From assembly GCA_019456195.1 (NCBI GenBank), contig VRUK01000001.1, forward strand, positions 62,001 through 126,000: a stretch of DNA of 64,000 bases. Direction: 5' to 3'. The notes under the pieces are model-generated. The model was not told the DNA's origin, did not search any database, and worked only from the letters and a program-made list of their open reading frames with translations. Both the position numbers and the translations under genes were made by a program. The stretch's first letter is position 1. The number at the start of each line of letters is the position of its first letter. This document shows, in pieces, positions 1-64,000 of this stretch. The stretch comes from Planctomycetota bacterium. GTDB lineage: Bacteria > Planctomycetota > Phycisphaerae > Sedimentisphaerales > Anaerobacaceae.

Positions 1-1064
1 TCGCGGCAGATATCGCAAATAACCGTTATCCACGGCCAGGGAAGAGTGTCCCGAAAAGAGTTAAATATCCTCTCGACCTCGGTTGTTTTGCAGTAGGCTA
101 TGGCCTGCACAACGTCTTCATCGATGCATTTCATATCACTTAGAACAGCACAAACGTTTTCTATGGTTGCTTTTATCTGGCCCTCTGCATCGTCTATATG
201 CGTAGTATCTCCGTCTGCATCGATAGAGGCGGTTCCGGAAACAAATACCGTTTGGCCGGCAGGGGTATCTGTTTTTGAAGCCCGTGAGAAGGCCGAGCCG
301 TAATCCAGTGCAGACTGCTGTTTTCCTCCCGCCTGAAGGTACTTTGTACAGTCAGTCGGTTCGAGTACCGCCATCAGGTCCATCGAACAGTCGCCGCCAT
401 CAGCCGGCCCTATCCCAATACCTGTGCTGGCGGGCATTGACTGGCGCGTTCCGGCCCCGATAAGGCCCCTCTTGGTGAAAAAATCATTTCTGACCTGATT
501 GAATTCGTCGTACCATGAAAGAATATCCTTTAGCCACATCCACGTGCGCGGCACTGAGAGGAAATCGGCCCCGAATTTTACGAGTGCAGCTTCGGCTTTT
601 TCCATCATCGCCTGAGCATGGGTGGTGGTCTCTTTGCCTTGCTGGTCGGAAATAGACGAAAGCGAAAGATATGCTCGGCCGGATACGTGAAGAATTCGTC
701 CACAGTCGATTTCATTCAGATTGACCACCTCCGGCTTGTTTTCACAGCTTATTGCGTGGACTTGTACTCCGGCTACAGGACCAAGTAATCCTTCTTTTGC
801 TACTAACAAGCTCGGTGCAACTCCATCATCAAATTTTCCATAGGCTTTTGAGCGTGCGTGAGTGATAATTTCCATCGCATCTTGAGCTGCAAAGACCCGC
901 TCCTGAAAAATATGCGCCTTTTGTGAGTGGAGTATTTCGGAAATGCCGGAAAAAATCTCCTCTGCGTGTTCGGCTGGGGATGCACTTTCAATGGGCGCTG
1001 CAGAGATATAGATTTCAGTTGCCCCAGGGGATTCGATGCTGTGTGTATGTATGTTTACAGTCAT
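1..1064 (-). CDS. Rid (YjgF/RidA)-like protein, C-terminus beyond the left edge
   Basis: An uninterrupted minus-strand frame runs from an ATG at 1064 to the window edge, giving 354 complete codons with no stop. The visible C-terminal part resembles Rid/YjgF domains: a segment reading VFVSGTASID, then a helix with QIKATIENV, then a final strand WITVICDICR, where this fold normally completes its trimer interface. The first 200 residues look like a divergent Rid-like half, as in chorismatase-like (FkbO/Hyg5) proteins, but I cannot tell a RidA imine deaminase from such an enzyme. No signal peptide is seen, so it is probably cytoplasmic. Two near-identical palindromes lie upstream of its start. 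Confidence 0.75.
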   Translation of the reverse strand, partial: MTVNIHTHSIESPGATEIYISAAPIESASPAEHAEEIFSGISEILHSQKAHIFQERVFAAQDAMEIITHARSKAYGKFDDGVAPSLLVAKEGLLGPVAGVQVHAISCENKPEVVNLNEIDCGRILHVSGRAYLSLSSISDQQGKETTTHAQAMMEKAEAALVKFGADFLSVPRTWMWLKDILSWYDEFNQVRNDFFTKRGLIGAGTRQSMPASTGIGIGPADGGDCSMDLMAVLEPTDCTKYLQAGGKQQSALDYGSAFSRASKTDTPAGQTVFVSGTASIDADGDTTHIDDAEGQIKATIENVCAVLSDMKCIDEDVVQAIAYCKTTEVERIFNSFRDTLPWPWITVICDICR

Positions 1065-1483
1065 TTTTTTACCTTATCATCCGAGACTTAGTTATGAATG
1101 AAAATCTTATCTGCCTATAAGGCAGGCTTTCTTGGCGAGAATTCTAATCTCATTATTTGGAAAATGCAAGAAAATATTATCTGCCTTAAGGCAGTCCCAA
1201 TTATCGGTATTAAAAAGTGTTCTGGAGTATGAATCAGTATTTTTTATGGATATCGAGCCATTTTTTGATTTCCTAAGCAAACTTGACATCTCCGACAGCG
1301 TTAGCAAGCTTAAAGACTTTTTCTTCAAATCAAACCGCTTCGCGAGGATCTGACCTCGAATTATGTACCAACCTTGATTAGATGTCTTGTGACTTGAATT
1401 AAGACGGCTTGACAATTCATCCCGTTAGAAATTAATCGACAGAATAATTAATATGTTTTTTGTTTTCTAACAGGATAAACTTT
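1065..1483. other. Intergenic stretch with two palindromes, no convincing gene
   Basis: About 420 bases lie between the starts and ends of two minus-strand genes. The only open frames (about 100 aa minus, 73 aa plus) are unlike known proteins and overlap each other, so I call no gene. The notable content is a repeated palindrome, listed separately. The sequence is AT-rich and could hold the promoter of the Rid-like gene. Confidence 0.6.
1101..1194. repeat. Two copies of a CTGCCT-type palindrome
   Basis: CTGCCTATAAGGCAG at 1111-1125 and CTGCCTTAAGGCAG at 1181-1194 are near-perfect palindromes, each preceded by nearly the same bases (AAAATCTTAT and AAAATATTAT). A related GTGCCTATAAGGCAC is at 62823-62837, also upstream of a minus-strand gene. 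They could be operator sites or members of a small palindromic repeat family. Confidence 0.6.
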
Positions 1484-3106
1484 TTATTCACGTCCAATCA
1501 GCCATGACTCAGTGGTTTCTGGAAGTGTTCCGGCTTTGGGGGTAGCCATAGTTACAGGTATTTGGCCGGGTATTTTTCGGGAGTTGCGAACAACCCGGCC
1601 CAGCGTTTCTTTTTTTACGCTAACAGGCTCCAATATTAATTCGGGGACGCTGTAAGTCCATAAGCAGGAGTCGTAGTAAGATGGGTCTTTTTGAGGCAGC
1701 AGCAGGGGATTATAGACCTTACCTTGCCGGTCAACATAGCTAAGATAGGTTCGTGTAAATACACCACTTTGCCGTTTACTGCTGAAAGCTATCCATCGTC
1801 CGTTACTTGACCAGCTATGCCACGATTCGCTTTTGTCACTGTTTATTTCAAGCCGGCGGTATCCATACTTTCCAGTTTGCTGTGCGGCTTCAAGGTCTAT
1901 CATGTACAGGTCGCTACTTTCCTGGTAAACAGGGAAGCAGCCATAATTGCACATACAAAACAGCAGCCAACGCCCATCGGGACTGATTCTCGGCAGAAGA
2001 ATGCTCAGGCCTGTATCCTGAGCGGAAAGTACGGTTTCCAGCTCGCCCCATGTATCGCTGTCAATGTCATAACTTATTCGGACCAGGTCGTACTTGATTT
2101 CGTCAAAGTTTTTGGGAATTATATTACGATCCGGCCATGTTAACGGTGCGCTGCAGAAATACAAATAACGGCCATCAGGTGACCAGACTGGATAGGTTTC
2201 AAGACGGTCCTTTTTGGAAATCTGAGGTGTGGTTTTTATGGTCTTGGAATCAACTATGTAGTAGGACAGCAGGGAATCGAGATCAATTACGTCACGAACC
2301 TCACTTGCGGCGGTATGAAAGAACTGATGCACCTTGTTGATAGAATATGCCGCAACCCGGCCGGAGGGATGCCACGAAGTATAACCGAATTTTGTACCAA
2401 TCTTGTTGACATCGTCATCTTCGATAAGCAGGACGGAGCTGCCATATAACGCACTGCGGATGCCGATAAACATTTTGTTCGTCCGATTGTTGCAAAATGT
2501 GTGACAGTTCAGGCAGCCGCCTTTGAAATAATCATTATTCAGTATGAGTGATTCGTCGAATCGATGCAAATCTCGCTGATAAATACCCATCTTTCTCCAA
2601 AAACCATGGCCCGGATGGATTCTTCTATATACCAGGAAACCATCTATGTCTTCATTGGCGATTTGAATGGTAATGGAAGAAAAACGGTTCCATTGTGCCG
2701 TGGCAGCCGGTGGATTTGCTGTTTTTACAAAGACGTCAAAATTCAACTGCTCTCCACAGTTGGAATTGAGCAGCTCATGCCATCGGTTCTGAGGAATCAT
2801 AATCTTCGGTGAACGGCTGAAGATTTGGATAGCTCTGCCTCTTTTAGAGTGTATTTTTACGCAATACTGCGAGCCACTTTCTTCCACCAAAAAATTCAAA
2901 GGTGCAATATTCGGCGGAATGACGGTCTCGCAATAGTTGGGGTGTATTTTAGGTGGTCGGTCAATAGAGCTATACTGGTCAATGTTCATTTCGGCCAATA
3001 AAAAAAGCCCGTTCCGGCTACCGTTGCGAAGGGCATAAACCACTACACAGGCGGATAATATTACAAGCGTTAACAGTATGAAAAAAAAACGGTGATGTTT
3101 GCTCAT
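1484..3106 (-). CDS. TolB/PD40-like beta-propeller lipoprotein with CxxCH motif
   Basis: This 540-residue protein starts with a short basic stretch and a hydrophobic segment ending in a lipobox-like LSAC (Cys20), so it is probably an exported lipoprotein. A CLNCH motif (C198, C201, H202) is a canonical c-type heme attachment site. From about residue 240 there are repeated propeller signatures, including SWHPSGRVAAYS, YPVWSPDGRYLYF, RISPDGRWLLF and SWSSNGRWIAFSS, typical of TolB/PD40 blades. Its start overlaps the stop of the upstream membrane-protein gene by 4 bases (ATGA), so the two are very likely translationally coupled. Heme-bearing PD40 proteins next to DUF6057-type membrane proteins are known from Bacteroidetes and Planctomycetes; the function is not established. 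Confidence 0.75.
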   Translation of the reverse strand: MSKHHRFFFILLTLVILSACVVVYALRNGSRNGLFLLAEMNIDQYSSIDRPPKIHPNYCETVIPPNIAPLNFLVEESGSQYCVKIHSKRGRAIQIFSRSPKIMIPQNRWHELLNSNCGEQLNFDVFVKTANPPAATAQWNRFSSITIQIANEDIDGFLVYRRIHPGHGFWRKMGIYQRDLHRFDESLILNNDYFKGGCLNCHTFCNNRTNKMFIGIRSALYGSSVLLIEDDDVNKIGTKFGYTSWHPSGRVAAYSINKVHQFFHTAASEVRDVIDLDSLLSYYIVDSKTIKTTPQISKKDRLETYPVWSPDGRYLYFCSAPLTWPDRNIIPKNFDEIKYDLVRISYDIDSDTWGELETVLSAQDTGLSILLPRISPDGRWLLFCMCNYGCFPVYQESSDLYMIDLEAAQQTGKYGYRRLEINSDKSESWHSWSSNGRWIAFSSKRQSGVFTRTYLSYVDRQGKVYNPLLLPQKDPSYYDSCLWTYSVPELILEPVSVKKETLGRVVRNSRKIPGQIPVTMATPKAGTLPETTESWLIGRE

Positions 3107-5049
3107 TGCTCCATTCCCTGACGTCTATAAACGTAGTAAAAGAAATAGCTGTCCCCGTAATCTTTCGCCAATTTATTGTAGGCGGCCTGTTTGTTTTTTT
3201 TGTAGTCGTTCAGTATCTGGTTAAAGCCGTCAAAACGCTGACGTGATTCGGCGCTTATCTGGCGACCGAGCAGGTTAACTGGTTTTCTGACGCTGAAAAC
3301 ATATATTAACATTGCCTCTTCATACAATCGGGGGAACTGAGAAACGCCGAAATCATCTAATCGATCAAGGTTCTGCACAAATTTATCCAGCCGGCCATTT
3401 AGTAGGTACCAGCTCATCAGGTATTCGAAAGCCATGCGGTTTTGCCTGTTCTTTTCCAAAAGCTGCAATAAAATAACCTCAATATTATTAAGGGAGGTAA
3501 ATCCGTAATCCTTCTCCATACAGACCGAACGTAATCGCTTAATCTCTTTGTTCTCGGACAGATCAGGATCAGACTTCAGAAGCTCAAGATAATTATTGGC
3601 CCAGTCATCGTAAAATAATGTTTTGCTCAGTGCTCCGAGATAAATCCCAGCGGAGTCATAATTGGCCTTGACCATGTTTATTAAAGCCAGCCCTTTTAGA
3701 ATTGAGGGTCGTTCTCCGAGTCCTTCCAGAGATTCTGTAAGAGCATTTTCGGCCATATTCAAAAGGCCTATGTCAAGATAGATACCGGATTTCTTGCAGG
3801 ATGTGTGTTCGTATTTTTTAGTGCTCAGAAAAAGGGTGTGGGGATTCTGTGGCCAGGAGAACATATCGTAGCTGAGTCGGCCGGTATGATATAAAGCCCT
3901 GTTAACCGCATTAACTACAAAATAGTTATCCGGATAGCATCGAGCTGCTCTAAGCAGTTGCGGCCACATTCTCTGGCGAGCATAAAAATCAGTCACAAAT
4001 ACAGTTTTTTTCTCTTTATCATAAGAAAAGAATACGGCGGTAGAGGCAATGGCCAGCAGAACCAATGATTCGATAATCCATTTCAGCACCTGCGAGTTGA
4101 TGTTGAATTTCATTTTTGCCGGCAATGGATTGAGACGATTTGTTATTTTTGAATTTTGAATTATTTGCCAAAATACCGAGGCAAGCATAGTTAAAGGCAG
4201 GAGCAAATAAAGAATATAGATTATAACGATCAACTCTCTGCGATTATCAAAAGACAGAATTTTCCAGGATAAAGGTGATAAATTGCTGTAGGCATCGATA
4301 ATACTTACGCCGAAGATAAGAACCCCCTCGACGTATGGAATGACCACGGCTGATAAGAGATATAAAAGTCCCAACAAGCATTGGCGCCTGAAAAGTAATT
4401 CGTACATCGCACAGACTGCCGCAAAGAGCAAATACGCTCCGGCGGCTATCGCCTGCAGAATGACGGACAAAACCAGAACAACAATCAGACGAGAGGTGTT
4501 CGAAGTCAGGGAGTATGTAATCCTTAAGTATAAACATACGAAAACCAGCGTTACTAAAAATGCCATTATGGTAATGAAGTGATACGTATATTGAGTGTAA
4601 GTAATGAGTAAAAGAATGGGTGGCATGAAACGGAGCAGGCAGAGGTGAGATAAGTTTACGGCTTTTAAGATGCAGCCGATACATACGGACATCAACCATG
4701 CTTGTATTGTTACTACGAGTGCTCCGGCCCAGCTAATATAGAACAACTGAGAAAGGAACGCTCCGGTGTATTCGACAAGTCCGCCCGGATGTGATAAGAA
4801 TCCGCAAAAGAATGCCCAGCCTCTGTAAAAGACAGGGAAATTCGTAATAACCTCGGTACAATTATAAATCAGGCGCAAATCAACAACGAACCAGAGGTAC
4901 AGATAGAACAAAACAAAAAAGATAAGACTTCGGCTCGTTCTGCCAATATCCTGATCCAATAATTTCCTAAGTGAACCTGGCATTATTTCTATCTCAAAAA
5001 ATTTCGTCCGAAAATATTTCAAATGTTCCCAACAGCTTTCAAGGAACAT
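3103..5049 (-). CDS. Multi-spanning membrane protein with C-terminal helical repeats (DUF6057-like)
   Basis: The product has 648 residues. The first 340 or so contain many hydrophobic helices (for example near 44-63, 130-190, 195-260, 275-300 and 320-345). The remaining 300 are soluble and helical, with TPR-like stretches such as GLALINMVKANYDSAGIYLGAL. This architecture, and coupling to the CxxCH propeller protein, fits what I recall as the DUF6057 family; that label is from memory. The start is uncertain: the longest frame begins at 5049 without a clear ribosome site, and an ATG at 4983 (MPGSLRKLL) is an alternative that would remove 22 residues. Confidence 0.65.
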   Translation of the reverse strand: MFLESCWEHLKYFRTKFFEIEIMPGSLRKLLDQDIGRTSRSLIFFVLFYLYLWFVVDLRLIYNCTEVITNFPVFYRGWAFFCGFLSHPGGLVEYTGAFLSQLFYISWAGALVVTIQAWLMSVCIGCILKAVNLSHLCLLRFMPPILLLITYTQYTYHFITIMAFLVTLVFVCLYLRITYSLTSNTSRLIVVLVLSVILQAIAAGAYLLFAAVCAMYELLFRRQCLLGLLYLLSAVVIPYVEGVLIFGVSIIDAYSNLSPLSWKILSFDNRRELIVIIYILYLLLPLTMLASVFWQIIQNSKITNRLNPLPAKMKFNINSQVLKWIIESLVLLAIASTAVFFSYDKEKKTVFVTDFYARQRMWPQLLRAARCYPDNYFVVNAVNRALYHTGRLSYDMFSWPQNPHTLFLSTKKYEHTSCKKSGIYLDIGLLNMAENALTESLEGLGERPSILKGLALINMVKANYDSAGIYLGALSKTLFYDDWANNYLELLKSDPDLSENKEIKRLRSVCMEKDYGFTSLNNIEVILLQLLEKNRQNRMAFEYLMSWYLLNGRLDKFVQNLDRLDDFGVSQFPRLYEEAMLIYVFSVRKPVNLLGRQISAESRQRFDGFNQILNDYKKNKQAAYNKLAKDYGDSYFFYYVYRRQGMEQ

Positions 5050-5286
5050 TCGGGAAAGAAACCATTGCTACGTATTTTATACGGCACAATGAACAGGAAT
5101 ATTTAAAGAAATTATACTGTATCCGGTTTGAAATGTACCTGCTTTTTATGGATTCCGTTCTTCAGGGTGTCGATAAAAATAATAAAAATAGTACAAAATC
5201 GTAACAAAACAGTAACATATAGTTGTCATAATTGCTCCTGTTAATGTAACCGTATGTTTGTTAATCTATTTGAAAGGAGCACAATT

Positions 5287-8130
5287 ATGGAAAGGTGTAA
5301 GAACATCACAATCATTTTCCTGTTGGCGGTTTTGGCCCTTGGCACAGTCACTTTTGCCAAGTCTTCGGGTACACTGCTGCAGGAAGGACTGTACGCCGAG
5401 GAGGTCGATGGCGACCTCGATGCGGCCATCAAAATCTATGAGCAGTTAATTGCCGAGAGTTCCGCCCAGAGATCTCATATTGCCCAGGGGATGTATCGGT
5501 TGGGTATGTGTTATCTTAAGAAGCAAGATGAGCAGCGGGCCAAAGAGGTTTTTGGAAAGTTAGTCGCCAACTACAGTGACCAGACTAAAATTGTCAGCAA
5601 GGCTAAGCCTCTACTGGAAGAATTGGGCAATGCCGACCCGGCGGCCCTGATGCCGCCTGAGACCTTGGTCTATATCGAAACCGGCAGCCCGGGCAGGCAG
5701 ATCGAAACTATTCTGAATATGCTTAAGGGAACTCCATTTGAAAATCCTCTTGCAATGCTTGGTGGCGGTAAATCCAAGAAGTCACCCGGAGACATATTTG
5801 GTGCCCTTATGAATCCGGCTATGATGGCTGAATTCAAGAAAATACGGGGTATGGGGATAGGTGTTACCGGTGTTGCTCAAAATAATCCGCCGGCTATAGT
5901 AGTGTTGTTTCCCGGAAAGAGTGATACCCTGCGCGGTTTAATCCTGGCAGGCCTTGGCATGTTGGGGCAACCTGCTGAACCGATTGAAGGTATGCAAAGT
6001 GTAACATTTCCAGGCGGTGGAGGCGGTGCGTACGACGAGACGACGGTAATACTTGTAAGTCCATCCGCAGACTGGGCCAAACAATTGAACTGGTGTGTAA
6101 AACAATACAAAGGCGTTACCAGCAAGCCGACACTTGCTTCGAGTAACAAATCCTTTGCAAAGATCAGTAAGAAAGCACGTCAGGAAAATGCTTTAACGCT
6201 CTGGGCGAACGTCGATGAGGTATATGCAGGTCTTTCAAAAATGCTCCCGGCGGAAATGATTCCCAGCGAAATACGTCTTGCCGATGGCATTGCCGATATT
6301 AAGAATATCGACGACTTGATTGTCTTTTTCAACATTCAGGAAAACGGAATCGCTTTTGAACAAAACATAGCTTTTAAGGATGGGCACCGCTGTATTGCAT
6401 ACAATATGATTCGTACCCCGAATCTCAGCAGGGCCGGCTTTGAGGCCGTTCCATCCGAGGCGGTTGGCCTGGTCAGCATCGCTCTTGGTGGGGCCCGAAG
6501 CGCACAGAGCCTGGCTGCAAGTAAAAGCATTGAAAATTTTACAGGCCTTGATATCGGCAGGGAAATATTTGCCAATATTGAACAGATAAACCTGTTTGCC
6601 TTGCCGCCGGATAGCTCTTCAAACGGAGGTAATATTGGAGCGCCCCCAATAGCGGCCAATCTTGGACTGGCAGTAACCAGCCACAATCCGCAGCAGACTC
6701 GCAAGATTCTAACTCAATTGTTGACGGTGGCTAATTTGGTAACCGGCCAAACCGACGTCGGGCAGCCTGAGAATGGTACCGGCAAGTACCAAATTGGACT
6801 TGTTAACAATCAGAAACTCTACTGTTTTATGAACCAGATGAATAAGACGACTGTTTTGTCGTTAAATCCGGATGTTGTTGAGACTTCGGTTTCAGCAATC
6901 AAGAGACGCAGGTCGGTTTGTACTGCCGGGCCCTTAAACGAAGCAGTAAGCAAATTGTCGCCATCTATCAGCAAACTGGTGTTGATTAACGTTGGCGGAG
7001 GCATACGTGTTGCCGATGCTTATCTAACCGCGACATACAATAATCCGCAAAATCCGGCGCATAAAACATTAGCCAAATTGGCTCAGGCCTGTGATAAAAC
7101 AAGCTTCCAGTTAGGCACTGATGAACGGATTAACAACTTTAATGTGCGTTTGAGTATAGATCAGCTTCCGCCGCTGGATAACTTATTCCCAGTGCTAATG
7201 CAGCTATCTCAGTCTGACCTCACAGCAAAGGCTATGGCTACAAAGCCCCAGCCGCGTGACAGAACTACGACTGACATAACAACTGTCTCAAAACTTAAGT
7301 GGAAACCAGGGATTAATGCTAAATCACATAAAATTTATTTTGGCACCCAACCAGACCAGCTTCCGCTATTAACTGAAGTGAAAAGCTCCAGTCATGACGA
7401 ATTGCCGGAGTTGGAAGAGGATGCCAGTTATTACTGGCGTGTTGACGAGGTTTGGGCTGATGGTACTGTTATAACCGGAGATGTTTGGAGTTTTACTACA
7501 GGCTCTCTGGTAGCCTTGTGGAAACTGGATGAGACCAGTGGTAATATTGCGAAAGATTCCGCCGGGAATAATAACGGCACACTCATTGGCGATCCGCAGT
7601 GGCAGCCATCCGTAGGTAAAATAGGCGGGGCGCTGGAATTCGACGGCGATGGTGACTTTGTGAAGATTGGCGCCGAATCAGACTTTGATATGGCTGATCA
7701 GATTACCATTTCCGCCTGGATAAAGGTCAACCAATTCGATAAAGAGTGGCAGGCAATCATAGCCAAGGGCGATAGTGCCTGGAGGATACAGCGCAACCAG
7801 AACAAAGATTCTCTCGAATTTGCCTGCACCGGGCTGAAAATTCCGAGCGGTGCTACCTGGGGGAATTTATTAGGAAAAAGAAGTATAAATGATGGACAAT
7901 GGCACCATATTGCCGCTATATATGATGGAAGTACAATGTACTTAATCATAGATGGTGATTTGGACAGTTCGCAACCGGCATCCGGCAGAATAAACACGAA
8001 TAATGCACTGGTCTATATTGGTGAAAATTCGGAAAATAAAGGACGTTACTGGAACGGTTTGATAGATGATGTACGCGTTTACAATTATGCCCTAACGAAA
8101 AAAGAGGTAACAGCACTTTCCAATAAATAA
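5287..8130 (+). CDS. Secreted protein with N-terminal TPRs, FN3-like module and C-terminal LamG domain
   Basis: The start at 5287 is chosen over an in-frame ATG at 5254 because GAAAGGAGC lies 6 bases upstream of it and a signal peptide follows directly (MERCKNITIIFLLAVLALG, cleavage near Ala24). The 947-residue product has a TPR-like region (about 30-115, AIKIYEQLIAES and GMYRLGMCYLKK), a long central region I do not recognise (about 120-650), a fibronectin-like module (about 665-735, YYWRVDEVW) and a C-terminal LamG/concanavalin-like domain (about 740-947, ending in WNGLIDDVRVYNYAL). LamG domains often bind carbohydrate or act as adhesion modules. The histidine kinase gene follows after 18 bases, so the protein may feed that signalling system or be controlled by it. 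Confidence 0.8.
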   Translation: MERCKNITIIFLLAVLALGTVTFAKSSGTLLQEGLYAEEVDGDLDAAIKIYEQLIAESSAQRSHIAQGMYRLGMCYLKKQDEQRAKEVFGKLVANYSDQTKIVSKAKPLLEELGNADPAALMPPETLVYIETGSPGRQIETILNMLKGTPFENPLAMLGGGKSKKSPGDIFGALMNPAMMAEFKKIRGMGIGVTGVAQNNPPAIVVLFPGKSDTLRGLILAGLGMLGQPAEPIEGMQSVTFPGGGGGAYDETTVILVSPSADWAKQLNWCVKQYKGVTSKPTLASSNKSFAKISKKARQENALTLWANVDEVYAGLSKMLPAEMIPSEIRLADGIADIKNIDDLIVFFNIQENGIAFEQNIAFKDGHRCIAYNMIRTPNLSRAGFEAVPSEAVGLVSIALGGARSAQSLAASKSIENFTGLDIGREIFANIEQINLFALPPDSSSNGGNIGAPPIAANLGLAVTSHNPQQTRKILTQLLTVANLVTGQTDVGQPENGTGKYQIGLVNNQKLYCFMNQMNKTTVLSLNPDVVETSVSAIKRRRSVCTAGPLNEAVSKLSPSISKLVLINVGGGIRVADAYLTATYNNPQNPAHKTLAKLAQACDKTSFQLGTDERINNFNVRLSIDQLPPLDNLFPVLMQLSQSDLTAKAMATKPQPRDRTTTDITTVSKLKWKPGINAKSHKIYFGTQPDQLPLLTEVKSSSHDELPELEEDASYYWRVDEVWADGTVITGDVWSFTTGSLVALWKLDETSGNIAKDSAGNNNGTLIGDPQWQPSVGKIGGALEFDGDGDFVKIGAESDFDMADQITISAWIKVNQFDKEWQAIIAKGDSAWRIQRNQNKDSLEFACTGLKIPSGATWGNLLGKRSINDGQWHHIAAIYDGSTMYLIIDGDLDSSQPASGRINTNNALVYIGENSENKGRYWNGLIDDVRVYNYALTKKEVTALSNK

Positions 8131-8148
8131 GGTAAACAGAAATAGCAA

Positions 8149-10398
8149 GTGAAAACAATTGGTAATATCGATACGAGTAATCAACTGCGGTGGGTAGTAT
8201 TATTGCTTGCGATAGCGGTAATACTGCCCACTGTCTGTTTGCTTTGGTTTATGAGCCAGGCAGTTGGAAACGAGCGTCTGGCGGTCAGGCAAAAACTGAC
8301 TGCGGTTTACCAGGGACGCCTGGAGACATTAAGTAAAAGAGTTGATGATCTTTGGTTGGCAAGAATAGGCGTTATCGAAGAGGAAACAGCAGTGCAGCGC
8401 CAGCCTATTGAGATATTTGATCGACTTTCAGGCCGAGACAGCGAGACGAATGATCCTAATATATGTAATGCGGTTATTATCTATGACCGTAGCGGAAAGT
8501 TGGTTTATCCGGTTACAGGAGGTGATGACTATCCGGATGAATTTTCGCCGGAATTTAGTTTAGCATGGACTACTGAATTCACGGATGAAAATTTTGCCCG
8601 TGCGATACAATTATATGAACAATTCGTCGGTTTGGAAAATGATGGCTATTATCTACATTACAGCGCTTTATTAGGTCAAATCCGCTGTCTTAGAAAGTCA
8701 GGACAATTTGATAAGGCCGTTACTCTTTGCCGGGAGATGGCTTATGGCCAAACTCCCGATGATGATGTGAGTGTATCTTCTGTAGCACTGATTGCTAAGG
8801 CAAGAATCCTGCTTGTTAATCTCAAGAGTCAAACCCAGGAGGGTACAGGACGTTCGGATTTGGAAAATCTGATTGGTTCTGCTATAAATTATACTCCAGG
8901 CAGCGGCTCCGGTTTTTTACTAATGCCATCGGGGACAAGGATTTTTCTTCTGCGTAAAGCACTTGAAATTATAGAACAGAGCGAATGGGCCGAAGAACTG
9001 AAAATCCAGGTTCTAAGGGCAAAAGAATTGTTATCAGCCGAGGAATTATCTGCCGCTGCAATTGAAAGATATGATACAGGGACAGTATCGGAACCTTATT
9101 CTGAAAAAGATGCAAACGATTTAGTATCGATACTAAGTGCGACGCTGGAAATGATTGAAGGAGTTGAATTAACTGGCTTGACCGAGCAAGTAAGCGAGGA
9201 AGCGAAACAACAAATATCTAAAGTGTTAGATGCCTATCAAGCCAGGAAAGTGGGTGCTGGGCCGTTTAGCCGGCCTGCATTTGCCACATTTGAGTCCTGG
9301 TCAGAAGATAGCTTTCGCCGGCTGGAATTGCCGGAAGAAGCCTTTGGAGTATATCACAACTCCGGCGGCAAGACATACTTACTATTAAAAAAGGCAAAAG
9401 AGTTCAGTTCGGATTTCGATTCATGTGGAGCCGACCTCGAAGAGCTTGGCGTTTCCTACAGAATTACAGACAGTTTCGGCACGTATGCCTGCGGTTTGGA
9501 AAATCCGGAAAAGGCAGCTTTCCTGACAGTCCCTTTGGGTAAATTATTTCCGAGTTGGAACGTTGAGATTCATTTTAAGGATATTGATATCTTTGAAACA
9601 ACAGCCGACAAGCAAAAAGTTGTATATCTCTGGACAGGTCTATTGGCTATTGCCGTAATGATTGCAGCCGGGCTGCTGGCCACCAGGGTTGTCGGAAAGC
9701 AGATAAGAACAAACAAGCTAAAGAACGATTTCATTGCCACCGTTTCACACGAATTGAAAACACCCCTGGCCTCTATGCGCGTACTTGTAGATACACTGCT
9801 GGAAGGCAGCTACCGAGACCAGCAGCAAGTTACCGAATACTTGCAGCTTGTTTCAAAGGAAAACGAAAGGCTTACCGGATTGATAGATAACTTTCTTACC
9901 TTTTCAAGGATGGAGCGAAATAAGCAGGCATTTGCGATGGCCAGAACAAGCCCTGCTGCAATTGCCCGTGATACCGCAGAGGCCGTTAAGACTAAATTCA
10001 GCATGGGTCAATGTAAGTTTGAAGTGAATATCCGTGAGGATTTACCGGAAGTGTCGGCCGACCGTAATGCGATGGTAACGGTACTTATAAACCTGCTGGA
10101 CAATGCATACAAATATTCTTATGATAACAAGCAGATTGAGCTTAGAGTTTCTCCTGAAAACTCTTTGGTATGTTTTTATGTCTCTGACAAAGGCAGAGGT
10201 ATGTCGCGCCGGTCGGCAAAAAAGATATTTAACAGGTTTTATCAGGCCGATCGCAGTCTTTCACGGCATGCCGAGGGCTGCGGATTGGGGCTAAGCATCG
10301 CTAAATTTATCGTAAATGCCCACAAAGGTACAATTTCTGTCGAGAGTAAACCCGGTAAAGGAAGTACTTTCACCGTGAAATTACCGGCCTGTAATTAA
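8149..10398 (+). CDS. Membrane sensor histidine kinase with large extracytoplasmic domain
   Basis: The gene starts with GTG 18 bases after the LamG gene. The 749-residue product has a membrane helix near 14-38, an extracytoplasmic region of about 450 residues and a second helix near 491-515. The HisKA box (FIATVSHELKTPLASMR) puts the phosphorylated histidine at H534. The ATPase domain shows an N box (INLLDNAYKYS), a G1 box (DKGRGM) and a G2 box (GCGLGLSIAKFIV). Part of the sensor region (about 140-200) has TPR-like helices (FARAIQLYEQFVGLE), echoing the TPRs of the upstream secreted protein. No HAMP domain is obvious after the second helix. Two response regulators follow. The signal is unknown. 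Confidence 0.92.
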   Translation: MKTIGNIDTSNQLRWVVLLLAIAVILPTVCLLWFMSQAVGNERLAVRQKLTAVYQGRLETLSKRVDDLWLARIGVIEEETAVQRQPIEIFDRLSGRDSETNDPNICNAVIIYDRSGKLVYPVTGGDDYPDEFSPEFSLAWTTEFTDENFARAIQLYEQFVGLENDGYYLHYSALLGQIRCLRKSGQFDKAVTLCREMAYGQTPDDDVSVSSVALIAKARILLVNLKSQTQEGTGRSDLENLIGSAINYTPGSGSGFLLMPSGTRIFLLRKALEIIEQSEWAEELKIQVLRAKELLSAEELSAAAIERYDTGTVSEPYSEKDANDLVSILSATLEMIEGVELTGLTEQVSEEAKQQISKVLDAYQARKVGAGPFSRPAFATFESWSEDSFRRLELPEEAFGVYHNSGGKTYLLLKKAKEFSSDFDSCGADLEELGVSYRITDSFGTYACGLENPEKAAFLTVPLGKLFPSWNVEIHFKDIDIFETTADKQKVVYLWTGLLAIAVMIAAGLLATRVVGKQIRTNKLKNDFIATVSHELKTPLASMRVLVDTLLEGSYRDQQQVTEYLQLVSKENERLTGLIDNFLTFSRMERNKQAFAMARTSPAAIARDTAEAVKTKFSMGQCKFEVNIREDLPEVSADRNAMVTVLINLLDNAYKYSYDNKQIELRVSPENSLVCFYVSDKGRGMSRRSAKKIFNRFYQADRSLSRHAEGCGLGLSIAKFIVNAHKGTISVESKPGKGSTFTVKLPACN

Positions 10399-10422
10399 AG
10401 CCCAGCAGGGAAGGATTAATAA

Positions 10423-11127
10423 ATGAGAAAGGTGCTGATTGTTGAAGACAACTCGGCTATGCTGCGGGGTCTTAAGGACAATTTCGAGTTAAAGGGCTAC
10501 CAAGTCAAGACTGCCCAGGATGGCGAGCAGGGTCTAAAAGCAGCACTGACTGAAAATCCCGACTTGATTATACTCGATATTATGCTGCCGAAAATCAATG
10601 GCTATGAAATATGCAGCGAAGTCCGTAAAAAGAAATTCGATATGCCCATAATCATGCTCACCGCCAAGGACCAGGAATCCGACATTATACTTGGGTTGAA
10701 TCTTGGCGCGGATGATTACATGACAAAGCCGTTCAGTATAAAAGAATTAATGGCCCGGGCCGAAGCGTTTATGAGACGCAGAGGCGAGGAGGAACCTGAT
10801 GTTTATGAATTCGACGGTTACCGGCTTGATACTATCGCGGGCACTCTTACACGAAACGGTAAGGAGATTGAGCTTACACCCGGGGAATTCAAGATGCTGC
10901 ATCTTTTCCTTAGGAGGATCGGATGCACTCTCACATCGGATGAGGTACGTAATGCCGTATGGGGTTATTCACGCTTTATTACTTTACAGGACATCGACCA
11001 GGCTGTCATTGCTCTGAGGAACAAGGTCGAACCGGACCCGAATAATCCGAAGTTTATTCACACTGTGGAGCTTATTGGTTACAAATTTAAACCACCGAAA
11101 ACAAATGGAAACGATACTGATAGTTGA
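10423..11127 (+). CDS. OmpR/PhoB-family response regulator, first of a tandem pair
   Basis: This 234-residue regulator has a receiver with the acidic pair E8-D9, phosphoacceptor D52 (LDIMLP), T80 and K102, followed by an OmpR-type winged-helix domain (TPGEFKMLHLFLRR to IGYKFKPP). GGAAGGA precedes the ATG. It lies 24 bases after the histidine kinase and overlaps the next regulator by 23 bases. The recognition-helix region is more divergent than in its neighbour (CTLTSDEVRNAVWGY, then FITLQDIDQAVIALRNK instead of the usual SRSIDRFVTTLRNK), so the pair may bind different sites or form a heterodimer. Confidence 0.93.
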   Translation: MRKVLIVEDNSAMLRGLKDNFELKGYQVKTAQDGEQGLKAALTENPDLIILDIMLPKINGYEICSEVRKKKFDMPIIMLTAKDQESDIILGLNLGADDYMTKPFSIKELMARAEAFMRRRGEEEPDVYEFDGYRLDTIAGTLTRNGKEIELTPGEFKMLHLFLRRIGCTLTSDEVRNAVWGYSRFITLQDIDQAVIALRNKVEPDPNNPKFIHTVELIGYKFKPPKTNGNDTDS

Positions 11128-11785
11128 AGATGATCCTGTAATGCTGCGGGGCTTGAAGGATAACTTCGAGTTCAAGGGATATGGTGTACTTACTGCGGCC
11201 GATGGTGAGGACGGATTAAATGCTGCTCTTAATAAGAAGCCTGACTTAATTCTTCTTGATATTATGCTGCCGAAGATAAACGGCTATGAAATATGCAGGC
11301 TGATACGTAAGGAAAATCTTACTATGCCGATTATAATGCTGACCGCAAAGGGTGAGGAGTCGGATATAATATTGGGATTGAATCTCGGGGCAGATGATTA
11401 TGTTACCAAGCCCTTCAGTATAAAAGAGCTTCTTGCCCGCGCGGAGGCGTTTCTTAGACGAAGCCGGCAAACCGAACAGGACATTTACGAGTTCGCAGAC
11501 TACCGGCTTGATATTCCCGCCAGAAAACTTACCTGCAAGGAAAATGAAATTAAACTCTCACCGAAAGAATTCGGATTATTGGAATATTTTGTCAAGAAGC
11601 CGGGCCGGGCACTTACCCGTGATGATATACTGAATATGGTTTGGGGTTATGACAGCTTTATCGGCTCACGCAGCATCGACCGTTTTGTTACTACATTGCG
11701 GAACAAAATCGAACCCGACCCGCACAATCCAATCTTCATTCACACTATCAGAGAAATCGGCTACAAATTCGAACCTCCCGAGTAA
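11105..11785 (+). CDS. OmpR/PhoB-family response regulator, second of a tandem pair
   Basis: The ATG at 11105 is preferred to the upstream in-frame TTG at 11075 because the receiver begins right there (METILIVEDD). The 226-residue protein has E8-D9-D10, D52 in LDIMLP, an LTAKG threonine and a VTKPFS lysine, then a standard winged helix with LTRDDILNMVWGYD and SRSIDRFVTTLRNKIEPD. It is closely similar to the preceding regulator over its whole length, including shared VMLRGLKDNFE-type and KINGYEIC segments, so the pair arose by tandem duplication. The start lies inside the end of the first regulator, suggesting coupled translation. Confidence 0.92.
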   Translation: METILIVEDDPVMLRGLKDNFEFKGYGVLTAADGEDGLNAALNKKPDLILLDIMLPKINGYEICRLIRKENLTMPIIMLTAKGEESDIILGLNLGADDYVTKPFSIKELLARAEAFLRRSRQTEQDIYEFADYRLDIPARKLTCKENEIKLSPKEFGLLEYFVKKPGRALTRDDILNMVWGYDSFIGSRSIDRFVTTLRNKIEPDPHNPIFIHTIREIGYKFEPPE

Positions 11786-11846
11786 AGTGATTGAGCTATT
11801 CATACGCTGACCAATTGGGCTAACAATCAATTAGAGTGAAGGTGGT

Positions 11847-12563
11847 TTATTTTTCTGTTGCTTTAATTGCGTCGGAAAGTTTGAGAGTGCCTTCATATAA
11901 ACTTCGGCCGATTATTGCCGCCTGGGCGCCGATTTCGACAAGTTTCGGAATGTCACCCAGTTCCTTTACCCCTCCAGAAGCGACGATGGGCATATCTACC
12001 GTTTCGATAAGTGCTTTTGTTCTTTCGAGGTTCGGGCCTGTCATCATGCCGTCTTTGGTGATGTCCGTATATATAATCGCCGCCAAAGGCAATTTTGCCG
12101 CTTCGACAGCGAACTCCAATAAATTGTGGACGCTGTCCTGTATCCAGCCGTGGGTAGCGACTTTTGAACCCCGGGCGTCGAGACCGAGTACAATTTTCCC
12201 GCTGAATTTCTCAGCCATTTCGCTGAACCATTTAAAGTCACTTACCGCCTTGGTGCCGATTATTACTCTTTCGAGGCCCATATCGAGCAGTTGTTGTATC
12301 GATGCTTCGTTACGCAGTCCGCCTCCGACTTCGATTTTGAACAGACCTAAGGCTGCTATTGCCGATATTGTGTCGGTATTGACAGGCCTGCCGAGTTTGG
12401 CGCCATCCAAATCCACAATGTGCAGCCATTTTGCCCCGGCCAAGCTGAATTCACGGGCCTGTTTCACTGGGTCATCCTCGTAGTTTATCTGGTGGTCGTA
12501 CTGACCCTGTATAAGTCTGACACATTTTCCATCTCTTAGGTCGATTGCTGGTATGATATACAT
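11847..12563 (-). CDS. hisA: HisA, ProFAR isomerase (histidine biosynthesis)
   Basis: HisA catalyses the Amadori rearrangement of ProFAR to PRFAR, the fourth step of histidine biosynthesis, in the cytoplasm. The 238 residues match the family length. The half-barrel signatures are clear: AIDLRDGKCVRLIQG with catalytic base D8, LHIVDLDGA, VGGGLRN, LGLDARG with catalytic acid D129, YTDITKDGM, and IVASGGV with GRSLYEG at the C-terminal phosphate site. It stands alone here: no other his genes are adjacent, and it converges with the second response regulator, 61 bases away. Confidence 0.96.
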   Translation of the reverse strand: MYIIPAIDLRDGKCVRLIQGQYDHQINYEDDPVKQAREFSLAGAKWLHIVDLDGAKLGRPVNTDTISAIAALGLFKIEVGGGLRNEASIQQLLDMGLERVIIGTKAVSDFKWFSEMAEKFSGKIVLGLDARGSKVATHGWIQDSVHNLLEFAVEAAKLPLAAIIYTDITKDGMMTGPNLERTKALIETVDMPIVASGGVKELGDIPKLVEIGAQAAIIGRSLYEGTLKLSDAIKATEK

Positions 12564-12753
12564 TTCTACGCCCTCTAAATCCTTGCAATAGTTAGTGACA
12601 TATTAGATTGATAATTTAATCTTCTCCAAATAAAATCGAGTTTACCATTGTCTTATCGAAAAAGGTTTTGTCAACCATTTATTGGTAGTTGCTCGACATT
12701 GCTTATAGCTAAAACACTCATATCTTTGACATTTTGGAAGTAATCGGAAAGAT

Positions 12754-13680
12754 TCATGATTTTTTCTTTTGAGATTTTATGTCCTTCAAGGCTTTTTTAA
12801 CTTCGATATGCTTAAACTCAAAGCCTGCTTCCAACAATCGTTTCGGCTTGACTCTTTGTCCGGACAAAAGTACCTCACCAGCCATTTCTCCTAAAGCCAG
12901 ACGCATAATGAATCCCGGGAAGAAAAGCCATGAGGGTCTTCTTATCACCCATCCTAATTTCCTACAGAATCTTTTCATTGTTATCGGCTTTGGTGCTGTG
13001 AGGTTAAAAACGCCCTGAAGATTTTCATTTTCCATCAGAAATTTTATTGCAGCGACTTCGTCTTCAAGGCTTATCCATGAAAACCATTGCCTGCCGCTAC
13101 CTATGTGACCACCAAGAAAAAAACGGAACGGCTGTATTATTCTTGGCAAAGCCCCGCCGCCGTTCCCTAAAACCACGCCTGTGCGAATAATTACACATCT
13201 TGCGCCCAGTGACTCTATTTGGTTTGCAATTGTTTCAGAATTGCGGCATACATCAGCAAGAAATCCCTTGCCGGCAGTGGAATTCTCATCCAGTCTTTCA
13301 ATACCCCGTGAGCCGTAATAGCCGATAGCTGAAGCCTGAATTACCACCTTTGGTTTTTTGTTTGTTTGCTTTATAGCATCGAGTACCGCCCGGGAAGTAT
13401 CCATCCTGCTGTGAAGTATGCCGGCCTTTTTTGCCTTGTTCCACCGGCCGGATGCAACGTTTTCGCCTGCCAGATTAATGATAGCAAATGCTCCATCAGC
13501 CTGCTGAATCCAGCTTCCGGTCGTTCTTCCATCCCATTCGACAACTTTAGCCCAGTTTCCTACCGATTTGGCGGCCCTGTTTGAATCACGTGACAGAGCT
13601 ATTACCTCATAATCTTTATGCAGCGCTCTGCACAAAGCCCTGCCTATAAACCCGGTCGCCCCTGTTATCACTACCCGCAT
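12754..13680 (-). CDS. TIGR01777-type epimerase (YfcH/SDR39U1-like)
   Basis: This 308-residue protein is an atypical short-chain dehydrogenase/epimerase. It opens with the NAD(P)-binding motif ITGATGFIGRAL (residues 4-15). It also has IINLAGENVASGRW, IQASAIGYYGSRG with the YYG variant typical of this family, IRTGVVLGNGGGALP, and a C-terminal DUF1731-like region (GEVLLSGQRVKPKRLLEAGF). The C-terminal domain and length match the TIGR01777 family. Members are common in bacteria and plastids, but the substrate is unknown. The gene is transcribed divergently from the nucleoside-hydrolase operon. Confidence 0.88.
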   Translation of the reverse strand: MRVVITGATGFIGRALCRALHKDYEVIALSRDSNRAAKSVGNWAKVVEWDGRTTGSWIQQADGAFAIINLAGENVASGRWNKAKKAGILHSRMDTSRAVLDAIKQTNKKPKVVIQASAIGYYGSRGIERLDENSTAGKGFLADVCRNSETIANQIESLGARCVIIRTGVVLGNGGGALPRIIQPFRFFLGGHIGSGRQWFSWISLEDEVAAIKFLMENENLQGVFNLTAPKPITMKRFCRKLGWVIRRPSWLFFPGFIMRLALGEMAGEVLLSGQRVKPKRLLEAGFEFKHIEVKKALKDIKSQKKKS

Positions 13681-13842
13681 TGCATACCCTGTATAATTTT
13701 CTAAAGTAACTGTATGTTATTTACGGTTCCAAATAAAATATATCAAGTCTGACTCACTGCCAGCTTCAATATTCATAAGCTGACAGTTATATAAATGCAA
13801 CTAAAAATAAGAAAATGCAATTATCAGGGAAATCAAATTGCT

Positions 13843-13870
13843 TTGACAAAAGCCGACATTAGATTATATT
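13843..13870 (+). promoter_or_regulatory. Sigma70-like promoter of the nucleoside/ribose operon
   Basis: TTGACA at 13843-13848 and TATATT at 13865-13870 are separated by 16 bases, 49 bases before the start of the nucleoside hydrolase gene. GGAGG at 13908-13912 gives a good ribosome site 7 bases before the ATG. Confidence 0.7.
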
Positions 13871-13919
13871 TACACACATAATTTCATTACAAAAACCTGT
13901 TAAACTTGGAGGTCGAACT

Positions 13920-14987
13920 ATGAGTGGGATAAAGTTTTCAGCAAGTACTCTTCCGGTAAAGTCCATCCGGCGAATCATTTTGGCGATTTTTGCATTATTT
14001 TTAGTGACATTGGGTTCTTGTGCTTTGGATAGTAATTCATCCTCGCCTCGAAGCGGAAAAATACCTGTTATTTTCGATACGGATATATGTGATGATATCG
14101 ATGATACCTGGGCACTGGCAATGCTCCTTCAATCGACCCAGTTCGATGTTAAATTGATTACGACAGCGGTAGGCAACACTTCATCAAAAGTGAAAACTGT
14201 GGCAAAGTTTCTGGATACCGTCGGCAGGACAGATATACCAATTGGTATCGGAGTGCAACAGCGTAAAGGCAGCCACAGGCAGGATGCGTGGGCAAAAGAC
14301 TATGACTTGTCAAAATATCCCGGCAAAATCTATGAAGATGGCATACAGGCTTTGGTTGATACTGTAATGAAATCTCGCAAGCCGATAAAAGTCGTTGCCG
14401 TGGGTCCTTTGCCTAATATAGCGGCCGCACTTGAACTCGAGCCGCGGATAGCTGAGAAAGCGGAATTTGTAGGAATGCACGGCAGTGTGTACCGTGGATA
14501 CGGCAATAGCTCCAAAATCAGCGCCGAATATAACGTTAAGGCTATGGTTAAAGAGGCCCAAAAAGTCTTTACCGCAGGTTGGAATATGACAATTACCCCT
14601 CTGGATACCTGTGGCATCATCCAGCTTAAAGGCCCAAAATATCAAAAAGTCCTGAATAGAAACAGCCCTTTAACACGGGCCTTAATTGAAAACTATCGTG
14701 CCTGGTATAAACAGGGAATACTGAGCAAGGAAAAGGACATAAGCGAATCGGAGTTGAAAAAGAGAGTCGATAAAAAACTCAATTCGAGCAGTTCAACACT
14801 TTTCGATACGGTGGCTATTTATTTAGCTATGTCAACCGACCTTGTTAAGATGGAAAAGCTGAGAATCAAGGTTACAGACGATGGTTACACAAGAATAGAT
14901 GAAAACGCCAAAGTGATTAACTGTGCCACTGAATGGAAAGATTTAGGTGCCTTCGAGGATTTCCTGGTTGGCAGATTAACAAAATAA
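13920..14987 (+). CDS. Nucleoside hydrolase lipoprotein
   Basis: The family cleaves the N-glycosidic bond of nucleosides to give ribose and a free base. A signal sequence ends in the lipobox LGSC (Cys34), so the enzyme is predicted to be exported and lipid-anchored. The calcium-binding signature is DTDICDDIDDTWAL (D53, D55, D58, D59, D61, D62), close to the usual DTDxGxDD motif. Also visible are VAVGPLPNIAAALE and NVKAMVKEAQKVF. At 355 residues it is a normal family length plus leader. It heads an operon with ribokinase and a ribose-type ABC transporter, so it probably liberates ribose outside the cytoplasm for uptake. Close planctomycetal relatives are numerous and their substrates untested. 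Confidence 0.85.
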   Translation: MSGIKFSASTLPVKSIRRIILAIFALFLVTLGSCALDSNSSSPRSGKIPVIFDTDICDDIDDTWALAMLLQSTQFDVKLITTAVGNTSSKVKTVAKFLDTVGRTDIPIGIGVQQRKGSHRQDAWAKDYDLSKYPGKIYEDGIQALVDTVMKSRKPIKVVAVGPLPNIAAALELEPRIAEKAEFVGMHGSVYRGYGNSSKISAEYNVKAMVKEAQKVFTAGWNMTITPLDTCGIIQLKGPKYQKVLNRNSPLTRALIENYRAWYKQGILSKEKDISESELKKRVDKKLNSSSSTLFDTVAIYLAMSTDLVKMEKLRIKVTDDGYTRIDENAKVINCATEWKDLGAFEDFLVGRLTK

Positions 14988-15041
14988 GAGATTTTTAACT
15001 GAATTGCTCTGGCTAAAAAATATTTAGTATGAGGGCGTAAG

Positions 15042-16013
15042 ATTAAAAAAGACAAACCGAAAATTGTCGTCGTTGGCAGTTCTAATATGGACTTGGTAGT
15101 AAAATCTCCGAGGATACCTGCTGTGGGGGAGACTATTTTAGGCGGAGATTTCATGATGACTCCCGGCGGCAAAGGTGCAAACCAGGCGGTGGCCGCTGCA
15201 AAATTGGGGGCCGAGGTTTTTTTTATAGCCAAATTGGGTGATGATATTTTCGCAGAGCAGTCTTTAAGTAATTTCAAAAAAGAGGCGGTAAACACGAAAT
15301 ATATTACCCAGACCAAAGAAGCTCCCTCCGGAGTGGCTCTGATTACCGTTGATGATTCAGGTAATAATGTAATTGTAGTAGCTCCGGGAGCGAACCGGAA
15401 GCTGTCCCCTGATGATGTTAAAAGAGCTGAGCTTGATATTGCTTCATCGGGAGCACTTGTTGCCCAGTTCGAAATTCCGTTGGAGACAGTCGAATTTGCT
15501 GGGCGGTTAGCAAATAATTGCGGAGTGCCTTTTATCTTGGACCCGGCACCGGCCCAAAAGCTCAGTCCGGAGCTTCTTAAAATGGTTGATGTACTGACAC
15601 CTAATGAAACAGAAGCTCAGATTCTCACAGACATAGAAGTAACGAACGAGGAATCGGCCTGCGTAGCGGCAAAGAAGTTGTTAGAATATGGAGTCAAATC
15701 AGTAATTTTAACTATGGGTGCAAAGGGCTTTTTGTTGGCCGGTAGTGATAGAATGGAATTTGTTTCTGCTGTAAAGATTGATGCTGTCGATACTACAGCT
15801 GCGGGGGATGCTTTTACTGGAAGTTTGGCGGTCGGTCTGGCTCAGGGAAAAACATTATACGATGCCGCCTTATTTGCTAATTATGTGGCGGCTCTTTCCG
15901 TAACTAAAATGGGTGCACAGTCTTCGATGCCCACCAGAGAAGCGGTAGAAAGTTTTGTAAGGGCGGTTCGCGAACCGCCCCTACCGAAAGGAGTAAACGA
16001 TGCGAAAGTGTAA
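15042..16013 (+). CDS. rbsK: Ribokinase (PfkB family), probable ATT start
   Basis: Ribokinase phosphorylates ribose to ribose 5-phosphate. PfkB signatures are present: GGKGANQAVAAAKLG, FILDPAPA, TPNETEA and DTTAAGDAFTGSLAVG, which carries the catalytic Asp. The first ATG (15087) would remove the conserved first strand and substrate loop, IVVVGSSN, which is encoded in frame just upstream. Between the in-frame TGA at 15030 and that ATG there is no ATG, GTG, TTG or CTG. An ATT at 15042, 6 bases after GAGGG (15031-15035), is the best start and gives 323 residues. The last codons (RAVREPPLP) come from a palindromic repeat at 15961-15980. The end overlaps the next gene by 14 bases. Confidence 0.88.
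   Translation: MKKDKPKIVVVGSSNMDLVVKSPRIPAVGETILGGDFMMTPGGKGANQAVAAAKLGAEVFFIAKLGDDIFAEQSLSNFKKEAVNTKYITQTKEAPSGVALITVDDSGNNVIVVAPGANRKLSPDDVKRAELDIASSGALVAQFEIPLETVEFAGRLANNCGVPFILDPAPAQKLSPELLKMVDVLTPNETEAQILTDIEVTNEESACVAAKKLLEYGVKSVILTMGAKGFLLAGSDRMEFVSAVKIDAVDTTAAGDAFTGSLAVGLAQGKTLYDAALFANYVAALSVTKMGAQSSMPTREAVESFVRAVREPPLPKGVNDAKV
15961..15984 (+). repeat. REP-like palindrome inside the ribokinase gene
   Basis: GGGCGGTTCGCGAACCGCCC at 15961-15980 is a perfect 20-base palindrome followed by CTAC. Related copies lie in intergenic DNA at 35203, 37203 and 45876. Here it is translated as the ribokinase C-terminus and sits just upstream of the AAAGGAG that serves the next gene. Confidence 0.85.
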
Positions 16014-16953
16014 CAGGTCAATTACAATTGTTCTTATGTTCTGTGCTGTGATTATATCAATTCTTGCAGTTGGCTGTAAGCAGCGCAAGTCGGACAAACC
16101 GAGAGTTGCATTGATAATGAAGTCTCTGGCCAATGAGTTTTTTAAGACGATGGAGGAAGGAGCTCGCTCGCATCATAAAGAACACGAAGATGAGTACGAG
16201 CTTAAAGTAGTCGGTATCAAAGACGAACAGGATGTAGGCAGGCAAATCGATTATGTCGAGCTGATGATTGCCCAGAGAGTGGACGCAATTGTGATTGCCC
16301 CGGCGGATTCCAAGGCTTTGGTACCGGTATGCAAGCGGGCAATGGATGCAGGGATTATAGTGGTTAACATTGACAATAAATTTGACTCTGCCGTATTAGA
16401 AGACAAGAGTGTCAAGATTCCATTTGTCGGGCCGGATAATCGCAAGGGCGCAGGACTTGCCGGTGAATATCTGGCGGGCAAACTAAAGGCGGGGGACAAA
16501 GTGGCAATTATCGAAGGAGTACCCAACGCATTCAACGGCATTCAGCGCAAGCTTGGTTTCGAGGATGCAATGAAAGCGGGCCAAATGAATATTGTCGGTT
16601 CCCAGTCGGGGTACTGGGAGACGTCAAAAGCCGAACTGATTGTCTCAGCGTTAACTACGGAGTATTCAGACCTGAAAGCCGTCCTTTGTGCCAATGACAG
16701 TATGGCCCTCGGCGCGATAGCGGCAATTAGGGCGGCGGGCAAGTCTGACGACATTCTCGTTATTGGCTTCGACAATATCACAGCGGTACAAAGATTGCTT
16801 AAAGAAGGAAAGATTCTTTGCACCGTTGACCAGCATGCGGACAAATTAGCTTTGTACGGTATCGAATACGCGATTGAGATGCTTAAAGGAGGTGGTACAC
16901 CTTCAGATAGAGAGACGCCTGTTGAGCTTATTACAGTTGAAAGCCTTAAATGA
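16000..16953 (+). CDS. rbsB: Sugar ABC transporter substrate-binding lipoprotein (RbsB-like)
   Basis: This is a periplasmic-binding protein of the Peripla_BP_4 type. The leader ends with AVGC (lipobox Cys26). It shows VALIMKSLANEFFKTMEEGA at the sugar-contacting N-lobe, DAIVIAPADSKALVPV, VNIDNKFD, PFVGPDNRKGAGLAG and FDNITAVQRLLKEGKI. The 317 residues fit the family. AAAGGAG lies 6 bases upstream of the start, which falls within the end of ribokinase. It overlaps the ATPase gene by 4 bases. Binding of ribose is inferred from the flanking ribokinase and nucleoside hydrolase; related proteins bind allose, galactose or nucleoside-derived sugars. Confidence 0.88.
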   Translation: MRKCNRSITIVLMFCAVIISILAVGCKQRKSDKPRVALIMKSLANEFFKTMEEGARSHHKEHEDEYELKVVGIKDEQDVGRQIDYVELMIAQRVDAIVIAPADSKALVPVCKRAMDAGIIVVNIDNKFDSAVLEDKSVKIPFVGPDNRKGAGLAGEYLAGKLKAGDKVAIIEGVPNAFNGIQRKLGFEDAMKAGQMNIVGSQSGYWETSKAELIVSALTTEYSDLKAVLCANDSMALGAIAAIRAAGKSDDILVIGFDNITAVQRLLKEGKILCTVDQHADKLALYGIEYAIEMLKGGGTPSDRETPVELITVESLK

Positions 16954-18485
16954 AATCCGCTATGAGTGGAACACTTTTCAGAGCATGTGACATTAACAAA
17001 TCATTCCCCGGTGTGCAGGCGCTTTCTGCGGTCGATTTCGATTTGAGAGCCGGTGAGGTTCACGCTCTGGTGGGTGAAAACGGTGCCGGTAAGAGTACGC
17101 TGACCAGCATAATAGCTGGCGCCGAAAAAGCCGATTCGGGCAAGATGGAGCTTTATGGACAGCAGTATCAGCCAAAGGGCAGAGCTGATGCCGAAGCACA
17201 TGGTATCCGGACGGTAATGCAGGAACTTCATCTTATCTCCAACCTGAGCGTTGCGGAAAACATCTTTATCGAGAAATTGCCAAACAGATTCGGATTTATT
17301 GATTATAACAAGCTTAACCATGATGCAACTGAAATTATGGAACAAGTGGGTCTTGGAAACGTTGACCCTGATGTGCCTGTAAGAATGCTGGGAGTTGGGC
17401 AGCAGCAGATGGTTGAGATAGCAGCAGGATTGTCACGGCGATGCAGGATACTGGCGCTGGACGAGCCGACAGCATCACTTACCGACCGTGAGATAGAACT
17501 CCTTTTCATCCAAATCAGTAAGCTCAAGGCCGAAGGTGTCGGCATCATCTATATCTCACATCGCATAGAAGAGGTTACTCGTATAACTGACCGCGTTACG
17601 GTGCTGCGGGACGGAAAGGTTATCTCAACTGATCCAACGAGCCAGATGTGCGTTGACGATATTATCCGTAAGATGGTAGGTTGTGACTTAGAGCATGAAA
17701 AATTGCGGTATGACTCCGAAGCTGGTGAGGTAGCGCTTCGTGTTGTCGGGCTTAACCGAGGCCTGAAAGTTAAGGATGTTAGCTTTGAAGTTCGTCGTGG
17801 TGAGGTTCTCGGTGTCGCGGGGCTGATGGGCTCAGGACGGACTGAAACAATGCGAGCGGTGTTCGGTGCCGACCGACCTGACAGTGGCGAAATATATCTA
17901 TATGGAGCAAACAAACCGGTCAAAATCCGCAAGCCTCGTGATGCAGTTCGAAATGGCATTGCTTTCCTTACTGAGGACCGCAAAGAGCAGGGATTGTTGC
18001 CTGAATTAGCCGTGCGTGTTAATATCTCGCTGACGCGGTTAAGAGGTATTAGCCGGTTTGGGTGGATGGATATAGCTGAGGAACGGTCAGTAGCGGATAG
18101 ATATATTGCGGCTCTGGGTGTACGCTGTTCATCTAATGACCAAGCAGTCGGGCAGTTGAGCGGAGGCAACCAGCAGAAAGTAGTCATCGCGAAATGGATA
18201 TACAGAGACTGTGATGTTCTTATTTTCGATGAACCTACCAGAGGTATTGACATTGGGGCCAAATTCGAGATATACCGCATGCTTGCGGAGCTTGCGGAAA
18301 AGGGGAAAGCCATTATTATGGTTTCATCGGACAATAAAGAGCTTATGGCTGTTTGCGACCGTATTATGGTGATGTCGGCGGGTTTGGTTGCAGCTACATT
18401 CGGGCCGAGCCAATGGAGCCAGGAAAAGATAATGTCTGCCGCTTTTAGTCAGTACGTAGGTGTCCCGGAAGAGAGCAAGAAATGA
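16950..18485 (+). CDS. rbsA: Sugar ABC transporter ATP-binding protein (RbsA/MglA type)
   Basis: The 511-residue product has two ABC domains in tandem, as in RbsA and MglA. The first has Walker A GENGAGKST, a divergent signature (LGVGQQQMVEIA) and Walker B RILALDEPTASLT. The second has the family's modified A loop GLMGSGRTET, signature LSGGNQQKVVIAKW and Walker B VLIFDEPTRGID. It powers import through the permease encoded next. The start overlaps the binding-protein stop (ATGA). A second in-frame ATG lies 12 bases on and could be the true start. The stop overlaps the permease start in the same way. Confidence 0.95.
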   Translation: MKSAMSGTLFRACDINKSFPGVQALSAVDFDLRAGEVHALVGENGAGKSTLTSIIAGAEKADSGKMELYGQQYQPKGRADAEAHGIRTVMQELHLISNLSVAENIFIEKLPNRFGFIDYNKLNHDATEIMEQVGLGNVDPDVPVRMLGVGQQQMVEIAAGLSRRCRILALDEPTASLTDREIELLFIQISKLKAEGVGIIYISHRIEEVTRITDRVTVLRDGKVISTDPTSQMCVDDIIRKMVGCDLEHEKLRYDSEAGEVALRVVGLNRGLKVKDVSFEVRRGEVLGVAGLMGSGRTETMRAVFGADRPDSGEIYLYGANKPVKIRKPRDAVRNGIAFLTEDRKEQGLLPELAVRVNISLTRLRGISRFGWMDIAEERSVADRYIAALGVRCSSNDQAVGQLSGGNQQKVVIAKWIYRDCDVLIFDEPTRGIDIGAKFEIYRMLAELAEKGKAIIMVSSDNKELMAVCDRIMVMSAGLVAATFGPSQWSQEKIMSAAFSQYVGVPEESKK

Positions 18486-19468
18486 TTATGCGAAAGATAA
18501 ATAATAAGGGCTTTGTAGGCCTGCCGACTTTTGTTACGGATTATATTGCTATGGCGTTGGCACTGGCCTTGCTGTTAGTTATATTCGGTCTTTCCGCTCA
18601 GAACTTTTTTACCCTCACGACCTTCAGAACAATCGCCAATCAAATACCGGATATAACTATCGTGGCTGTTGGGATGACATTTGTGTTAATAATTGCGGGG
18701 ATAGATTTATCGGTAGGCTCGGTCATGGCTTTGGCCAGTGCGGTGTTGGGTCTTTTCCTGGTTAAATTCAATTTCCCGCTACCGGCGGCGATTGCAGTAT
18801 GCCTTGTGGTGGGTGTTCTTTGCGGTACGGCTAATGGTCTGGTAATAATACGGTGGAAGCTGCCGGCTTTTATCGTTACGTTAGGAATGCTGGAAATAGC
18901 GCGTGGTGCCGCCTATCTTGTAACAGATTCCCGAACTATATATATCGGTGGGCCTGTGGAGGTAATCACCGAGGCTTCGATTCTTGGACTTTCTCTTCCA
19001 TTTATCATAGCCGTTGCGATTGTTGTTGCCGGGCAGTTGGTTCTTTCACGTACTGTTTTCGGGCGCTATCTCGTAGCCATTGGCACAAATGAAGAGGCGG
19101 TGCGCTTGTCCGGAATCGATCCGCGAGGGCTTAAACTCGCGGTCTTCGCACTGTGCGGTTTTCTGACATCTATAGCGGCGGTGATACACACGGCGCGGCT
19201 TTCCTCCGCCAATCCCAACACCGGTTACGGTTTGGAGCTTCAGGCCATCGCAGCAGTGGTCATTGGGGGTACGAGTTTGATGGGCGGCCGCGGGTCGGTG
19301 GTAAGCTCGTTCTTCGGCGTACTTATCATTGCGGTTTTAGGTGCCGGCCTGGCCCAGATTGGAGCACAGGAATCGACTAAAAGGCTTATCACAGGCTGCG
19401 TTATAGTAGCGGCTGTTATTCTGGATCACTACCGCCATCGTATTCGCAACCATCAAACAAAAGCGTAA
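18482..19468 (+). CDS. rbsC: Sugar ABC transporter permease (RbsC type)
   Basis: This is a 328-residue integral membrane protein of the BPD_transp_2 family with about 8-10 hydrophobic helices. It contains the typical RbsC segments IAGIDLSVGSVMALA, LPAFIVTLGMLEIARG, GIDPRGLKLAVFALCG and GYGLELQAIAAVVIGGTSL. It completes the four-gene chain nucleoside hydrolase, kinase, binding protein and ATPase, joined by 4-base overlaps for the transporter genes. No repressor gene lies next to the operon. About 190 bases with no strong terminator separate it from the FHA gene, which has its own promoter-like sequence. Confidence 0.95.
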   Translation: MIMRKINNKGFVGLPTFVTDYIAMALALALLLVIFGLSAQNFFTLTTFRTIANQIPDITIVAVGMTFVLIIAGIDLSVGSVMALASAVLGLFLVKFNFPLPAAIAVCLVVGVLCGTANGLVIIRWKLPAFIVTLGMLEIARGAAYLVTDSRTIYIGGPVEVITEASILGLSLPFIIAVAIVVAGQLVLSRTVFGRYLVAIGTNEEAVRLSGIDPRGLKLAVFALCGFLTSIAAVIHTARLSSANPNTGYGLELQAIAAVVIGGTSLMGGRGSVVSSFFGVLIIAVLGAGLAQIGAQESTKRLITGCVIVAAVILDHYRHRIRNHQTKA

Positions 19469-19589
19469 TCTGTGTATTTTGGTGGGTAGTTCTACGATTT
19501 TGTTTAGCAGAAAATAAAACAATAAAGTCCTTTTTTTGCCTTATTTTGTCGTTTTTTACATTATATTCGATATCCAGGTAAGAGTTTAC

Positions 19590-19617
19590 TTGACAAATTG
19601 TCTCGGATATGAATAAT
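19590..19617 (+). promoter_or_regulatory. Sigma70-like promoter of the FHA gene
   Basis: TTGACA at 19590-19595 and AATAAT at 19612-19617 have a 16-base spacer. They lie 46 bases before the FHA protein start, which has GGAGAG as its ribosome site. Confidence 0.6.
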
Positions 19618-19662
19618 AGGAGACAGAGGTAAGTTCATATTTAAATATATGGAGAGAAAACA

Positions 19663-20547
19663 ATGCGTGTGCTTGTAAAACAAAGCGACGGCGCCGCCAA
19701 AGAATTCCAGTTCACCGAGGGGCCTGTTTCCATTGGCAGGGGAACCAACAATAGGGTTTTATTGCCTGATAAAGGAGTCTCCAGAGAGCATGCGGTAATA
19801 CGTGATACGGGTGGTGGAAAATGGATAATTGAAGACTTGGGCTCGTCGAACAAAACATATCTGAACAATAAGGAAATTCACAAGGCCGAAATCAAACACG
19901 GCGATTATTTGCGTATAACAGATTTTACCCTTGAAATCATTCTTGAAGAAGAAGCCCGTGTTGAGCAGCCACTCAATTCCGAGGAGACACTTATTCACGT
20001 TTCGGCGGCCCTGACTACACCCAAGCACGAAACTGTGGTAAGAAGACCGGACGCCCAGCATGCGCCTGCTATGAGATTAGCGGCCAGAAGATTGTCCGAT
20101 TTTTCGAAGGCAACCGATATTATATTTGAAGCCGGCAGTCTCGATGAGATGTTATTGACCTTGTTGGATGTTACCTTGGAACAGTTCAGTGCATATCATG
20201 TTTGGTGTGCTTTGAGAAAACAACCTACCGGCTCGATGACCTGTCACGGGGGCAAAAGACGAGACGGAACACCTGTTCAGCTTGGCGAATTACAGCTCAG
20301 CGAGAAAATAACTCAGGCGGTTGAAAAGGGGCAGTTTGTTGTAATGCCGAGTGTATCAGCTCAATTGGAGAAAAAGGACAAAATACGCTCGGCAATGGTT
20401 GCGGCGATTATGCGTCCGACCGGTTGTTTCGGGGTGCTCTATGTTGACAACGCTATGATACACGAGCATTACAGTCTCAGCGATTTGGACTATCTGATGC
20501 TAATTGCAATGCATACAGCCGCTATACTGAAAAGGTTCCTGGATTAG
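19663..20547 (+). CDS. FHA-GAF signalling protein
   Basis: The 294-residue soluble protein has an FHA domain at about 1-95 with the diagnostic VSIGRGTNNRV, SREHAVI and DLGSSNKTYLNNK, where Arg, Ser and Asn contact phosphothreonine. After a linker (about 96-135) comes a GAF-like domain (about 140-292) beginning with helices around LDEMLLTLLDVTLEQF and ending with LMLIAMHTAAIL. FHA-GAF combinations are usual in adenylyl/guanylyl cyclases or sigma54 activators, but here no output domain follows. It probably bridges phosphothreonine signalling and a small-molecule or dimerisation module. No Ser/Thr kinase gene is in this window. Confidence 0.85.
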   Translation: MRVLVKQSDGAAKEFQFTEGPVSIGRGTNNRVLLPDKGVSREHAVIRDTGGGKWIIEDLGSSNKTYLNNKEIHKAEIKHGDYLRITDFTLEIILEEEARVEQPLNSEETLIHVSAALTTPKHETVVRRPDAQHAPAMRLAARRLSDFSKATDIIFEAGSLDEMLLTLLDVTLEQFSAYHVWCALRKQPTGSMTCHGGKRRDGTPVQLGELQLSEKITQAVEKGQFVVMPSVSAQLEKKDKIRSAMVAAIMRPTGCFGVLYVDNAMIHEHYSLSDLDYLMLIAMHTAAILKRFLD

Positions 20548-20814
20548 CAACTCGGCCGGGGAAAACAAAGGTCTATTTCTACTCAGCGATGCATCCGGAC
20601 CAATTCTGAAGATATTAGCTGTTCCGAAATGTGTACTTGAATATCCTGCTTATTATCCATCTTATCCCACACGAATGGGTATAATGTTTCGTGTGTTCTA
20701 AGAAAAGTCCCGCAATATTGATATAGCTGTAACGTGAATTTCCTTGTATCTGATGGGCATTTGCTTTATTATTAGATTTCGGGTTGACAACAATAAGTAA
20801 GGAGAACAACACGG

Positions 20815-21663
20815 ATGGCAGAAAAAGAAAAAAACAGAAGACAGTTTATTAAGATAGCGTCAATAGGTGCGGCGGTTTCGCTCACCGGCGTAAGAAGCTC
20901 TCTGGGACAGGTTCGTGGTGCTCAGGCAGGTAAACAGCAGTTCAAATTAGGTCTGGCCTCCTACACCTTAAGAAAATTCAACCTGGATGATACATTGGCG
21001 ATGACCAAGCGAGTAGGTTTGAAATATATTTGTTTCAAGAGCATGCATTTACCACTGGATAGCACACCGGCTCAAATCCGTTCCGTTGTGGCAAAAGTCA
21101 AAGAAGCCGGACTGATACTTTACGGTGGTGGAGTAATCTCTATGAAGAACGAAGCCCAGGTGCATCAAGCCTTTGATTACGCCAAAGCCGCCGGAATGAA
21201 GGTTATTATTGGTGTCCCGGCGCCAGAGCTATTGCCGTTGGTCAACAAGAAGGTCCGGCAATACGATATCAAAGTTGCAATTCACAATCATGGACCTGGT
21301 GACAAACTTTATCCCATACCGGCCAGAGCCATTGAAAGAATCAAGGATTTAGACAAACGAATAGGACTTTGCCATGACATTGGCCACACAATCCGGGTAG
21401 GTTCGGACCCGATAGCTTCATCGAGGAAATTTGCGGATAGATTGTTGGATGTCCATATCAAAGATGTTTCTGAAGCAACCGCAAAAGGGCACGGAGTTGA
21501 AATCGGACGAGGAGTTATTGATATACCGAAGTTCTTAAAGATGCTGGTAAAGATTAAATATTCGGGTATCGTTTCGTTTGAATACGAAAAAGACGCTGAT
21601 GACCCAATGGCGGGTCTGGCTGAGTCGGTAGGTTATGTCAGAGGGGTACTGGCGGCTATCTGA
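20815..21663 (+). CDS. Tat-exported sugar phosphate isomerase/epimerase-like TIM barrel
   Basis: The N-terminus carries a twin-arginine signal (NRRQFIK, residues 7-13) followed by a hydrophobic stretch, so the folded enzyme is probably exported. The rest is an AP_endonuc_2/xylose-isomerase-like TIM barrel of about 240 residues: KLGLASYTLRKF-like first strand, VAIHNHGPGD with metal-binding His, GLCHDIGHTIR, LDVHIKDV, IGRGVIDIPKFL and IVSFEYEKD with the C-terminal Glu. These positions match the divalent-metal ligands of the family. Substrate unknown. AAGGAG is 10 bases from the ATG. It is followed after 57 bases by a glycosyltransferase gene. Confidence 0.83.
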   Translation: MAEKEKNRRQFIKIASIGAAVSLTGVRSSLGQVRGAQAGKQQFKLGLASYTLRKFNLDDTLAMTKRVGLKYICFKSMHLPLDSTPAQIRSVVAKVKEAGLILYGGGVISMKNEAQVHQAFDYAKAAGMKVIIGVPAPELLPLVNKKVRQYDIKVAIHNHGPGDKLYPIPARAIERIKDLDKRIGLCHDIGHTIRVGSDPIASSRKFADRLLDVHIKDVSEATAKGHGVEIGRGVIDIPKFLKMLVKIKYSGIVSFEYEKDADDPMAGLAESVGYVRGVLAAI

Positions 21664-21720
21664 CAATAAGCCATTCATTCTCAAAACAGGTGATGTTTAC
21701 ATTACGAAGGTGATTGTGTT

Positions 21721-23106
21721 ATGCCATATAACATCAGGATTGTAAGTACGTATCCACCGCGAAGGTGCGGTATCGGGACTTTTTCTCGCAGTCTAGCCAG
21801 TGCGTTGTCACATTTCACGGCCGAAGTTGGTTACATAAGAATAGCGGCGATCGACAATAGTGATGGACCTTATGATATTCCAGTTGACCTTATTATCGAC
21901 CAGCATAATCCAAAGTCGTGGTCCAATACCATCAACCACATCTATGCGCGTTCGAAGGAGAGCCTTACCCCCACGGTCGTCGTATTGCAGCACGAATACG
22001 GCCTCGACCCGGATGAAGACGGGAACGTGGGCTGTGGAACGAATTTTGTCGATATGGCCAGGTCTTTTCGTGAACGTGGACTGACAACACTGGTGTATTT
22101 GCACACTGTACTTGATGAGCCGAACGAGCACCAAAGTGATGTGTTACAGAAGTTGGCCGAGTACAGTGACGGGCTTATTGTTACAACGGAAAGCGCGATT
22201 TCCATACTCGAATCTCCGAGCTATGGAATCGACCATTCCAAACTCACCCACATCGACCACGGTATCAGGATGCACCACCCTTCCCAGTTCGATAGATTGG
22301 CAATCAAAAAGGAGTGGGGCCTGGAGAACCACTTTCTTGCCACAACGTTGGGGCTTCTGTCTCCGGGTAAGGGGATACAGTTCAGTATTCGTGCTTATGG
22401 CCGGTTCGTCAACGAGTCATGTACTGCCGAGCAAAGACAATGTATAGTTTATCTGATTTCAGGCCAGTGTCACCCGGAGTTTGTCAAAGCCGATGGCGGT
22501 GGTCAGTACCGAGAGTATCAGGCGATGCTGGATAAGGCACTCGATGATGCTAAGGTGAAATGGTGCAAGGTCAAAGAGCTTAATGGTGTTGATTTTAATG
22601 AATACGACATTGTATTTTACGATACATTTATGAACGAAAGCGGTTTGCTCAAGTTATACGGAGCCACGAATGTGATGCTGTTGCCCTATTTGAATATGCA
22701 GCAGATATCAAGCGGAATATTGGCTGATGTGCTTGGTTCCGGTAGAATCTCGATCTCCACGAAATTCAGATATGCGGTTGAGCTTATCCACTCAAACAAA
22801 GCCTGTTCAGAAGGAGCCGTCATCGGGCGATATGCCCGGGGTATCCTGGTGGATCCGGGAGAGGCTTCGGTGGAACAAATCGCTCAGGGTCTTGACTATC
22901 TGGTTTTTAATAAGCATAAAAGGCTTCGGATGGAAAAGCAGGCCCACCAGAGAGGTTACCAAATGCGATGGAGCAACAGTGCCTGGGCATTATTGCAGTA
23001 TATTGAGTTTGTCAGGGAGCAAAGAGAAATTGTGACCGGCAGGGGAGTGAAGTTCACCAGGGAAAAACCTTCTGTTCTTGAGATAAAGAAACGCCGAACC
23101 AGTTGA
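21721..23106 (+). CDS. GT4-like glycosyltransferase
   Basis: The 461-residue protein begins with IRIVSTYPPRRCGIGTFSRS, the donor-site entry typical of GT-B glycosyltransferases. It has VVVLQHEYGL and VYLHTVLDEP in the N-lobe, LTHIDHGIRMH at the domain linker, TLGLLSPGKGIQFSIRAYG opening the C-lobe, and a late segment with DPGEASVEQIAQGLDYL. The usual ExxxxxE motif is altered: MLLPYLNMQQISSGILADVLGSG carries Q and S in place of the expected acidic and proline residues, as in planctomycetal relatives linked to mannoside synthesis. No membrane segment is seen. The stop codon lies within a terminator hairpin. Confidence 0.82.
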   Translation: MPYNIRIVSTYPPRRCGIGTFSRSLASALSHFTAEVGYIRIAAIDNSDGPYDIPVDLIIDQHNPKSWSNTINHIYARSKESLTPTVVVLQHEYGLDPDEDGNVGCGTNFVDMARSFRERGLTTLVYLHTVLDEPNEHQSDVLQKLAEYSDGLIVTTESAISILESPSYGIDHSKLTHIDHGIRMHHPSQFDRLAIKKEWGLENHFLATTLGLLSPGKGIQFSIRAYGRFVNESCTAEQRQCIVYLISGQCHPEFVKADGGGQYREYQAMLDKALDDAKVKWCKVKELNGVDFNEYDIVFYDTFMNESGLLKLYGATNVMLLPYLNMQQISSGILADVLGSGRISISTKFRYAVELIHSNKACSEGAVIGRYARGILVDPGEASVEQIAQGLDYLVFNKHKRLRMEKQAHQRGYQMRWSNSAWALLQYIEFVREQREIVTGRGVKFTREKPSVLEIKKRRTS

Positions 23107-23122
23107 GGGATTCGGCGTTTTG
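23089..23122 (+). terminator. Intrinsic terminator overlapping the glycosyltransferase 3' end
   Basis: AAACGCCGAA (23089-23098) pairs perfectly with TTCGGCGTTT (23111-23120) around a 12-base loop that contains the TGA stop. The left arm encodes the last Lys and Arg codons. It can serve both the plus-strand gene and the convergent oxidoreductase gene, since both arms end in A/T runs. Confidence 0.75.
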
Positions 23123-23149
23123 CGTCTTGGCCATACCATGCATGTTGTG

Positions 23150-24190
23150 TCAGGTTAGTTTGATGAGCTTCTGCTCTTTGGCGGATTTGTATATTGCCAG
23201 AATCACCTCCACTGCCTTACGTGCTTCTCGTCCGTCTATCCAGAAGTCTCTGCCGCTTTCCAGCGATTCGATAAACGCCTGGAAATTACGCGTATGATTC
23301 TCGTATGAGATAGCTGCCGGGTCGGAGACGCCGCCGCCGCCTTTGATTTCGCCGAATTTCTTTCGGATTTGCTCGTCTTCAGGTTTTTCGTCGACAAATT
23401 GCCAGTGTGTAATGCTGTTTTCGACGTTTATAACAGTGCCTTTTGTACCGGTAATTTCAAAACGCCTGAATTGTCCCGGATACGAGGCCGTGGTTCCATA
23501 GATAACTCCCAGTGCTCCATTGGTGTATCGCAGCACAGCAGTGGCGGTATCTTCTGTTTCGATCTGAGGGTGCCCCAGTTTGGCCGTGAATGCCTGCAAA
23601 GATTCAATCGGAGGCATTACGTCGCAAAGCATATCAACCATATGGATGGACTGATTTATCAGCGCTCCGCCGCCGTCAAGTTTCCATGTGCCGTGCCATG
23701 AGTCCTTATAATATTCGTCGGTGCGCCACCAGGGAACATATATACTGGCGTAAGTAATCACGCCGAAGCGTCCGGAATTTATGGCTTCCCTGAGAGGTAC
23801 CATCATATCGTTAAATCGATACGGAAATATGCCGCCCAAACGTGTGCCGCATTTTTCATGGGCCTCTACCATAGCGTCAATTCGCTCTAAGGTAATGTCC
23901 ATGGGCTTTTCGCATAATACATGTTTGCCGGCCTGTGCCGCGGCAACGGTCGGCTCCTTATGAAATCCGCTCGGTGTGGCGATAGTAACAATATCTATCT
24001 TCTCGCTCTTGAGCATATCTTCGTAACCGTCAAAGGCCTGAACGTTGAATTTATCTGCAAGGCTTTTAGCTCTTTCCGGTATCTTGTCACAACAGCCGAT
24101 TAGCTTTGCATTCGGAATATCGCCAATGGCTCTTGCATGAAAATCAGCTATTAATCCGGCACCCACTATTCCAAAATTCCAGGTTTTCAT
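23150..24190 (-). CDS. Gfo/Idh/MocA-family NAD(P)-dependent oxidoreductase, cytoplasmic
   Basis: This 346-residue enzyme begins directly with the Rossmann motif GIVGAGLIADFHARAI (G7-x-x-G10-x-G12), so it has no export signal. The active-site lysine is in LCEKPM (E94-K95-P96), and the second-domain histidine is in GGALINQSIHMVDML. Family members oxidise or reduce hydroxyls on sugars, inositols or biliverdin. The gene lies 24 bases downstream of a TIM-barrel isomerase on the same strand, a pairing typical of sugar or inositol catabolism. It converges with the glycosyltransferase gene. Confidence 0.92.
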   Translation of the reverse strand: MKTWNFGIVGAGLIADFHARAIGDIPNAKLIGCCDKIPERAKSLADKFNVQAFDGYEDMLKSEKIDIVTIATPSGFHKEPTVAAAQAGKHVLCEKPMDITLERIDAMVEAHEKCGTRLGGIFPYRFNDMMVPLREAINSGRFGVITYASIYVPWWRTDEYYKDSWHGTWKLDGGGALINQSIHMVDMLCDVMPPIESLQAFTAKLGHPQIETEDTATAVLRYTNGALGVIYGTTASYPGQFRRFEITGTKGTVINVENSITHWQFVDEKPEDEQIRKKFGEIKGGGGVSDPAAISYENHTRNFQAFIESLESGRDFWIDGREARKAVEVILAIYKSAKEQKLIKLT

Positions 24191-24214
24191 TTATATTTTC
24201 CTTTCCGTCTAAAA

Positions 24215-25051
24215 TTAATCACAAGCCAGTCCGACCTCGGCTGAAAGCTCTCTAACGGCGGCGATGGCCCTTGAAAAAAGCTCAGGACCAGTCGAGCCTC
24301 CGAACTGACCGCCGGATTGCAGGTGCGGCTCCATCGTAAGGCAGTCGTCGTAGTTCATAGCCGCAAGCTCTGCAAGCAGCTCTTTGATTTGCCCGTCGCC
24401 TTCGCCCGGTATACTACCCACGTCTTTTGCACCCAGCTTCCAGTCTTTGATGTGAATATGGACCACATAGTCTTTCATAAGTGGCCAGCAGCTCTCGACA
24501 TTATCTAATTTCTTTTCTCCCCACACGAAATTAGCCGGGTCATATACCAACCGAAGTTTCGGTGAATTGATGGTCTTTACAATATCAACGCAGTTCTCTG
24601 CGGTATGGCCGTAAATGTGAGCTTCGTTTTCATGCACCATTGTAACGTTGACATCACTCAGCACCTCAACCTTGGCTGCCATTCGTTCCATAACCTGTTC
24701 GCGGTAATCATCGATATTTTTGCCTTCCGGAGCATAGTAGCTGAACATTCGTATGAATGGAGTTTCAAGAAACATGGCCAACTCCACGGCGTGTTTGAAT
24801 TTATCCAGATGCGGCTCGAAAGGCTCGTCGAGTTTTACCTTGCCGATTGGTGAGCCGATGGCGCTAACTTTCAGACCGTGGTCCTGTATCATATTTTTTA
24901 CTTCATTCAGCTCGTTTTTTGTCAGGTCCATCAAGTTTTTCTTATCAACAAAACGAGGTTCGATATAACCGACCTTTTCGCCGGCCAGGTATTTAACTTG
25001 CTCTAAAAAGCTGTCGGTTACTTCATCCGCGAATGCACTTAATTTCGCCAT
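24215..25051 (-). CDS. Sugar phosphate isomerase/epimerase-like TIM barrel, cytoplasmic
   Basis: The 278 residues form an AP_endonuc_2-type TIM barrel without a leader: EKVGYIEPRFVD, VSAIGSPIGKV, FIRMFSYYAPEG, VTMVHENEAHIYG with the metal Glu/His, LRLVYDPANFVW with Asp, YVVHIHIKDW with His, and DCLTMEPHLQ with the closing Glu. The metal-ligand pattern E-D-H-E is complete, so the enzyme should be active. It pairs with the downstream oxidoreductase (24-base gap). Upstream, in frame with its ATG, lies a 45-base relic of the enolase-superfamily gene found at 29.9 kb. Confidence 0.9.
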   Translation of the reverse strand: MAKLSAFADEVTDSFLEQVKYLAGEKVGYIEPRFVDKKNLMDLTKNELNEVKNMIQDHGLKVSAIGSPIGKVKLDEPFEPHLDKFKHAVELAMFLETPFIRMFSYYAPEGKNIDDYREQVMERMAAKVEVLSDVNVTMVHENEAHIYGHTAENCVDIVKTINSPKLRLVYDPANFVWGEKKLDNVESCWPLMKDYVVHIHIKDWKLGAKDVGSIPGEGDGQIKELLAELAAMNYDDCLTMEPHLQSGGQFGGSTGPELFSRAIAAVRELSAEVGLACD

Positions 25052-25062
25052 TTTCAGTTTGC

Positions 25063-25107
25063 TCCATATATTGTTAAGCTGATTGAGAAGGCCGGGAAAT
25101 ATCGATT
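25063..25107 (-). pseudogene. Fossil fragment of the enolase-superfamily gene
   Basis: These 45 bases match 29909-29953, inside the enolase-superfamily gene, with only 5 mismatches and no gaps. On the minus strand they still read SIFPGLLNQLNNIW, against SILPGLLNQLNNKW in the intact gene, and the frame continues into the isomerase ATG. An in-frame TGA stands just before the fragment. It is a leftover from duplication or rearrangement. Confidence 0.7.
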
Positions 25108-25117
25108 TTCATAATTT

Positions 25118-25697
25118 TTTCTGATGTCATATACAATTAATCTATGAAATTCACTCAATTTAAAAAGTTGTAGCCTCAACAAAGTGATAAAATCGCTCTT
25201 TTAACTGCTAATATAGGCGATCTATGGTATTTTGTGCCAGAGCCTCACAAACTTATAAAGCCTGCACCCAACTGTTGTCAAGCCAAAAGTTTCTCAATAT
25301 TAGGAAATCCCCTTAGCTTGAGAAATTAGGGCTTGACACGAGTTCAACATTTTGTTACAGAATCGCTATTGGACTGGATTATGGTAAGGAGAGACCAGTC
25401 AGGAGTGATTCGATCTACCCAAATATGAAAAATATGCTTTCTTAAAAAAACATATAAATTTGAGCTTGACACGAGTTCAACATTTTGTTAAGGAAGTGAT
25501 AATATAAGACTGAGTGAAGGGTAATGATGGTCACCCATAGACAATAGTGAGCATGATGAACCCCACACAGCGCTTTCGTAGGAGAGACCTCATATGTTTG
25601 TGAACTTTCAATTGTAGAGTTAATCGGAGTTTCAGAAGAACCTCCGTTATATGATGTAGCCCAAGAATGATTCGGTGATCTGCAAAAAGGATTTTAT
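25118..25697. other. Long intergenic region before the heptad-protein/kinase genes
   Basis: Nearly 600 bases with no credible gene. The stretch contains a 27-base exact direct repeat (listed separately), an AAAAAGGA ribosome site at the right end, and AT-rich segments. It marks the left boundary of a three-gene block flanked by sugar-metabolism genes. Confidence 0.6.
25331..25490 (+). repeat. 27-base exact direct repeat containing TTGACA
   Basis: Copies at 25331-25357 and 25464-25490 are identical, start with GCTTGACACGAGTTCAACAT and end in TTTTGTTA. Their starts are 133 bases apart. Each holds a perfect -35 hexamer (TTGACA), but the bases 17 downstream (TACAGA, TAAGGA) are poor -10 elements, so activator-dependent promoters or regulator-binding sites are possible. 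Confidence 0.75.
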
Positions 25698-26216
25698 ATG
25701 TGGTTTACTAATAATTGGCTACTGGCAGTACTTAGTCTCATATTAGGAGTTCTCAGTTTCATAGTAGGGGCACTTGGTCTCTTAGTAGGGACACTCGGTC
25801 TCATAGTAAGCGTGCTTAGTCTAATGGTGACAGTACTCAGTCTGATTATCGGGTTAATTAGTCTTACAGCAAGCTTACACAGTTTCTTGAAGAAATATGT
25901 CAAGCCTTGTTTTGAAAACCTCGTTATTCGTTTATGCTTCCGGCTAATCCGAGATCTTAAATCCACTGCAATCCTCACAACCAGTATGCGGCTATTTCGC
26001 AGAATAGAAACCTATAGCATTTGTAGGATCAAAGAAGTTTTGTCAATTTGGTCTGGCTTGCATGCTTGGAAGAAGCGATGTCGCGACTTGGAAATGCTGG
26101 CGATACTCGGTATGCCCTTGGGTATTGCACCTTCGCTACTTGTGTACTGGATGAATGATGTAAACTTTTGTTGGCGTCTAAAGTACGTTCGACATGGTTT
26201 GTTGCCCGTGTTTTAA
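25698..26216 (+). CDS. Membrane protein with seven to eight tandem heptads (small-residue zipper)
   Basis: The 172-residue protein has no recognised family. Residues 11-59 are seven consecutive 7-residue units of pattern (V/A/T)L(S/G)(L/F)xx(G/S/T), for example VLSLILG, VLSFIVG, ALGLLVG and TLGLIVS, with an eighth polar unit (LHSFLKK) after them. All are hydrophobic, so the region should form two membrane helices or one very long one. Small residues recur every 3 and 4 positions, the GxxxG-like spacing that packs helices in oligomers. The DNA shows matching 21-base imperfect repeats. A basic cytoplasmic tail and one more hydrophobic segment (about 140-157) follow. AAAAAGGA precedes the ATG. 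It lies 58 bases upstream of the kinase. Confidence 0.6.
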   Translation: MWFTNNWLLAVLSLILGVLSFIVGALGLLVGTLGLIVSVLSLMVTVLSLIIGLISLTASLHSFLKKYVKPCFENLVIRLCFRLIRDLKSTAILTTSMRLFRRIETYSICRIKEVLSIWSGLHAWKKRCRDLEMLAILGMPLGIAPSLLVYWMNDVNFCWRLKYVRHGLLPVF

Positions 26217-26274
26217 GAGAAAGTTTGGCGTCCGTGTTTTGATGGCAAAATCCGTATAAGGGAAAGGTTAAATA

Positions 26275-28167
26275 TTGTTAGATGCTTTGAACAAGTATAT
26301 TGATCCGGTAGTCGCCGTGGACGAAAAGTATGCAATCTTTTTTGCTAATGAGGAAGCAATACGTCTTTGGGGATCCGTAAGTGGGAAAAAGTGTCACGAA
26401 TTCATCTATAAGCGCGGTTCCAAATGCCCACTCTGTGTAAAAAAAGATCTTGAAGCAAATGGATGGTCCAAAACGGAAAGGCGCTGCCGATTCATTAAAG
26501 ACAAGAATAATAATGACATCGAATGTTACGCTATCGTCACGCCTTACGAAATGAATCCTTCGGACAAGTGCCATCTGGAAATGTTTACACCAGTGCCAGG
26601 CGCAATTCGCGGTACACGCGCAATTATGGGTTTCGCAGAGGAACTTGAGAAATTAAGGGATCCTAACGAAATTTTTCGTGCTCTTGTAGAATTCCTCAGT
26701 AGTGACAAAACTGACCTGAAGTGCCGAACAAGGTGCTATAGTCTCGAACAGAGTAATCATAATGAAGGGCTTAGGCTGATATTTCATGACCATAGGATGG
26801 ATACTCATCCTTACTTAGACGACATTGGTCACCGCGTGATGAACCGTCAACCGACTAGCCAATTTAATGCGTCGTTTGCCTGTCTCGATCAAAAAGTATG
26901 GTTTCTTCTGACCCCGGAACCGCAAAAAGTTGATGCATTCAAAATCCACTTCAGAGCTAAGAACCGGGACAATCAGGAGAATCTATGGGATGCAGATCCA
27001 TTCATAGCCCGACAGCTGATTACTCTGTACTTATATGACAGAATCCAAGATGGAATCGCCACAATTTTCAAGGACCCAAGACCACATACGTTCCTTGACA
27101 TACCTATCTATACGAAAAAGAAAGCATATGGCAAGCTCTCCATCACTCTGTGGGAGAACTCGTTCCTGTTCTACAGGGAACATATTGAAGAACTCTGTCT
27201 AATTGAGAAGTTTGTAACACGCCGTCTGGCGGCAATTGAATCCTTGGATGAGACAAGGTCTGCAGTATCTCAAAATGTCATCCATGAAGTTGCTCAACCA
27301 GCATTCGCAGGTCTTTCGAGTATGGAAGCATTGAGACGTCGTGACCGTGATAATGGCAGGACTGCAAGGGATGAGCAAGTCGATTACTATCTGAAGAAAA
27401 ATGTCGAGTGCAGCCTGAAAATGGTTGCTTTCCTAAACGACCGGGGGCGCATCACCGAGGACATTCCCAGCTTTTCCGATACTACGACCAACTTCCTCAG
27501 TGATGTAGTAGCGCCTGTTGTGAATCTGACCCGGTTCGGTATTTATGAAAAGTATCTGAGAGACTCCGGTGAGAAAATGAATCCTTCAGAATTGGAAGAT
27601 ATTCAGGAGCCTCGATTCAAGAGTTCAGAATCCGTAAAATCTGTCTTTGGTGGCATAATTTATGAGATATCATATGGTGGCCGTTGTGACGAAGTGGAAG
27701 TCTATATCGAAAAGTATCGGCTTCAGCAAGTTGTGTATAATCTGCTGCACAATGCTCTTAAGTACAAAGGTCACGGGTACCATTACATGGTGCGCATACA
27801 ATACCGACCTACACTGACCGTCAAAGAAACAGAACTGTTTGCGGATTATTATGTAATTGACGTAACAGACCAGGGCTATGGAGTTGAACGTGGTGAGCAG
27901 GAAAAGATATTTCGGCTCTTCAAGCAAGGTATAAACGCTCGAAAGGTCTCGAATTTACCGGGTACCGGGCGAGGTTTGTATGTGTGCCGAGCAATTCTCA
28001 GAGGTGTAGGAGGAGAGGTGTTTGTTCAGAATATGCGTTCACCTACTGTTTTCCGAGTGCTTATTCCTCGAGAATGTAGATTTGATGACTGGCTGAGCAA
28101 GCTGGAGGATTTTAAAGGAAGAACTCGGGAGATTATGAGGCTATTAAGAGAAGGAGACCAATTATGA
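26275..28167 (+). CDS. Soluble histidine kinase with Cys-containing PAS and GAF-like domains
   Basis: A TTG start with GGGAAAGG upstream gives 630 residues. A PAS domain at about 1-110 carries the conserved GKKCHEFIYKRGSKCPLC stretch, a Cys-rich loop seen in many PAS_4 domains. A GAF-like region follows (about 115-320). The dimerisation box is atypical, NVIHEVAQPAFAGLSSMEAL with predicted phospho-His H337. The ATPase domain has an N box (YNLLHNALKYK), G1 (DQGYGVERG), F box (IFRLFKQG) and G2 (GTGRGLYVCRAIL). No membrane helix is seen. It overlaps the receiver gene by 4 bases (ATGA), so the two are coupled, and it follows the heptad membrane protein. Confidence 0.88.
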   Translation: MLDALNKYIDPVVAVDEKYAIFFANEEAIRLWGSVSGKKCHEFIYKRGSKCPLCVKKDLEANGWSKTERRCRFIKDKNNNDIECYAIVTPYEMNPSDKCHLEMFTPVPGAIRGTRAIMGFAEELEKLRDPNEIFRALVEFLSSDKTDLKCRTRCYSLEQSNHNEGLRLIFHDHRMDTHPYLDDIGHRVMNRQPTSQFNASFACLDQKVWFLLTPEPQKVDAFKIHFRAKNRDNQENLWDADPFIARQLITLYLYDRIQDGIATIFKDPRPHTFLDIPIYTKKKAYGKLSITLWENSFLFYREHIEELCLIEKFVTRRLAAIESLDETRSAVSQNVIHEVAQPAFAGLSSMEALRRRDRDNGRTARDEQVDYYLKKNVECSLKMVAFLNDRGRITEDIPSFSDTTTNFLSDVVAPVVNLTRFGIYEKYLRDSGEKMNPSELEDIQEPRFKSSESVKSVFGGIIYEISYGGRCDEVEVYIEKYRLQQVVYNLLHNALKYKGHGYHYMVRIQYRPTLTVKETELFADYYVIDVTDQGYGVERGEQEKIFRLFKQGINARKVSNLPGTGRGLYVCRAILRGVGGEVFVQNMRSPTVFRVLIPRECRFDDWLSKLEDFKGRTREIMRLLREGDQL

Positions 28168-28679
28168 ACCGAGTAATCTATTTTATTGAGGACCAGGAGG
28201 CTCTGACGCCATACATCTTGCTTGCACGCCACGAGGATAGATTCCCCGGTTGCAGGATTCTTGCGGCAGATTCAATAGATGATGCTATTAAGTGGTGCAA
28301 CGAATACGACGGAGAAGTGCTGTTTGTGGTGGACAGCAGGATGAGCAGTGAACTTCTTCCGAAGTATTTGGAAAAGGCCCTTGAGGACAGTGGAGATAAG
28401 ATACAAGATCTCTCGGGCTTAGTTTCAAACGAATATCTAACAGGCATGCTGGGGACAGTTGTATTGAAAAATCTGAAACCAAACTGCCGGACTATTCTAT
28501 TGACGGCCTTTTCCAAAACTATAAGCGAGATTAGACAAAGCCATCCGTTACTTAACGGAATGTTAGAAGATTCAATTGACGTTTCGCTTTCGAAAGCAAG
28601 CCCTGAAGCATTAACAGAAGCAATCCAGACGCAGCTTATGGAGTTATCACGGGCTCGAAGACAGCGACCAAGCGAGTGA
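28164..28679 (+). CDS. Stand-alone receiver domain with an insertion
   Basis: The 171-residue product reads as a CheY-like receiver without output domain. The acidic pair E9-D10, phospho-acceptor D57 (VVDSRM), T114 (ILLTAF) and K144 (SLSKAS) are in order, so phosphotransfer is possible. Between D57 and T114 there are about 57 residues instead of the usual 25-30, pointing to a helical insertion (roughly 62-105). It is translated from an ATGA overlap with the kinase gene. With no DNA-binding domain, its target is probably a protein, perhaps the membrane protein encoded two genes upstream; that is inference. Confidence 0.72.
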   Translation: MNRVIYFIEDQEALTPYILLARHEDRFPGCRILAADSIDDAIKWCNEYDGEVLFVVDSRMSSELLPKYLEKALEDSGDKIQDLSGLVSNEYLTGMLGTVVLKNLKPNCRTILLTAFSKTISEIRQSHPLLNGMLEDSIDVSLSKASPEALTEAIQTQLMELSRARRQRPSE

Positions 28680-28865
28680 GGCATTATATATAAAGGTGAA
28701 ATGGAGTAATAATATATTTTTTCCTTTGGGCTATCCATGGCCCATAACTATTTGTCCCATCTTGCCGTTTATTTTAAAACAACTGATTTCCCGAACTTGC
28801 AATCTCTTTCAAAGCTTGAGCCTCCCCCTTGATCATCCTGGGTTCCTCTCAGTATTTTTGATTCG

Positions 28866-30272
28866 CTACTTTCCAAAACTTGCAGCTTTTTCTGGCAGGT
28901 CTCTTTTGATTTCATCAAGTCTGTAACCAAAACCCGGCCCGCTTATTGTCGATAAGTCAACCTGACCGTTATGCCGTCGGTAAAGCCCCGGATGTACGAC
29001 CTCCTCCGGCGCCGAAGCCGCCGGATAGAATTGCATCGCATTGGTCTCGACACCCATGATAGTTCCCGCGTGCGCCGCTAAACGAACGTGAGGAATCTGT
29101 GCCAGCATCGGGTTGGTCAAGTCCTGTACCATCAAGGTCATCCCATGCGCCTTTGCCCAGCACAAACTAAGCAATGCACCGGTTTGAGTTTTGCAGGTTT
29201 TCAGCGCAACTCCGGTCCAGCCTAATTTTCTCCCGAGCCTAACTATTTTCCAGTTGTGGGCGCTTTCGTCCATAAACAAAGGCTTTCGCGCCGAGACGCT
29301 GTGAACATCAATCTGGTTTTCTTCAAGGTCGTATGGAAACGGCTGCTCAACATATAAAAGCTGCTGATAGATTCGAGGATGCTCTTGCACAAATCTGTCA
29401 AGAATGTCATTCACGTATGCCGGGTCGGTAACAGTGCAGTTAAAATCGCTGGTCAGCCACACAACATTATTCTCGAATGCGATTTTGCCGACCTTAATCA
29501 AACGTTCATAGTCCCATGAAGAATCGTTGCCTCGCAGTTTTACCTTCAGGCAAGTCAGCCCATCACGCTTTATCCAGTCCGGCAGTAATACCGGATAGCC
29601 GTCGTCTGGTTCCTGCCCTGTTAGCTCTGATGTGTCGAGCAAATCCTTACCACCTACCAGGTGCCATGCAGGTAAAGTCTTCGCCGTGGGAATGGCAAAG
29701 AAATCTTCAGGGTATTTGCCCGCAAAGGATATATCTGCATTCTCGGCCGGCTCGATGAAATCGGACAGATCAGTGTTCATAAATTCGGCATTGTAAGTAG
29801 AGTACACATCCCGCTCCAGAAGCTGGCCGTATGCATCGTGTATGGCAACATCAAAGGCCGAGCTGCAAACCAAAGCCGCCAGATGTGGCATTGGCCCTAC
29901 CTGTTCTGTCCATTTGTTGTTGAGCTGATTGAGGAGGCCGGGCAATATCGATTCGATAAAATCATGCCCTAATTCAATCGGATGGCCCTGACGGTCGAAC
30001 TCTACCCATGCCTGAGCAAGCATCCGGCAGAAATCTTCCATCACCTCATTCCTTTCATTATGTCCTAAGCTGCTGCTCGGCCAGGCCCATTCGGCGCTTA
30101 ATGGAGTTTCTCCCCATCCCTGCGCTCTCTGTCCTTGTTTATTCACCACCGTAACGCAAACGCGTGCACAGGTAACATGTGTTACTACCTGGGTCCCGAA
30201 CTTCAAGGGAACTCTTGTTTCCACAGGAATAAAGTACACATCAACAGATACCGGGCTAATATCGGTTTTCAT
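28866..30272 (-). CDS. Enolase-superfamily enzyme (mandelate racemase/muconate lactonizing type)
   Basis: This 468-residue cytoplasmic protein has the enolase-superfamily layout: an N-terminal capping domain (1-130), then a modified TIM barrel. Catalytic signatures are LTCLKVKLRG (KxK base), WLTSDFN, LLYVEQPFP and LFMDESAHN with the three acidic metal ligands, then GVALKTCKTQTG with the opposite lysine. Members abstract a proton next to a carboxylate, as in sugar-acid dehydratases and epimerases. It is somewhat longer than the usual 370-400 residues, with an insertion around 155-215. It stands alone among oxidoreductase and isomerase genes, fitting acid-sugar breakdown. A small relic of this gene lies at 25063-25107. 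Confidence 0.87.
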   Translation of the reverse strand: MKTDISPVSVDVYFIPVETRVPLKFGTQVVTHVTCARVCVTVVNKQGQRAQGWGETPLSAEWAWPSSSLGHNERNEVMEDFCRMLAQAWVEFDRQGHPIELGHDFIESILPGLLNQLNNKWTEQVGPMPHLAALVCSSAFDVAIHDAYGQLLERDVYSTYNAEFMNTDLSDFIEPAENADISFAGKYPEDFFAIPTAKTLPAWHLVGGKDLLDTSELTGQEPDDGYPVLLPDWIKRDGLTCLKVKLRGNDSSWDYERLIKVGKIAFENNVVWLTSDFNCTVTDPAYVNDILDRFVQEHPRIYQQLLYVEQPFPYDLEENQIDVHSVSARKPLFMDESAHNWKIVRLGRKLGWTGVALKTCKTQTGALLSLCWAKAHGMTLMVQDLTNPMLAQIPHVRLAAHAGTIMGVETNAMQFYPAASAPEEVVHPGLYRRHNGQVDLSTISGPGFGYRLDEIKRDLPEKAASFGK

Positions 30273-30549
30273 ATTTCCCTCATTGCAATTGTCCGATTAT
30301 TTTCAATGATTTACTGGTGATTCATTAGAAGATTTATAACTTATGAGTAATTATTGTCAACCCTAACTTTCCCGTAATCTAAAACTAACCATTCATTTCA
30401 ACAAAGCGCCGAGATTATTTTGTAATGATTTCTTTTTGTAAGAGGCCTTGCGGAAGGGGAATGTTTAGGTTATATTTACTATTTCTATTGATCAAAATCT
30501 CTGTAATTGTAAAGGATGTCATTTCGATTGATTATTGAAAGGAGCAAAT

Positions 30550-31722
30550 ATGAAACTCAACCGAAAATTGAAGATGGGAATGGTTGGTGGTGGACCCGGA
30601 GCGTTTATAGGTGAAGTACACCGCAAGGCGTCAAGTTTGGATCATGGTATCGATTTTGTGGCCGGGGCCTTTGACATTAACCCGAAAAAATCAAAGCAAA
30701 TGGGGCGCGAGCTTCTTCTCGACCGTAAACGTGTGTATGGTACTTACCAGCAAATGATCGAGGGCGAACTTAAGCTGCCTGAGGGTGAAAAGATAGATTT
30801 TGTCACAATTACTACGCCGAACAACTGGCACTTTCCTATCGCCAGAGATTTTCTTAAGGCTGGTTTCCACGTAATGTGCGAAAAACCAATGACAATCAGT
30901 GTTAAGGAAGCAAAGGTCCTGCAACAGCTCGTTAAGAAGTCTCGCAAGGTGTTCGGACTGATGCATAATTACACCGGTTACCCAATGGTTAAATTAGCTC
31001 GTGACATGGTACGAAAAGGCGAATTAGGTAATATCCGCAAGATAGTAGTTCAGTACCCGCAGGGCTGGCTGGCCACTGCGCTGGAAAAAACAGGCCAGAT
31101 GCAGGCCGCATGGCGAACCGACCCGAAGCAAAGCGGCGGCGCCGGATCTATGGGTGACATTGGTACACATGCTGAGAATCTTTCGGAATATATCACAGGA
31201 CTGAAGATTACACAACTGTGTGCGGACCTGAGTATTTTTGTCAAAGGGCGTCGTTTGGATGATGACGGCAATATTCTGCTGCGATTTAATAATGGTGCAA
31301 GAGGAGTTCTGCACGCGAGCCAGGTTTCAGTCGGCGAAGAGAACAATCTGGCCATCTGGATTTATGGTGAAAACAAAGGTCTGGAATGGCATCAGGAACA
31401 TCCAAACTACCTGTATGTAAAATTTCCGAACGCTCCTGAGCAGGTTTGGAAACGGGGCAATCCTTATATCGCTGCAAAAAGCGCCGCCGCCGCCCGGGCT
31501 ACACGACTGCCATCCGGTCATCCGGAAGCCTTCTTTGAGGCTTTTGCAAACAATTATTTGAATTTCGCAGAAACCATACGGGCGAAAATAACCAGATCGA
31601 AACTCAATCCGTTGGCACTGGACTTCCCGAATGTTAACGATGGTCTGCGTGGCATGCAGTTCATAGAGACTGTCCTGGCAAGCACCAAGAGCAAACAGAA
31701 ATGGACCAAATTTAAGAAGTAA
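30550..31722 (+). CDS. Gfo/Idh/MocA-family oxidoreductase, cytoplasmic
   Basis: The ATG at 30550 is chosen over an in-frame TTG at 30535 because AAAGGAG lies between the two at the right distance. The 390 residues open with MGMVGGGPGAFIGEVHRKA (Rossmann glycines), then FVTITTPNNWHFPIA, VMCEKPMTIS with the catalytic EKP, GSMGDIGTHAENLSEY with the second-domain His, and FFEAFANNYLNFAETI. This longer type is common in Planctomycetota and Bacteroidetes and usually acts on sugars or inositols. No leader is seen, unlike the Tat-exported paralogues at 32.8 and 39.2 kb. Confidence 0.92.
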   Translation: MKLNRKLKMGMVGGGPGAFIGEVHRKASSLDHGIDFVAGAFDINPKKSKQMGRELLLDRKRVYGTYQQMIEGELKLPEGEKIDFVTITTPNNWHFPIARDFLKAGFHVMCEKPMTISVKEAKVLQQLVKKSRKVFGLMHNYTGYPMVKLARDMVRKGELGNIRKIVVQYPQGWLATALEKTGQMQAAWRTDPKQSGGAGSMGDIGTHAENLSEYITGLKITQLCADLSIFVKGRRLDDDGNILLRFNNGARGVLHASQVSVGEENNLAIWIYGENKGLEWHQEHPNYLYVKFPNAPEQVWKRGNPYIAAKSAAAARATRLPSGHPEAFFEAFANNYLNFAETIRAKITRSKLNPLALDFPNVNDGLRGMQFIETVLASTKSKQKWTKFKK

Positions 31723-31785
31723 GAAGCTTTGAAAAGGATGAGTTTAAGGAAAGTTAAATAGAAGAGATTAAAAAAGATACCGGGT

Positions 31786-31834
31786 GGCCGGCACGGGAAT
31801 CGTTCGGCTTGGCCTACCGAACCCCGTGTCGGCC
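31786..31834. other. Large GC-rich hairpin, possible structured RNA or repeat
   Basis: GGCCGGCACGGG (31786-31797) pairs with CCCGTGTCGGCC (31823-31834) with a single G-T wobble. Inside, TTCGG (31803-31807) pairs with CCGAA (31817-31821). No T-run follows, so it is not a classic terminator. Transcript stabiliser, small RNA or a member of a palindromic repeat family are all possible. Confidence 0.5.
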
Positions 31835-31942
31835 GATGTTAGATGTCAAACATTGTGTACAGATTTTTTATAAAAATTTATTTTTAAGATTTAAAAATTT
31901 CTTACAAAACCACATTAAGTATTACAAACTGAAAGCTAAAAC

Positions 31943-31966
31943 CGCGTTTTTTGACTAAAAAACGCG
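31943..31966. terminator. Perfect inverted repeat, terminator-like
   Basis: CGCGTTTTTT (31943-31952) and AAAAAACGCG (31957-31966) pair perfectly around GACT. The arms contain the A and T runs, so the hairpin is AT-rich in its upper half. It may act as a weak bidirectional terminator between the oxidoreductase and the next gene. Confidence 0.45.
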
Positions 31967-32103
31967 TTTGAAAAACTTGTATACGGCGTAAAATATAATT
32001 TGTCATTAGGTATGTCAATCCCCGTGTTCAAGATTTTTGAAATTAATTATGCTGGCTATGAAGTACAAAAAAGACAATTAATATTATCTCACATAGGTGA
32101 TTC

Positions 32104-32775
32104 GTGATTGAGAAGATAAAACATATCAGGAATCCGCTGACTATTGTTGCCGTATTTGTAGCGATTGCAGAGATCGTTGGCACAGTTTCACTCACAACTC
32201 TGAATGAGAGACACCATATTGTTATCGTCTGGTTTCTCGTGCTTTTCCCAACGCTTCTCGTTGTCTTATTCTTTTTTACTCTTTGGCATAAACCTTGGGT
32301 CCTCATATTCCCCAGCGATTTCAAAGAAGGCAAAGATTACCTCAAAATGCTTACGATTGTGCAAAGATTATCCCTTGAACTATACGGTATCGATGCCCAA
32401 ATTCAGAACTCTAACAAAAAAATCATTAATGGAGTGCTCTTATGTAACAACTCACAAAAAGAGAATACAAACCGAATCTCCGAGATACTCAATAACGAAA
32501 CTGCACAAATGATTGGTAGAATCAACTTTGCGAGATCATCTTTAGAACAATATGCTATGAGTATTCTTCCTCATGCTTTACCACAATCACGATTACAGCA
32601 TGATATCTTTCATGAATTACGAAAAAGCCCAGAAGCATTGTCATTTTCACAGATTTGCGAAAAGATTAAAAGGGACAGAACGGAGATTAAGAAAGCTTTC
32701 GATAGGATGGTTCAACGACATATTATAAAAACAATAAACCGTTCAGACGGAATTTCGTATATTTTGAATCTTTAA
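32104..32775 (+). CDS. Membrane-tethered winged-helix-like protein
   Basis: A GTG start gives 223 residues. Two hydrophobic helices (about 11-31 and 39-61) form an N-terminal hairpin anchor. A helical middle follows (about 75-155). The C-terminal 70 residues resemble a winged helix: ALSFSQICEKIKRDRTEIKKAFDRMVQRHIIKT reads like a MarR/ArsR-type recognition unit, then the wing RSDGISYILNL. This suggests a regulator held at the membrane. I do not recognise the family and know no partner; the following oxidoreductase gene (55 bases away) is a candidate target or neighbour only. Confidence 0.6.
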   Translation: MIEKIKHIRNPLTIVAVFVAIAEIVGTVSLTTLNERHHIVIVWFLVLFPTLLVVLFFFTLWHKPWVLIFPSDFKEGKDYLKMLTIVQRLSLELYGIDAQIQNSNKKIINGVLLCNNSQKENTNRISEILNNETAQMIGRINFARSSLEQYAMSILPHALPQSRLQHDIFHELRKSPEALSFSQICEKIKRDRTEIKKAFDRMVQRHIIKTINRSDGISYILNL

Positions 32776-32830
32776 TTGTAGAATGACATACATTGATCAC
32801 AGTAGTTCTATTTTCGAGGAGATTACAATC

Positions 32831-34147
32831 ATGTCCGAGCAAGAAAAAGTTAGTCGGCGTCGGCTCCTTAAGCAAACAGCAGGAATTACTGCCGGCGCAA
32901 TATCATTTCCACATATCGTGTCCTCTTTAGCTTTAGGCAAAGCCGGTGGCGTTGCCCCGAGCAATCGCATTGTGATGGGCAGTATCGGTGTGGGCGGTCA
33001 GGGCACATCGAAGATGCGTGCATTTTTGGGCAATGAGGACGTACAGGTTGTAGCCGTTTGCGATGTTCGTGCCGACCGCAGGCAGAAAGCCAAAGATATT
33101 GTTGACGGCCGCTATGGCGACAAGGCCTGTGCAGCCTATAATGACTTTCGCGAGTTGCTCACACGAGATGACATTGATGCCGTAGTGATTGCCCCACAGG
33201 ACCATTGGCATGCGTTAATGGCTGTTGCAGCCGCACGAGCCGGTAAAGATATGTACTGCGAAAAACCCCTGGGTATAGCGGTAACAGAAGGCCAGGCGAT
33301 TCGCGATGCAGTGCGGAGATATGACCGGGTATTCCAGACCGGCACACAACAAAGGTCGGACCGCAAGTTCCGGTTCGCCTGCGAGCTTGCGCGAAGTGGA
33401 TATCTTGGCAAGCTCCACACAGTCAAGGTAGCTGCGCCTGGGCCATCCTATAAGCGGACATATCGCAAACCTACAACCGAAGAGCCGATTCCGCCGGGGC
33501 TTGATTACAAAATGTATGTTGGTCCGGCTCCTCTGAAACATTACAACGCCGGCAGACACGCTTGGCCCGACTGGTACCTGATATGGGATTACTGTGCCGG
33601 CTTCATCGTCAACTGGGGAGTTCATCATCTGGACATTGCTAACTGGGGCTGTCCGAAGCTTACCAGCGAGCCGTTTGAGTTTACTTGTACGGGCAGCTAT
33701 CGCAACGATGGCTTCACCGACAATATCAACGATTGGCAAGCCCAGTTCAACTACCGCTCCGGCCTGCGAATGACTTATTCGGACACGGGCAATCCTAATA
33801 AACAAGGCTGCCGGTTTGAGGGCGATAAGGGGTGGGTCCATGTCAACCGAAGTGGAATTTGGGCCGAGCCGGCTTCACTGTTAGAGGTAAAGATTAAGCC
33901 TAATGAGACACGCCTCCACGAATCTAAGGACCATCATCGTGATTTCCTGGATTGTGTCCGAACACGCCGAGACCCGGTCTCTCCGGTTGAAGCCGGCCAC
34001 GAGGCTTCCTATCTCGGTTTGGTCGCCGAAATTGCAACCAGACTAAAGCGCAAGCTCAAGTGGGACCCGGTCAATGAGCGGTTCATCGGTGATAACGAAG
34101 CGAACCGTATGTTGACCCGGCCAATGAGGAGCCCCTGGCATTTATAA
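32831..34147 (+). CDS. Tat-exported Gfo/Idh/MocA-family oxidoreductase
   Basis: The ATG at 32831 follows GAGGAG by about 9 bases and starts a clear twin-arginine signal (SRRRLLK, then a hydrophobic run to about residue 36), so the upstream in-frame ATG at 32783 is rejected. The 438-residue product has GSIGVGGQGTSKMRAF, VVIAPQDHWHALMAV, YCEKPLGIAVTEGQ with catalytic Lys, and FIVNWGVHHLDIANWG with the second-domain histidines. Such exported, cofactor-preloaded oxidoreductases are multiplied in Planctomycetota; some relatives act on glycosides. It precedes an isomerase gene by about 190 bases, separated by a REP-like palindrome. Confidence 0.92.
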   Translation: MSEQEKVSRRRLLKQTAGITAGAISFPHIVSSLALGKAGGVAPSNRIVMGSIGVGGQGTSKMRAFLGNEDVQVVAVCDVRADRRQKAKDIVDGRYGDKACAAYNDFRELLTRDDIDAVVIAPQDHWHALMAVAAARAGKDMYCEKPLGIAVTEGQAIRDAVRRYDRVFQTGTQQRSDRKFRFACELARSGYLGKLHTVKVAAPGPSYKRTYRKPTTEEPIPPGLDYKMYVGPAPLKHYNAGRHAWPDWYLIWDYCAGFIVNWGVHHLDIANWGCPKLTSEPFEFTCTGSYRNDGFTDNINDWQAQFNYRSGLRMTYSDTGNPNKQGCRFEGDKGWVHVNRSGIWAEPASLLEVKIKPNETRLHESKDHHRDFLDCVRTRRDPVSPVEAGHEASYLGLVAEIATRLKRKLKWDPVNERFIGDNEANRMLTRPMRSPWHL

Positions 34148-34203
34148 ATGAATAAGGCCAATAGTTAGTAGTCAATGTTTTTAGAAAATCGTTCCACTCT
34201 GTC

Positions 34204-34223
34204 ATTCCCGCGAAAGCGGGAAT
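34204..34223. repeat. Short palindrome ATTCCCGC-GAAA-GCGGGAAT
   Basis: An exact 8-base inverted repeat around GAAA, followed by CCAG. This motif recurs between genes in many unrelated bacterial genomes. It lies after the stop of the oxidoreductase gene and may stabilise or terminate its transcript. Confidence 0.7.
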
Positions 34224-34335
34224 CCAGGAAGGAAACTGGTTGAGGTGAAGCATCAAGCAAATTTCTGTCTCAAAACATATTCAAGGCAGTTTAATCAACC
34301 ACCAATTAACCATTTAAATTAAGGAGCTTACGAAA

Positions 34336-35163
34336 ATGGGCAATATTTATATCGGCTTAAATACGGAATTTTCCCGCAGCAGCGATAAGCCTTTTGAGTG
34401 GGCTGTTGAGAAAACTGCCCAGATGGGCTATGAGTACATAGAGCCTATGGTTCACTTCGGACGCGAGCTGATGAGCGAGGCCGGGTATTTTCACACCGTT
34501 TCAATGTTTGACGATCCATATCGAATCAAGGATGCATGTGACAAGGCGGGATTGAAAATGTCCGCTTTGCAGTCGCACGGCCCTTTGGGCAGACCGGAGG
34601 TTCATGGTGAGTACATCAAGATGGCGATTCGTGTCGCCGCTGAGATAGGAGTGCCCGTAATCAATACCGATGAAGGCATCAAGGCTAAGTGGACGACAGA
34701 AGAAGAGGATCATGTATTGATTAAATATACCCTTCAGGAAGCGGCCTTTATCGCCGAGCGCAGAGGTGTTGTAATCGGGCTCGAACCCCACGCACAATAC
34801 TCCAAAACGCCGGACGGTCTGGACCGTATCTACAATCTCGTCAAATCACCCGCCATCGGCATCAACCTCGACACCGGCAACGCGTATTTGGCCGGCCAGG
34901 ATGTTTATGCATGGCTGGAAAGAGTTGCTGAACGGCTGGTACATTTGCACGCAAAAGATATTTCCGTAGAACACTCCGAAGCCGAACGCGGAAAAGTAAC
35001 CGGCACACCCGTAGGCTGCGCCTGTGGTGACGGCGTTATCGACTGGGCTAGGGTCATTGAAATCGTCAAAAAGAAAACCCCTCGCGACATCGTATTTTCC
35101 GTAGAGTGCGGCACCCCAGACCAGGCCCAGCGAAGCCTAAACCATCTAAAAGAGTTGGTATAA
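34336..35163 (+). CDS. Sugar phosphate isomerase/epimerase-like TIM barrel, cytoplasmic
   Basis: The 275 residues form an AP_endonuc_2-like barrel. Visible are YIGLNTEFSRSSDKPFEWAV, MGYEYIEPMVHFG, MSALQSHGPLG, PVINTDEGIK, VVIGLEPHAQYSK with metal-binding Glu and His, IGINLDTGNAYLAG with Asp, LVHLHAKDIS with His, and IVFSVECGTPDQAQRSL with the closing Glu. AAGGAG precedes the ATG. No leader is present. It probably forms a pathway unit with the preceding oxidoreductase, although that one is exported and this one is not, so the two may act in different compartments. Confidence 0.88.
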   Translation: MGNIYIGLNTEFSRSSDKPFEWAVEKTAQMGYEYIEPMVHFGRELMSEAGYFHTVSMFDDPYRIKDACDKAGLKMSALQSHGPLGRPEVHGEYIKMAIRVAAEIGVPVINTDEGIKAKWTTEEEDHVLIKYTLQEAAFIAERRGVVIGLEPHAQYSKTPDGLDRIYNLVKSPAIGINLDTGNAYLAGQDVYAWLERVAERLVHLHAKDISVEHSEAERGKVTGTPVGCACGDGVIDWARVIEIVKKKTPRDIVFSVECGTPDQAQRSLNHLKELV

Positions 35164-35198
35164 AAGTTTACTGTCGTTATGTGCATGCCGTTATCATT

Positions 35199-35294
35199 GT
35201 AGGGGCTTCTTCGCGAACCGCCCTATGTATCTAATTCCCCAATGTAGGGGCAACCCCATGTGGTTGCCCGGCTTTGTAGGACGGGCTTTAGCCC
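35199..35294 (+). repeat. Cluster of three palindromic repeat types
   Basis: A degenerate copy of the GGGCGG..CCGCCC element sits at 35203-35223. A second type, TAGGGGCAACCCCATGTGGT followed by TGCCC, is at 35245-35269. A third palindrome, GGGCTTTAGCCC, is at 35283-35294. The stretch TTATCATTGTAGGGGC before the first copy recurs at 37190. The cluster lies between convergent genes. Confidence 0.7.
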
Positions 35295-35330
35295 ATGTTG
35301 TTATTACTTTAATATTTATCTAATTATCGT

Positions 35331-36188
35331 TCACAACATCATGAGATTTGGTATCGCACCGATATATCTTCTCGTGAATTGATCCAATTTCAACTTCTCA
35401 TTAATACTTCCTTCGCACATTGATACTCTGTATGTCATAGTTTCCAATCGCCGTTTGCCATCCGAGTCGATAATACGAATTTGATGATCATGGAGAATTA
35501 TCCCTATTACTCCCTTTCCATTTACAGCATTAGTGAGCTGATTATACTTATGATCAATTATTTCTTTCAATGTAGCTTCCCATAACTTACCAAAAGATGA
35601 ATCATCACCAGGTAAAGCAATTTCTAAATTTTGTGGATTGACTGCACGTGTTATTTCTACAACCACAATTCCGGGAAGACTGGAGTTTTGAATTTGTGAA
35701 GCTCCATCTCGAACACGCCGTACAAGTTTGTCCAAGTTTTTGATACGTTTTACGGCTATTGCAAATTCTTCGTCACAAACCTCACATACGACATCGGGTT
35801 CTTTAAATTTTGGATGCAAATCCCCCTTCTTACACACTGCAAAAACAAATAACTCTGCCTGAGTATCTCTTCCCGGACTATCAGGCATATCGTGTTGAGG
35901 TAATACTGAATCTCGGAGAGACTGCTTGACTTGCTGTTTGATTTGCTCTGTTTCAATCTCCGGACCAATTTGATCAAAAAAGAATTCAAGCAAGGTCAAA
36001 TCTCTCAGAGCCTCACGAGCAAAGTTAAAATCATGATCATTAACTCCTATGAAATCCCGCCAACTCCCATCCGGATTCTGCAGAGATTTACACATTGCAT
36101 CGAGTCTCGATTCTATAGTAATCTGTAATCCCAGAGATTCGATTGATTCAAGCACATATTTAGCTGCTTGATTAAGCGACCGTCCCAA
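35331..36188 (-). CDS. Unknown protein, possible degenerate PD-(D/E)XK nuclease fold
   Basis: The frame starts with TTG preceded by an AAAGGGA-like site and gives 285 residues of no family I know. A central segment looks like a PD-(D/E)XK core: E112 in AELFVFAV, P131-D132 in EPDVVCEV, then FAIAVKRIKN, where K147 fits the catalytic Lys but the expected acidic partner is Ala145, followed by VRRVRDGASQIQ, the conserved helix after the core. If the fold is right, it is probably inactive or uses another residue. No export signal. Cysteines at 134-138 (VCEVC) could bind metal. It is flanked by repeats and another unknown gene, typical of accessory DNA. Confidence 0.55.
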   Translation of the reverse strand: MGRSLNQAAKYVLESIESLGLQITIESRLDAMCKSLQNPDGSWRDFIGVNDHDFNFAREALRDLTLLEFFFDQIGPEIETEQIKQQVKQSLRDSVLPQHDMPDSPGRDTQAELFVFAVCKKGDLHPKFKEPDVVCEVCDEEFAIAVKRIKNLDKLVRRVRDGASQIQNSSLPGIVVVEITRAVNPQNLEIALPGDDSSFGKLWEATLKEIIDHKYNQLTNAVNGKGVIGIILHDHQIRIIDSDGKRRLETMTYRVSMCEGSINEKLKLDQFTRRYIGAIPNLMML

Positions 36189-36318
36189 ACTTTTTCCCTT
36201 TCTAGTATTTTAAGGATTAAAAGAATAATGCTAAATACCCTTTTTGGGAACAACCTTTATAAATCTTAGCGATGACCTATTCTTTCCAAAAAAGCTTTTT
36301 GTTCATATCTATATTTAC

Positions 36319-36888
36319 CTACTTCTGGAACATAGCTGATTCAATTTCAGGTCCAAGAACTATACGCCATTTAACTTCATCCGGGTTCGTTATCAATCCC
36401 TTAGTAGCAAGATTGTCAATTTGTTTTAGTTGTGCCAATTGCTGTTGTGCTTGCTGATTGAATTGAAGCATTTCCTGTCTTGCGTTAGCATCAATCTGTC
36501 GTAACATGGCCATGTGCTTATCCCTACCAAGATAGCGAGCGTTGCGATTTATAGTATCCCATGCAAGACCAAACTTTTGCTGTATGTTGTTCCTACCTTC
36601 ATTAAACTGTTCATTAAGCCATGCTTCCGGTGTATAACCAGAGGAACGTAATCCGGCGATTTGATCGTGCTCTTGTTTGTTGTCTGGAATTGTGTCTATA
36701 GACCTTTTGTAAGAAGTTATTGCCTCGTTGTCGGATTCTATCTTCACTAGTTGCTTGGGTACCACCGCCTCTATACTGTCAATGTCATTCGTCCCAGACT
36801 TAACTGCCCAGAAGCAAACTAAACACACAAGTACCACTAACTCTGTTTTCAAGAACCAATACTTTTTCCGACTAATAGGTTCACTCAT
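36319..36888 (-). CDS. Small single-pass membrane protein of unknown function
   Basis: The 189-residue protein has one hydrophobic helix near 16-30 (LVVLVCLVCFWAV) after a basic start, then a soluble part. Residues 95-175 are predicted coiled and Gln-rich (MLQFNQQAQQQLAQLKQID). I do not recognise it. It lies 130 bases upstream of the unknown gene at 35331 and on the same strand. The coding potential looks real from its length and composition, but no motif supports a role. Confidence 0.5.
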   Translation of the reverse strand: MSEPISRKKYWFLKTELVVLVCLVCFWAVKSGTNDIDSIEAVVPKQLVKIESDNEAITSYKRSIDTIPDNKQEHDQIAGLRSSGYTPEAWLNEQFNEGRNNIQQKFGLAWDTINRNARYLGRDKHMAMLRQIDANARQEMLQFNQQAQQQLAQLKQIDNLATKGLITNPDEVKWRIVLGPEIESAMFQK

Positions 36889-37439
36889 TTTGATTATTCT
36901 CTAACTAATACTGGTACAGTTTTTCGGGGTCAGGCCAATCACTTTCTTTAATAGTATTAGAATAGACGCGTAGCCAAGATTGTAATGTGCTTGTGTCATA
37001 TTCCCGCTTTCAATATATCGTCTATTTCTGTGAGTCATATAACTTTTTAAACTCTATAACATCCCGAAAATATATGGTTCTACAGAAACTGACCAGTAGC
37101 ACCCACTGAGCAAAGCCTGCTTCCATAGTAGGGACAATCCCGCATGGTTGCCCGAATATGTTACGAAATTGCCTTGATGTGTCGCTGTCGTTATCATTGT
37201 AGGGGCGGTTCGTGAACCGCCCTTGCGATTAACAATAATCCCATACAGGCATCGAGTATCTCTTGTCTCTTCGAAGCTCCAGTGAAGACGGAAGCCTCGA
37301 AAAACGAGCAATTGTCGACAAAAAACGCTAAAAAACCAACCCAATTCATCAAAAATCAACAAAATCAACCACAAACTTGCCCCGTACAGTTGCTTCTTTA
37401 ATTTTGATTTGTCATTTTGCTATTTACATTTTGACGTTT
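36889..37439. other. Intergenic region with REP-like palindromes
   Basis: About 550 bases without a gene. It contains a copy of the TAGGG..GGTTGCCC element (37128-37152) and a perfect-type copy GGGCGGTTCGTGAACCGCCC at 37203-37222. It leads directly into the 600-base element at 37440. Confidence 0.6.
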
Positions 37440-38042
37440 AATTTTTCGTTCAAAAACGCTCACTCTCAAAAACAAAAATAAAATATTTCCAAAATTTTTA
37501 TCTCCTTTTCCCACATCGAGTTACAAGAATCCAGCCTCGAAAATCGACACTTTTTTCGGTTCAAAAGTGCACACTCGTCTAATTATAGAGGGAGTTTTTT
37601 TTACTCCCTGAGTTTACTCGAGTTTATCCCCGGGTGCTGCTAACTTGGTGTGCAACAGGGGAAGCGCTGCTAACTTGACACGCAACAGGGGGCCTAAGCC
37701 CACAATATGAAATCTGAGATATGAAATCTAAATCATGAGCATCAATTATCCAACTTTAGTTCACTTTAGGCACATTAGTCACGTTAGGCACCCTTTCAAT
37801 TATAACATATTTCCGATACACCCTTTTTATGCAAAACAAAGCCAAAGTCAAGTACGCCAAAAACAACCTAAACGCTTATGTAACAGTGAGATACGTAAAA
37901 ATGGACAATTGGTTATTCAGACAAAACAAACCCAATTCAAAGCCAATAAAGCCAAAAACAAAGCCAATTCAAACCCAATTAAAGCCAATACAAACCCAAT
38001 TCAAAGCCAAAATCCTGTGAGAAAAACCCGAAGTTTGAGAAT
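37440..38042 (+). repeat. Element A: left copy of a 600-base inverted repeat pair
   Basis: This segment is related over its whole length to the reverse complement of 41995-42619. Shared landmarks in order: TCAAAAACGCTCACTCT; an A/T-rich block with AAAATTTTTATCTCC; GGTTCAAAAGTGCACACTCG; a GGGAGT..ACTCCC hairpin (37590-37608); two copies of a 30-base unit with GCTGCTAACTTG and CAACAGGGG; GGGCCTAAGCCCACAATATG; TTTCAATTATAACATAT; TATGCAAAACAAAGCCAA; a run of CCAATTCAAAGCCAA-like repeats; and a GAGAAAAACCCGAAG end. No transposase is inside. It looks like a non-autonomous mobile or repetitive element. Confidence 0.82.
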
Positions 38043-38211
38043 GTTTAGGTTGAATATTTGTTCCAATAAATTAAAATGGATTAACTTGTTAAAATACTGT
38101 TGGAGATTAGCGTTTTTCCCTTTGCATGTAAATATTTGTAAAAGACAGTTGCATACCCAAAATGGAGGAGAATGCAGCAGAACAGATAAAGTCACTTTTA
38201 GGAGTACCGAA

Positions 38212-39129
38212 ATGAACATCCGCAAAAACATTACCCGGCGTAATTTTATGGCGTCCGCCGCAGTAGCGGTTACAGCCTCAGCAGCAACCTCTACTGCAAA
38301 AGCGGCCGGCACATCAGGTAAGTTCAAACTCAAATATGCACCTACACTCGGAATGTTCAAACAGCACGCGGGTTCCGATCCCATCGATAACATAAAATTT
38401 ATGTCGGATCAGGGTTTCAGGGCGATTTTTGACAACGGCATGATGAGAAAGCCAAAAGATGTTGTGGACAAGATCGTCAGGGAACTGGACAGGCGTGATA
38501 TGGATTTGGGGCCGTTCGTACTCCAGGGCATTGGCGGAAAATCCTTCGTTTCAAAAGACAAAGAAATCCGCAAGAAAATCATAAAGACGGCCAAAGACGG
38601 CGTTGAATTCGCCAGGCGGGCCAATGCTAAATGGGCGCTGCTTGTCCCCGGAGCGTATGACGACGGCCTGGAGTGGGACTATCAGACGGCTAACGTGATT
38701 GACAATCTCAGGTATTGTGCTGAGATATGTGAGGAGTCCGGACTTGTAATCGTCCTCGAGCCTCTAAACGCATGGACAAACCATCCGGGCCTGTTCCTGA
38801 CCAAGATTCCGCAGGCTTACATGATATGCAGGGCGGTGAACAGTCCTTCGATTAAGATCGTCAATGACATTTATCACCAGCAAATAACCGAAGGCAACAT
38901 CATCCCGAATATCGATATGGCCTGGGATGAAATAGCCAGTTTCCATCTTGGCGATAATCCGGGGCGAAAGGAACCGACAACCGGAGAAATTAATTACAAA
39001 AATATTTTCAAACATCTCCATAAGAAAGGTTATCAAGGCGTATTATGTATGGAACATGGCAAAAGCAAACCGGGCAAGGAAGGCGAAAAAGCTGTTATTG
39101 AAGCCTATAGAGCTTGTGACAATTTCTAA
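38212..39129 (+). CDS. Tat-exported hydroxypyruvate isomerase-like TIM barrel
   Basis: The open frame begins at 37735 in the repeat element, but the gene starts at the ATG 38212, which follows AGGAG by 7 bases and opens a twin-arginine signal (TRRNFMASAAVAV). The 305-residue product has a barrel with LKYAPTLGMFKQHAG, MSDQGFRAIFDNGMM, GLVIVLEPLNAW with metal Glu, IKIVNDIYHQQITEGN with Asp and His, ASFHLGDNPGRKEPTTGEINY typical of hydroxypyruvate isomerases, and GVLCMEHGKSKPG with the closing Glu. Substrate unknown. It is followed after 73 bases by an exported oxidoreductase, and both lie within the block bounded by the inverted elements. Confidence 0.85.
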   Translation: MNIRKNITRRNFMASAAVAVTASAATSTAKAAGTSGKFKLKYAPTLGMFKQHAGSDPIDNIKFMSDQGFRAIFDNGMMRKPKDVVDKIVRELDRRDMDLGPFVLQGIGGKSFVSKDKEIRKKIIKTAKDGVEFARRANAKWALLVPGAYDDGLEWDYQTANVIDNLRYCAEICEESGLVIVLEPLNAWTNHPGLFLTKIPQAYMICRAVNSPSIKIVNDIYHQQITEGNIIPNIDMAWDEIASFHLGDNPGRKEPTTGEINYKNIFKHLHKKGYQGVLCMEHGKSKPGKEGEKAVIEAYRACDNF

Positions 39130-39202
39130 GCCGGTTGCTTCTGTAAAATATAGGGGGAGTGTGAACTAAATATGAAATCAATTTAGTTGAAAGGGTTTAT
39201 TG

Positions 39203-40492
39203 ATGAAGAAAATATCAAAATTAAGCACAAGTATTATTACACGAAGGGATTTTATCAAGACCTCGGCGGCCGGGGCGGCGACGGTTCTGGCCGGCAAAAA
39301 CGTCATATTTGCTGCACCAGCCGGAAGGAAGTTGCGCATCGCTCTGATTGGCTGTGGCGGTCGTGGTAATGGGGCTTTGGCAAACTGCCTGGATGCGGGC
39401 AAGCACATCGAAAATTTGGACCTGGAAGTCGTAGCGACGGCTGACTGGTTCAAGAATAAGGCTGAGGCGACCGGAAAAAAATATAATGTTCCGGCATCAA
39501 GATGCTTTGGCGGCGCAGAGGCTTATAAGGATCTGCTCCATACAAACGTTGATGTTGTGTTGATAGCTACGTCTCCGAATTTTCGGCCCGTGCATTTTGA
39601 AGCCGCCATCAAGGCAGGCAAAAACGTTTTTATGGAAAAACCTGTCGCTGTTGACCCGCCCGGAGGCCGCAGGATTATCGCCGCCGGTGAGCTGGCTAAG
39701 AGCATGGGCCTGGCGGTTGTAGCCGGAACACAGCGCCGTCACCAGGCAAGCTATCTGCGTACCCAGTATGCCATTGAGCGTGGAGCAATTGGAAAAATTG
39801 TTGGTGGTTGCGTCTGGTGGTGTGGTGGAGCGCTGTGGTACAGAACTCAGAATCCGAACGAGAGCGATGCGGACTACATGGTACGCAACTGGGTCAGCTT
39901 TACCGAGATGTCGGGTGACCACATCGTTGAGCAGCATGTCCACAACCTCGATGTTGCGAACTGGTATATCGGGCATCCCCCGGAAAACGCACTTGGCTTT
40001 GGTGGCCGTGCTCGTCGTAAGACCGGAGACCAGTTCGACTTTTTCAGTCTCGACCTGGATTATGGAGATGGAGTTCATATTCACAGCATGTGCCGCCAGA
40101 TTAACGGCACCGATGGCGGAGTCAAGGAGTTCTTCAGAGGTACGCAAGGACAGAGCATGGGCGGCGGTCGCCTAAAAGGAAGAGATATAAGCACGCCGGA
40201 CTTCCCCGAGCATAAGGGGCCGTACTGCCAGGAACATGTTGATCTGCTCAACAGCATTCTTAGGCAGGAGCCGCTTAACGAAGCCCGCAATGTTGCCGAA
40301 TCTACACTTACTGCGATTATGGGCCGGATTTCCGCCTATACAGGCAAAATGGTCAGATGGACGGACATCACTGAGAATAAAAAATCACCGTGGTACAATC
40401 TTACTATTAAACCGACCGCTGAAGAATTCGAAAAGGGAGAAGTTGAGGCTCCGCTGGATGATATCGCAGCGGTTCCGGGCCGAGATAAATGA
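39203..40492 (+). CDS. Tat-exported Gfo/Idh/MocA-family oxidoreductase
   Basis: The ATG at 39203 is preferred to a TTG one codon earlier. The 429 residues open with a twin-arginine signal (TRRDFIKTSAAGAATVLAG), then LRIALIGCGGRGNGALANC, VVLIATSPNFRPVHFEAAI, NVFMEKPVAVDPPGG with catalytic Lys, and MSGDHIVEQHVHNLDVANW with the second-domain His. GGGRLKGRDI and a C-terminal WYNLTIKPTAEEFEKG segment mark the exported planctomycetal subgroup. It probably works with the preceding exported isomerase outside the cytoplasm, with the nucleotide cofactor bound before export. Confidence 0.92.
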   Translation: MKKISKLSTSIITRRDFIKTSAAGAATVLAGKNVIFAAPAGRKLRIALIGCGGRGNGALANCLDAGKHIENLDLEVVATADWFKNKAEATGKKYNVPASRCFGGAEAYKDLLHTNVDVVLIATSPNFRPVHFEAAIKAGKNVFMEKPVAVDPPGGRRIIAAGELAKSMGLAVVAGTQRRHQASYLRTQYAIERGAIGKIVGGCVWWCGGALWYRTQNPNESDADYMVRNWVSFTEMSGDHIVEQHVHNLDVANWYIGHPPENALGFGGRARRKTGDQFDFFSLDLDYGDGVHIHSMCRQINGTDGGVKEFFRGTQGQSMGGGRLKGRDISTPDFPEHKGPYCQEHVDLLNSILRQEPLNEARNVAESTLTAIMGRISAYTGKMVRWTDITENKKSPWYNLTIKPTAEEFEKGEVEAPLDDIAAVPGRDK

Positions 40493-40567
40493 TGTAAATC
40501 CTGCACTGCCGATGAAACTGTTTCTGTCTGCCTCAGGGCGACAAAGCAGCGTTGTATTATTAGCAAA

Positions 40568-40597
40568 AAAAGTCGCGCTGTGACAGGCGCGACTTTT
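40568..40597 (+). terminator. Strong intrinsic terminator
   Basis: AAAAGTCGCGC (40568-40578) pairs perfectly with GCGCGACTTTT (40587-40597) around an 8-base loop. It lies 75 bases after the oxidoreductase stop and 63 bases from the end of the convergent SH3 gene, and can serve both strands. Confidence 0.88.
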
Positions 40598-40660
40598 ATA
40601 TTTTAAGTTTAAGATTTTACTCTCTGGAACTTCATGTATTATGAAGCGTTGGTGAGCAGA

Positions 40661-41878
40661 TTAGTCGACTTCCATTATTTTTGTAAAACGTATCAAAGCA
40701 CCCTTTGTCTGTCGATTCGGCTCTATTGTTCCAATGAGGCCGACTTTCTTGTTTATAAGCTTACTGATCTCAACCTGCGATATCGGGCCGCTCGGTAAAG
40801 CATAACATATCGTTTTGCCCGAATCGTTGACGATACGGTAGTGTCCGGGACCAAGGGTCGTGAAATTTTTAAGCTTGCCTACTACGGCAAAGTTTTCCAA
40901 CTTTTTATATTCTGCCAGTTTTGCAGTGCGGGTCTTAACTATCCGCTCCCTGATATTCTGCAATTGAACGTCCTGGAGCCGAACTTCTTTGTCTACTGCC
41001 AGAACTAATTCAAGGTCCTTTATCTGCTTAAGGACAAACTGGGCATAACGTGCAGCTTTGCCGGCTGTTTTGTTCTCGGCAATCTTCATGAGCGCCTTTT
41101 TTATGTCTATGTAGTTTTGTTTTTCTTTTGGTTTAATTCGCTCGGCCTGGACTTGTTTTTGCAAAGCACGATATTTTGCAAGCAATGTCTCAGGCGTGTC
41201 AGGCTCCGGAGCCACTACCTTAGGAACTTCCTTAGGCTTAGTTGTTGGTCGAACTGTCGTCGGTTTTACTATCGTCGGTTTCGCAGTCGTCGGTTTCGCA
41301 GTCGTCGGTTTAACAATTGATGGTGTGACAGTTGGTGTAGGCGTTTCAACAGGCTGGCCTGGGAGGGGTTTTGTGAAATTGATGCTTACCCAAAGATAGG
41401 CAAAAGATAGAGGGGCTATTTTATAATAATCGTCCTTCTGCTCGCCTAACAACTTAACTGTGTCGCCTCGGTTGAGCTTTCCCTGCAGGTACGTGGAATG
41501 TAACGGATTAACATGTTCTGACCCGGCATAGACACGGACTCTGTCACCGGTAACGGTACCAACGGTAGAATTGGCCGAGTCAATATTGACATATTGTATT
41601 GAAATCCAGGAGAAACTTCCTGGCGGTGGAACGATACGGGCCCAGCTAAATTGTTTGCCGATTACTTTTACTTTATCTCCCTGGCTTAGCTTGCTGCAGT
41701 CGTAAAAATTCGTACCGGGGCCGGAGCGGACATAAACATTATCTCCGGTTATCTCGGCCATATACGGAAAGGATAGAGTGCCGGCGGCGCCAGAGCTACT
41801 GGTAGCTGTCTGGGCAAAGCCGATGGACACTAAAGATGTTAAAATGATAATAACAAATAATTTCTTGTAAGATTGCAT
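40661..41878 (-). CDS. Secreted protein with bacterial SH3 domains and Pro/Thr-rich linker
   Basis: The frame is open to 42097, but the extra N-terminus (FKPNSNP and similar) is encoded by the repeat element. The gene starts at the ATG 41878, with GGAGATA upstream and a signal peptide (MQSYKKLFVIIILTSLVS, cleavage near GFA). The 405-residue product has an SH3_3-like domain (DNVYVRSGPGTNFYDCSKL), a second related one (DRVRVYAGSEH), a linker with repeated KPTTAKPTTAKP and KPTTVRPTTKP units, a coiled region (about 245-330), and a final beta-rich domain (HYRIVNDSGKTICYALPSG). SH3 modules of this kind bind cell-wall peptides. The linker DNA is visibly repetitive. Confidence 0.82.
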   Translation of the reverse strand: MQSYKKLFVIIILTSLVSIGFAQTATSSSGAAGTLSFPYMAEITGDNVYVRSGPGTNFYDCSKLSQGDKVKVIGKQFSWARIVPPPGSFSWISIQYVNIDSANSTVGTVTGDRVRVYAGSEHVNPLHSTYLQGKLNRGDTVKLLGEQKDDYYKIAPLSFAYLWVSINFTKPLPGQPVETPTPTVTPSIVKPTTAKPTTAKPTIVKPTTVRPTTKPKEVPKVVAPEPDTPETLLAKYRALQKQVQAERIKPKEKQNYIDIKKALMKIAENKTAGKAARYAQFVLKQIKDLELVLAVDKEVRLQDVQLQNIRERIVKTRTAKLAEYKKLENFAVVGKLKNFTTLGPGHYRIVNDSGKTICYALPSGPISQVEISKLINKKVGLIGTIEPNRQTKGALIRFTKIMEVD

Positions 41879-41994
41879 TTTTCTATCTCCCAAAAAACAG
41901 GTTCCTATACCCCAAATTAAGAAACAACTAAACCGCTGAATAACTCTTCGTTGCATCAAATTAGCAACCAACCGAGTAACTGTCAACTTTTTTA

Positions 41995-42619
41995 TTCTCA
42001 TACTTCGTGGTTTTCTCATAGGTTTCTCAGCACCAAATTTATTTAAAGTTGGGTTTGAATTGGGTTTGAATTGGGTTTGTTTTTCAACCCCCGCCAATCG
42101 CCTAAATTTACGTAACTCATATATAGATAAGTGTTTATGTTCTTTTTGTCATTTCTTAAATTGGCTTTGTTTTGCATAAAAGGGTGTACTGGGAATATGT
42201 TATAATTGAAAGAGTGCCTAAAGTGACTAAAGTGCCTAAAGTGAGCTAAAGTTGGGTGTTTCATATCTCTTATCTCATTCCGTCCACTGAAAGCCGGATA
42301 AAATTTCATATTGTGGGCTTAGGCCCCCTGTTATAGGCCAAGTGAGTAGTTCTTCCCCTGTTGCGAACCAAGTTAGCAGCACCTCCCCTGTTATGAGTCG
42401 AGTTAGCAGCTCTCGGGGATAAACTCAGGATAAACTCGGGTAAACTCAGGGAGTAAAAAAAAGCCTCCCTCTATAATTAGACGAGTGTGCACTTTTGAAC
42501 CGAAAAATCTGCTATATTTTTTGGCTCTTTGCTTGTAAGTCGTTGTTATTAAGGGAGATAAAAATTTTATAAATATTTTATTTTTGTTTTTTAGAGTGAG
42601 CGTTTTTGACTGAAAATTG
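41995..42619 (-). repeat. Element B: right copy of the 600-base inverted repeat pair
   Basis: Read on the minus strand this matches element A landmark by landmark. Differences are informative: it has three copies of the 30-base GCTGCTAACTYG unit instead of two, an extra GAGTTTATCC repeat, and fewer CCAATTCAAA-like units. It carries a frame for a small peptide (MQNKANLRND to KPNSNPIQTQ) that also exists in element A in diverged form. Its inner end abuts the leader region of the SH3 gene. Confidence 0.82.
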
Positions 42620-42632
42620 GGTGGATTTTAGC

Positions 42633-42659
42633 CACAGAGGGCACAGAGAACACAGAGGT
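42633..42659. repeat. Three tandem 9-base CACAGAG units
   Basis: CACAGAGGG, CACAGAGAA and CACAGAGGT follow each other directly. CACAGAG arrays of this kind recur between genes in many bacterial genomes. The array sits between element B and the GLUG-gene promoter. Confidence 0.8.
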
Positions 42660-42672
42660 TTTTCATTGATTA

Positions 42673-42701
42673 TTGACAAATTTCTTGAGATATGATATAT
42701 T
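42673..42701 (+). promoter_or_regulatory. Sigma70-like promoter of the GLUG gene
   Basis: TTGACA (42673-42678) and TATATT (42696-42701) are 17 bases apart, the ideal spacing. The gene starts about 100 bases downstream, after a leader with GGCAGGAGAATC as ribosome site. Confidence 0.75.
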
Positions 42702-42807
42702 ATTTCTTCAGAGAGACATCACTTGAGAATCATCATCTTCTTTTCTTGCGAGTTGCATAAAAGGCGGTAATCCAATAGCCCAAATATGAGGGCAGGAGAA
42801 TCAAAAA

Positions 42808-44928
42808 ATGGCGGTAGCGAGAAATTCAGGAATTCTGCGGGCAATACCTTTATTAATCATAATCTGTCTTTTCAGTTTTCCAGTCCAGGCCCAATACGGC
42901 GGCGGTACTGGGGAGTCAAATGAGCCATACCTGATTTACACAGCCGATCAATTAGATTCTATCGGCGTCAATCCCGGAGACTGGCCCAAACACTTCAAAC
43001 TGATGGCGGATATTGATTTGAAGGATTTCGGAGGTTCTTCGTTCAATCTTATCGGCAGTGATTTGCAGCCGTTTAATGGTGTATTTGACGGCAACGGCCA
43101 TACGATAAGAAACTTCACCTATGTCGTAACGGGCAACGAAGAACATAGTGATGAGACCGTAACTGAGAATATTGGATTCTTTAGAAACGTAAAGAATCCC
43201 TATACCATAATAAAAGACTTAGGTTTTATAGACCCCAATATACATCCGGCCTCGACATGTTCAAAGCGAGTGGAGGCCGTTGGTGTTCTGGTTGGATCTT
43301 TAGAGAGCGGTTTAATAACCGACTGCTATGTTAAGCGCGGAAATGTCCGGGCTGAAAGAATGGTTGGTGGTTTGGTAGGGACAAATTCAGGGGTAATTTC
43401 CGAATGTTATACGACATGTCAGGTTCAGTCAGCAGAACCACGTTTTCTTGTTAATCAGCGTCGCAGTGAATTTATAGGTGGGATAGTGGGTATTAATTCG
43501 GGAGATATAACCCGCTGTAATGCTACCGGTGAAGTCTCCGGAGAGGCGAGAATAGGTGGGATAGCAGGAAGTAATTACGGAGATATAACCAACTGTTATG
43601 CTACAGGTGATATCTTCGGAGAGACGTATATAGGTGGTTTGGCAGGGAGATGCGACAGGCCTGGTACGATTACGTATAGCTGGGCCAGCGGAGATATTTC
43701 AGGGGAACGTCAGGTTGGTGGATTGCTTGGGAGCAACGAAGCTTCAGTGGCACACTGCTATGCGAGAGGTAACGTATCTGTTAGTAATCAAAATGGAGGC
43801 GGCCTGATTGGATTCCATAGCGGTGTCATGTCTGAATGTTATGCAACAGGAGCTGTAGTGTCCGGCAGTACCGGCGGAGGATTGGCGGGATTTAACAGCG
43901 GTACAATTCAAAGGTGTTATTCACGAAGCGAGGTATCGGGTGGATCCAGGCTTGGTGGATTGGTTGGAGAGAATAGAAAAGGTGTATGGGACGCTCCCGG
44001 TTTCCCGCTTGTGTATAACGGCATAATCGAGGACAGCTATGCGCAAGGCAGCGTATCCGGTGGTTTTTCGACCGGCGGCTTGGTTGGCTACATTGATGGC
44101 GGAATTTTGTCACGATGTTATGCCGTAGGCAAGATAACCGGTCCGAGCGGAACTGGGGGATTAATAGGTTATGTGAGTAATCGCGAACCGTTTGAGATAG
44201 AAGAATCCTTTTGGGATATGATGGCCAGTAACTTAGAGCATAGTGCCGGCGGGATCGGTTTGGACACCGAGGCGATGCAGGATGCGAATACATTCGTCGC
44301 AGCGGGTTGGGATTTCACTGGGGAAACGACGAACGGTGTAGCTGATTTTTGGACTATGGATCTCAAGACAGATAGTTATCCTCTGTTAACCTGGGATGTT
44401 GAGCCAGAGCCCTTACTGATATTTGAGTTTAATGAAGACCCCAACTGGGCAACTCAAGGTCAGTGGCAGTTCGGAGAACCTCAAGGTTTAGGCGGCACCG
44501 ATCACGGTTATCCTGATCCTAATTCGGGATATACTGGGGACAATGTTTACGGTGTAAATTTATCCGGTGATTACAACACCACAGACAGCAATCCTTATTA
44601 TCTCACGGCAGGTCCGTTTGACTGCAGCCAATACAGTTGGGTGAAACTCCAATTTGCACGCTGGCTCAATTCAGACGAGCCTGCTTATGCAAGGAACTTC
44701 GTAGAAGTTTCGACGAATGAGACAGTCTGGCATACCATATGGCAATATGACGATTTATATCACACACTCGAAGAAGACCGTTGGAAGATCGTGGAGTACG
44801 ATATCGGTTCAATAGCAAATCATCAGCCAGCCGTCTATATTCGTTGGGGGTACCATGTATCGAATAACGACGCGTGGCCCTTTTCGGGCTGGAATATTGA
44901 CGATGTTATTTTGCGTGGTTTTCAGTAG
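42808..44928 (+). CDS. Secreted GLUG-repeat protein
   Basis: The 706-residue protein has a signal peptide ([17 protein letters not shown]) and begins with [17 protein letters not shown], the usual entry of GLUG proteins. Roughly ten GLUG repeats of 25-30 residues run from about 150 to 480, each like [20 protein letters not shown] or [17 protein letters not shown]. They form a right-handed parallel beta-helix. A different C-terminal domain (about 530-706, [20 protein letters not shown] to [13 protein letters not shown]) resembles a jelly-roll. GLUG proteins are surface adhesins or carbohydrate-associated proteins. The prepilin-like gene starts 2 bases after its stop. Confidence 0.88.
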
Positions 44929-44930
44929 GC

Positions 44931-45704
44931 ATGAAAAAAATAAAAGGATTTACCTTAGTTGAATTATTGGTTGTGATTTTAGTTATTGCATTACTTATTG
45001 CAATACTTGTACCGTTACTGCAAGCATCCAGAGAGAAAGCAAGACGGGTTGCGTGTGCCTCTGCTTTACGGCAGTTTGGCCTTGGGCTTATAGTATATGC
45101 CTCAAATTATGACGATAGGATACCTAGATCATTTTTCGATCCAACGATAATTGGTAGTCTTCCAGCGTATTCATACCAAGTTTACTGGGTTAATTTAGAT
45201 GCAACCAGTGAGTCGGAAAAAATTTCCGCCGGGCCATGGAATCTTGGGCATCTATTCCACGAGAGAATCATAAAAGATCCCAAAATTTTCTACTGTCCAT
45301 CAGCAGGAAAAGGGGCGCGATACGAAGATTATGTCGGTAAATTCAAATGGCCTTTCCCGCGGGATACTACTTCTCCCAACAGTTCTGAACGGATTAGAGT
45401 TGGGTACAATTATTACCCACAGGGCACGTCACGAGAGAAATTAGAAAACAACTGTTATGCGTATAAAAGTGTCAATACCCTTACCTCAATAAATGGTCGA
45501 TCGACCATTTCTATGGACAGGCTCGGCTCATGGAATTATGGAATGCATAGACAAATGGGCAAATCGTCAGGAATTAATATACTGTACGGAGATGGGAGGG
45601 TTGAATTCAGAGTTAATAAAGATACCGAAGAGGCGCTTTGGAGTCCAAATCCGTATAACGATGCAGACAACTTCAGGGCGTTGCTATACACCTTGAGTCA
45701 TTGA
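44931..45704 (+). CDS. Prepilin-like protein (type II secretion/type IV pilin leader; DUF1559-like)
   Basis: The 257 residues open with [22 protein letters not shown], a class III signal cleaved between G6 and F7, with mature Glu5. After the hydrophobic helix comes [20 protein letters not shown] and a C-terminal part with [14 protein letters not shown], typical of the abundant planctomycetal prepilin-like (DUF1559/H-X9-DG) proteins. It begins 2 bases after the GLUG gene, so the two are co-expressed. Whether it forms pilus fibres or pseudopilus subunits is not known. The region after it has no clear terminator. Confidence 0.88.
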
Positions 45705-45875
45705 ACGGCCAATGGATGAAACAGATTGGCCGCAACCTTTCTGATCCGTTGGCTTGCCTTTTAACATGCGTACGAATGATTAAGGTCGTATGTCAGATTT
45801 AGCTACTGTCCCTTCGTGTCTCTACAACGTTTGCTTTGCTCACTCCGGCCGAAATGACCCGGTGGTTATTCACAT

Positions 45876-45895
45876 GGGCGGTTCACGAACCGCCC
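45876..45895. repeat. REP-like palindrome
   Basis: GGGCGGTTCACGAACCGCCC, followed by CTACAACAATAATGG. This is the reverse orientation of the copy at 37203, where the flank reads TTATCATTGTAGG. Confidence 0.8.
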
Positions 45896-45920
45896 CTACA
45901 ACAATAATGGTAAGCACACA

Positions 45921-45966
45921 CTCCCATGCTGCGAGTCAGGTGAGCAACTCTCGGGGATAAACTCCG
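45921..45966 (-). repeat. Partial copy of the element A/B tandem unit
   Basis: This 46-base piece resembles 42382-42430 of element B: both read CTCCC..., a GAGTC segment, then CTCTCGGGGATAAACTC. It keeps one 30-base unit and the start of the following block. The rest of the element is absent. Confidence 0.65.
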
Positions 45967-45984
45967 GGCAAGCATTCCAATTGC

Positions 45985-46863
45985 TTATTGTAGATTAATA
46001 GTATAGACGACCATTTGCTCAGCGCGGTTGGGGGTTTTTACTGCCCAGTTTCCGTTTGGCTTTATTACGCCGGATGGGGCGGAACATGGAATATCTGTGG
46101 GATGGCAGTTGTCGGTAGTGACAATCCAAAGCTTACCCGTTTGCGCGCGAATCCGGAGGTTTGTTTCATGGAATGGCCAGAAGACATTTCTGGACCAATC
46201 ACTGCCGTTTCTCCCGCCGTTAACCGCATGGAAGATTATCTTCGCACCTTTGCCGGCCAGTTGCTGGCTAAGATGCGGATCGGGCATCGGGGTACATCCC
46301 GGGTTGGCCCACATGTCGTTGCAGATCAGGGCGCCAACGGTAATGCCCTTTAGCTGGAAGGTTCTCAGAGGGCGAGCAGCGTAGTGATTGATTTCACCCC
46401 TGGTGGGTTTGGTCATTGTGCCGCAACGAAGAGTCTTGGCGTGAAAACCGAGGAACTTTCCGTCGGCATCGTAGAATCGAACCTGGTTGTAGCATCTCCC
46501 ATCGTCCGGCTCGACGAAGCAGGTTCCGAGGGCCAGGGCCAGATTAGCGGCATTTGCCTTAGCGACGAGTTTTTTCAGGCCTGCCTCGACCCGAGCCTGG
46601 TCAAACTTGTGTGTGTAGCCGCTCAATGAGCCCTCCGGGGTGAGCAAGACTTCGGCCTTTTCGGCGACGGCCCGGTCGATTGCCCTGGCGATCGTTTCGA
46701 TGTTGGCCCCGATGTCTGCGACCACGGGGATTTGGGCCACGGCGACGCGGAGTTTCCTGGGCGACGGCGGGCTGTCTATGTGCTGTCCTTGTGTGTTGTC
46801 GTTCAGGGCGAAGACGGTCACAAGAATCAATGTCAATAGGCAGAGGTTATGTCGTTTCATCAT
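45985..46863 (-). CDS. Exported carbon-nitrogen hydrolase (nitrilase superfamily)
   Basis: The 292-residue product has a signal peptide (LCLLTLILVTVFAL) and a complete nitrilase triad: E77 in LLTPEGSLSGY, K143 in FHAKTL, and C181 in GALICNDMW. The family hydrolyses nitriles, amides or carbamoyl groups. The strand VAVAQIPVVADIGANIETI is typical. Most relatives are cytoplasmic, so export is noteworthy. AGGAG precedes the first of two consecutive ATGs. The gene follows the rhomboid protease gene by 36 bases on the same strand. Substrate unknown. Confidence 0.87.
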   Translation of the reverse strand: MMKRHNLCLLTLILVTVFALNDNTQGQHIDSPPSPRKLRVAVAQIPVVADIGANIETIARAIDRAVAEKAEVLLTPEGSLSGYTHKFDQARVEAGLKKLVAKANAANLALALGTCFVEPDDGRCYNQVRFYDADGKFLGFHAKTLRCGTMTKPTRGEINHYAARPLRTFQLKGITVGALICNDMWANPGCTPMPDPHLSQQLAGKGAKIIFHAVNGGRNGSDWSRNVFWPFHETNLRIRAQTGKLWIVTTDNCHPTDIPCSAPSGVIKPNGNWAVKTPNRAEQMVVYTINLQ

Positions 46864-46899
46864 GGTACTCCTGTTTTTTGGTTATACAGATGGTCGTTT

Positions 46900-48063
46900 T
46901 TACTTGAGTCTGGCGAGTTCGTCGTTGCACATTTTTAGCTGGCCTGGGTCGGTTAGTTTTTTCGCGGCTGCTTCGAGGTATTTTATTGCGAGCGTGGGCT
47001 TATTCAGATAGCGGCAATATAATATTCCCAGCATCAGCTCGACTTGCTCGGCGTATTCGTAATTTTTGTAACGAGAGAGAAACTTCTCGTAAGCCTGTGC
47101 GGATTCGGCAGGTTTATTATCGCCTGCGAGCTGGTTGGCAATATCCAGGAGATGCTGCTTCGGCAGAATCTGCTCGCTGTCGTGGGTCATGAGTTCGAGG
47201 TAAAGACCGGCTGCCGCGGGCAAATTGCGTTCGGTTACCCGCTTGTTAATTTCGCGGCGAAGCTCTTTTGATTTTTCATCTTTTTGTTGTTCGGCGGGGC
47301 TTTTGGGTTTTGTTCGTTTGTTTTCTGTCCGGCCTGTAAAGGGGTCGTAGCCGCTCGAAACTGTATCACGATATTGACGCCGCCTGTTCCATTGCCTTAT
47401 CATTGCCCAAAGGTCGAAATTGCTGCTGCTTATTAAACGGGTCCCGAGCATACCCAACATGGCCGCAACGCCGAAGGCATATCCTGACAAATGAGCGTCA
47501 TAGGCAACCTGAGGTGTGTATCTGGTGATTACATTATCTATTATAATCATTTTAAGGATGATAAAATATAATGCCGGAACCTCTATCATTCCGATGAAGA
47601 AGAACCAGTATAAGACGGTTATTAAGGTCTGAGGAAACAACACCAGGTACGCTCCGGTTACGGCGGCGACAGCCCCGCTGGCACCAATAACACTACCTCC
47701 GCTGACTAATGTATGTCCTATACCGCTGAAGACTGCGCCGGCCAAATAGAAGCATAGATAGCCAATATTGCCGAGCTTGTCGTTGACATTATTTCCAAAG
47801 AGATACAAAAAGAACATATTGCCGATAATGTGCATAAAACCGCCATGCAAAAAGGCATAACTTACAAACTGCCAAAGATAAGGCCGATTTGAAATGAGTT
47901 CAAATTGCTGCGCCCAGAGGCTAAGAACCTGTGGACCCGTAGAGGGATTGGTATGAGGGCGATATGTCAGTAAAAAAATAAGCACATTGACGGCTATCAG
48001 GCCGTAATTCATGTACGGCGTTCGCCTCGGATAAATACTTGTCCGGTAAGGTAATATTATCAT
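46900..48063 (-). CDS. Rhomboid-family intramembrane serine protease with C-terminal TPRs
   Basis: The 387-residue protein has six or so membrane helices in the first 210 residues. The catalytic Ser is S129 in VIGASGAVAAVTG and the catalytic His is H191 in DAHLSGYAFG; an upstream HGGFMHIIGNMFFLYLFG is the usual rhomboid motif. After a charged linker (about 235-265) the C-terminal 120 residues are TPR-like (AESAQAYEKFLSRYKN, TLAIKYLEAAAKKL). Rhomboids cleave single-pass membrane proteins. The start lacks a good ribosome site. It begins about 350 bases from the divergent peptidase gene. Confidence 0.92.
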   Translation of the reverse strand: MIILPYRTSIYPRRTPYMNYGLIAVNVLIFLLTYRPHTNPSTGPQVLSLWAQQFELISNRPYLWQFVSYAFLHGGFMHIIGNMFFLYLFGNNVNDKLGNIGYLCFYLAGAVFSGIGHTLVSGGSVIGASGAVAAVTGAYLVLFPQTLITVLYWFFFIGMIEVPALYFIILKMIIIDNVITRYTPQVAYDAHLSGYAFGVAAMLGMLGTRLISSSNFDLWAMIRQWNRRRQYRDTVSSGYDPFTGRTENKRTKPKSPAEQQKDEKSKELRREINKRVTERNLPAAAGLYLELMTHDSEQILPKQHLLDIANQLAGDNKPAESAQAYEKFLSRYKNYEYAEQVELMLGILYCRYLNKPTLAIKYLEAAAKKLTDPGQLKMCNDELARLK

Positions 48064-48411
48064 AATTTGGCTACTAATTTAGAATGATTACAATTAAGAC
48101 CTGGCTCATTGTAATGGTAAAAACAAGCGATGACAAGGCATAAAAAAAGGACTGCGACCACAGCCCTTTTTTTGGAAAAATGGTTGTTACTACAGTTTTT
48201 CTTTACCCTGCGGAAAACACCACAGTCCGGTGCAATTAATTGAAGCCAACCGGTTTCTCCTCGGCGAGTTCTTGTTTTCTATTAAAAATATAAAAATAAA
48301 ATGGAGTGAAGCCAAGCATTCCGGCAAAAAAGACTTTATTTTTTCTCAGATTGCGGTTAATCAAAGTGCTCGGTAAATTAAGAACTATAAAAAATTCAAT
48401 AGGACAGAATA
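48064..48411. other. Divergent intergenic region with a terminator-like hairpin
   Basis: About 350 bases between the rhomboid and peptidase genes. An inverted repeat (listed) occupies 48142-48173. The remainder is AT-rich with no gene; promoters for both sides may lie here, but none is obvious. Confidence 0.6.
48142..48173. terminator. Inverted repeat with A and T tails
   Basis: AAAAAAAGGACTG (48142-48154) pairs with CAGCCCTTTTTTT (48161-48173), with one A-C mismatch. It has terminator form in either direction, yet it stands upstream of both divergent genes, so it may mark the end of an unannotated short transcript or act as an attenuator. Confidence 0.55.
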
Positions 48412-49506
48412 GTGGGAATGAACAAAGAGATAATAAAAAAACGTGTCAGGTCGATTCGCCGCGAGCTGAATAACAGGAAAATAGATTGTCTTATCGTAAT
48501 AAAGCCGGCCAATGTAACTTATACGACGGGATTTTTGGGTGACGATAGCTGGGCGGTAATTACCCGGAGCAAAGTCTATTTTCTAACCGATAGCAGATAC
48601 ACCGAACAAGCCCGGGTGGAATGTCCGGATTGCACGATAGTTGAGCGTACCGGCCTGATGGCTGAAGCGGTGGGCAGACTGGTAAAAAAATTAAAATCGG
48701 TTCAAACGGTAACTGTGGAAAAGTCCATCTCTCTGGCGGGTTTCGGGGCATTGAAAAAACATGTGAAAGCTCGTCTTAAGGCGGTCGCAGATGTTATTGA
48801 AACTGTCCGAAGCAGTAAAGACAATATGGAAATAAAGACCATAGAAGCTGCTGCTTCAATATCAACTCAAGGGCTCGAAAAGACCTTACGCTATATAAAG
48901 CCGGGCGTAACCGAAAGCGAATTAGCAGGGATGCTTGATTTTCAAATTCGCAAACTCGGGGGCACAAACAGTTTCGAGACGATAGTTGCCTTTGGGCCGA
49001 ATGCCTCCCGGCCCCATCATCAGCCGAGCGGAAAGAAGCTCAAACAAAAAGATACCGTCCTGATTGACTTCGGTGCTAAATACAAAGGTTACTGCAGCGA
49101 TATTACCAGATGTTTTGTAGTTGGCCGGCGAGAAGTTTTTTATAAAAAAGTTTACGATGTTGTCGAGCAGGCACAGGGTGCAGCGATAAAAATGATAAAG
49201 GCCGGGGTCAAAATGAAAGATGTGGATGCCGCTGCACGGACAGTAATCAAAGATAACGATTTGCCGGTCTATGGTCACGGTACAGGACACGGCCTGGGGC
49301 TGGAAATTCACGAATTGCCTTTCCTTAAGGTCGAAAGCAAGGACATGCTCAAAGCCGGTGAAGTGATTACCATTGAACCGGGTATATATATCCCCGGAAA
49401 ACTCGGCGTGCGAATAGAAGATGATGTTCTTGTAACCGAGGGCGGCTCAAGAATATTAACCCGCAAATGTCCGCATTCGCCTTTGCTGCTTAGCAGCAAA
49501 AGATAA
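48412..49506 (+). CDS. M24-family aminopeptidase (Xaa-Pro dipeptidase/aminopeptidase P-like)
   Basis: A GTG start (an ATG two codons later is possible) gives 364 residues. The N-terminal creatinase-like domain (1-125) is followed by the pita-bread catalytic domain. The five metal ligands are all visible: D219 (LIDFGAKY), D230 (CSDITR), H293 (GTGHGLGLEIHELP), E322 (TIEPGIY) and E336 (RIEDDV). The enzyme releases N-terminal residues before proline and works in the cytoplasm. The weak AGGACAG upstream is the likely ribosome site. Neighbours are unrelated. Confidence 0.94.
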   Translation: MGMNKEIIKKRVRSIRRELNNRKIDCLIVIKPANVTYTTGFLGDDSWAVITRSKVYFLTDSRYTEQARVECPDCTIVERTGLMAEAVGRLVKKLKSVQTVTVEKSISLAGFGALKKHVKARLKAVADVIETVRSSKDNMEIKTIEAAASISTQGLEKTLRYIKPGVTESELAGMLDFQIRKLGGTNSFETIVAFGPNASRPHHQPSGKKLKQKDTVLIDFGAKYKGYCSDITRCFVVGRREVFYKKVYDVVEQAQGAAIKMIKAGVKMKDVDAAARTVIKDNDLPVYGHGTGHGLGLEIHELPFLKVESKDMLKAGEVITIEPGIYIPGKLGVRIEDDVLVTEGGSRILTRKCPHSPLLLSSKR

Positions 49507-49510
49507 ATAT

Positions 49511-49541
49511 TTGTTTACCCACGAAAACAATAAGCTATAAT
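49511..49541 (+). promoter_or_regulatory. Promoter of the FG-GAP gene
   Basis: TATAAT at 49536-49541 lies 19 bases after TTGTTT (49511-49516). The bases around the -10, ATAAGCTATAATAAATGCA, are identical to those of the thiC leader promoter at 50822. Confidence 0.6.
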
Positions 49542-49580
49542 AAATGCACTTCGTAACGAATATCAAAACAGGAGGTAATT

Positions 49581-50765
49581 ATGAAAACAAAATGGGCATT
49601 TCTATTAGTCGTATTAGCGTTATGCTGTAGTATCCCGGTGGCAGGCGGCCAGGTGCGTTTTAGAAAAATTGTAGTGGATACAACTTTCCGCGGCGAGGGA
49701 GTTGCAGTAGGGGATGTCAACCATGACGGCAAAATAGACGTCCTTGCGGGTGAAGTATGGTACGAAGCGCCTAAATGGGAAATGCATGAGGTACGTCCTG
49801 TTGGTCAGTACGATGGTACAAAAGGTTACAGCCAGACTTTTGCTAACTTTGCACAGGATGTAAATGGCGACGGCTGGGTCGATTCTATTATCATCGGGAT
49901 GCCCAGTGAGCCTTGCTGGTGGTATGAGAATCCGAAGAACAAGCCCGGCCACTGGAAGAAGCGAATGGTTGTTGACAGTGCCTGCAACGAAACGCCGTTG
50001 TTTCTTGACCTGCTTGGTAACGGCCAGCCGGTTTTGGTGTTCGCTGTTCGCCCAAAGGGCCAAATGGCCTGGTTCGGTGTACCGAATAACCTTGAAGGCT
50101 TGTGGGATATGCACATTATCGCTGCGGGTCCGGATGCGCCGGGTACGAAGAAATACAGCCACGGCATGGGCGTAGGTGATGTCAATGGTGACGGTCGAAA
50201 CGATGTTCTCATAAAAGAAGGATGGTGGGAAGCGCCTCACGAGAGAACCAAAACCAACTGGGAATTTCACCCCGCTAATCTTGGCCCGGATTGTGCGGAT
50301 ATACTTGTCTATGATGTGGATGGTGACGGCGACGGCGACGTGATTACAAGCTCGGCCCATAATTACGGTATCTGGTGGTTCGAGCAGCGCGGTGGGGCGG
50401 ATGGCCCGCAGTTCGAGCAGCACCTTATCTCTAAAGAGTTTTCTCAACCACATGCGATACGCCTTATTGACATGAATGGTGATGGGATTAAGGACCTGGT
50501 TACGGGTAAACGCCACTTAGCGCATATGGGTAGAGATCCCGGAGGAAAAGACCCGGCTATGATGTATTGGTTCGAGTTGGGATACCCCCGAAAGGGAAAG
50601 GTTGAGTTTAAGATGCACGTAATCGATGATTCCTCCGGAGTTGGTACCCAATTCGAGGTAGTCGATATCAATGGCGATAATAAGCCGGATATCGTTACAT
50701 CAAATAAAAGTGGTGTTCACGTTTTTCTGCAACGGGGTCGAAAGACGCCCAGGCGTCAAAGATAA
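49581..50765 (+). CDS. Secreted FG-GAP/VCBS-repeat protein
   Basis: GGAGG stands 6 bases before the ATG. The 394 residues start with a signal peptide (MKTKWAFLLVVLALCCSIPVAG). At least five FG-GAP-like calcium loops follow: VGDVNHDGKIDVLAG, QDVNGDGWVDSIII, VGDVNGDGRNDVLI, YDVDGDGDGDVITS and IDMNGDGIKDLVTG, with a sixth (VDINGDNKPDIVTS). These form a seven-bladed-type propeller. Such proteins are abundant in Planctomycetota; functions are largely unknown but suggested in adhesion or carbohydrate binding. It has its own promoter and is followed by the thiC riboswitch. Confidence 0.9.
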   Translation: MKTKWAFLLVVLALCCSIPVAGGQVRFRKIVVDTTFRGEGVAVGDVNHDGKIDVLAGEVWYEAPKWEMHEVRPVGQYDGTKGYSQTFANFAQDVNGDGWVDSIIIGMPSEPCWWYENPKNKPGHWKKRMVVDSACNETPLFLDLLGNGQPVLVFAVRPKGQMAWFGVPNNLEGLWDMHIIAAGPDAPGTKKYSHGMGVGDVNGDGRNDVLIKEGWWEAPHERTKTNWEFHPANLGPDCADILVYDVDGDGDGDVITSSAHNYGIWWFEQRGGADGPQFEQHLISKEFSQPHAIRLIDMNGDGIKDLVTGKRHLAHMGRDPGGKDPAMMYWFELGYPRKGKVEFKMHVIDDSSGVGTQFEVVDINGDNKPDIVTSNKSGVHVFLQRGRKTPRRQR

Positions 50766-50799
50766 CAGGCAGCATAAATAACCGGATGCAGTTATTAAT

Positions 50800-50827
50800 T
50801 TGACTGCTGGGGGTTATAAGCTATAAT
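50800..50827 (+). promoter_or_regulatory. Promoter of the TPP riboswitch-thiC transcript
   Basis: TTGACT (50800-50805) and TATAAT (50822-50827) are 16 bases apart. The riboswitch aptamer begins about 9 bases after the -10, so transcription starts at or just before the aptamer. Confidence 0.8.
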
Positions 50828-50835
50828 AAATGCAG

Positions 50836-50939
50836 TTCACTAGGGGTGGCTTTGTTGAAAAGCAGGCCTGAGAAAAAACTCTTTGAACCTGAACAGGATT
50901 ATCACGAATTTGATGAGATGCCTGCGTAGGAAAGTGATT
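50836..50939 (+). promoter_or_regulatory. TPP riboswitch (THI element)
   Basis: All conserved TPP-aptamer blocks are in order: TCAC closing helix, TAGGGGTGG, CCTGAGA (50867-50873), CTTTGAACCTGA, CAGGAT, and GCCTGCGTAGGAAAGTG (50920-50936), with GTGA closing against TCAC. The P3 region holds a variable stem. It senses thiamin pyrophosphate and represses the biosynthetic gene thiC when TPP is abundant. The terminator-like hairpin downstream suggests transcriptional control. Confidence 0.95.
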
Positions 50940-50965
50940 GACTGATATTGAAATGTCATAAAGTG

Positions 50966-51000
50966 AATCGCTTCGAGAGTGGGAGCGATTTTTTGTTTTT
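50966..51000 (+). terminator. Riboswitch expression-platform terminator
   Basis: AATCGCT (50966-50972) pairs with AGCGATT (50984-50990), followed by TTTTGTTTTT. It lies 27 bases after the aptamer and just before thiC, as expected for a TPP-controlled transcription terminator. Confidence 0.85.
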
Positions 51001-51018
51001 AACGGGGAACCAAAAATA

Positions 51019-52356
51019 ATGGCTACACAATTACAAATCGCACGAACAGGGGCGATTAGCGACGAAGTCAAAATTATTTCCAGGGCAGAAAATGTCGGTG
51101 CTGAGCTTATTCGTGATGAACTTGCCGCCGGTCGGTTGGCAATACCGGCAAACAAGCTGCATCTCAAAGCTAATCTTAGGGCCTGCGGTATAGGCCGATT
51201 ACTTTCTACAAAAGTAAATGCGAATATCGGCACGAGCAGTATTCGCAGCTCGGTCGAAGGTGAAATCGAAAAGATGAAAGCGGCCCTGGACGCCGGTGCC
51301 GATGCAATTATGGATTTGAGTACGGGCGGCGACCTTGACCAAATACGCGAGAAACTTCTGGCAGATTGCCCGGTACCATTCGGGACAGTGCCAATCTATG
51401 AAATGATAAAGGACAGAAATGTCGAAGATATAGACCGCAAAATAATTCTGGATGCAATTGAGAAGCAGGCCAAACAGGGAGTAGATTTTTTCACGGTTCA
51501 TGCAGGTGTATTAAAAGAGCATCTGCCATTAATAGAGAATCGCATCGCGGGTATTGTCAGCCGGGGCGGGGCTCTGCTTGCCAAATGGATGCTTTATCAC
51601 AATAAACAAAATCCATTTTATGAAATCTTCGATGATTTGTGCGATATATTGGCCGAATATGATGTTTGTTTTTCTCTGGGTGATGGTTTGCGACCTGGCG
51701 CAATCGCGGACGCTACCGACGATGCACAAATAGCGGAATTAAAAACTCTTGGCGAGCTTACCTCCAGGGCACAGGAAAAGGGCTGTCAGGTGATGGTCGA
51801 AGGTCCGGGGCACGTTCCTTTTGACCAGATACAATACAATATGGAAATTCAGCATGAGATTTGTCACGGCGCTCCGTTTTATGTCCTTGGCCCGCTGGTA
51901 ACCGACATTGCGCCTGGCTACGACCATATTACATCGGCAATCGGCGGGACGGCTGCAGCTTTTTACGGCGCATCGTTTTTGTGCTATGTAACACCCAGAG
52001 AGCATCTGGGCCTGCCCGATGCTGATGATGTTCGAGCAGGTGTAGTTGCGGCAAAAATTGCTGCTCACGCCGGTGATGTTGCCCGCGGCCTCAAAGGTGT
52101 CGCCGAGCGGGATAAAAGGCTGAGCATTGCGCGTACAAGTCTGGATTGGAAAACTCACCTGGCCGAATCACTCGACCCGCAAACGGCCGAAAGAATGCAC
52201 AACCAGGCATGTAAAGAGACTGGTGAAGAAGAATTACCATCCGCCGATTACTGCTCAATGTGCGGCAAGGCCTGGTGCAGCGTCAGAATAAATAAAGAAA
52301 TCCACGATGGCATAAAGAAAATGATCAGGCAGCAAAACTGTGAAATCAGCCTTTAA
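51019..52356 (+). CDS. thiC: ThiC, phosphomethylpyrimidine synthase
   Basis: ThiC converts aminoimidazole ribotide to HMP phosphate, the pyrimidine part of thiamin, by radical SAM chemistry. The 445-residue product is the short bacterial form without the long N-terminal extension. The [4Fe-4S] motif is CSMCGKAWC (C412, C415, C420) near the C-terminus. Other family stretches are KVNANIGTSS, MVEGPGHVPFDQIQYN, FYVLGPLVTDIAPGYDHI and GASFLCYVTPREHLGLP. It is preceded by a TPP riboswitch. No other thiamin gene lies in the window. Confidence 0.98.
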   Translation: MATQLQIARTGAISDEVKIISRAENVGAELIRDELAAGRLAIPANKLHLKANLRACGIGRLLSTKVNANIGTSSIRSSVEGEIEKMKAALDAGADAIMDLSTGGDLDQIREKLLADCPVPFGTVPIYEMIKDRNVEDIDRKIILDAIEKQAKQGVDFFTVHAGVLKEHLPLIENRIAGIVSRGGALLAKWMLYHNKQNPFYEIFDDLCDILAEYDVCFSLGDGLRPGAIADATDDAQIAELKTLGELTSRAQEKGCQVMVEGPGHVPFDQIQYNMEIQHEICHGAPFYVLGPLVTDIAPGYDHITSAIGGTAAAFYGASFLCYVTPREHLGLPDADDVRAGVVAAKIAAHAGDVARGLKGVAERDKRLSIARTSLDWKTHLAESLDPQTAERMHNQACKETGEEELPSADYCSMCGKAWCSVRINKEIHDGIKKMIRQQNCEISL

Positions 52357-52441
52357 CTGAATTCGACTGTCCAGCGTAACGCGACCACATTTTTACGGGA
52401 TAATATGTTATTGTTGCGCAAACAGAAAAAAGAAGCGAATA

Positions 52442-53125
52442 ATGAGTAAAGGTAAAATCTTAATAGTTGAGGATGATCGCGATATTGCAGAGATGGTCGA
52501 GTATAACCTGAGAGAGGAAGGATATGAACCTTTATCTGCGTTCAATGGCGAGGAGGGGGTGAAACTTGCTAAAAAGGAAAGCCCCGACTTGATAATCCTC
52601 GATATAATGCTGCCGATTATCGATGGCTTTGAGGTTTGCAGGATTCTTAAAAAAGAACAGATAACCACCGATATCCCGATAATCATCCTCAGTGCGAAAT
52701 CCCAGGAAACAGACAAAGTAGTGGGACTCGAATTAGGCGCTGATGATTATATCACCAAGCCTTTTAGCCCCAGAGAATTAATAGCAAGAATCCGGGCGAT
52801 TATGAGAAGGGGGCGGGCACTGAGTTTCAGCAGTTGCATAGAAAGAGGCGATATCGTTATAGACATCACTAAACACAAGGTGATGGTAGGGCAGAAGGCT
52901 ATTTCACTTACGTTTACCGAATTCAGGCTTTTGGAGTATCTTGCCCGAAGACCCGGCGCAGTGTTTTCAAGAGATCAAATTTTGAACGGTGTTATGGGTG
53001 ACGATGCCATGGTTTGTGACAGAACGGTTGATGCACATGTAAAATCATTAAGGCGAAAATTAGGCACAGCCAAGGATTATATCGAGACTATCCGGGGTGC
53101 CGGCTACAGGTTCAGGGAAGTATAG
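52442..53125 (+). CDS. phoB: PhoB-like response regulator
   Basis: The 227-residue product has a receiver with E10-D11-D12, phosphoacceptor D54 (LDIMLP), an LSAKS threonine-equivalent Ser and YITKPFSP lysine, followed by an OmpR/PhoB winged helix (LTFTEFRLLEYLARRPG, SRDQILNGVMGDD, RTVDAHVKSLRRKL, GAGYRF). It is directly followed by its kinase (stop and start codons abut), then by a Na/Pi cotransporter and a PhoU-like protein. Context makes a phosphate-starvation regulator the best reading. Direct repeats upstream of the transporter gene are its likely binding site. Confidence 0.88.
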   Translation: MSKGKILIVEDDRDIAEMVEYNLREEGYEPLSAFNGEEGVKLAKKESPDLIILDIMLPIIDGFEVCRILKKEQITTDIPIIILSAKSQETDKVVGLELGADDYITKPFSPRELIARIRAIMRRGRALSFSSCIERGDIVIDITKHKVMVGQKAISLTFTEFRLLEYLARRPGAVFSRDQILNGVMGDDAMVCDRTVDAHVKSLRRKLGTAKDYIETIRGAGYRFREV

Positions 53126-54550
53126 ATGATGAACAAAATCATCTGGAAATTATTTAGTGCATTCGTATTTTTGACTCTTATAGTAGTCTTCGTTTTGTAT
53201 TTTTTTGTAAGTTTAAAGCTGCAAAATAACTTTGAACTGAAGATATCTGAGGAACTGCAGAGCAACGCCATATTAGTCGGTGACATTTTAACAGGCGATC
53301 TTCTTGAGAATAAAAATGAAGACATACAGAGAAAAATTAAGACTCTGGCCGAAAAACTGGATTTAAGAATTACAGTCGTTGATATGCGGGGCGAGGTCCT
53401 GGGGGATTCTGAAAAAGCACCGTCTTTAATGGAGAACCATAAAGACAGGTTCGAAATTATCGAGGCTGTTGAAGAAGGTTTTGGTCAAAGTACTCGTTTC
53501 AGTGACACCTTGAATTATAACATGAAGTATGTTGCTGTGCGTGTGGATGATTCTGGGAATACGTTGGGGGTGGTACGTTTTGCTTTGCCGCTTTCTGAGG
53601 TTCAGCTCAGGATACAGCTTATATACAGAGTGGTATTACTTGGTGCGATTGTAGCGGTTGTTATTGCTCTTACTGTCGCATATTTTTTGTCGCGGAGTAT
53701 AACTTTCCCTATCAGCCGGATGCAGGAGGTGGCACGTAGGATTTCCAAAGGGGATTTCAGCGAAAAGGTAAACATTAAAAGCAAAGACGAGCTTGGCGAA
53801 TTAGCTAAATCATTAAATATAATGGCCGCTGAATTGCAGCAAAAGATGGAGAACCTTAAGCAGATGGACAGAGTAAGGACGGACTTTGTTGCCAATGTCT
53901 CGCACGAGCTTAAGACGCCTCTGACTTTGATTAAAGGTTATATCGAGACGCTGGAAGACAGGGCGATAAATGATACGGTAAAAGCCCGCAAATTCATTTC
54001 GATTATAAAAGAGCATGCTAACAGACTTGAGAATATCATAGAAGATTTGCTGAGTCTCAGTGAACTCGAATTGTCGAAGGACTGTTTAAGCAAAACAGAA
54101 TTCGACATGAAGAAACTCATTGATGAAGTCACACTTGGTTTCGGATATGCGCTTGATGCGAAGCGTCAGACTTTGAGTGTCAATCATCAGGGCGATGATT
54201 TTCGAATTAAAGCTGACAGTGATAAGATTGAGCAGGTTATTGTGAATTTGATAGATAATGCCATCAAGTACACAAACGAAGCCGGCCAAATTAATATTTT
54301 ACTTCTTGAACGACAGAATGAGATTACTTTTACAGTTCAGGACGACGGAGTCGGCATACCCGGGGAAGATATAAGTAGGGTTTTTGAGCGATTCTACCGC
54401 GTTGATAAGGCCCGCTCACGCAAGCTTGGGGGGACGGGATTGGGGCTGGGAATAGCAAAACATATCGTTCTGGCTCATAATGGCCAGATTAGTATTGACA
54501 GCGAAATCAACAAGGGGACGAAGGTTGTTGTAAGACTTCCAAAAAGTTAG
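53126..54550 (+). CDS. phoR: PhoR-like sensor histidine kinase
   Basis: The 474-residue kinase starts at an ATG that abuts the regulator stop. It has a membrane helix near 10-30, an extracytoplasmic region of about 130 residues with a PAS-like fold (LRITVVDMRGEVLGDSE), a second helix near 172-192, a HAMP domain (ITFPISRMQEVARRISKGDF), and HisKA with H260 in FVANVSHELKTPLTLIKGY. The ATPase boxes are VNLIDNAIKYT, DDGVGIPGEDISRVFERFYRV split over N, G1 and F boxes, and GTGLGLGIAKHIV. It phosphorylates the adjacent regulator. Unlike some PhoR proteins no second cytoplasmic PAS is visible between HAMP and HisKA. Confidence 0.9.
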   Translation: MMNKIIWKLFSAFVFLTLIVVFVLYFFVSLKLQNNFELKISEELQSNAILVGDILTGDLLENKNEDIQRKIKTLAEKLDLRITVVDMRGEVLGDSEKAPSLMENHKDRFEIIEAVEEGFGQSTRFSDTLNYNMKYVAVRVDDSGNTLGVVRFALPLSEVQLRIQLIYRVVLLGAIVAVVIALTVAYFLSRSITFPISRMQEVARRISKGDFSEKVNIKSKDELGELAKSLNIMAAELQQKMENLKQMDRVRTDFVANVSHELKTPLTLIKGYIETLEDRAINDTVKARKFISIIKEHANRLENIIEDLLSLSELELSKDCLSKTEFDMKKLIDEVTLGFGYALDAKRQTLSVNHQGDDFRIKADSDKIEQVIVNLIDNAIKYTNEAGQINILLLERQNEITFTVQDDGVGIPGEDISRVFERFYRVDKARSRKLGGTGLGLGIAKHIVLAHNGQISIDSEINKGTKVVVRLPKS

Positions 54551-54567
54551 AAGCTTAACTATTTTTA

Positions 54568-54623
54568 TTTTCATCAAATTTTCACAATTTCTTCATATTC
54601 CCTTCACATTGAATGTGTATATT
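54568..54623 (+). promoter_or_regulatory. Pho-box-like operator and promoter of the Na/Pi transporter gene
   Basis: The tetramer TTCA recurs at 54570, 54581, 54592 and 54603, exactly 11 bases apart, each within a T-rich 11-mer (TTCATCAAATT, TTCACAATTTC, TTCATATTCCC, TTCACATTGAA). PhoB/PhoP regulators bind such 11-base direct repeats. TATATT at 54618-54623 lies where the -10 hexamer should follow the last half-site, which replaces the -35. The transporter ATG is 30 bases downstream. Confidence 0.75.
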
Positions 54624-54652
54624 TCCCTTAAGATTTAGTGAAGGGATATACT

Positions 54653-55771
54653 ATGAAGAATATATTTAAGACGTTTTTGAAAATATTATCTGTGGGCATA
54701 TTGCTATACCTGTTCCTGGTGAGTATCAGTCTGATGGGGGCCGCATTCAAAGGATTCGGAAAGGGCTTTGCCGAAAACTTAATCAGGACCACTTCAAATC
54801 CTTTTATCGGATTGTTTATTGGAATATTAGCGACAAGTATAGTCCAAAGTTCGTCAACAACTACGTCGGTTGTTGTAGGCATAGTAGGTGCAGGCGGGAT
54901 TACCGTAGGTAACGCGATACCGATAATTATGGGGGCCAATATAGGAACTACGGTGACCAATACGCTCGTGTCTTTGGGGCACGTTAACCGAAGGGATGAG
55001 TTCAGGCGAGCAATTAGCGCTGCGACTGTACATGACTTCTTTAACTTAATATGCGTCGCTATTATGTTTCCGCTGGAACTGGCGACGGGTTTCCTTGAGA
55101 AATCTGCGACTTTGATGAGCGCCTGGTTTATAGGTGCCGGCGGTATTAAATTTGTCAGTCCGGTTAAGCTGGTGACCAAGCCGGCGATACACTTCATTGA
55201 GAAAGTACTGGTTCTATTGAGCGGCTCGGCACTTATAAGCAATATAGGTATGCTGATTTTGTCGATGCTTTTATTGTTTTTTGCCCTCTACTTTATTGTC
55301 AAAGTTATGAAGTCGCTGGTAATAAACAGAGCGGAGATAGTTTTGGATAACGTAATAAGTAAAAGCAGCTTGTTGGGGCTTTTTGCGGGATTATTTTTTA
55401 CCATTATTGTGCAGAGCAGCTCGATTACCACATCGTTGCTGATACCTCTCGTTGCAGCCGGTATCCTTACCGTCGAGGCGGCATTTCCAATTACTATCGG
55501 AGCTAATATTGGAACCACAACTACGGCTATTCTGGCATCCTTTGCCACAGGAAATATTTCAGCTATTATAATCGCATTTGCTCATTTTCTTTTTAATCTG
55601 ACGGGTACTTTATTTATTTACCCGATAAAGTTCTTTAGAATTGTACCTATAAATCTTGCAAAGGCTTTCGGAGATTTGGCCGCCGAAAAGAGAAGATACG
55701 CATTTTTTTACGTATTAGGCGTGTTCTTTGTTATCCCGGCGCTGCTAATCCTTATCTCTAAACTTATTTAA
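54653..55771 (+). CDS. Na/phosphate cotransporter (NptA/PNaS family)
   Basis: The ATG at 54653 is preferred to the GTG at 54638 because AAGGG lies 7 bases upstream. The 372-residue membrane protein has two inverted homologous repeats with the diagnostic motif: IVQSSSTTTSVVVGIVGAGG then IMGANIGTTVTN, and IIVQSSSITTSLLIPLVAAG then TIGANIGTTTTA. Eight or more hydrophobic helices are seen. It imports phosphate with sodium ions. It follows the two-component genes and a Pho-box-like operator, and precedes a PhoU-like gene by 15 bases. Confidence 0.93.
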   Translation: MKNIFKTFLKILSVGILLYLFLVSISLMGAAFKGFGKGFAENLIRTTSNPFIGLFIGILATSIVQSSSTTTSVVVGIVGAGGITVGNAIPIIMGANIGTTVTNTLVSLGHVNRRDEFRRAISAATVHDFFNLICVAIMFPLELATGFLEKSATLMSAWFIGAGGIKFVSPVKLVTKPAIHFIEKVLVLLSGSALISNIGMLILSMLLLFFALYFIVKVMKSLVINRAEIVLDNVISKSSLLGLFAGLFFTIIVQSSSITTSLLIPLVAAGILTVEAAFPITIGANIGTTTTAILASFATGNISAIIIAFAHFLFNLTGTLFIYPIKFFRIVPINLAKAFGDLAAEKRRYAFFYVLGVFFVIPALLILISKLI

Positions 55772-55786
55772 ATTAGGAGAAACAAG

Positions 55787-56461
55787 ATGTTCAGAAATCT
55801 ACTAAGTTTCTGGAAAGGCAAAGACTTTTTGGCTCAGGTCTTTGATGAGTTCAAGAGTATGCTGGACGATACCGAATTTATGTACAAAGCTGTTTGTGCT
55901 CGGCTTTTAGACAATGTTGAAGAGCCGGGTATGAAGCAGAAAATTTACGATATAGACCAGAAGGTGAACCACCTGCAGAAAGACATACGTAAAAGGATCG
56001 TGGAGCACCTTTCATTGCAGCCGACAGTTGATGTTACTGCCTGTTTGGTGTTGATGAGTGTAGTAAAGGATGCTGAGAGGCTGGGTGATTATTGTAAAAA
56101 TCTTTATGAGGTGACGGAGCTTTTGGCAAAACCTATTAATCGTGAATTATTTACTCATTACTTTGACGGTATCGATAAGGACATCCTGACTTTATTTGAG
56201 CAGACTAAAGGAGCTTTTATCGAGGCTGATGAAGACAAGGCTCGCCTGACCTGGGAATATAAAACACGGTTGACCAAAGACTGCAACAAAATCGTTGCGG
56301 AATTAGCTACATGCGATCTTTCAGTTAATGAGGCTGTTTGCTTAGTGCTGGTTTCGAGATATTTTAAGAGGCTGGTGTCCCATTTGGTAAACATTGCCAC
56401 ATCCGTGATTTTGCCGCTGAGTGACCTTGACTACTTCGATGAAAAGAGGCGGATAGAGTAA
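55787..56461 (+). CDS. PhoU-like protein
   Basis: This 224-residue, all-helical soluble protein has two three-helix bundles: DEFKSMLDDTEFMYKAVCAR to VEHLSLQ, and a second from LFEQTKGAFIEADEDKARL to LATCDLSVNEAV. Segments VVKDAERLGDYCKNLYEV and SRYFKRLVSHLVNIAT carry the ERxGDxxxNI-type PhoU signature in the forms AERLGDYCKN and RLVSHLVNI, with partial loss of acidic ligands in the second. PhoU proteins restrain phosphate uptake and PhoR signalling. AGGAGAAAC precedes the start. It is the last gene of the phosphate group. Confidence 0.85.
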   Translation: MFRNLLSFWKGKDFLAQVFDEFKSMLDDTEFMYKAVCARLLDNVEEPGMKQKIYDIDQKVNHLQKDIRKRIVEHLSLQPTVDVTACLVLMSVVKDAERLGDYCKNLYEVTELLAKPINRELFTHYFDGIDKDILTLFEQTKGAFIEADEDKARLTWEYKTRLTKDCNKIVAELATCDLSVNEAVCLVLVSRYFKRLVSHLVNIATSVILPLSDLDYFDEKRRIE

Positions 56462-56473
56462 ATATATCAAAAT

Positions 56474-56501
56474 TTAGGATTAGGATTAGGATTAGGATTT
56501 A
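56474..56501. repeat. TTAGGA tandem repeat
   Basis: Four exact TTAGGA hexamers (56474-56497) followed by TTTAG. It sits in the 94 bases between the convergent PhoU-like and permease genes. This is a simple-sequence repeat with no sign of function. Confidence 0.9.
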
Positions 56502-56555
56502 GTCTGTATTCGTAAGACCTGTTTTACCTCGCGTCGAAAAGCGGGCCATCTGAGA

Positions 56556-57662
56556 TTATGTTTTCATTGAATCCAATTCGATAAGAGCTATCGGCAAAAA
56601 GATGAATATCGGCAGCCAGGCATAAAATCCAATTTGATAAAAGTTGCTGACATTAGCCTCTGGAGCCAGCATTTTACAGATAAAGGTTGTGATAAAACAC
56701 CCACCCACCATGGCAAAGCTAATCGTAACCGCCGACTTCATCGCCTTTGGGTCACGACAAACCAAAATCGGCAGACATACCATAAGCATTACCAGGTTGA
56801 TGATCGGTTCGGTTACACGAAAGTGCTTCTGGCTGAAAAGCTCACGCGAATCCTTGATTTTTCCCTGTTCCGCCTGTTTTACAAGGGCAGATAACTGCTT
56901 CCAGCTCAATAATGTTTTGTGTTCGGATTTGAGCATGATAGGAATCTCACTGGGAGTAATTTCGCTGGCATAAAAAGCTATCGGCTGGACACCTTTTATG
57001 GAGCCTATTTCGAAAAAACGCCCTTCAATTAAATCCCACCCTTTGGCTTTACTATTGTAAACCGCTTTTTCGGCATCTATCCGGCCGGTTACTTCCCATA
57101 TATACGAATCAGCTTCCTTACGTCTTGTGACGATGGTGGGGTTGTATAGTGTTGACGTTCCTACATCGAATCTTCCAGAGCAGATTAGTGAACCGTTCCC
57201 GTCGTTGATAAACTTGATAGGATAGATTTCCTCGCCTGGAATATCATCGTGACTGCGTACGAGTTGATCTGCAAGTTTCGGTATTACAAATTCCTGGTCA
57301 ATTACCAGGACGCCGGTCAGCAGCAATGCGAGAATAACAATCGGTGCAATAACCCGCTTCAAACTAACTCCGGATGCCATCACGGCTACCAGCTCATTGG
57401 AATGTACCATTTTGCTGAATGAAAAAGAGGCTGCGACAACGGTTATCATTCCGGCGAATTCACGAAAGTAAAGTGTGCAGTTCAGAGCATAAAATACCAG
57501 TATGTTTTTCATGACGGCCATAGTGCTAAGGCCGGCGTGCTCGGTAAACTCGTCGAGATTTACGAACAAATCAATAATCATTCGCAAACCTATCAGAACG
57601 CAAAAGGCAATTACATAGCCAATCAGAAAATTCTTTGCGACATATCTGTCCAATATCTTCAT
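56556..57662 (-). CDS. LptF/LptG-family permease (LptG-like)
   Basis: The 368-residue protein has the YjgP/YjgQ layout: membrane helices near 12-32, 55-75 and 98-122 (MKILDRYVAKNFLIGYVIAF opening; VVAASFSFSKMVHSNELVAVMASGVSLKRV coupling region), a periplasmic beta-jellyroll of about 130 residues (about 130-265), and three C-terminal helices. LptF and LptG form the membrane part of the ABC exporter that extracts lipopolysaccharide from the inner membrane. NELVAVMASGVSLKRV is the cytoplasmic coupling helix that contacts LptB. It follows the second permease gene by 37 bases. Confidence 0.88.
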   Translation of the reverse strand: MKILDRYVAKNFLIGYVIAFCVLIGLRMIIDLFVNLDEFTEHAGLSTMAVMKNILVFYALNCTLYFREFAGMITVVAASFSFSKMVHSNELVAVMASGVSLKRVIAPIVILALLLTGVLVIDQEFVIPKLADQLVRSHDDIPGEEIYPIKFINDGNGSLICSGRFDVGTSTLYNPTIVTRRKEADSYIWEVTGRIDAEKAVYNSKAKGWDLIEGRFFEIGSIKGVQPIAFYASEITPSEIPIMLKSEHKTLLSWKQLSALVKQAEQGKIKDSRELFSQKHFRVTEPIINLVMLMVCLPILVCRDPKAMKSAVTISFAMVGGCFITTFICKMLAPEANVSNFYQIGFYAWLPIFIFLPIALIELDSMKT

Positions 57663-57699
57663 TTTTTATATTCTATGAATAGCTAATATTGAGCAATCT

Positions 57700-59307
57700 T
57701 TAGTTTTTCAATAGCCAGCCATATATCACAACAGCCAACAAAGACAAAAATGCCAACCCACCCCACATCAAGGCTATGCCTGAAACATTTTGTGAGCCGA
57801 GATTTGCTGTTATGTGTTTGCCGCTCATTATGCACACTATCAGTACTGCGGCGGGTAAACAACTTGCGCCAAAAGCGCTGAGCAGGTGTCCGCCTTTCTT
57901 TATTATGCCCAGGCCGATACCAATCATTATCATTGATACACAGCCTATTCCGAACACCAGTCGCGAATGTGTTTCGGCCTTTATCTGCACGAAGGTTTTC
58001 TGGATTGTTCTTCGAAGTGCGTTTTGCAATAGTGACAGTTCCAGGCTTGGCTTCATTCCTGATAATGGAGTAGCAAGCATTTCGGCTTGTAATGATTCGC
58101 CGTTTTCAGTTCTGAATTGATTTGCTATGGCCTCTACGGCCTGGGGCGGTAACAAACCACGTATGATATCACGCCCCCTTATTGCTCCTGAGCCTTCTAC
58201 TCTTGCATTATAGATGTCCATCGTCAAAGTCGGTGCCAGCTTATCGCCTTCGATATGCAGTGAAGCCCTTTCGCATCTTAAAGTGCGCAAAACTCGCTTA
58301 CTGTCCGTATCGTATTCAATGATCTTAACATTGTCGGACAATTCAACTTTTTCTTCGTCTTTTGCGTTGCATTGACCGGCAGTAAATCTGACAGACTTTG
58401 TGCTGCCGAGCAGATTATAGAAGTTGTTGGTACTATTAGCTATTCTGGTATTAATGTCCCTTGCTAACAGCTCTGTGGTCAGTTGTGCAAAAGTATCGTA
58501 CGCCAATATAGCAATCGGCTTAAACTGCATCAGGTCTGCCTGGATTCTTTTCATTTCATCGATTTTTTTGAACTTAATATTATCACCCAACAGTGACCCG
58601 AACTCCTTTGTTATCGTCAGTGACTCGGCCCCTCCCTCGTCCACGCCGCTCATCTGGTGAGCCTTCCATGCAGTTATTTGCACTTCATCGAATATGCCAC
58701 GCGACCTGAAATTAACTTTTGCACCTTCAGAGGTGGTAATCGTTCCAATCCCGTAATCTTTTAATTCAATGGAAATCACACCGTAAAGTGAATCGTGCTG
58801 CAGGTCGGCCTGGTCGGCGTAAATCAGATACTGACTGCCCGTCCGGCTGCTCGGCAGTTCGTAAAATCTGTTCCGCTGGATATTGCGGAAAAGTATTTGT
58901 TTTGCATTGTTCTTGAGGGAATTTTCAGCTAAGTGTACGAAGATCGGCATTACATGAAAGCTTAAAAGCAGATTTGCAACCGCTACTATAATTGCTAAAG
59001 CCAGACCCGGATAAACCATCGTCAGCAGACTTATGCCGCTTGCTCTGCAGGCGTCAAGCTCATTATCGCCGGCAAATCGTCCGTAAACCAGTGCCCCGGC
59101 GAATAACGCCGCCATTGGAAGAACAAACGTCAGAGTTATCGGTAGGAAATAACCCATCAGGTGGATTACCTGTCGAGGCCCTACGCCAAATTCCTGGACG
59201 GGTCTAAGGATAATGCCTAAGCTCAGGATTAATGTCAGCGCCAATGCCGCTAACGCAAAAACTCTAAAAAGCTCTTTAAATAAGTATCTGTGTAGTGTAA
59301 AGACCAT
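57700..59307 (-). CDS. LptF/LptG-family permease (LptF-like, long)
   Basis: The 535-residue protein shares the LptF/G topology: N-terminal helices (LHRYLFKELFRVFALAALAL, FLPITLTFVLPMAALFAGAL), coupling helix DNELDACRASGISLLTMV, a large periplasmic part and C-terminal helices (SRLVFGIGCVSMIMIGIGLG, FLSLLAVVIYGWLL). The periplasmic region (about 130-420) is roughly 150 residues longer than the usual family, with an added stretch around 240-380. It precedes the LptG-like gene and should form the heteromer that moves LPS across the periplasm with LptB, which is not in this window. Confidence 0.87.
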   Translation of the reverse strand: MVFTLHRYLFKELFRVFALAALALTLILSLGIILRPVQEFGVGPRQVIHLMGYFLPITLTFVLPMAALFAGALVYGRFAGDNELDACRASGISLLTMVYPGLALAIIVAVANLLLSFHVMPIFVHLAENSLKNNAKQILFRNIQRNRFYELPSSRTGSQYLIYADQADLQHDSLYGVISIELKDYGIGTITTSEGAKVNFRSRGIFDEVQITAWKAHQMSGVDEGGAESLTITKEFGSLLGDNIKFKKIDEMKRIQADLMQFKPIAILAYDTFAQLTTELLARDINTRIANSTNNFYNLLGSTKSVRFTAGQCNAKDEEKVELSDNVKIIEYDTDSKRVLRTLRCERASLHIEGDKLAPTLTMDIYNARVEGSGAIRGRDIIRGLLPPQAVEAIANQFRTENGESLQAEMLATPLSGMKPSLELSLLQNALRRTIQKTFVQIKAETHSRLVFGIGCVSMIMIGIGLGIIKKGGHLLSAFGASCLPAAVLIVCIMSGKHITANLGSQNVSGIALMWGGLAFLSLLAVVIYGWLLKN

Positions 59308-59531
59308 TTTTAAGTATTTACCAGTGCCTTCTCTCTTCGAGAAGTTAGTTATTATTTGCTAAATACTATTAACCAAACAGAGTTTTGCAACAAAATTCTA
59401 TATGGATTGTTTATGTAGTAATTGTTGAATGAGATATGTATCTCAAGGGAGGTTCCACAATGGCAAGAATTTTTGCCGGTAATCGGCGCAGGTTTTTCAG
59501 TTTCTTCACTTAATTAACAGATGCACAGTTG

Positions 59532-60485
59532 TCAGTCTGGTTGGATGTTTACAGTTTCCGGACTGAAAACGTCAAACTCCGGGCCGTATTGTCTCAGGTA
59601 TAATAGAGAATAAGACCGTGTGAAAACCGGCAAAGGCAACAGTATGACAGTGCCTATATAGGGTATTAAGAGTATCAGGCTTATACCGCAGAAGCAGCAT
59701 CCTATACAAAAGCCCATAGTTTTAATTGCACCTATCGCGATTCCTATGACAATTTGAAAGAGAAAATAAAGTGCAAAGCGGGCTTTATTTACAGAAAGGA
59801 TTGTGAGGAATTCTCGCCAGCCGGCGGTGCAGCTTGTTGTTCGTAAGAACATAATTGGGACAACAAAGTCCATTGTGCATTTACTGATTAAGCCGAAAAT
59901 AATTGCCCCGACAAGAATAATAAGACCGATTATTACTCCTCCTAACACGCCGATTACAATTGTTCCGTTGCCGACTATCATCATAATGGTAATACCAATG
60001 GCTAACAAGATGGGCAGTCCGATGGTTATGAAGCCTATTAAGCCTAATACTATTCTGAACAAAAATAGGCTGTTGGCGTGTTGCCGGAATTTTGTCCAGG
60101 GAATTGTGATCTCTGCTTTGTTTTGAGCAACGCAGTGGAGGAACATAAATCGGCCTCGGCTGCTTAACCACGTAAGAAAAAGCCCGATAACGATACCGAT
60201 AACCACAACCACAACGGTTACAGGAATAATCCAGTGCAGGTTTGCCAGAACAAACTCTTTTGCCTGGCCAAAGCCTTCATAAATATTGGAAGGTCCTCGT
60301 CCTCCTCGTCCTCCTCCGCCACCGCCTCCCCCTCCACCACCGCTGCCAAGGTATGCCAGCCAGGCACAGAAGCCGATGATGAACCATTTGCCGAAATCGA
60401 AAGGCCTAAAAAGGATAGTCTTTACCTTCTCGAAAGCCGGAACGATAGGGTCGATTACGCTTACATTTATCTCATGTGCGTTCAT
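59532..60485 (-). CDS. Multi-spanning membrane protein with poly-Gly loop
   Basis: The ATG at 60485 (MNAHEINVSV) is chosen because AGGAGG lies 9 bases upstream; the longer frame adds seven residues without support. The 317-residue protein begins with a soluble helix (VIDPIVPAFEKVKTILFRPF), then about six or seven membrane helices rich in Gly, Ile and Val. Between the first two helices is a run of eleven glycines (about residues 50-60), then RGGRGPSNIYEG. It resembles DUF4013/glycerophosphodiester-phosphodiesterase membrane-domain proteins in layout, but I cannot assign a family. A small membrane protein gene lies 136 bases upstream. Confidence 0.7.
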   Translation of the reverse strand: MNAHEINVSVIDPIVPAFEKVKTILFRPFDFGKWFIIGFCAWLAYLGSGGGGGGGGGGGRGGRGPSNIYEGFGQAKEFVLANLHWIIPVTVVVVVIGIVIGLFLTWLSSRGRFMFLHCVAQNKAEITIPWTKFRQHANSLFLFRIVLGLIGFITIGLPILLAIGITIMMIVGNGTIVIGVLGGVIIGLIILVGAIIFGLISKCTMDFVVPIMFLRTTSCTAGWREFLTILSVNKARFALYFLFQIVIGIAIGAIKTMGFCIGCCFCGISLILLIPYIGTVILLPLPVFTRSYSLLYLRQYGPEFDVFSPETVNIQPD

Positions 60486-60621
60486 AAAACAAGTCCTCCT
60501 GGACAAATATATCGGTTTATAAAGAGCACTGCTATAAATAATACGCTTGTGCGTAGTCTAATCTTCATTATTACCGCATTTATTTTCTGCGGATATATCG
60601 TTATTGACCGGAATATACGCC

Positions 60622-60894
60622 TTACGGTGCCGGTTTTTCCTGCTGTTGTTTTAGTACGCGCAGTTCTTTTTGAATCGGCCAGTCACCGAAGGCCAGTACA
60701 AAGGGCATGATTATGTTTGCTATTGGTACAAACATTAGCAGTCCGAGCGCCCAGCAGTAGCCGGCTTTGGAAAATATCTTGCAGTAGATCAATGCCTTTA
60801 TGATGAGCACTATCAGGAACATTAGGATTACGAATGCAATGAATATTACGGCAAACACAGGTGGGCAATGCTGGAAATCAAATGTACAATCCAT
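60622..60894 (-). CDS. Small membrane protein, unknown
   Basis: AAAGGA precedes the ATG. The 90 residues contain two hydrophobic helices (about 13-35 and 45-70) with KAGYCWALGLLMFVPIANIIMPFVLAFGDWPIQ, a motif common to small DUF805/DUF5684-like membrane proteins. It is transcribed in the same direction as the poly-Gly protein and its function is unknown. Confidence 0.6.
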   Translation of the reverse strand: MDCTFDFQHCPPVFAVIFIAFVILMFLIVLIIKALIYCKIFSKAGYCWALGLLMFVPIANIIMPFVLAFGDWPIQKELRVLKQQQEKPAP

Positions 60895-60952
60895 TTTTTT
60901 CCTTTCAATTAGTTTCAGGAAATTGACTTAACGGCGAAAGTTAATGAAATTG

Positions 60953-62782
60953 TTATAATTTGTTTAGTCTGGCTATCGTTCGAGCTACGCGGTCACGGTG
61001 GGCTTCGATGGGGGCCGGGTCTTTTGTGAAGTTGGTCATGTCCTTCGTAATGCTTTGGGGCACCTCAAGCAGAGCGGTGTATTTTTTAAGCTGTTGAGCT
61101 GTTAATTTATCCTTTTTGTTTTTTAATAGTCTGCTCAGAATAGCCATGTACTCGTAATCCTCGATGCCGTCACGCAGCATTTCCCAGCGGATACTGTCAA
61201 CCGGACCTTCGAGAACCGGCTCGGCGGGATGGGCATCGGCGGCTGCCTCGGGTGGATAAATGAATCGACCGTCACCGTTGCCCCATGGTTTTTTGACGCC
61301 TTTGGGTGTACCGTAACCGACTCGCCAGCCCATTGGATCCTGATAGGGATTCTGAGGATGCTCTGCATCAGGATAAGCGGTGGAACTTGTCCAGTAGTTT
61401 GACTGCCAGACCAAAATGCCGTCAATTTTGCGTTTCCAACTCTGCCACAGCCAGACCCGCAGTTCAGTACCGGGGTGGTCGATGAATAAAGTACAATAGG
61501 GTGCTTTTGGTCCTGTGCAGACATACCACCAGAATTTTTCGCCATATTTGCGTCGTTGTTCGGCTGGTCCGTCTTTATGGTTGTTTGAAACAGCGCACCA
61601 GATATCCGGCCCGCCGATTAGATTCGGTTCGACCTGTTCGGTGAGCATACGAGTGATGTCAGGAGCTGCCTGTTTGAGCTTGGCGAAACCGTTCATAACA
61701 AACTCGTAGTCTTTTGGGGCGGGTTCATCGAACCAGTAAACAAAGGCCTCGTCAAGCCAGCCTTTTTCACGAAGATGCTCCTGTATTTCACCACAGTATG
61801 CGTTAAAGGCGGCTTTGTAATGGGGTGTATCCTCGCTGAATCCGAGCAGTTCCGGGTCACGCCGTGCATGGAAAGTCCCGCCGCCGAGCCCCGGAATACC
61901 GAGCCGAAACGAGTTAAAGTGGTAGTAATCAATCCCTCGTTCCATCGCTTTGTCCCAGGCTGTCCAGTCAAATGCCGGCTTAAGCTCTTCGGGTTTAATT
62001 GACTCGGTAACTTTAGGCCAGGTAACTGCAAGCCCATCAAGCGGTGCAGGATTGTAGGGTGATATATGATGGGCGCCGAAGCTGGCCCAGTACTTGTCTA
62101 TGACCTGACGTTTTTGTTGAAGACCGGAGAGATTTTGATAACGGAATACATTGGATGGTGTAAAGCCGAAAGCTGTCGTGCAGGTCATCTGGTCGGGAAG
62201 AACGAAATCATAAACCTTCACACGTAGTTTGACATCGGCGCTGTAATTTTCTGCGGAAAGGTGAATACTGCCGGTATAGACTCCGGCCGGCACCTGGCTG
62301 GGGACTTTGACACGGAGCCAGAACGGCTGATTTTTATCTGCCTCCAGTTTAATAGCGCCTTTAAGCCGCGGCAGGGGGTCAGGCCAAAGGCCGGGCACCG
62401 AGCTTTTGTCGGTGGGGACTGTAATATTGACGTATCGCACTTTCAGCACTTCCACATTTTCAGCGGGGATGGTTGCTCCGTCGGGGCCGGTTAGAGCGGC
62501 GGTGTGCACTGTAAAATCCTGCAAGGAAACTGTTGGCCTGACTACTAATTGCGCCGCCTCAGCTTCGTTACGGGCCGCACGTATTAATATTGCCCGGCCT
62601 TTTATTTTGGGCAGTGCTTTATCAGGACTTATTTTCCATCCGGATGAGGCCCACCATAAACCTACCTGCTCGGTGGAAGCGGCAAGCCGCTCACCATACG
62701 TTGAGTTTAAATAATCGCTTGTTTGAGCTAATACACTCCGGCTGCTCAGCAATAGTGTCAGGCAAAAAATTATTCTTAACAT
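60953..62782 (-). CDS. Secreted DUF4091 (glycoside hydrolase-like) protein
   Basis: GGAGGTGAT stands 5 bases before the ATG. The 609-residue protein has a signal peptide (MLRIIFCLTLLLSSRSVLAQ). The N-terminal part (30-195) is a beta-sandwich (RAARNEAEAAQLVVRPTVSL, VPAGVYTGSIHLSAENYSAD). The C-terminal part is a barrel with AFVYWFDEPAPKDYEFVMNG, GPDIWCAVSNNH, FWWYVCTGPKAPYCTLFIDHPG and SIRWEMLRDGIEDYEYMAIL, the DUF4091/GH123-like signature. The D-E of FDEP are the likely acid and base residues. Relatives act on N-acetylated or sulfated glycans. A palindrome lies 41 bases upstream. Confidence 0.88.
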   Translation of the reverse strand: MLRIIFCLTLLLSSRSVLAQTSDYLNSTYGERLAASTEQVGLWWASSGWKISPDKALPKIKGRAILIRAARNEAEAAQLVVRPTVSLQDFTVHTAALTGPDGATIPAENVEVLKVRYVNITVPTDKSSVPGLWPDPLPRLKGAIKLEADKNQPFWLRVKVPSQVPAGVYTGSIHLSAENYSADVKLRVKVYDFVLPDQMTCTTAFGFTPSNVFRYQNLSGLQQKRQVIDKYWASFGAHHISPYNPAPLDGLAVTWPKVTESIKPEELKPAFDWTAWDKAMERGIDYYHFNSFRLGIPGLGGGTFHARRDPELLGFSEDTPHYKAAFNAYCGEIQEHLREKGWLDEAFVYWFDEPAPKDYEFVMNGFAKLKQAAPDITRMLTEQVEPNLIGGPDIWCAVSNNHKDGPAEQRRKYGEKFWWYVCTGPKAPYCTLFIDHPGTELRVWLWQSWKRKIDGILVWQSNYWTSSTAYPDAEHPQNPYQDPMGWRVGYGTPKGVKKPWGNGDGRFIYPPEAAADAHPAEPVLEGPVDSIRWEMLRDGIEDYEYMAILSRLLKNKKDKLTAQQLKKYTALLEVPQSITKDMTNFTKDPAPIEAHRDRVARTIARLNKL

Positions 62783-62822
62783 GGGACATCACCTCCAACT
62801 GGCTTATATCCAGATAATTTAT

Positions 62823-62837
62823 GTGCCTATAAGGCAC
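62823..62837. promoter_or_regulatory. Palindrome GTGCCTATAAGGCAC upstream of the DUF4091 gene
   Basis: It shares GCCTATAAGGC with the copy at 1111-1125 upstream of the Rid-like gene. It sits 41 bases before the DUF4091 start, within the expected promoter zone, so an operator role is possible. Confidence 0.45.
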
Positions 62838-63047
62838 GGTTTTCAGCTTTAATATGGCTGCCAATTTCTGTGGGCCATCACTGAATTTTCAGCTATAACA
62901 CCTGGTCAGTCAAGAGATTCTTTAGTCAGGTATTCATAATTCAGTTCTGGCCGAAGGATGATTGACCCTCAATTACAAAAGCTTTATAATGTATATGTAA
63001 ATATTGAACCAAACTTTTACGAAATGCAGGCCGGATAGGTTTTGAAA

Positions 63048-63443
63048 ATGAAAAAGAATTTTGAGCAAATCGCCAAAGAAGTTAACCGATTCAACCCATC
63101 GGCAATCAGATTTGTCTATGAGGGACTCAGCTTTACTGTAAAAAAGATAACTGTCGAGCCCAGACATATCAGCGGCCAAACACTCTGTGAAGGATTGCGA
63201 AAGCTGGCTATCGAAAAGTGGGGGAGAATGACAATGGCGGTACTGAACAACTGGGGTATTAAAACAACCCGTGATTTCGGTGAAATCGTTTATCTGATGA
63301 TAAGACACAAGTGGATGAGTGCCGCTGAAACCGATACGATAGATGATTTCAATGATGTATATGAATTCCAGACTGTTTTCAAAGACCAGTTCGTATTTTT
63401 AGAAAGCCAGCCTCAAACCAATTACTTCAAATCAGGCGACTAA
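63048..63443 (+). CDS. Minf_1886-like conserved protein
   Basis: The ATG at 63048 is chosen over a TTG two codons earlier. The 131 residues match what I recall as the Minf_1886 family of Verrucomicrobia and Planctomycetes: an N-terminal FEQIAKEVNRFNPSAIRFVYEGL, HISGQTLCEGLRKLAIEKWG, GIKTTRDFGEIVYLMIRHKWM, then DDFNDVYEFQTVF. It is soluble. No function is established. Confidence 0.78.
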   Translation: MKKNFEQIAKEVNRFNPSAIRFVYEGLSFTVKKITVEPRHISGQTLCEGLRKLAIEKWGRMTMAVLNNWGIKTTRDFGEIVYLMIRHKWMSAAETDTIDDFNDVYEFQTVFKDQFVFLESQPQTNYFKSGD

Positions 63444-63766
63444 GAAATATTTAGATTTGACTTTGTATGCTTATTTAACGATGGTCTGCTCAGCATTTTA
63501 TCAGGGTCAAGCTTATAACAGCTTAGTTTCAATTTTGCCATCACGATATTTTTGCTAAATTGTTTTATCCCAGAAATCCCAGTTAGCGTGTTATGTCCTC
63601 CGGGATATGTCAAGGTTGTGTAAATCGTATTATTTGCGTATGCCGTACTATTATGGGGAGTTAGTCCGATGAACGCTTGACAACTACACGCCATCCAAAT
63701 GGGATTGCTTCTTTTTCTGGGAAGTTGCATTGTATTTTCAAAGTATATTTTCCCCCAAACAAGCAT
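63440..63766 (-). CDS. Possible hypothetical protein
   Basis: An open frame of 108 codons begins 11 bases after the ankyrin gene on the same strand. I see no known motif, signal or membrane segment, and no clear ribosome site. Its 3' end overlaps the end of the Minf_1886-like gene by 4 bases. It may be a real small gene, a remnant, or chance. Confidence 0.25.
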   Translation of the reverse strand: MLVWGKIYFENTMQLPRKRSNPIWMACSCQAFIGLTPHNSTAYANNTIYTTLTYPGGHNTLTGISGIKQFSKNIVMAKLKLSCYKLDPDKMLSRPSLNKHTKSNLNIS

Positions 63767-63777
63767 CTCAATCCGAT

Positions 63778-64000
63778 TTACTCTTTGTTCATTTGTTGTA
63801 GGAGCAGGTTCACTAATTCTTCATTACCGGATTTTTGTGCCAATTCCAATATTGTTTTTTCACGCCTATCCCTAACAGGGCTTTTGATGCTGGCACCTGC
63901 ATCCAGCAAAGTTTTGACAACAGCAAGATGTCCATGTTCACATGCATGAAGTAATGCTGTCATTGTTCTTTCTTTTTCATCTGGCGTTATCCCATTTTCC
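63778..64000 (-). CDS. Ankyrin-repeat protein, N-terminus beyond the right edge
   Basis: The frame stays open to the right edge; residues before the internal Met read ENGITPDEKERT. The visible C-terminus holds ankyrin units: MTALLHACEHGHLAVVKTLL followed by DAGASIKSPV, then KTILELAQKSGNEELVNLLL. These are typical TALHxAxxxGHxxVVxxLLxxGA repeats for protein binding. The full length and start are unknown. Confidence 0.82.
   Translation of the reverse strand, partial: ENGITPDEKERTMTALLHACEHGHLAVVKTLLDAGASIKSPVRDRREKTILELAQKSGNEELVNLLLQQMNKE

Follow-up and report, generated by a model that had tools for sequence, protein, structure and literature searches.

What could a membrane protein of repeated heptads, a histidine kinase and a receiver do together amid sugar genes, and did the three genes arrive as one piece of DNA? 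The locus that raises these questions lies in a Planctomycetota bacterium (GCA_019456195.1, contig VRUK01000001.1). Our window is a stretch of 64,000 nt, part of a 161-kb contig from a 5.8-Mb assembly that is 94.6% complete. An ORF scan placed the three genes on one strand (Table 1). The membrane ORF starts with ATG, preceded by the Shine-Dalgarno-like AAAAAGGA, and the kinase starts with TTG, preceded by the Shine-Dalgarno-like GGGAAAGG. The receiver ATG and the kinase stop codon share 4 bp (ATGA), and a 58-bp gap separates the membrane ORF from the kinase gene.

Table 1. Features of the inserted block and its junctions (positions in the window).
Feature	Position	Strand	Remarks
Island	25064..28865		DNA missing from three same-genus genomes, 34 bp there instead
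Left-junction copy, ~52 bp	25057..25107		decayed second copy (86.5%) of enolase-like gene piece 29904-29953, same orientation
Direct repeat, copy 1	25323..25362	+	weak stem-loop, -5.4 kcal/mol
Direct repeat, copy 2 (90%)	25456..25495	+	same stem-loop, -8.4 kcal/mol
Membrane ORF, 172 aa	25698..26216	+	aa 9-64 hydrophobic heptads; basic tail; aa 132-150 second hydrophobic stretch
Heptad array, 21-bp tandem	25722..25889	+	eight hydrophobic heptads
Soluble histidine kinase, 630 aa	26275..28167	+	Cys-PAS, middle region, DHp with HEVAQP, HATPase_c (aa 482-599)
Stand-alone receiver, 171 aa	28164..28679	+	phosphorylation residues all kept; ~27-29-aa insert, beta3/beta4
Terminator-like stem and T run near island right end	28838..28852	+	weak; 4 sites found vs 3.3 expected by chance

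To look for an empty site, we compared the DNA of positions 23150-31722 with genomes of the same genus. In three of them (G001, G002 and G005), the two flanks are present at 81-93% identity and lie next to each other on one contig; the site between them measures 34 bp, versus ~3.8 kb in this genome. On one side of the insertion point is the stop codon of an enolase-superfamily gene (28866-30272, minus strand), on the other the Shine-Dalgarno sequence of a xylose-isomerase-like gene (24215-25051, minus strand); these neighbors stand beside Gfo/Idh/MocA dehydrogenases. Since the flanking sugar genes are on the minus strand and the insertion falls between them, the module is antisense within a sugar operon. 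The block is a genuine insertion into a conserved sugar-metabolism operon, and the empty site in three relatives strongly supports its description in the initial annotation as an island among sugar genes. The claim of a compact same-strand three-gene unit likewise held, all three genes being inside a single insertion that the three relatives lack.

Besides the three genes, the ~3.8-kb insertion holds nothing else sizeable, and the island showed no sign of a transposase, an integrase or a target duplication. The junction copy derives from a source internal to the enolase-like gene, 4.8 kb away; its presence at the left junction suggests either error-prone joining or duplication of local DNA. 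In the ungapped part of 25057-25107 against 29904-29953, most positions that differ read A in the junction copy. Recognizing the island by composition was rejected (GC 0.42-0.45 vs 0.45 for the window). The codon scores of kinase and receiver fall toward the bottom of the host range, as acquired DNA would lead one to expect.

Other parts of the window drew our attention as well. An ORF of 223 aa at 32104-32772 has two hydrophobic segments and, by eye, a possible C-terminal winged-helix-like part; its GC is 0.37, its codons are host-atypical and it has no Pfam match, and it is possibly a further acquired gene. Short tandem arrays lie near ORF starts at 37922-38010 and 42049-42079 (e.g. CAAACCCAATTCAAAGCCAATT, TTGGGTTTGAA).

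Is the second gene a soluble histidine kinase, as had been claimed? We found a HATPase_c domain (PF02518, E=7e-18) that supports this assignment and is the only Pfam domain recognized in the protein; the N, G1, F and G2 boxes are visible by eye, and there is no evident membrane part. The proposed GAF domain fared less well, with no Pfam profile match at E<=1 for aa 125-325, which are GAF-like by eye only. The N-terminal PAS (aa 4-59 are 32% identical to a same-phylum protein, E=5e-5) carries GKKCHEF...CPLC, which fits the pattern GKKC[HY]-x(n)-CxxC and recurs in the proteins L017 and L029. Hence, a Cys-rich PAS is present as claimed, and it is of an ordinary type, the pattern being common among same-phylum proteins. 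The H box, NVIHEVAQP, aligns in register with NVSHELRTP at a score reached by 14 of 1000 shuffles, a marginal DHp similarity. HEVAQP is a weak H box, with normal H-to-P spacing and in register with HELRTP boxes.

A soluble kinase raises the question of whether the membrane protein serves on the input side, anchoring or gating the kinase while the receiver acts elsewhere. Such an arrangement would fit the missing membrane part of the kinase, the first place of the membrane gene in the operon and the basic tail after the hydrophobic stretch of its product. However, 172 aa are too few for a periplasmic sensory domain and the kinase carries its own PAS sensor, so we consider a role in input improbable.

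The third gene gave no match to Pfam Response_reg, and we compared it with a profile made from the genome's own receivers (31 distinct sequences). The profile aligns aa 29-60 (beta2-beta3, D57) and 100-122 (beta4, T114), with ~29 extra residues between them. Of 2000 shuffles made, 1652 were scored; 2 reached the score of the full-length protein, and none that of the protein with the insert cut out. Likewise, hhalign gave the same register (P=0.0008). Among 276 proteins scored, an unrelated ORF nearly equals the receiver (6.2 vs 6.5 bits). Hence, the score over the whole length is not strong by itself, and the case for identity lies in the register and in the conservation of E9-D10, D57, T114 and K144. 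Judged by these features, the protein is a genuine but divergent receiver from the PF00072 superfamily. Both earlier claims about it, namely complete phosphorylation residues with no output domain and an insertion of 25-30 residues (about 27-29 after the phospho-Asp), agree with these results. The single-sequence AF2 model of the receiver (pLDDT 39) was unusable.

The first ORF does read as a membrane protein of repeated heptads. They run from LAVLSLI to ASLHSFL and are of the type V-G-x-L-S-L-I (array match 70%), with small residues (G/A/S/T) in 16/16 cases at heptad positions 2 and 5; the first charged residue of the protein is K65. Such a small-residue stripe would suit helix packing in membranes. 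The structure prediction that had been proposed for this protein, run on it alone (AF2, single-sequence), gave one helix (residues 2-88) with good scores up to about residue 55, and the model has no PDB match. A single long AF2 helix is the usual outcome for repeats. The ~50-residue hydrophobic stretch could equally form a hairpin of two membrane helices.

Is the membrane ORF a gene at all? Deviations between heptads number 5 at codon position 2, compared with 12 and 17 at positions 1 and 3 (p=0.015), and this conservation of position 2 favors selection on the protein. Synonymous codon use of the ORF is below that of 62/62 host pieces tested, its antisense frame scores about as well as its sense frame in codon statistics, and a dN/dS-style test on the heptads did not separate the two frames. 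The idea that the tail came from another gene by a frameshift was rejected, as the other frames match nothing. The membrane ORF is probably coding, and it is the least certain of the three genes.

These data bear on whether the block is an ordinary two-component pair whose receiver feeds another pathway (a phosphorelay, a phosphate sink or a CheY-like target), with the membrane ORF as either a passenger or an expanded minisatellite that has no function. In favor of it, Response_reg occurs at 31 places in the genome, several within short open frames, and a passenger would agree with the host-atypical codon use of the ORF, its tandem-repeat origin and the gap ahead of the kinase. An open frame of 172 codons with a good Shine-Dalgarno sequence, the conservation of codon position 2 and the location within the same insertion all argue against it, and we hold this explanation to be rather unlikely.

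Does the block have relatives elsewhere? The large collections that we searched cover close relatives, and the distant ones were represented by ~400 genomes of the phylum and 161 of the order. For the kinase, there was no orthologue among 99 relatives or in phages (HATPase-only matches in both), none in 392 phylum genomes or 161 order genomes (the whole order), and none in the genome_contigs, viral or plasmid collections. No receiver orthologue was found in the 392 phylum and 161 order genomes or in the viral, plasmid and phage collections. The membrane protein had chance-level matches only, many in broken frames, in genome_contigs, viral sequences, plasmids and 294 phylum genomes. The three-gene block is an orphan, with no relative in the collections searched, and this status means that its function is not inferable by comparison.

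Upstream of the operon, the direct repeat noted in the initial annotation consists of two 40-nt copies (90% match) within a 0.63-kb leader. The 25-nt core of the repeats occurs nowhere else in the 5.8-Mb genome and Rfam gave no match to the repeats, which may be operators or attenuator-like hairpins.

We also compared the block with known systems. Canonical two-component systems whose response regulator is single-domain (CheY-like) share with it a PAS kinase with HATPase_c, a complete stand-alone receiver and overlapping genes; in contrast to them, the receiver here is below Pfam detection with an insert of ~29 aa, the kinase DHp is marginally recognizable and no orthologues were found. HEF_HK/Response_reg_2 pairs (PF19191/PF19192; PMC8011034) likewise combine a soluble kinase with an adjacent, divergent receiver whose loops are extended. 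However, the H box here is HEV rather than HEF, a PAS sensor is present and there are no restriction-modification genes among the scanned neighbors; since neither PF19191 nor PF19192 matches, identity with these pairs was excluded by profile. A pair with Response_reg_2 and a HEF-type kinase does occur in a genome of the same phylum (L037 in G125), where it is rare (1/246 genomes).

Could the block instead serve defense? In a Detocs-type scheme, the kinase would sense phage, the receiver would signal and a membrane-disrupting effector would follow. The buffer protein of Detocs is receiver-only, and its third component joins a receiver to an effector in one protein. Detocs as a whole combines a kinase with a response regulator and a buffer protein that absorbs phosphate (PMC11728103; PMC11249213). 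The block resembles it in its three genes, with a kinase, a receiver-only protein and a potential killer; its nature as a lateral, sporadic island would also fit. However, the third Detocs component is a response regulator, whereas the putative effector here has no receiver domain (no room, no sign), and a PNP domain and a defense context are absent; the search for defense or stress genes that had been suggested returned none among the neighbors scanned. PADLOC matches were at chance level only. Typical kinases of the window match only PDC-M43B models, so PADLOC seems to lack a Detocs kinase model and its result is no argument against Detocs. We rate this scheme as quite improbable, and the likeness to Detocs would be at best one of working in a similar way.

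Pore effectors offer a further comparison. SLATT/2TM effectors of conflict systems (PMC7159879) are also short membrane proteins beside a sensing module, and their profiles matched the membrane protein at chance level only (SLATT_4 E=0.67; PADLOC 2TM E=0.049). A mobile module for defense or self-killing, whose cytosolic kinase would phosphorylate an unfused, insert-bearing receiver and whose receiver would in turn switch how a small-residue-zipper membrane pore oligomerizes, is in our view very doubtful.

How, then, might the three proteins work together? Alongside what was observed directly (gene layout, intact HATPase domain, receiver with insert, operon insertion and absence from relatives), we tentatively favor an acquired operon that encodes a cytoplasmic two-component system, with a receiver that acts by protein contact and has the membrane protein as its likeliest partner. 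The operon would have been gained laterally as the ~3.8-kb insertion. The kinase PAS would sense an intracellular cue, with a redox or metal cue plausible from its CxxC-type cysteines; the kinase would autophosphorylate on the His of HEVAQP and the phosphoryl group would pass to D57 of the stand-alone receiver. Having no output domain, the receiver would work through protein contact, most likely switching the assembly of the small-residue-zipper membrane protein encoded with it. What is safe in this picture is the logic of a two-component system that has a stand-alone receiver. Catalytic activity and the cue are inferred, and so, most of all, is the receiver-to-membrane step, which is drawn from co-insertion and gene order only. 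Against that step, neither a fusion nor a sequence link joins the receiver to the membrane protein, and with no orthologue in the collections searched there is no conserved linkage. On the phospho-relay controlling a membrane oligomer that the initial annotation had suggested, the results thus speak neither in favor nor against. In one study (PMC12802240), a single-domain response regulator activates a phosphoglycosyl transferase via direct interaction, which is a precedent for direct control of a membrane enzyme by such a protein.

Because the site is cleanly empty in three sister species, the acquisition of this complete unit of sensor, receiver and membrane protein can be dated; the unit has no mobility gene. 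If it is true that the receiver acts on the membrane protein, the operon would be a compact non-transcriptional two-component output, of which few examples have been worked out.
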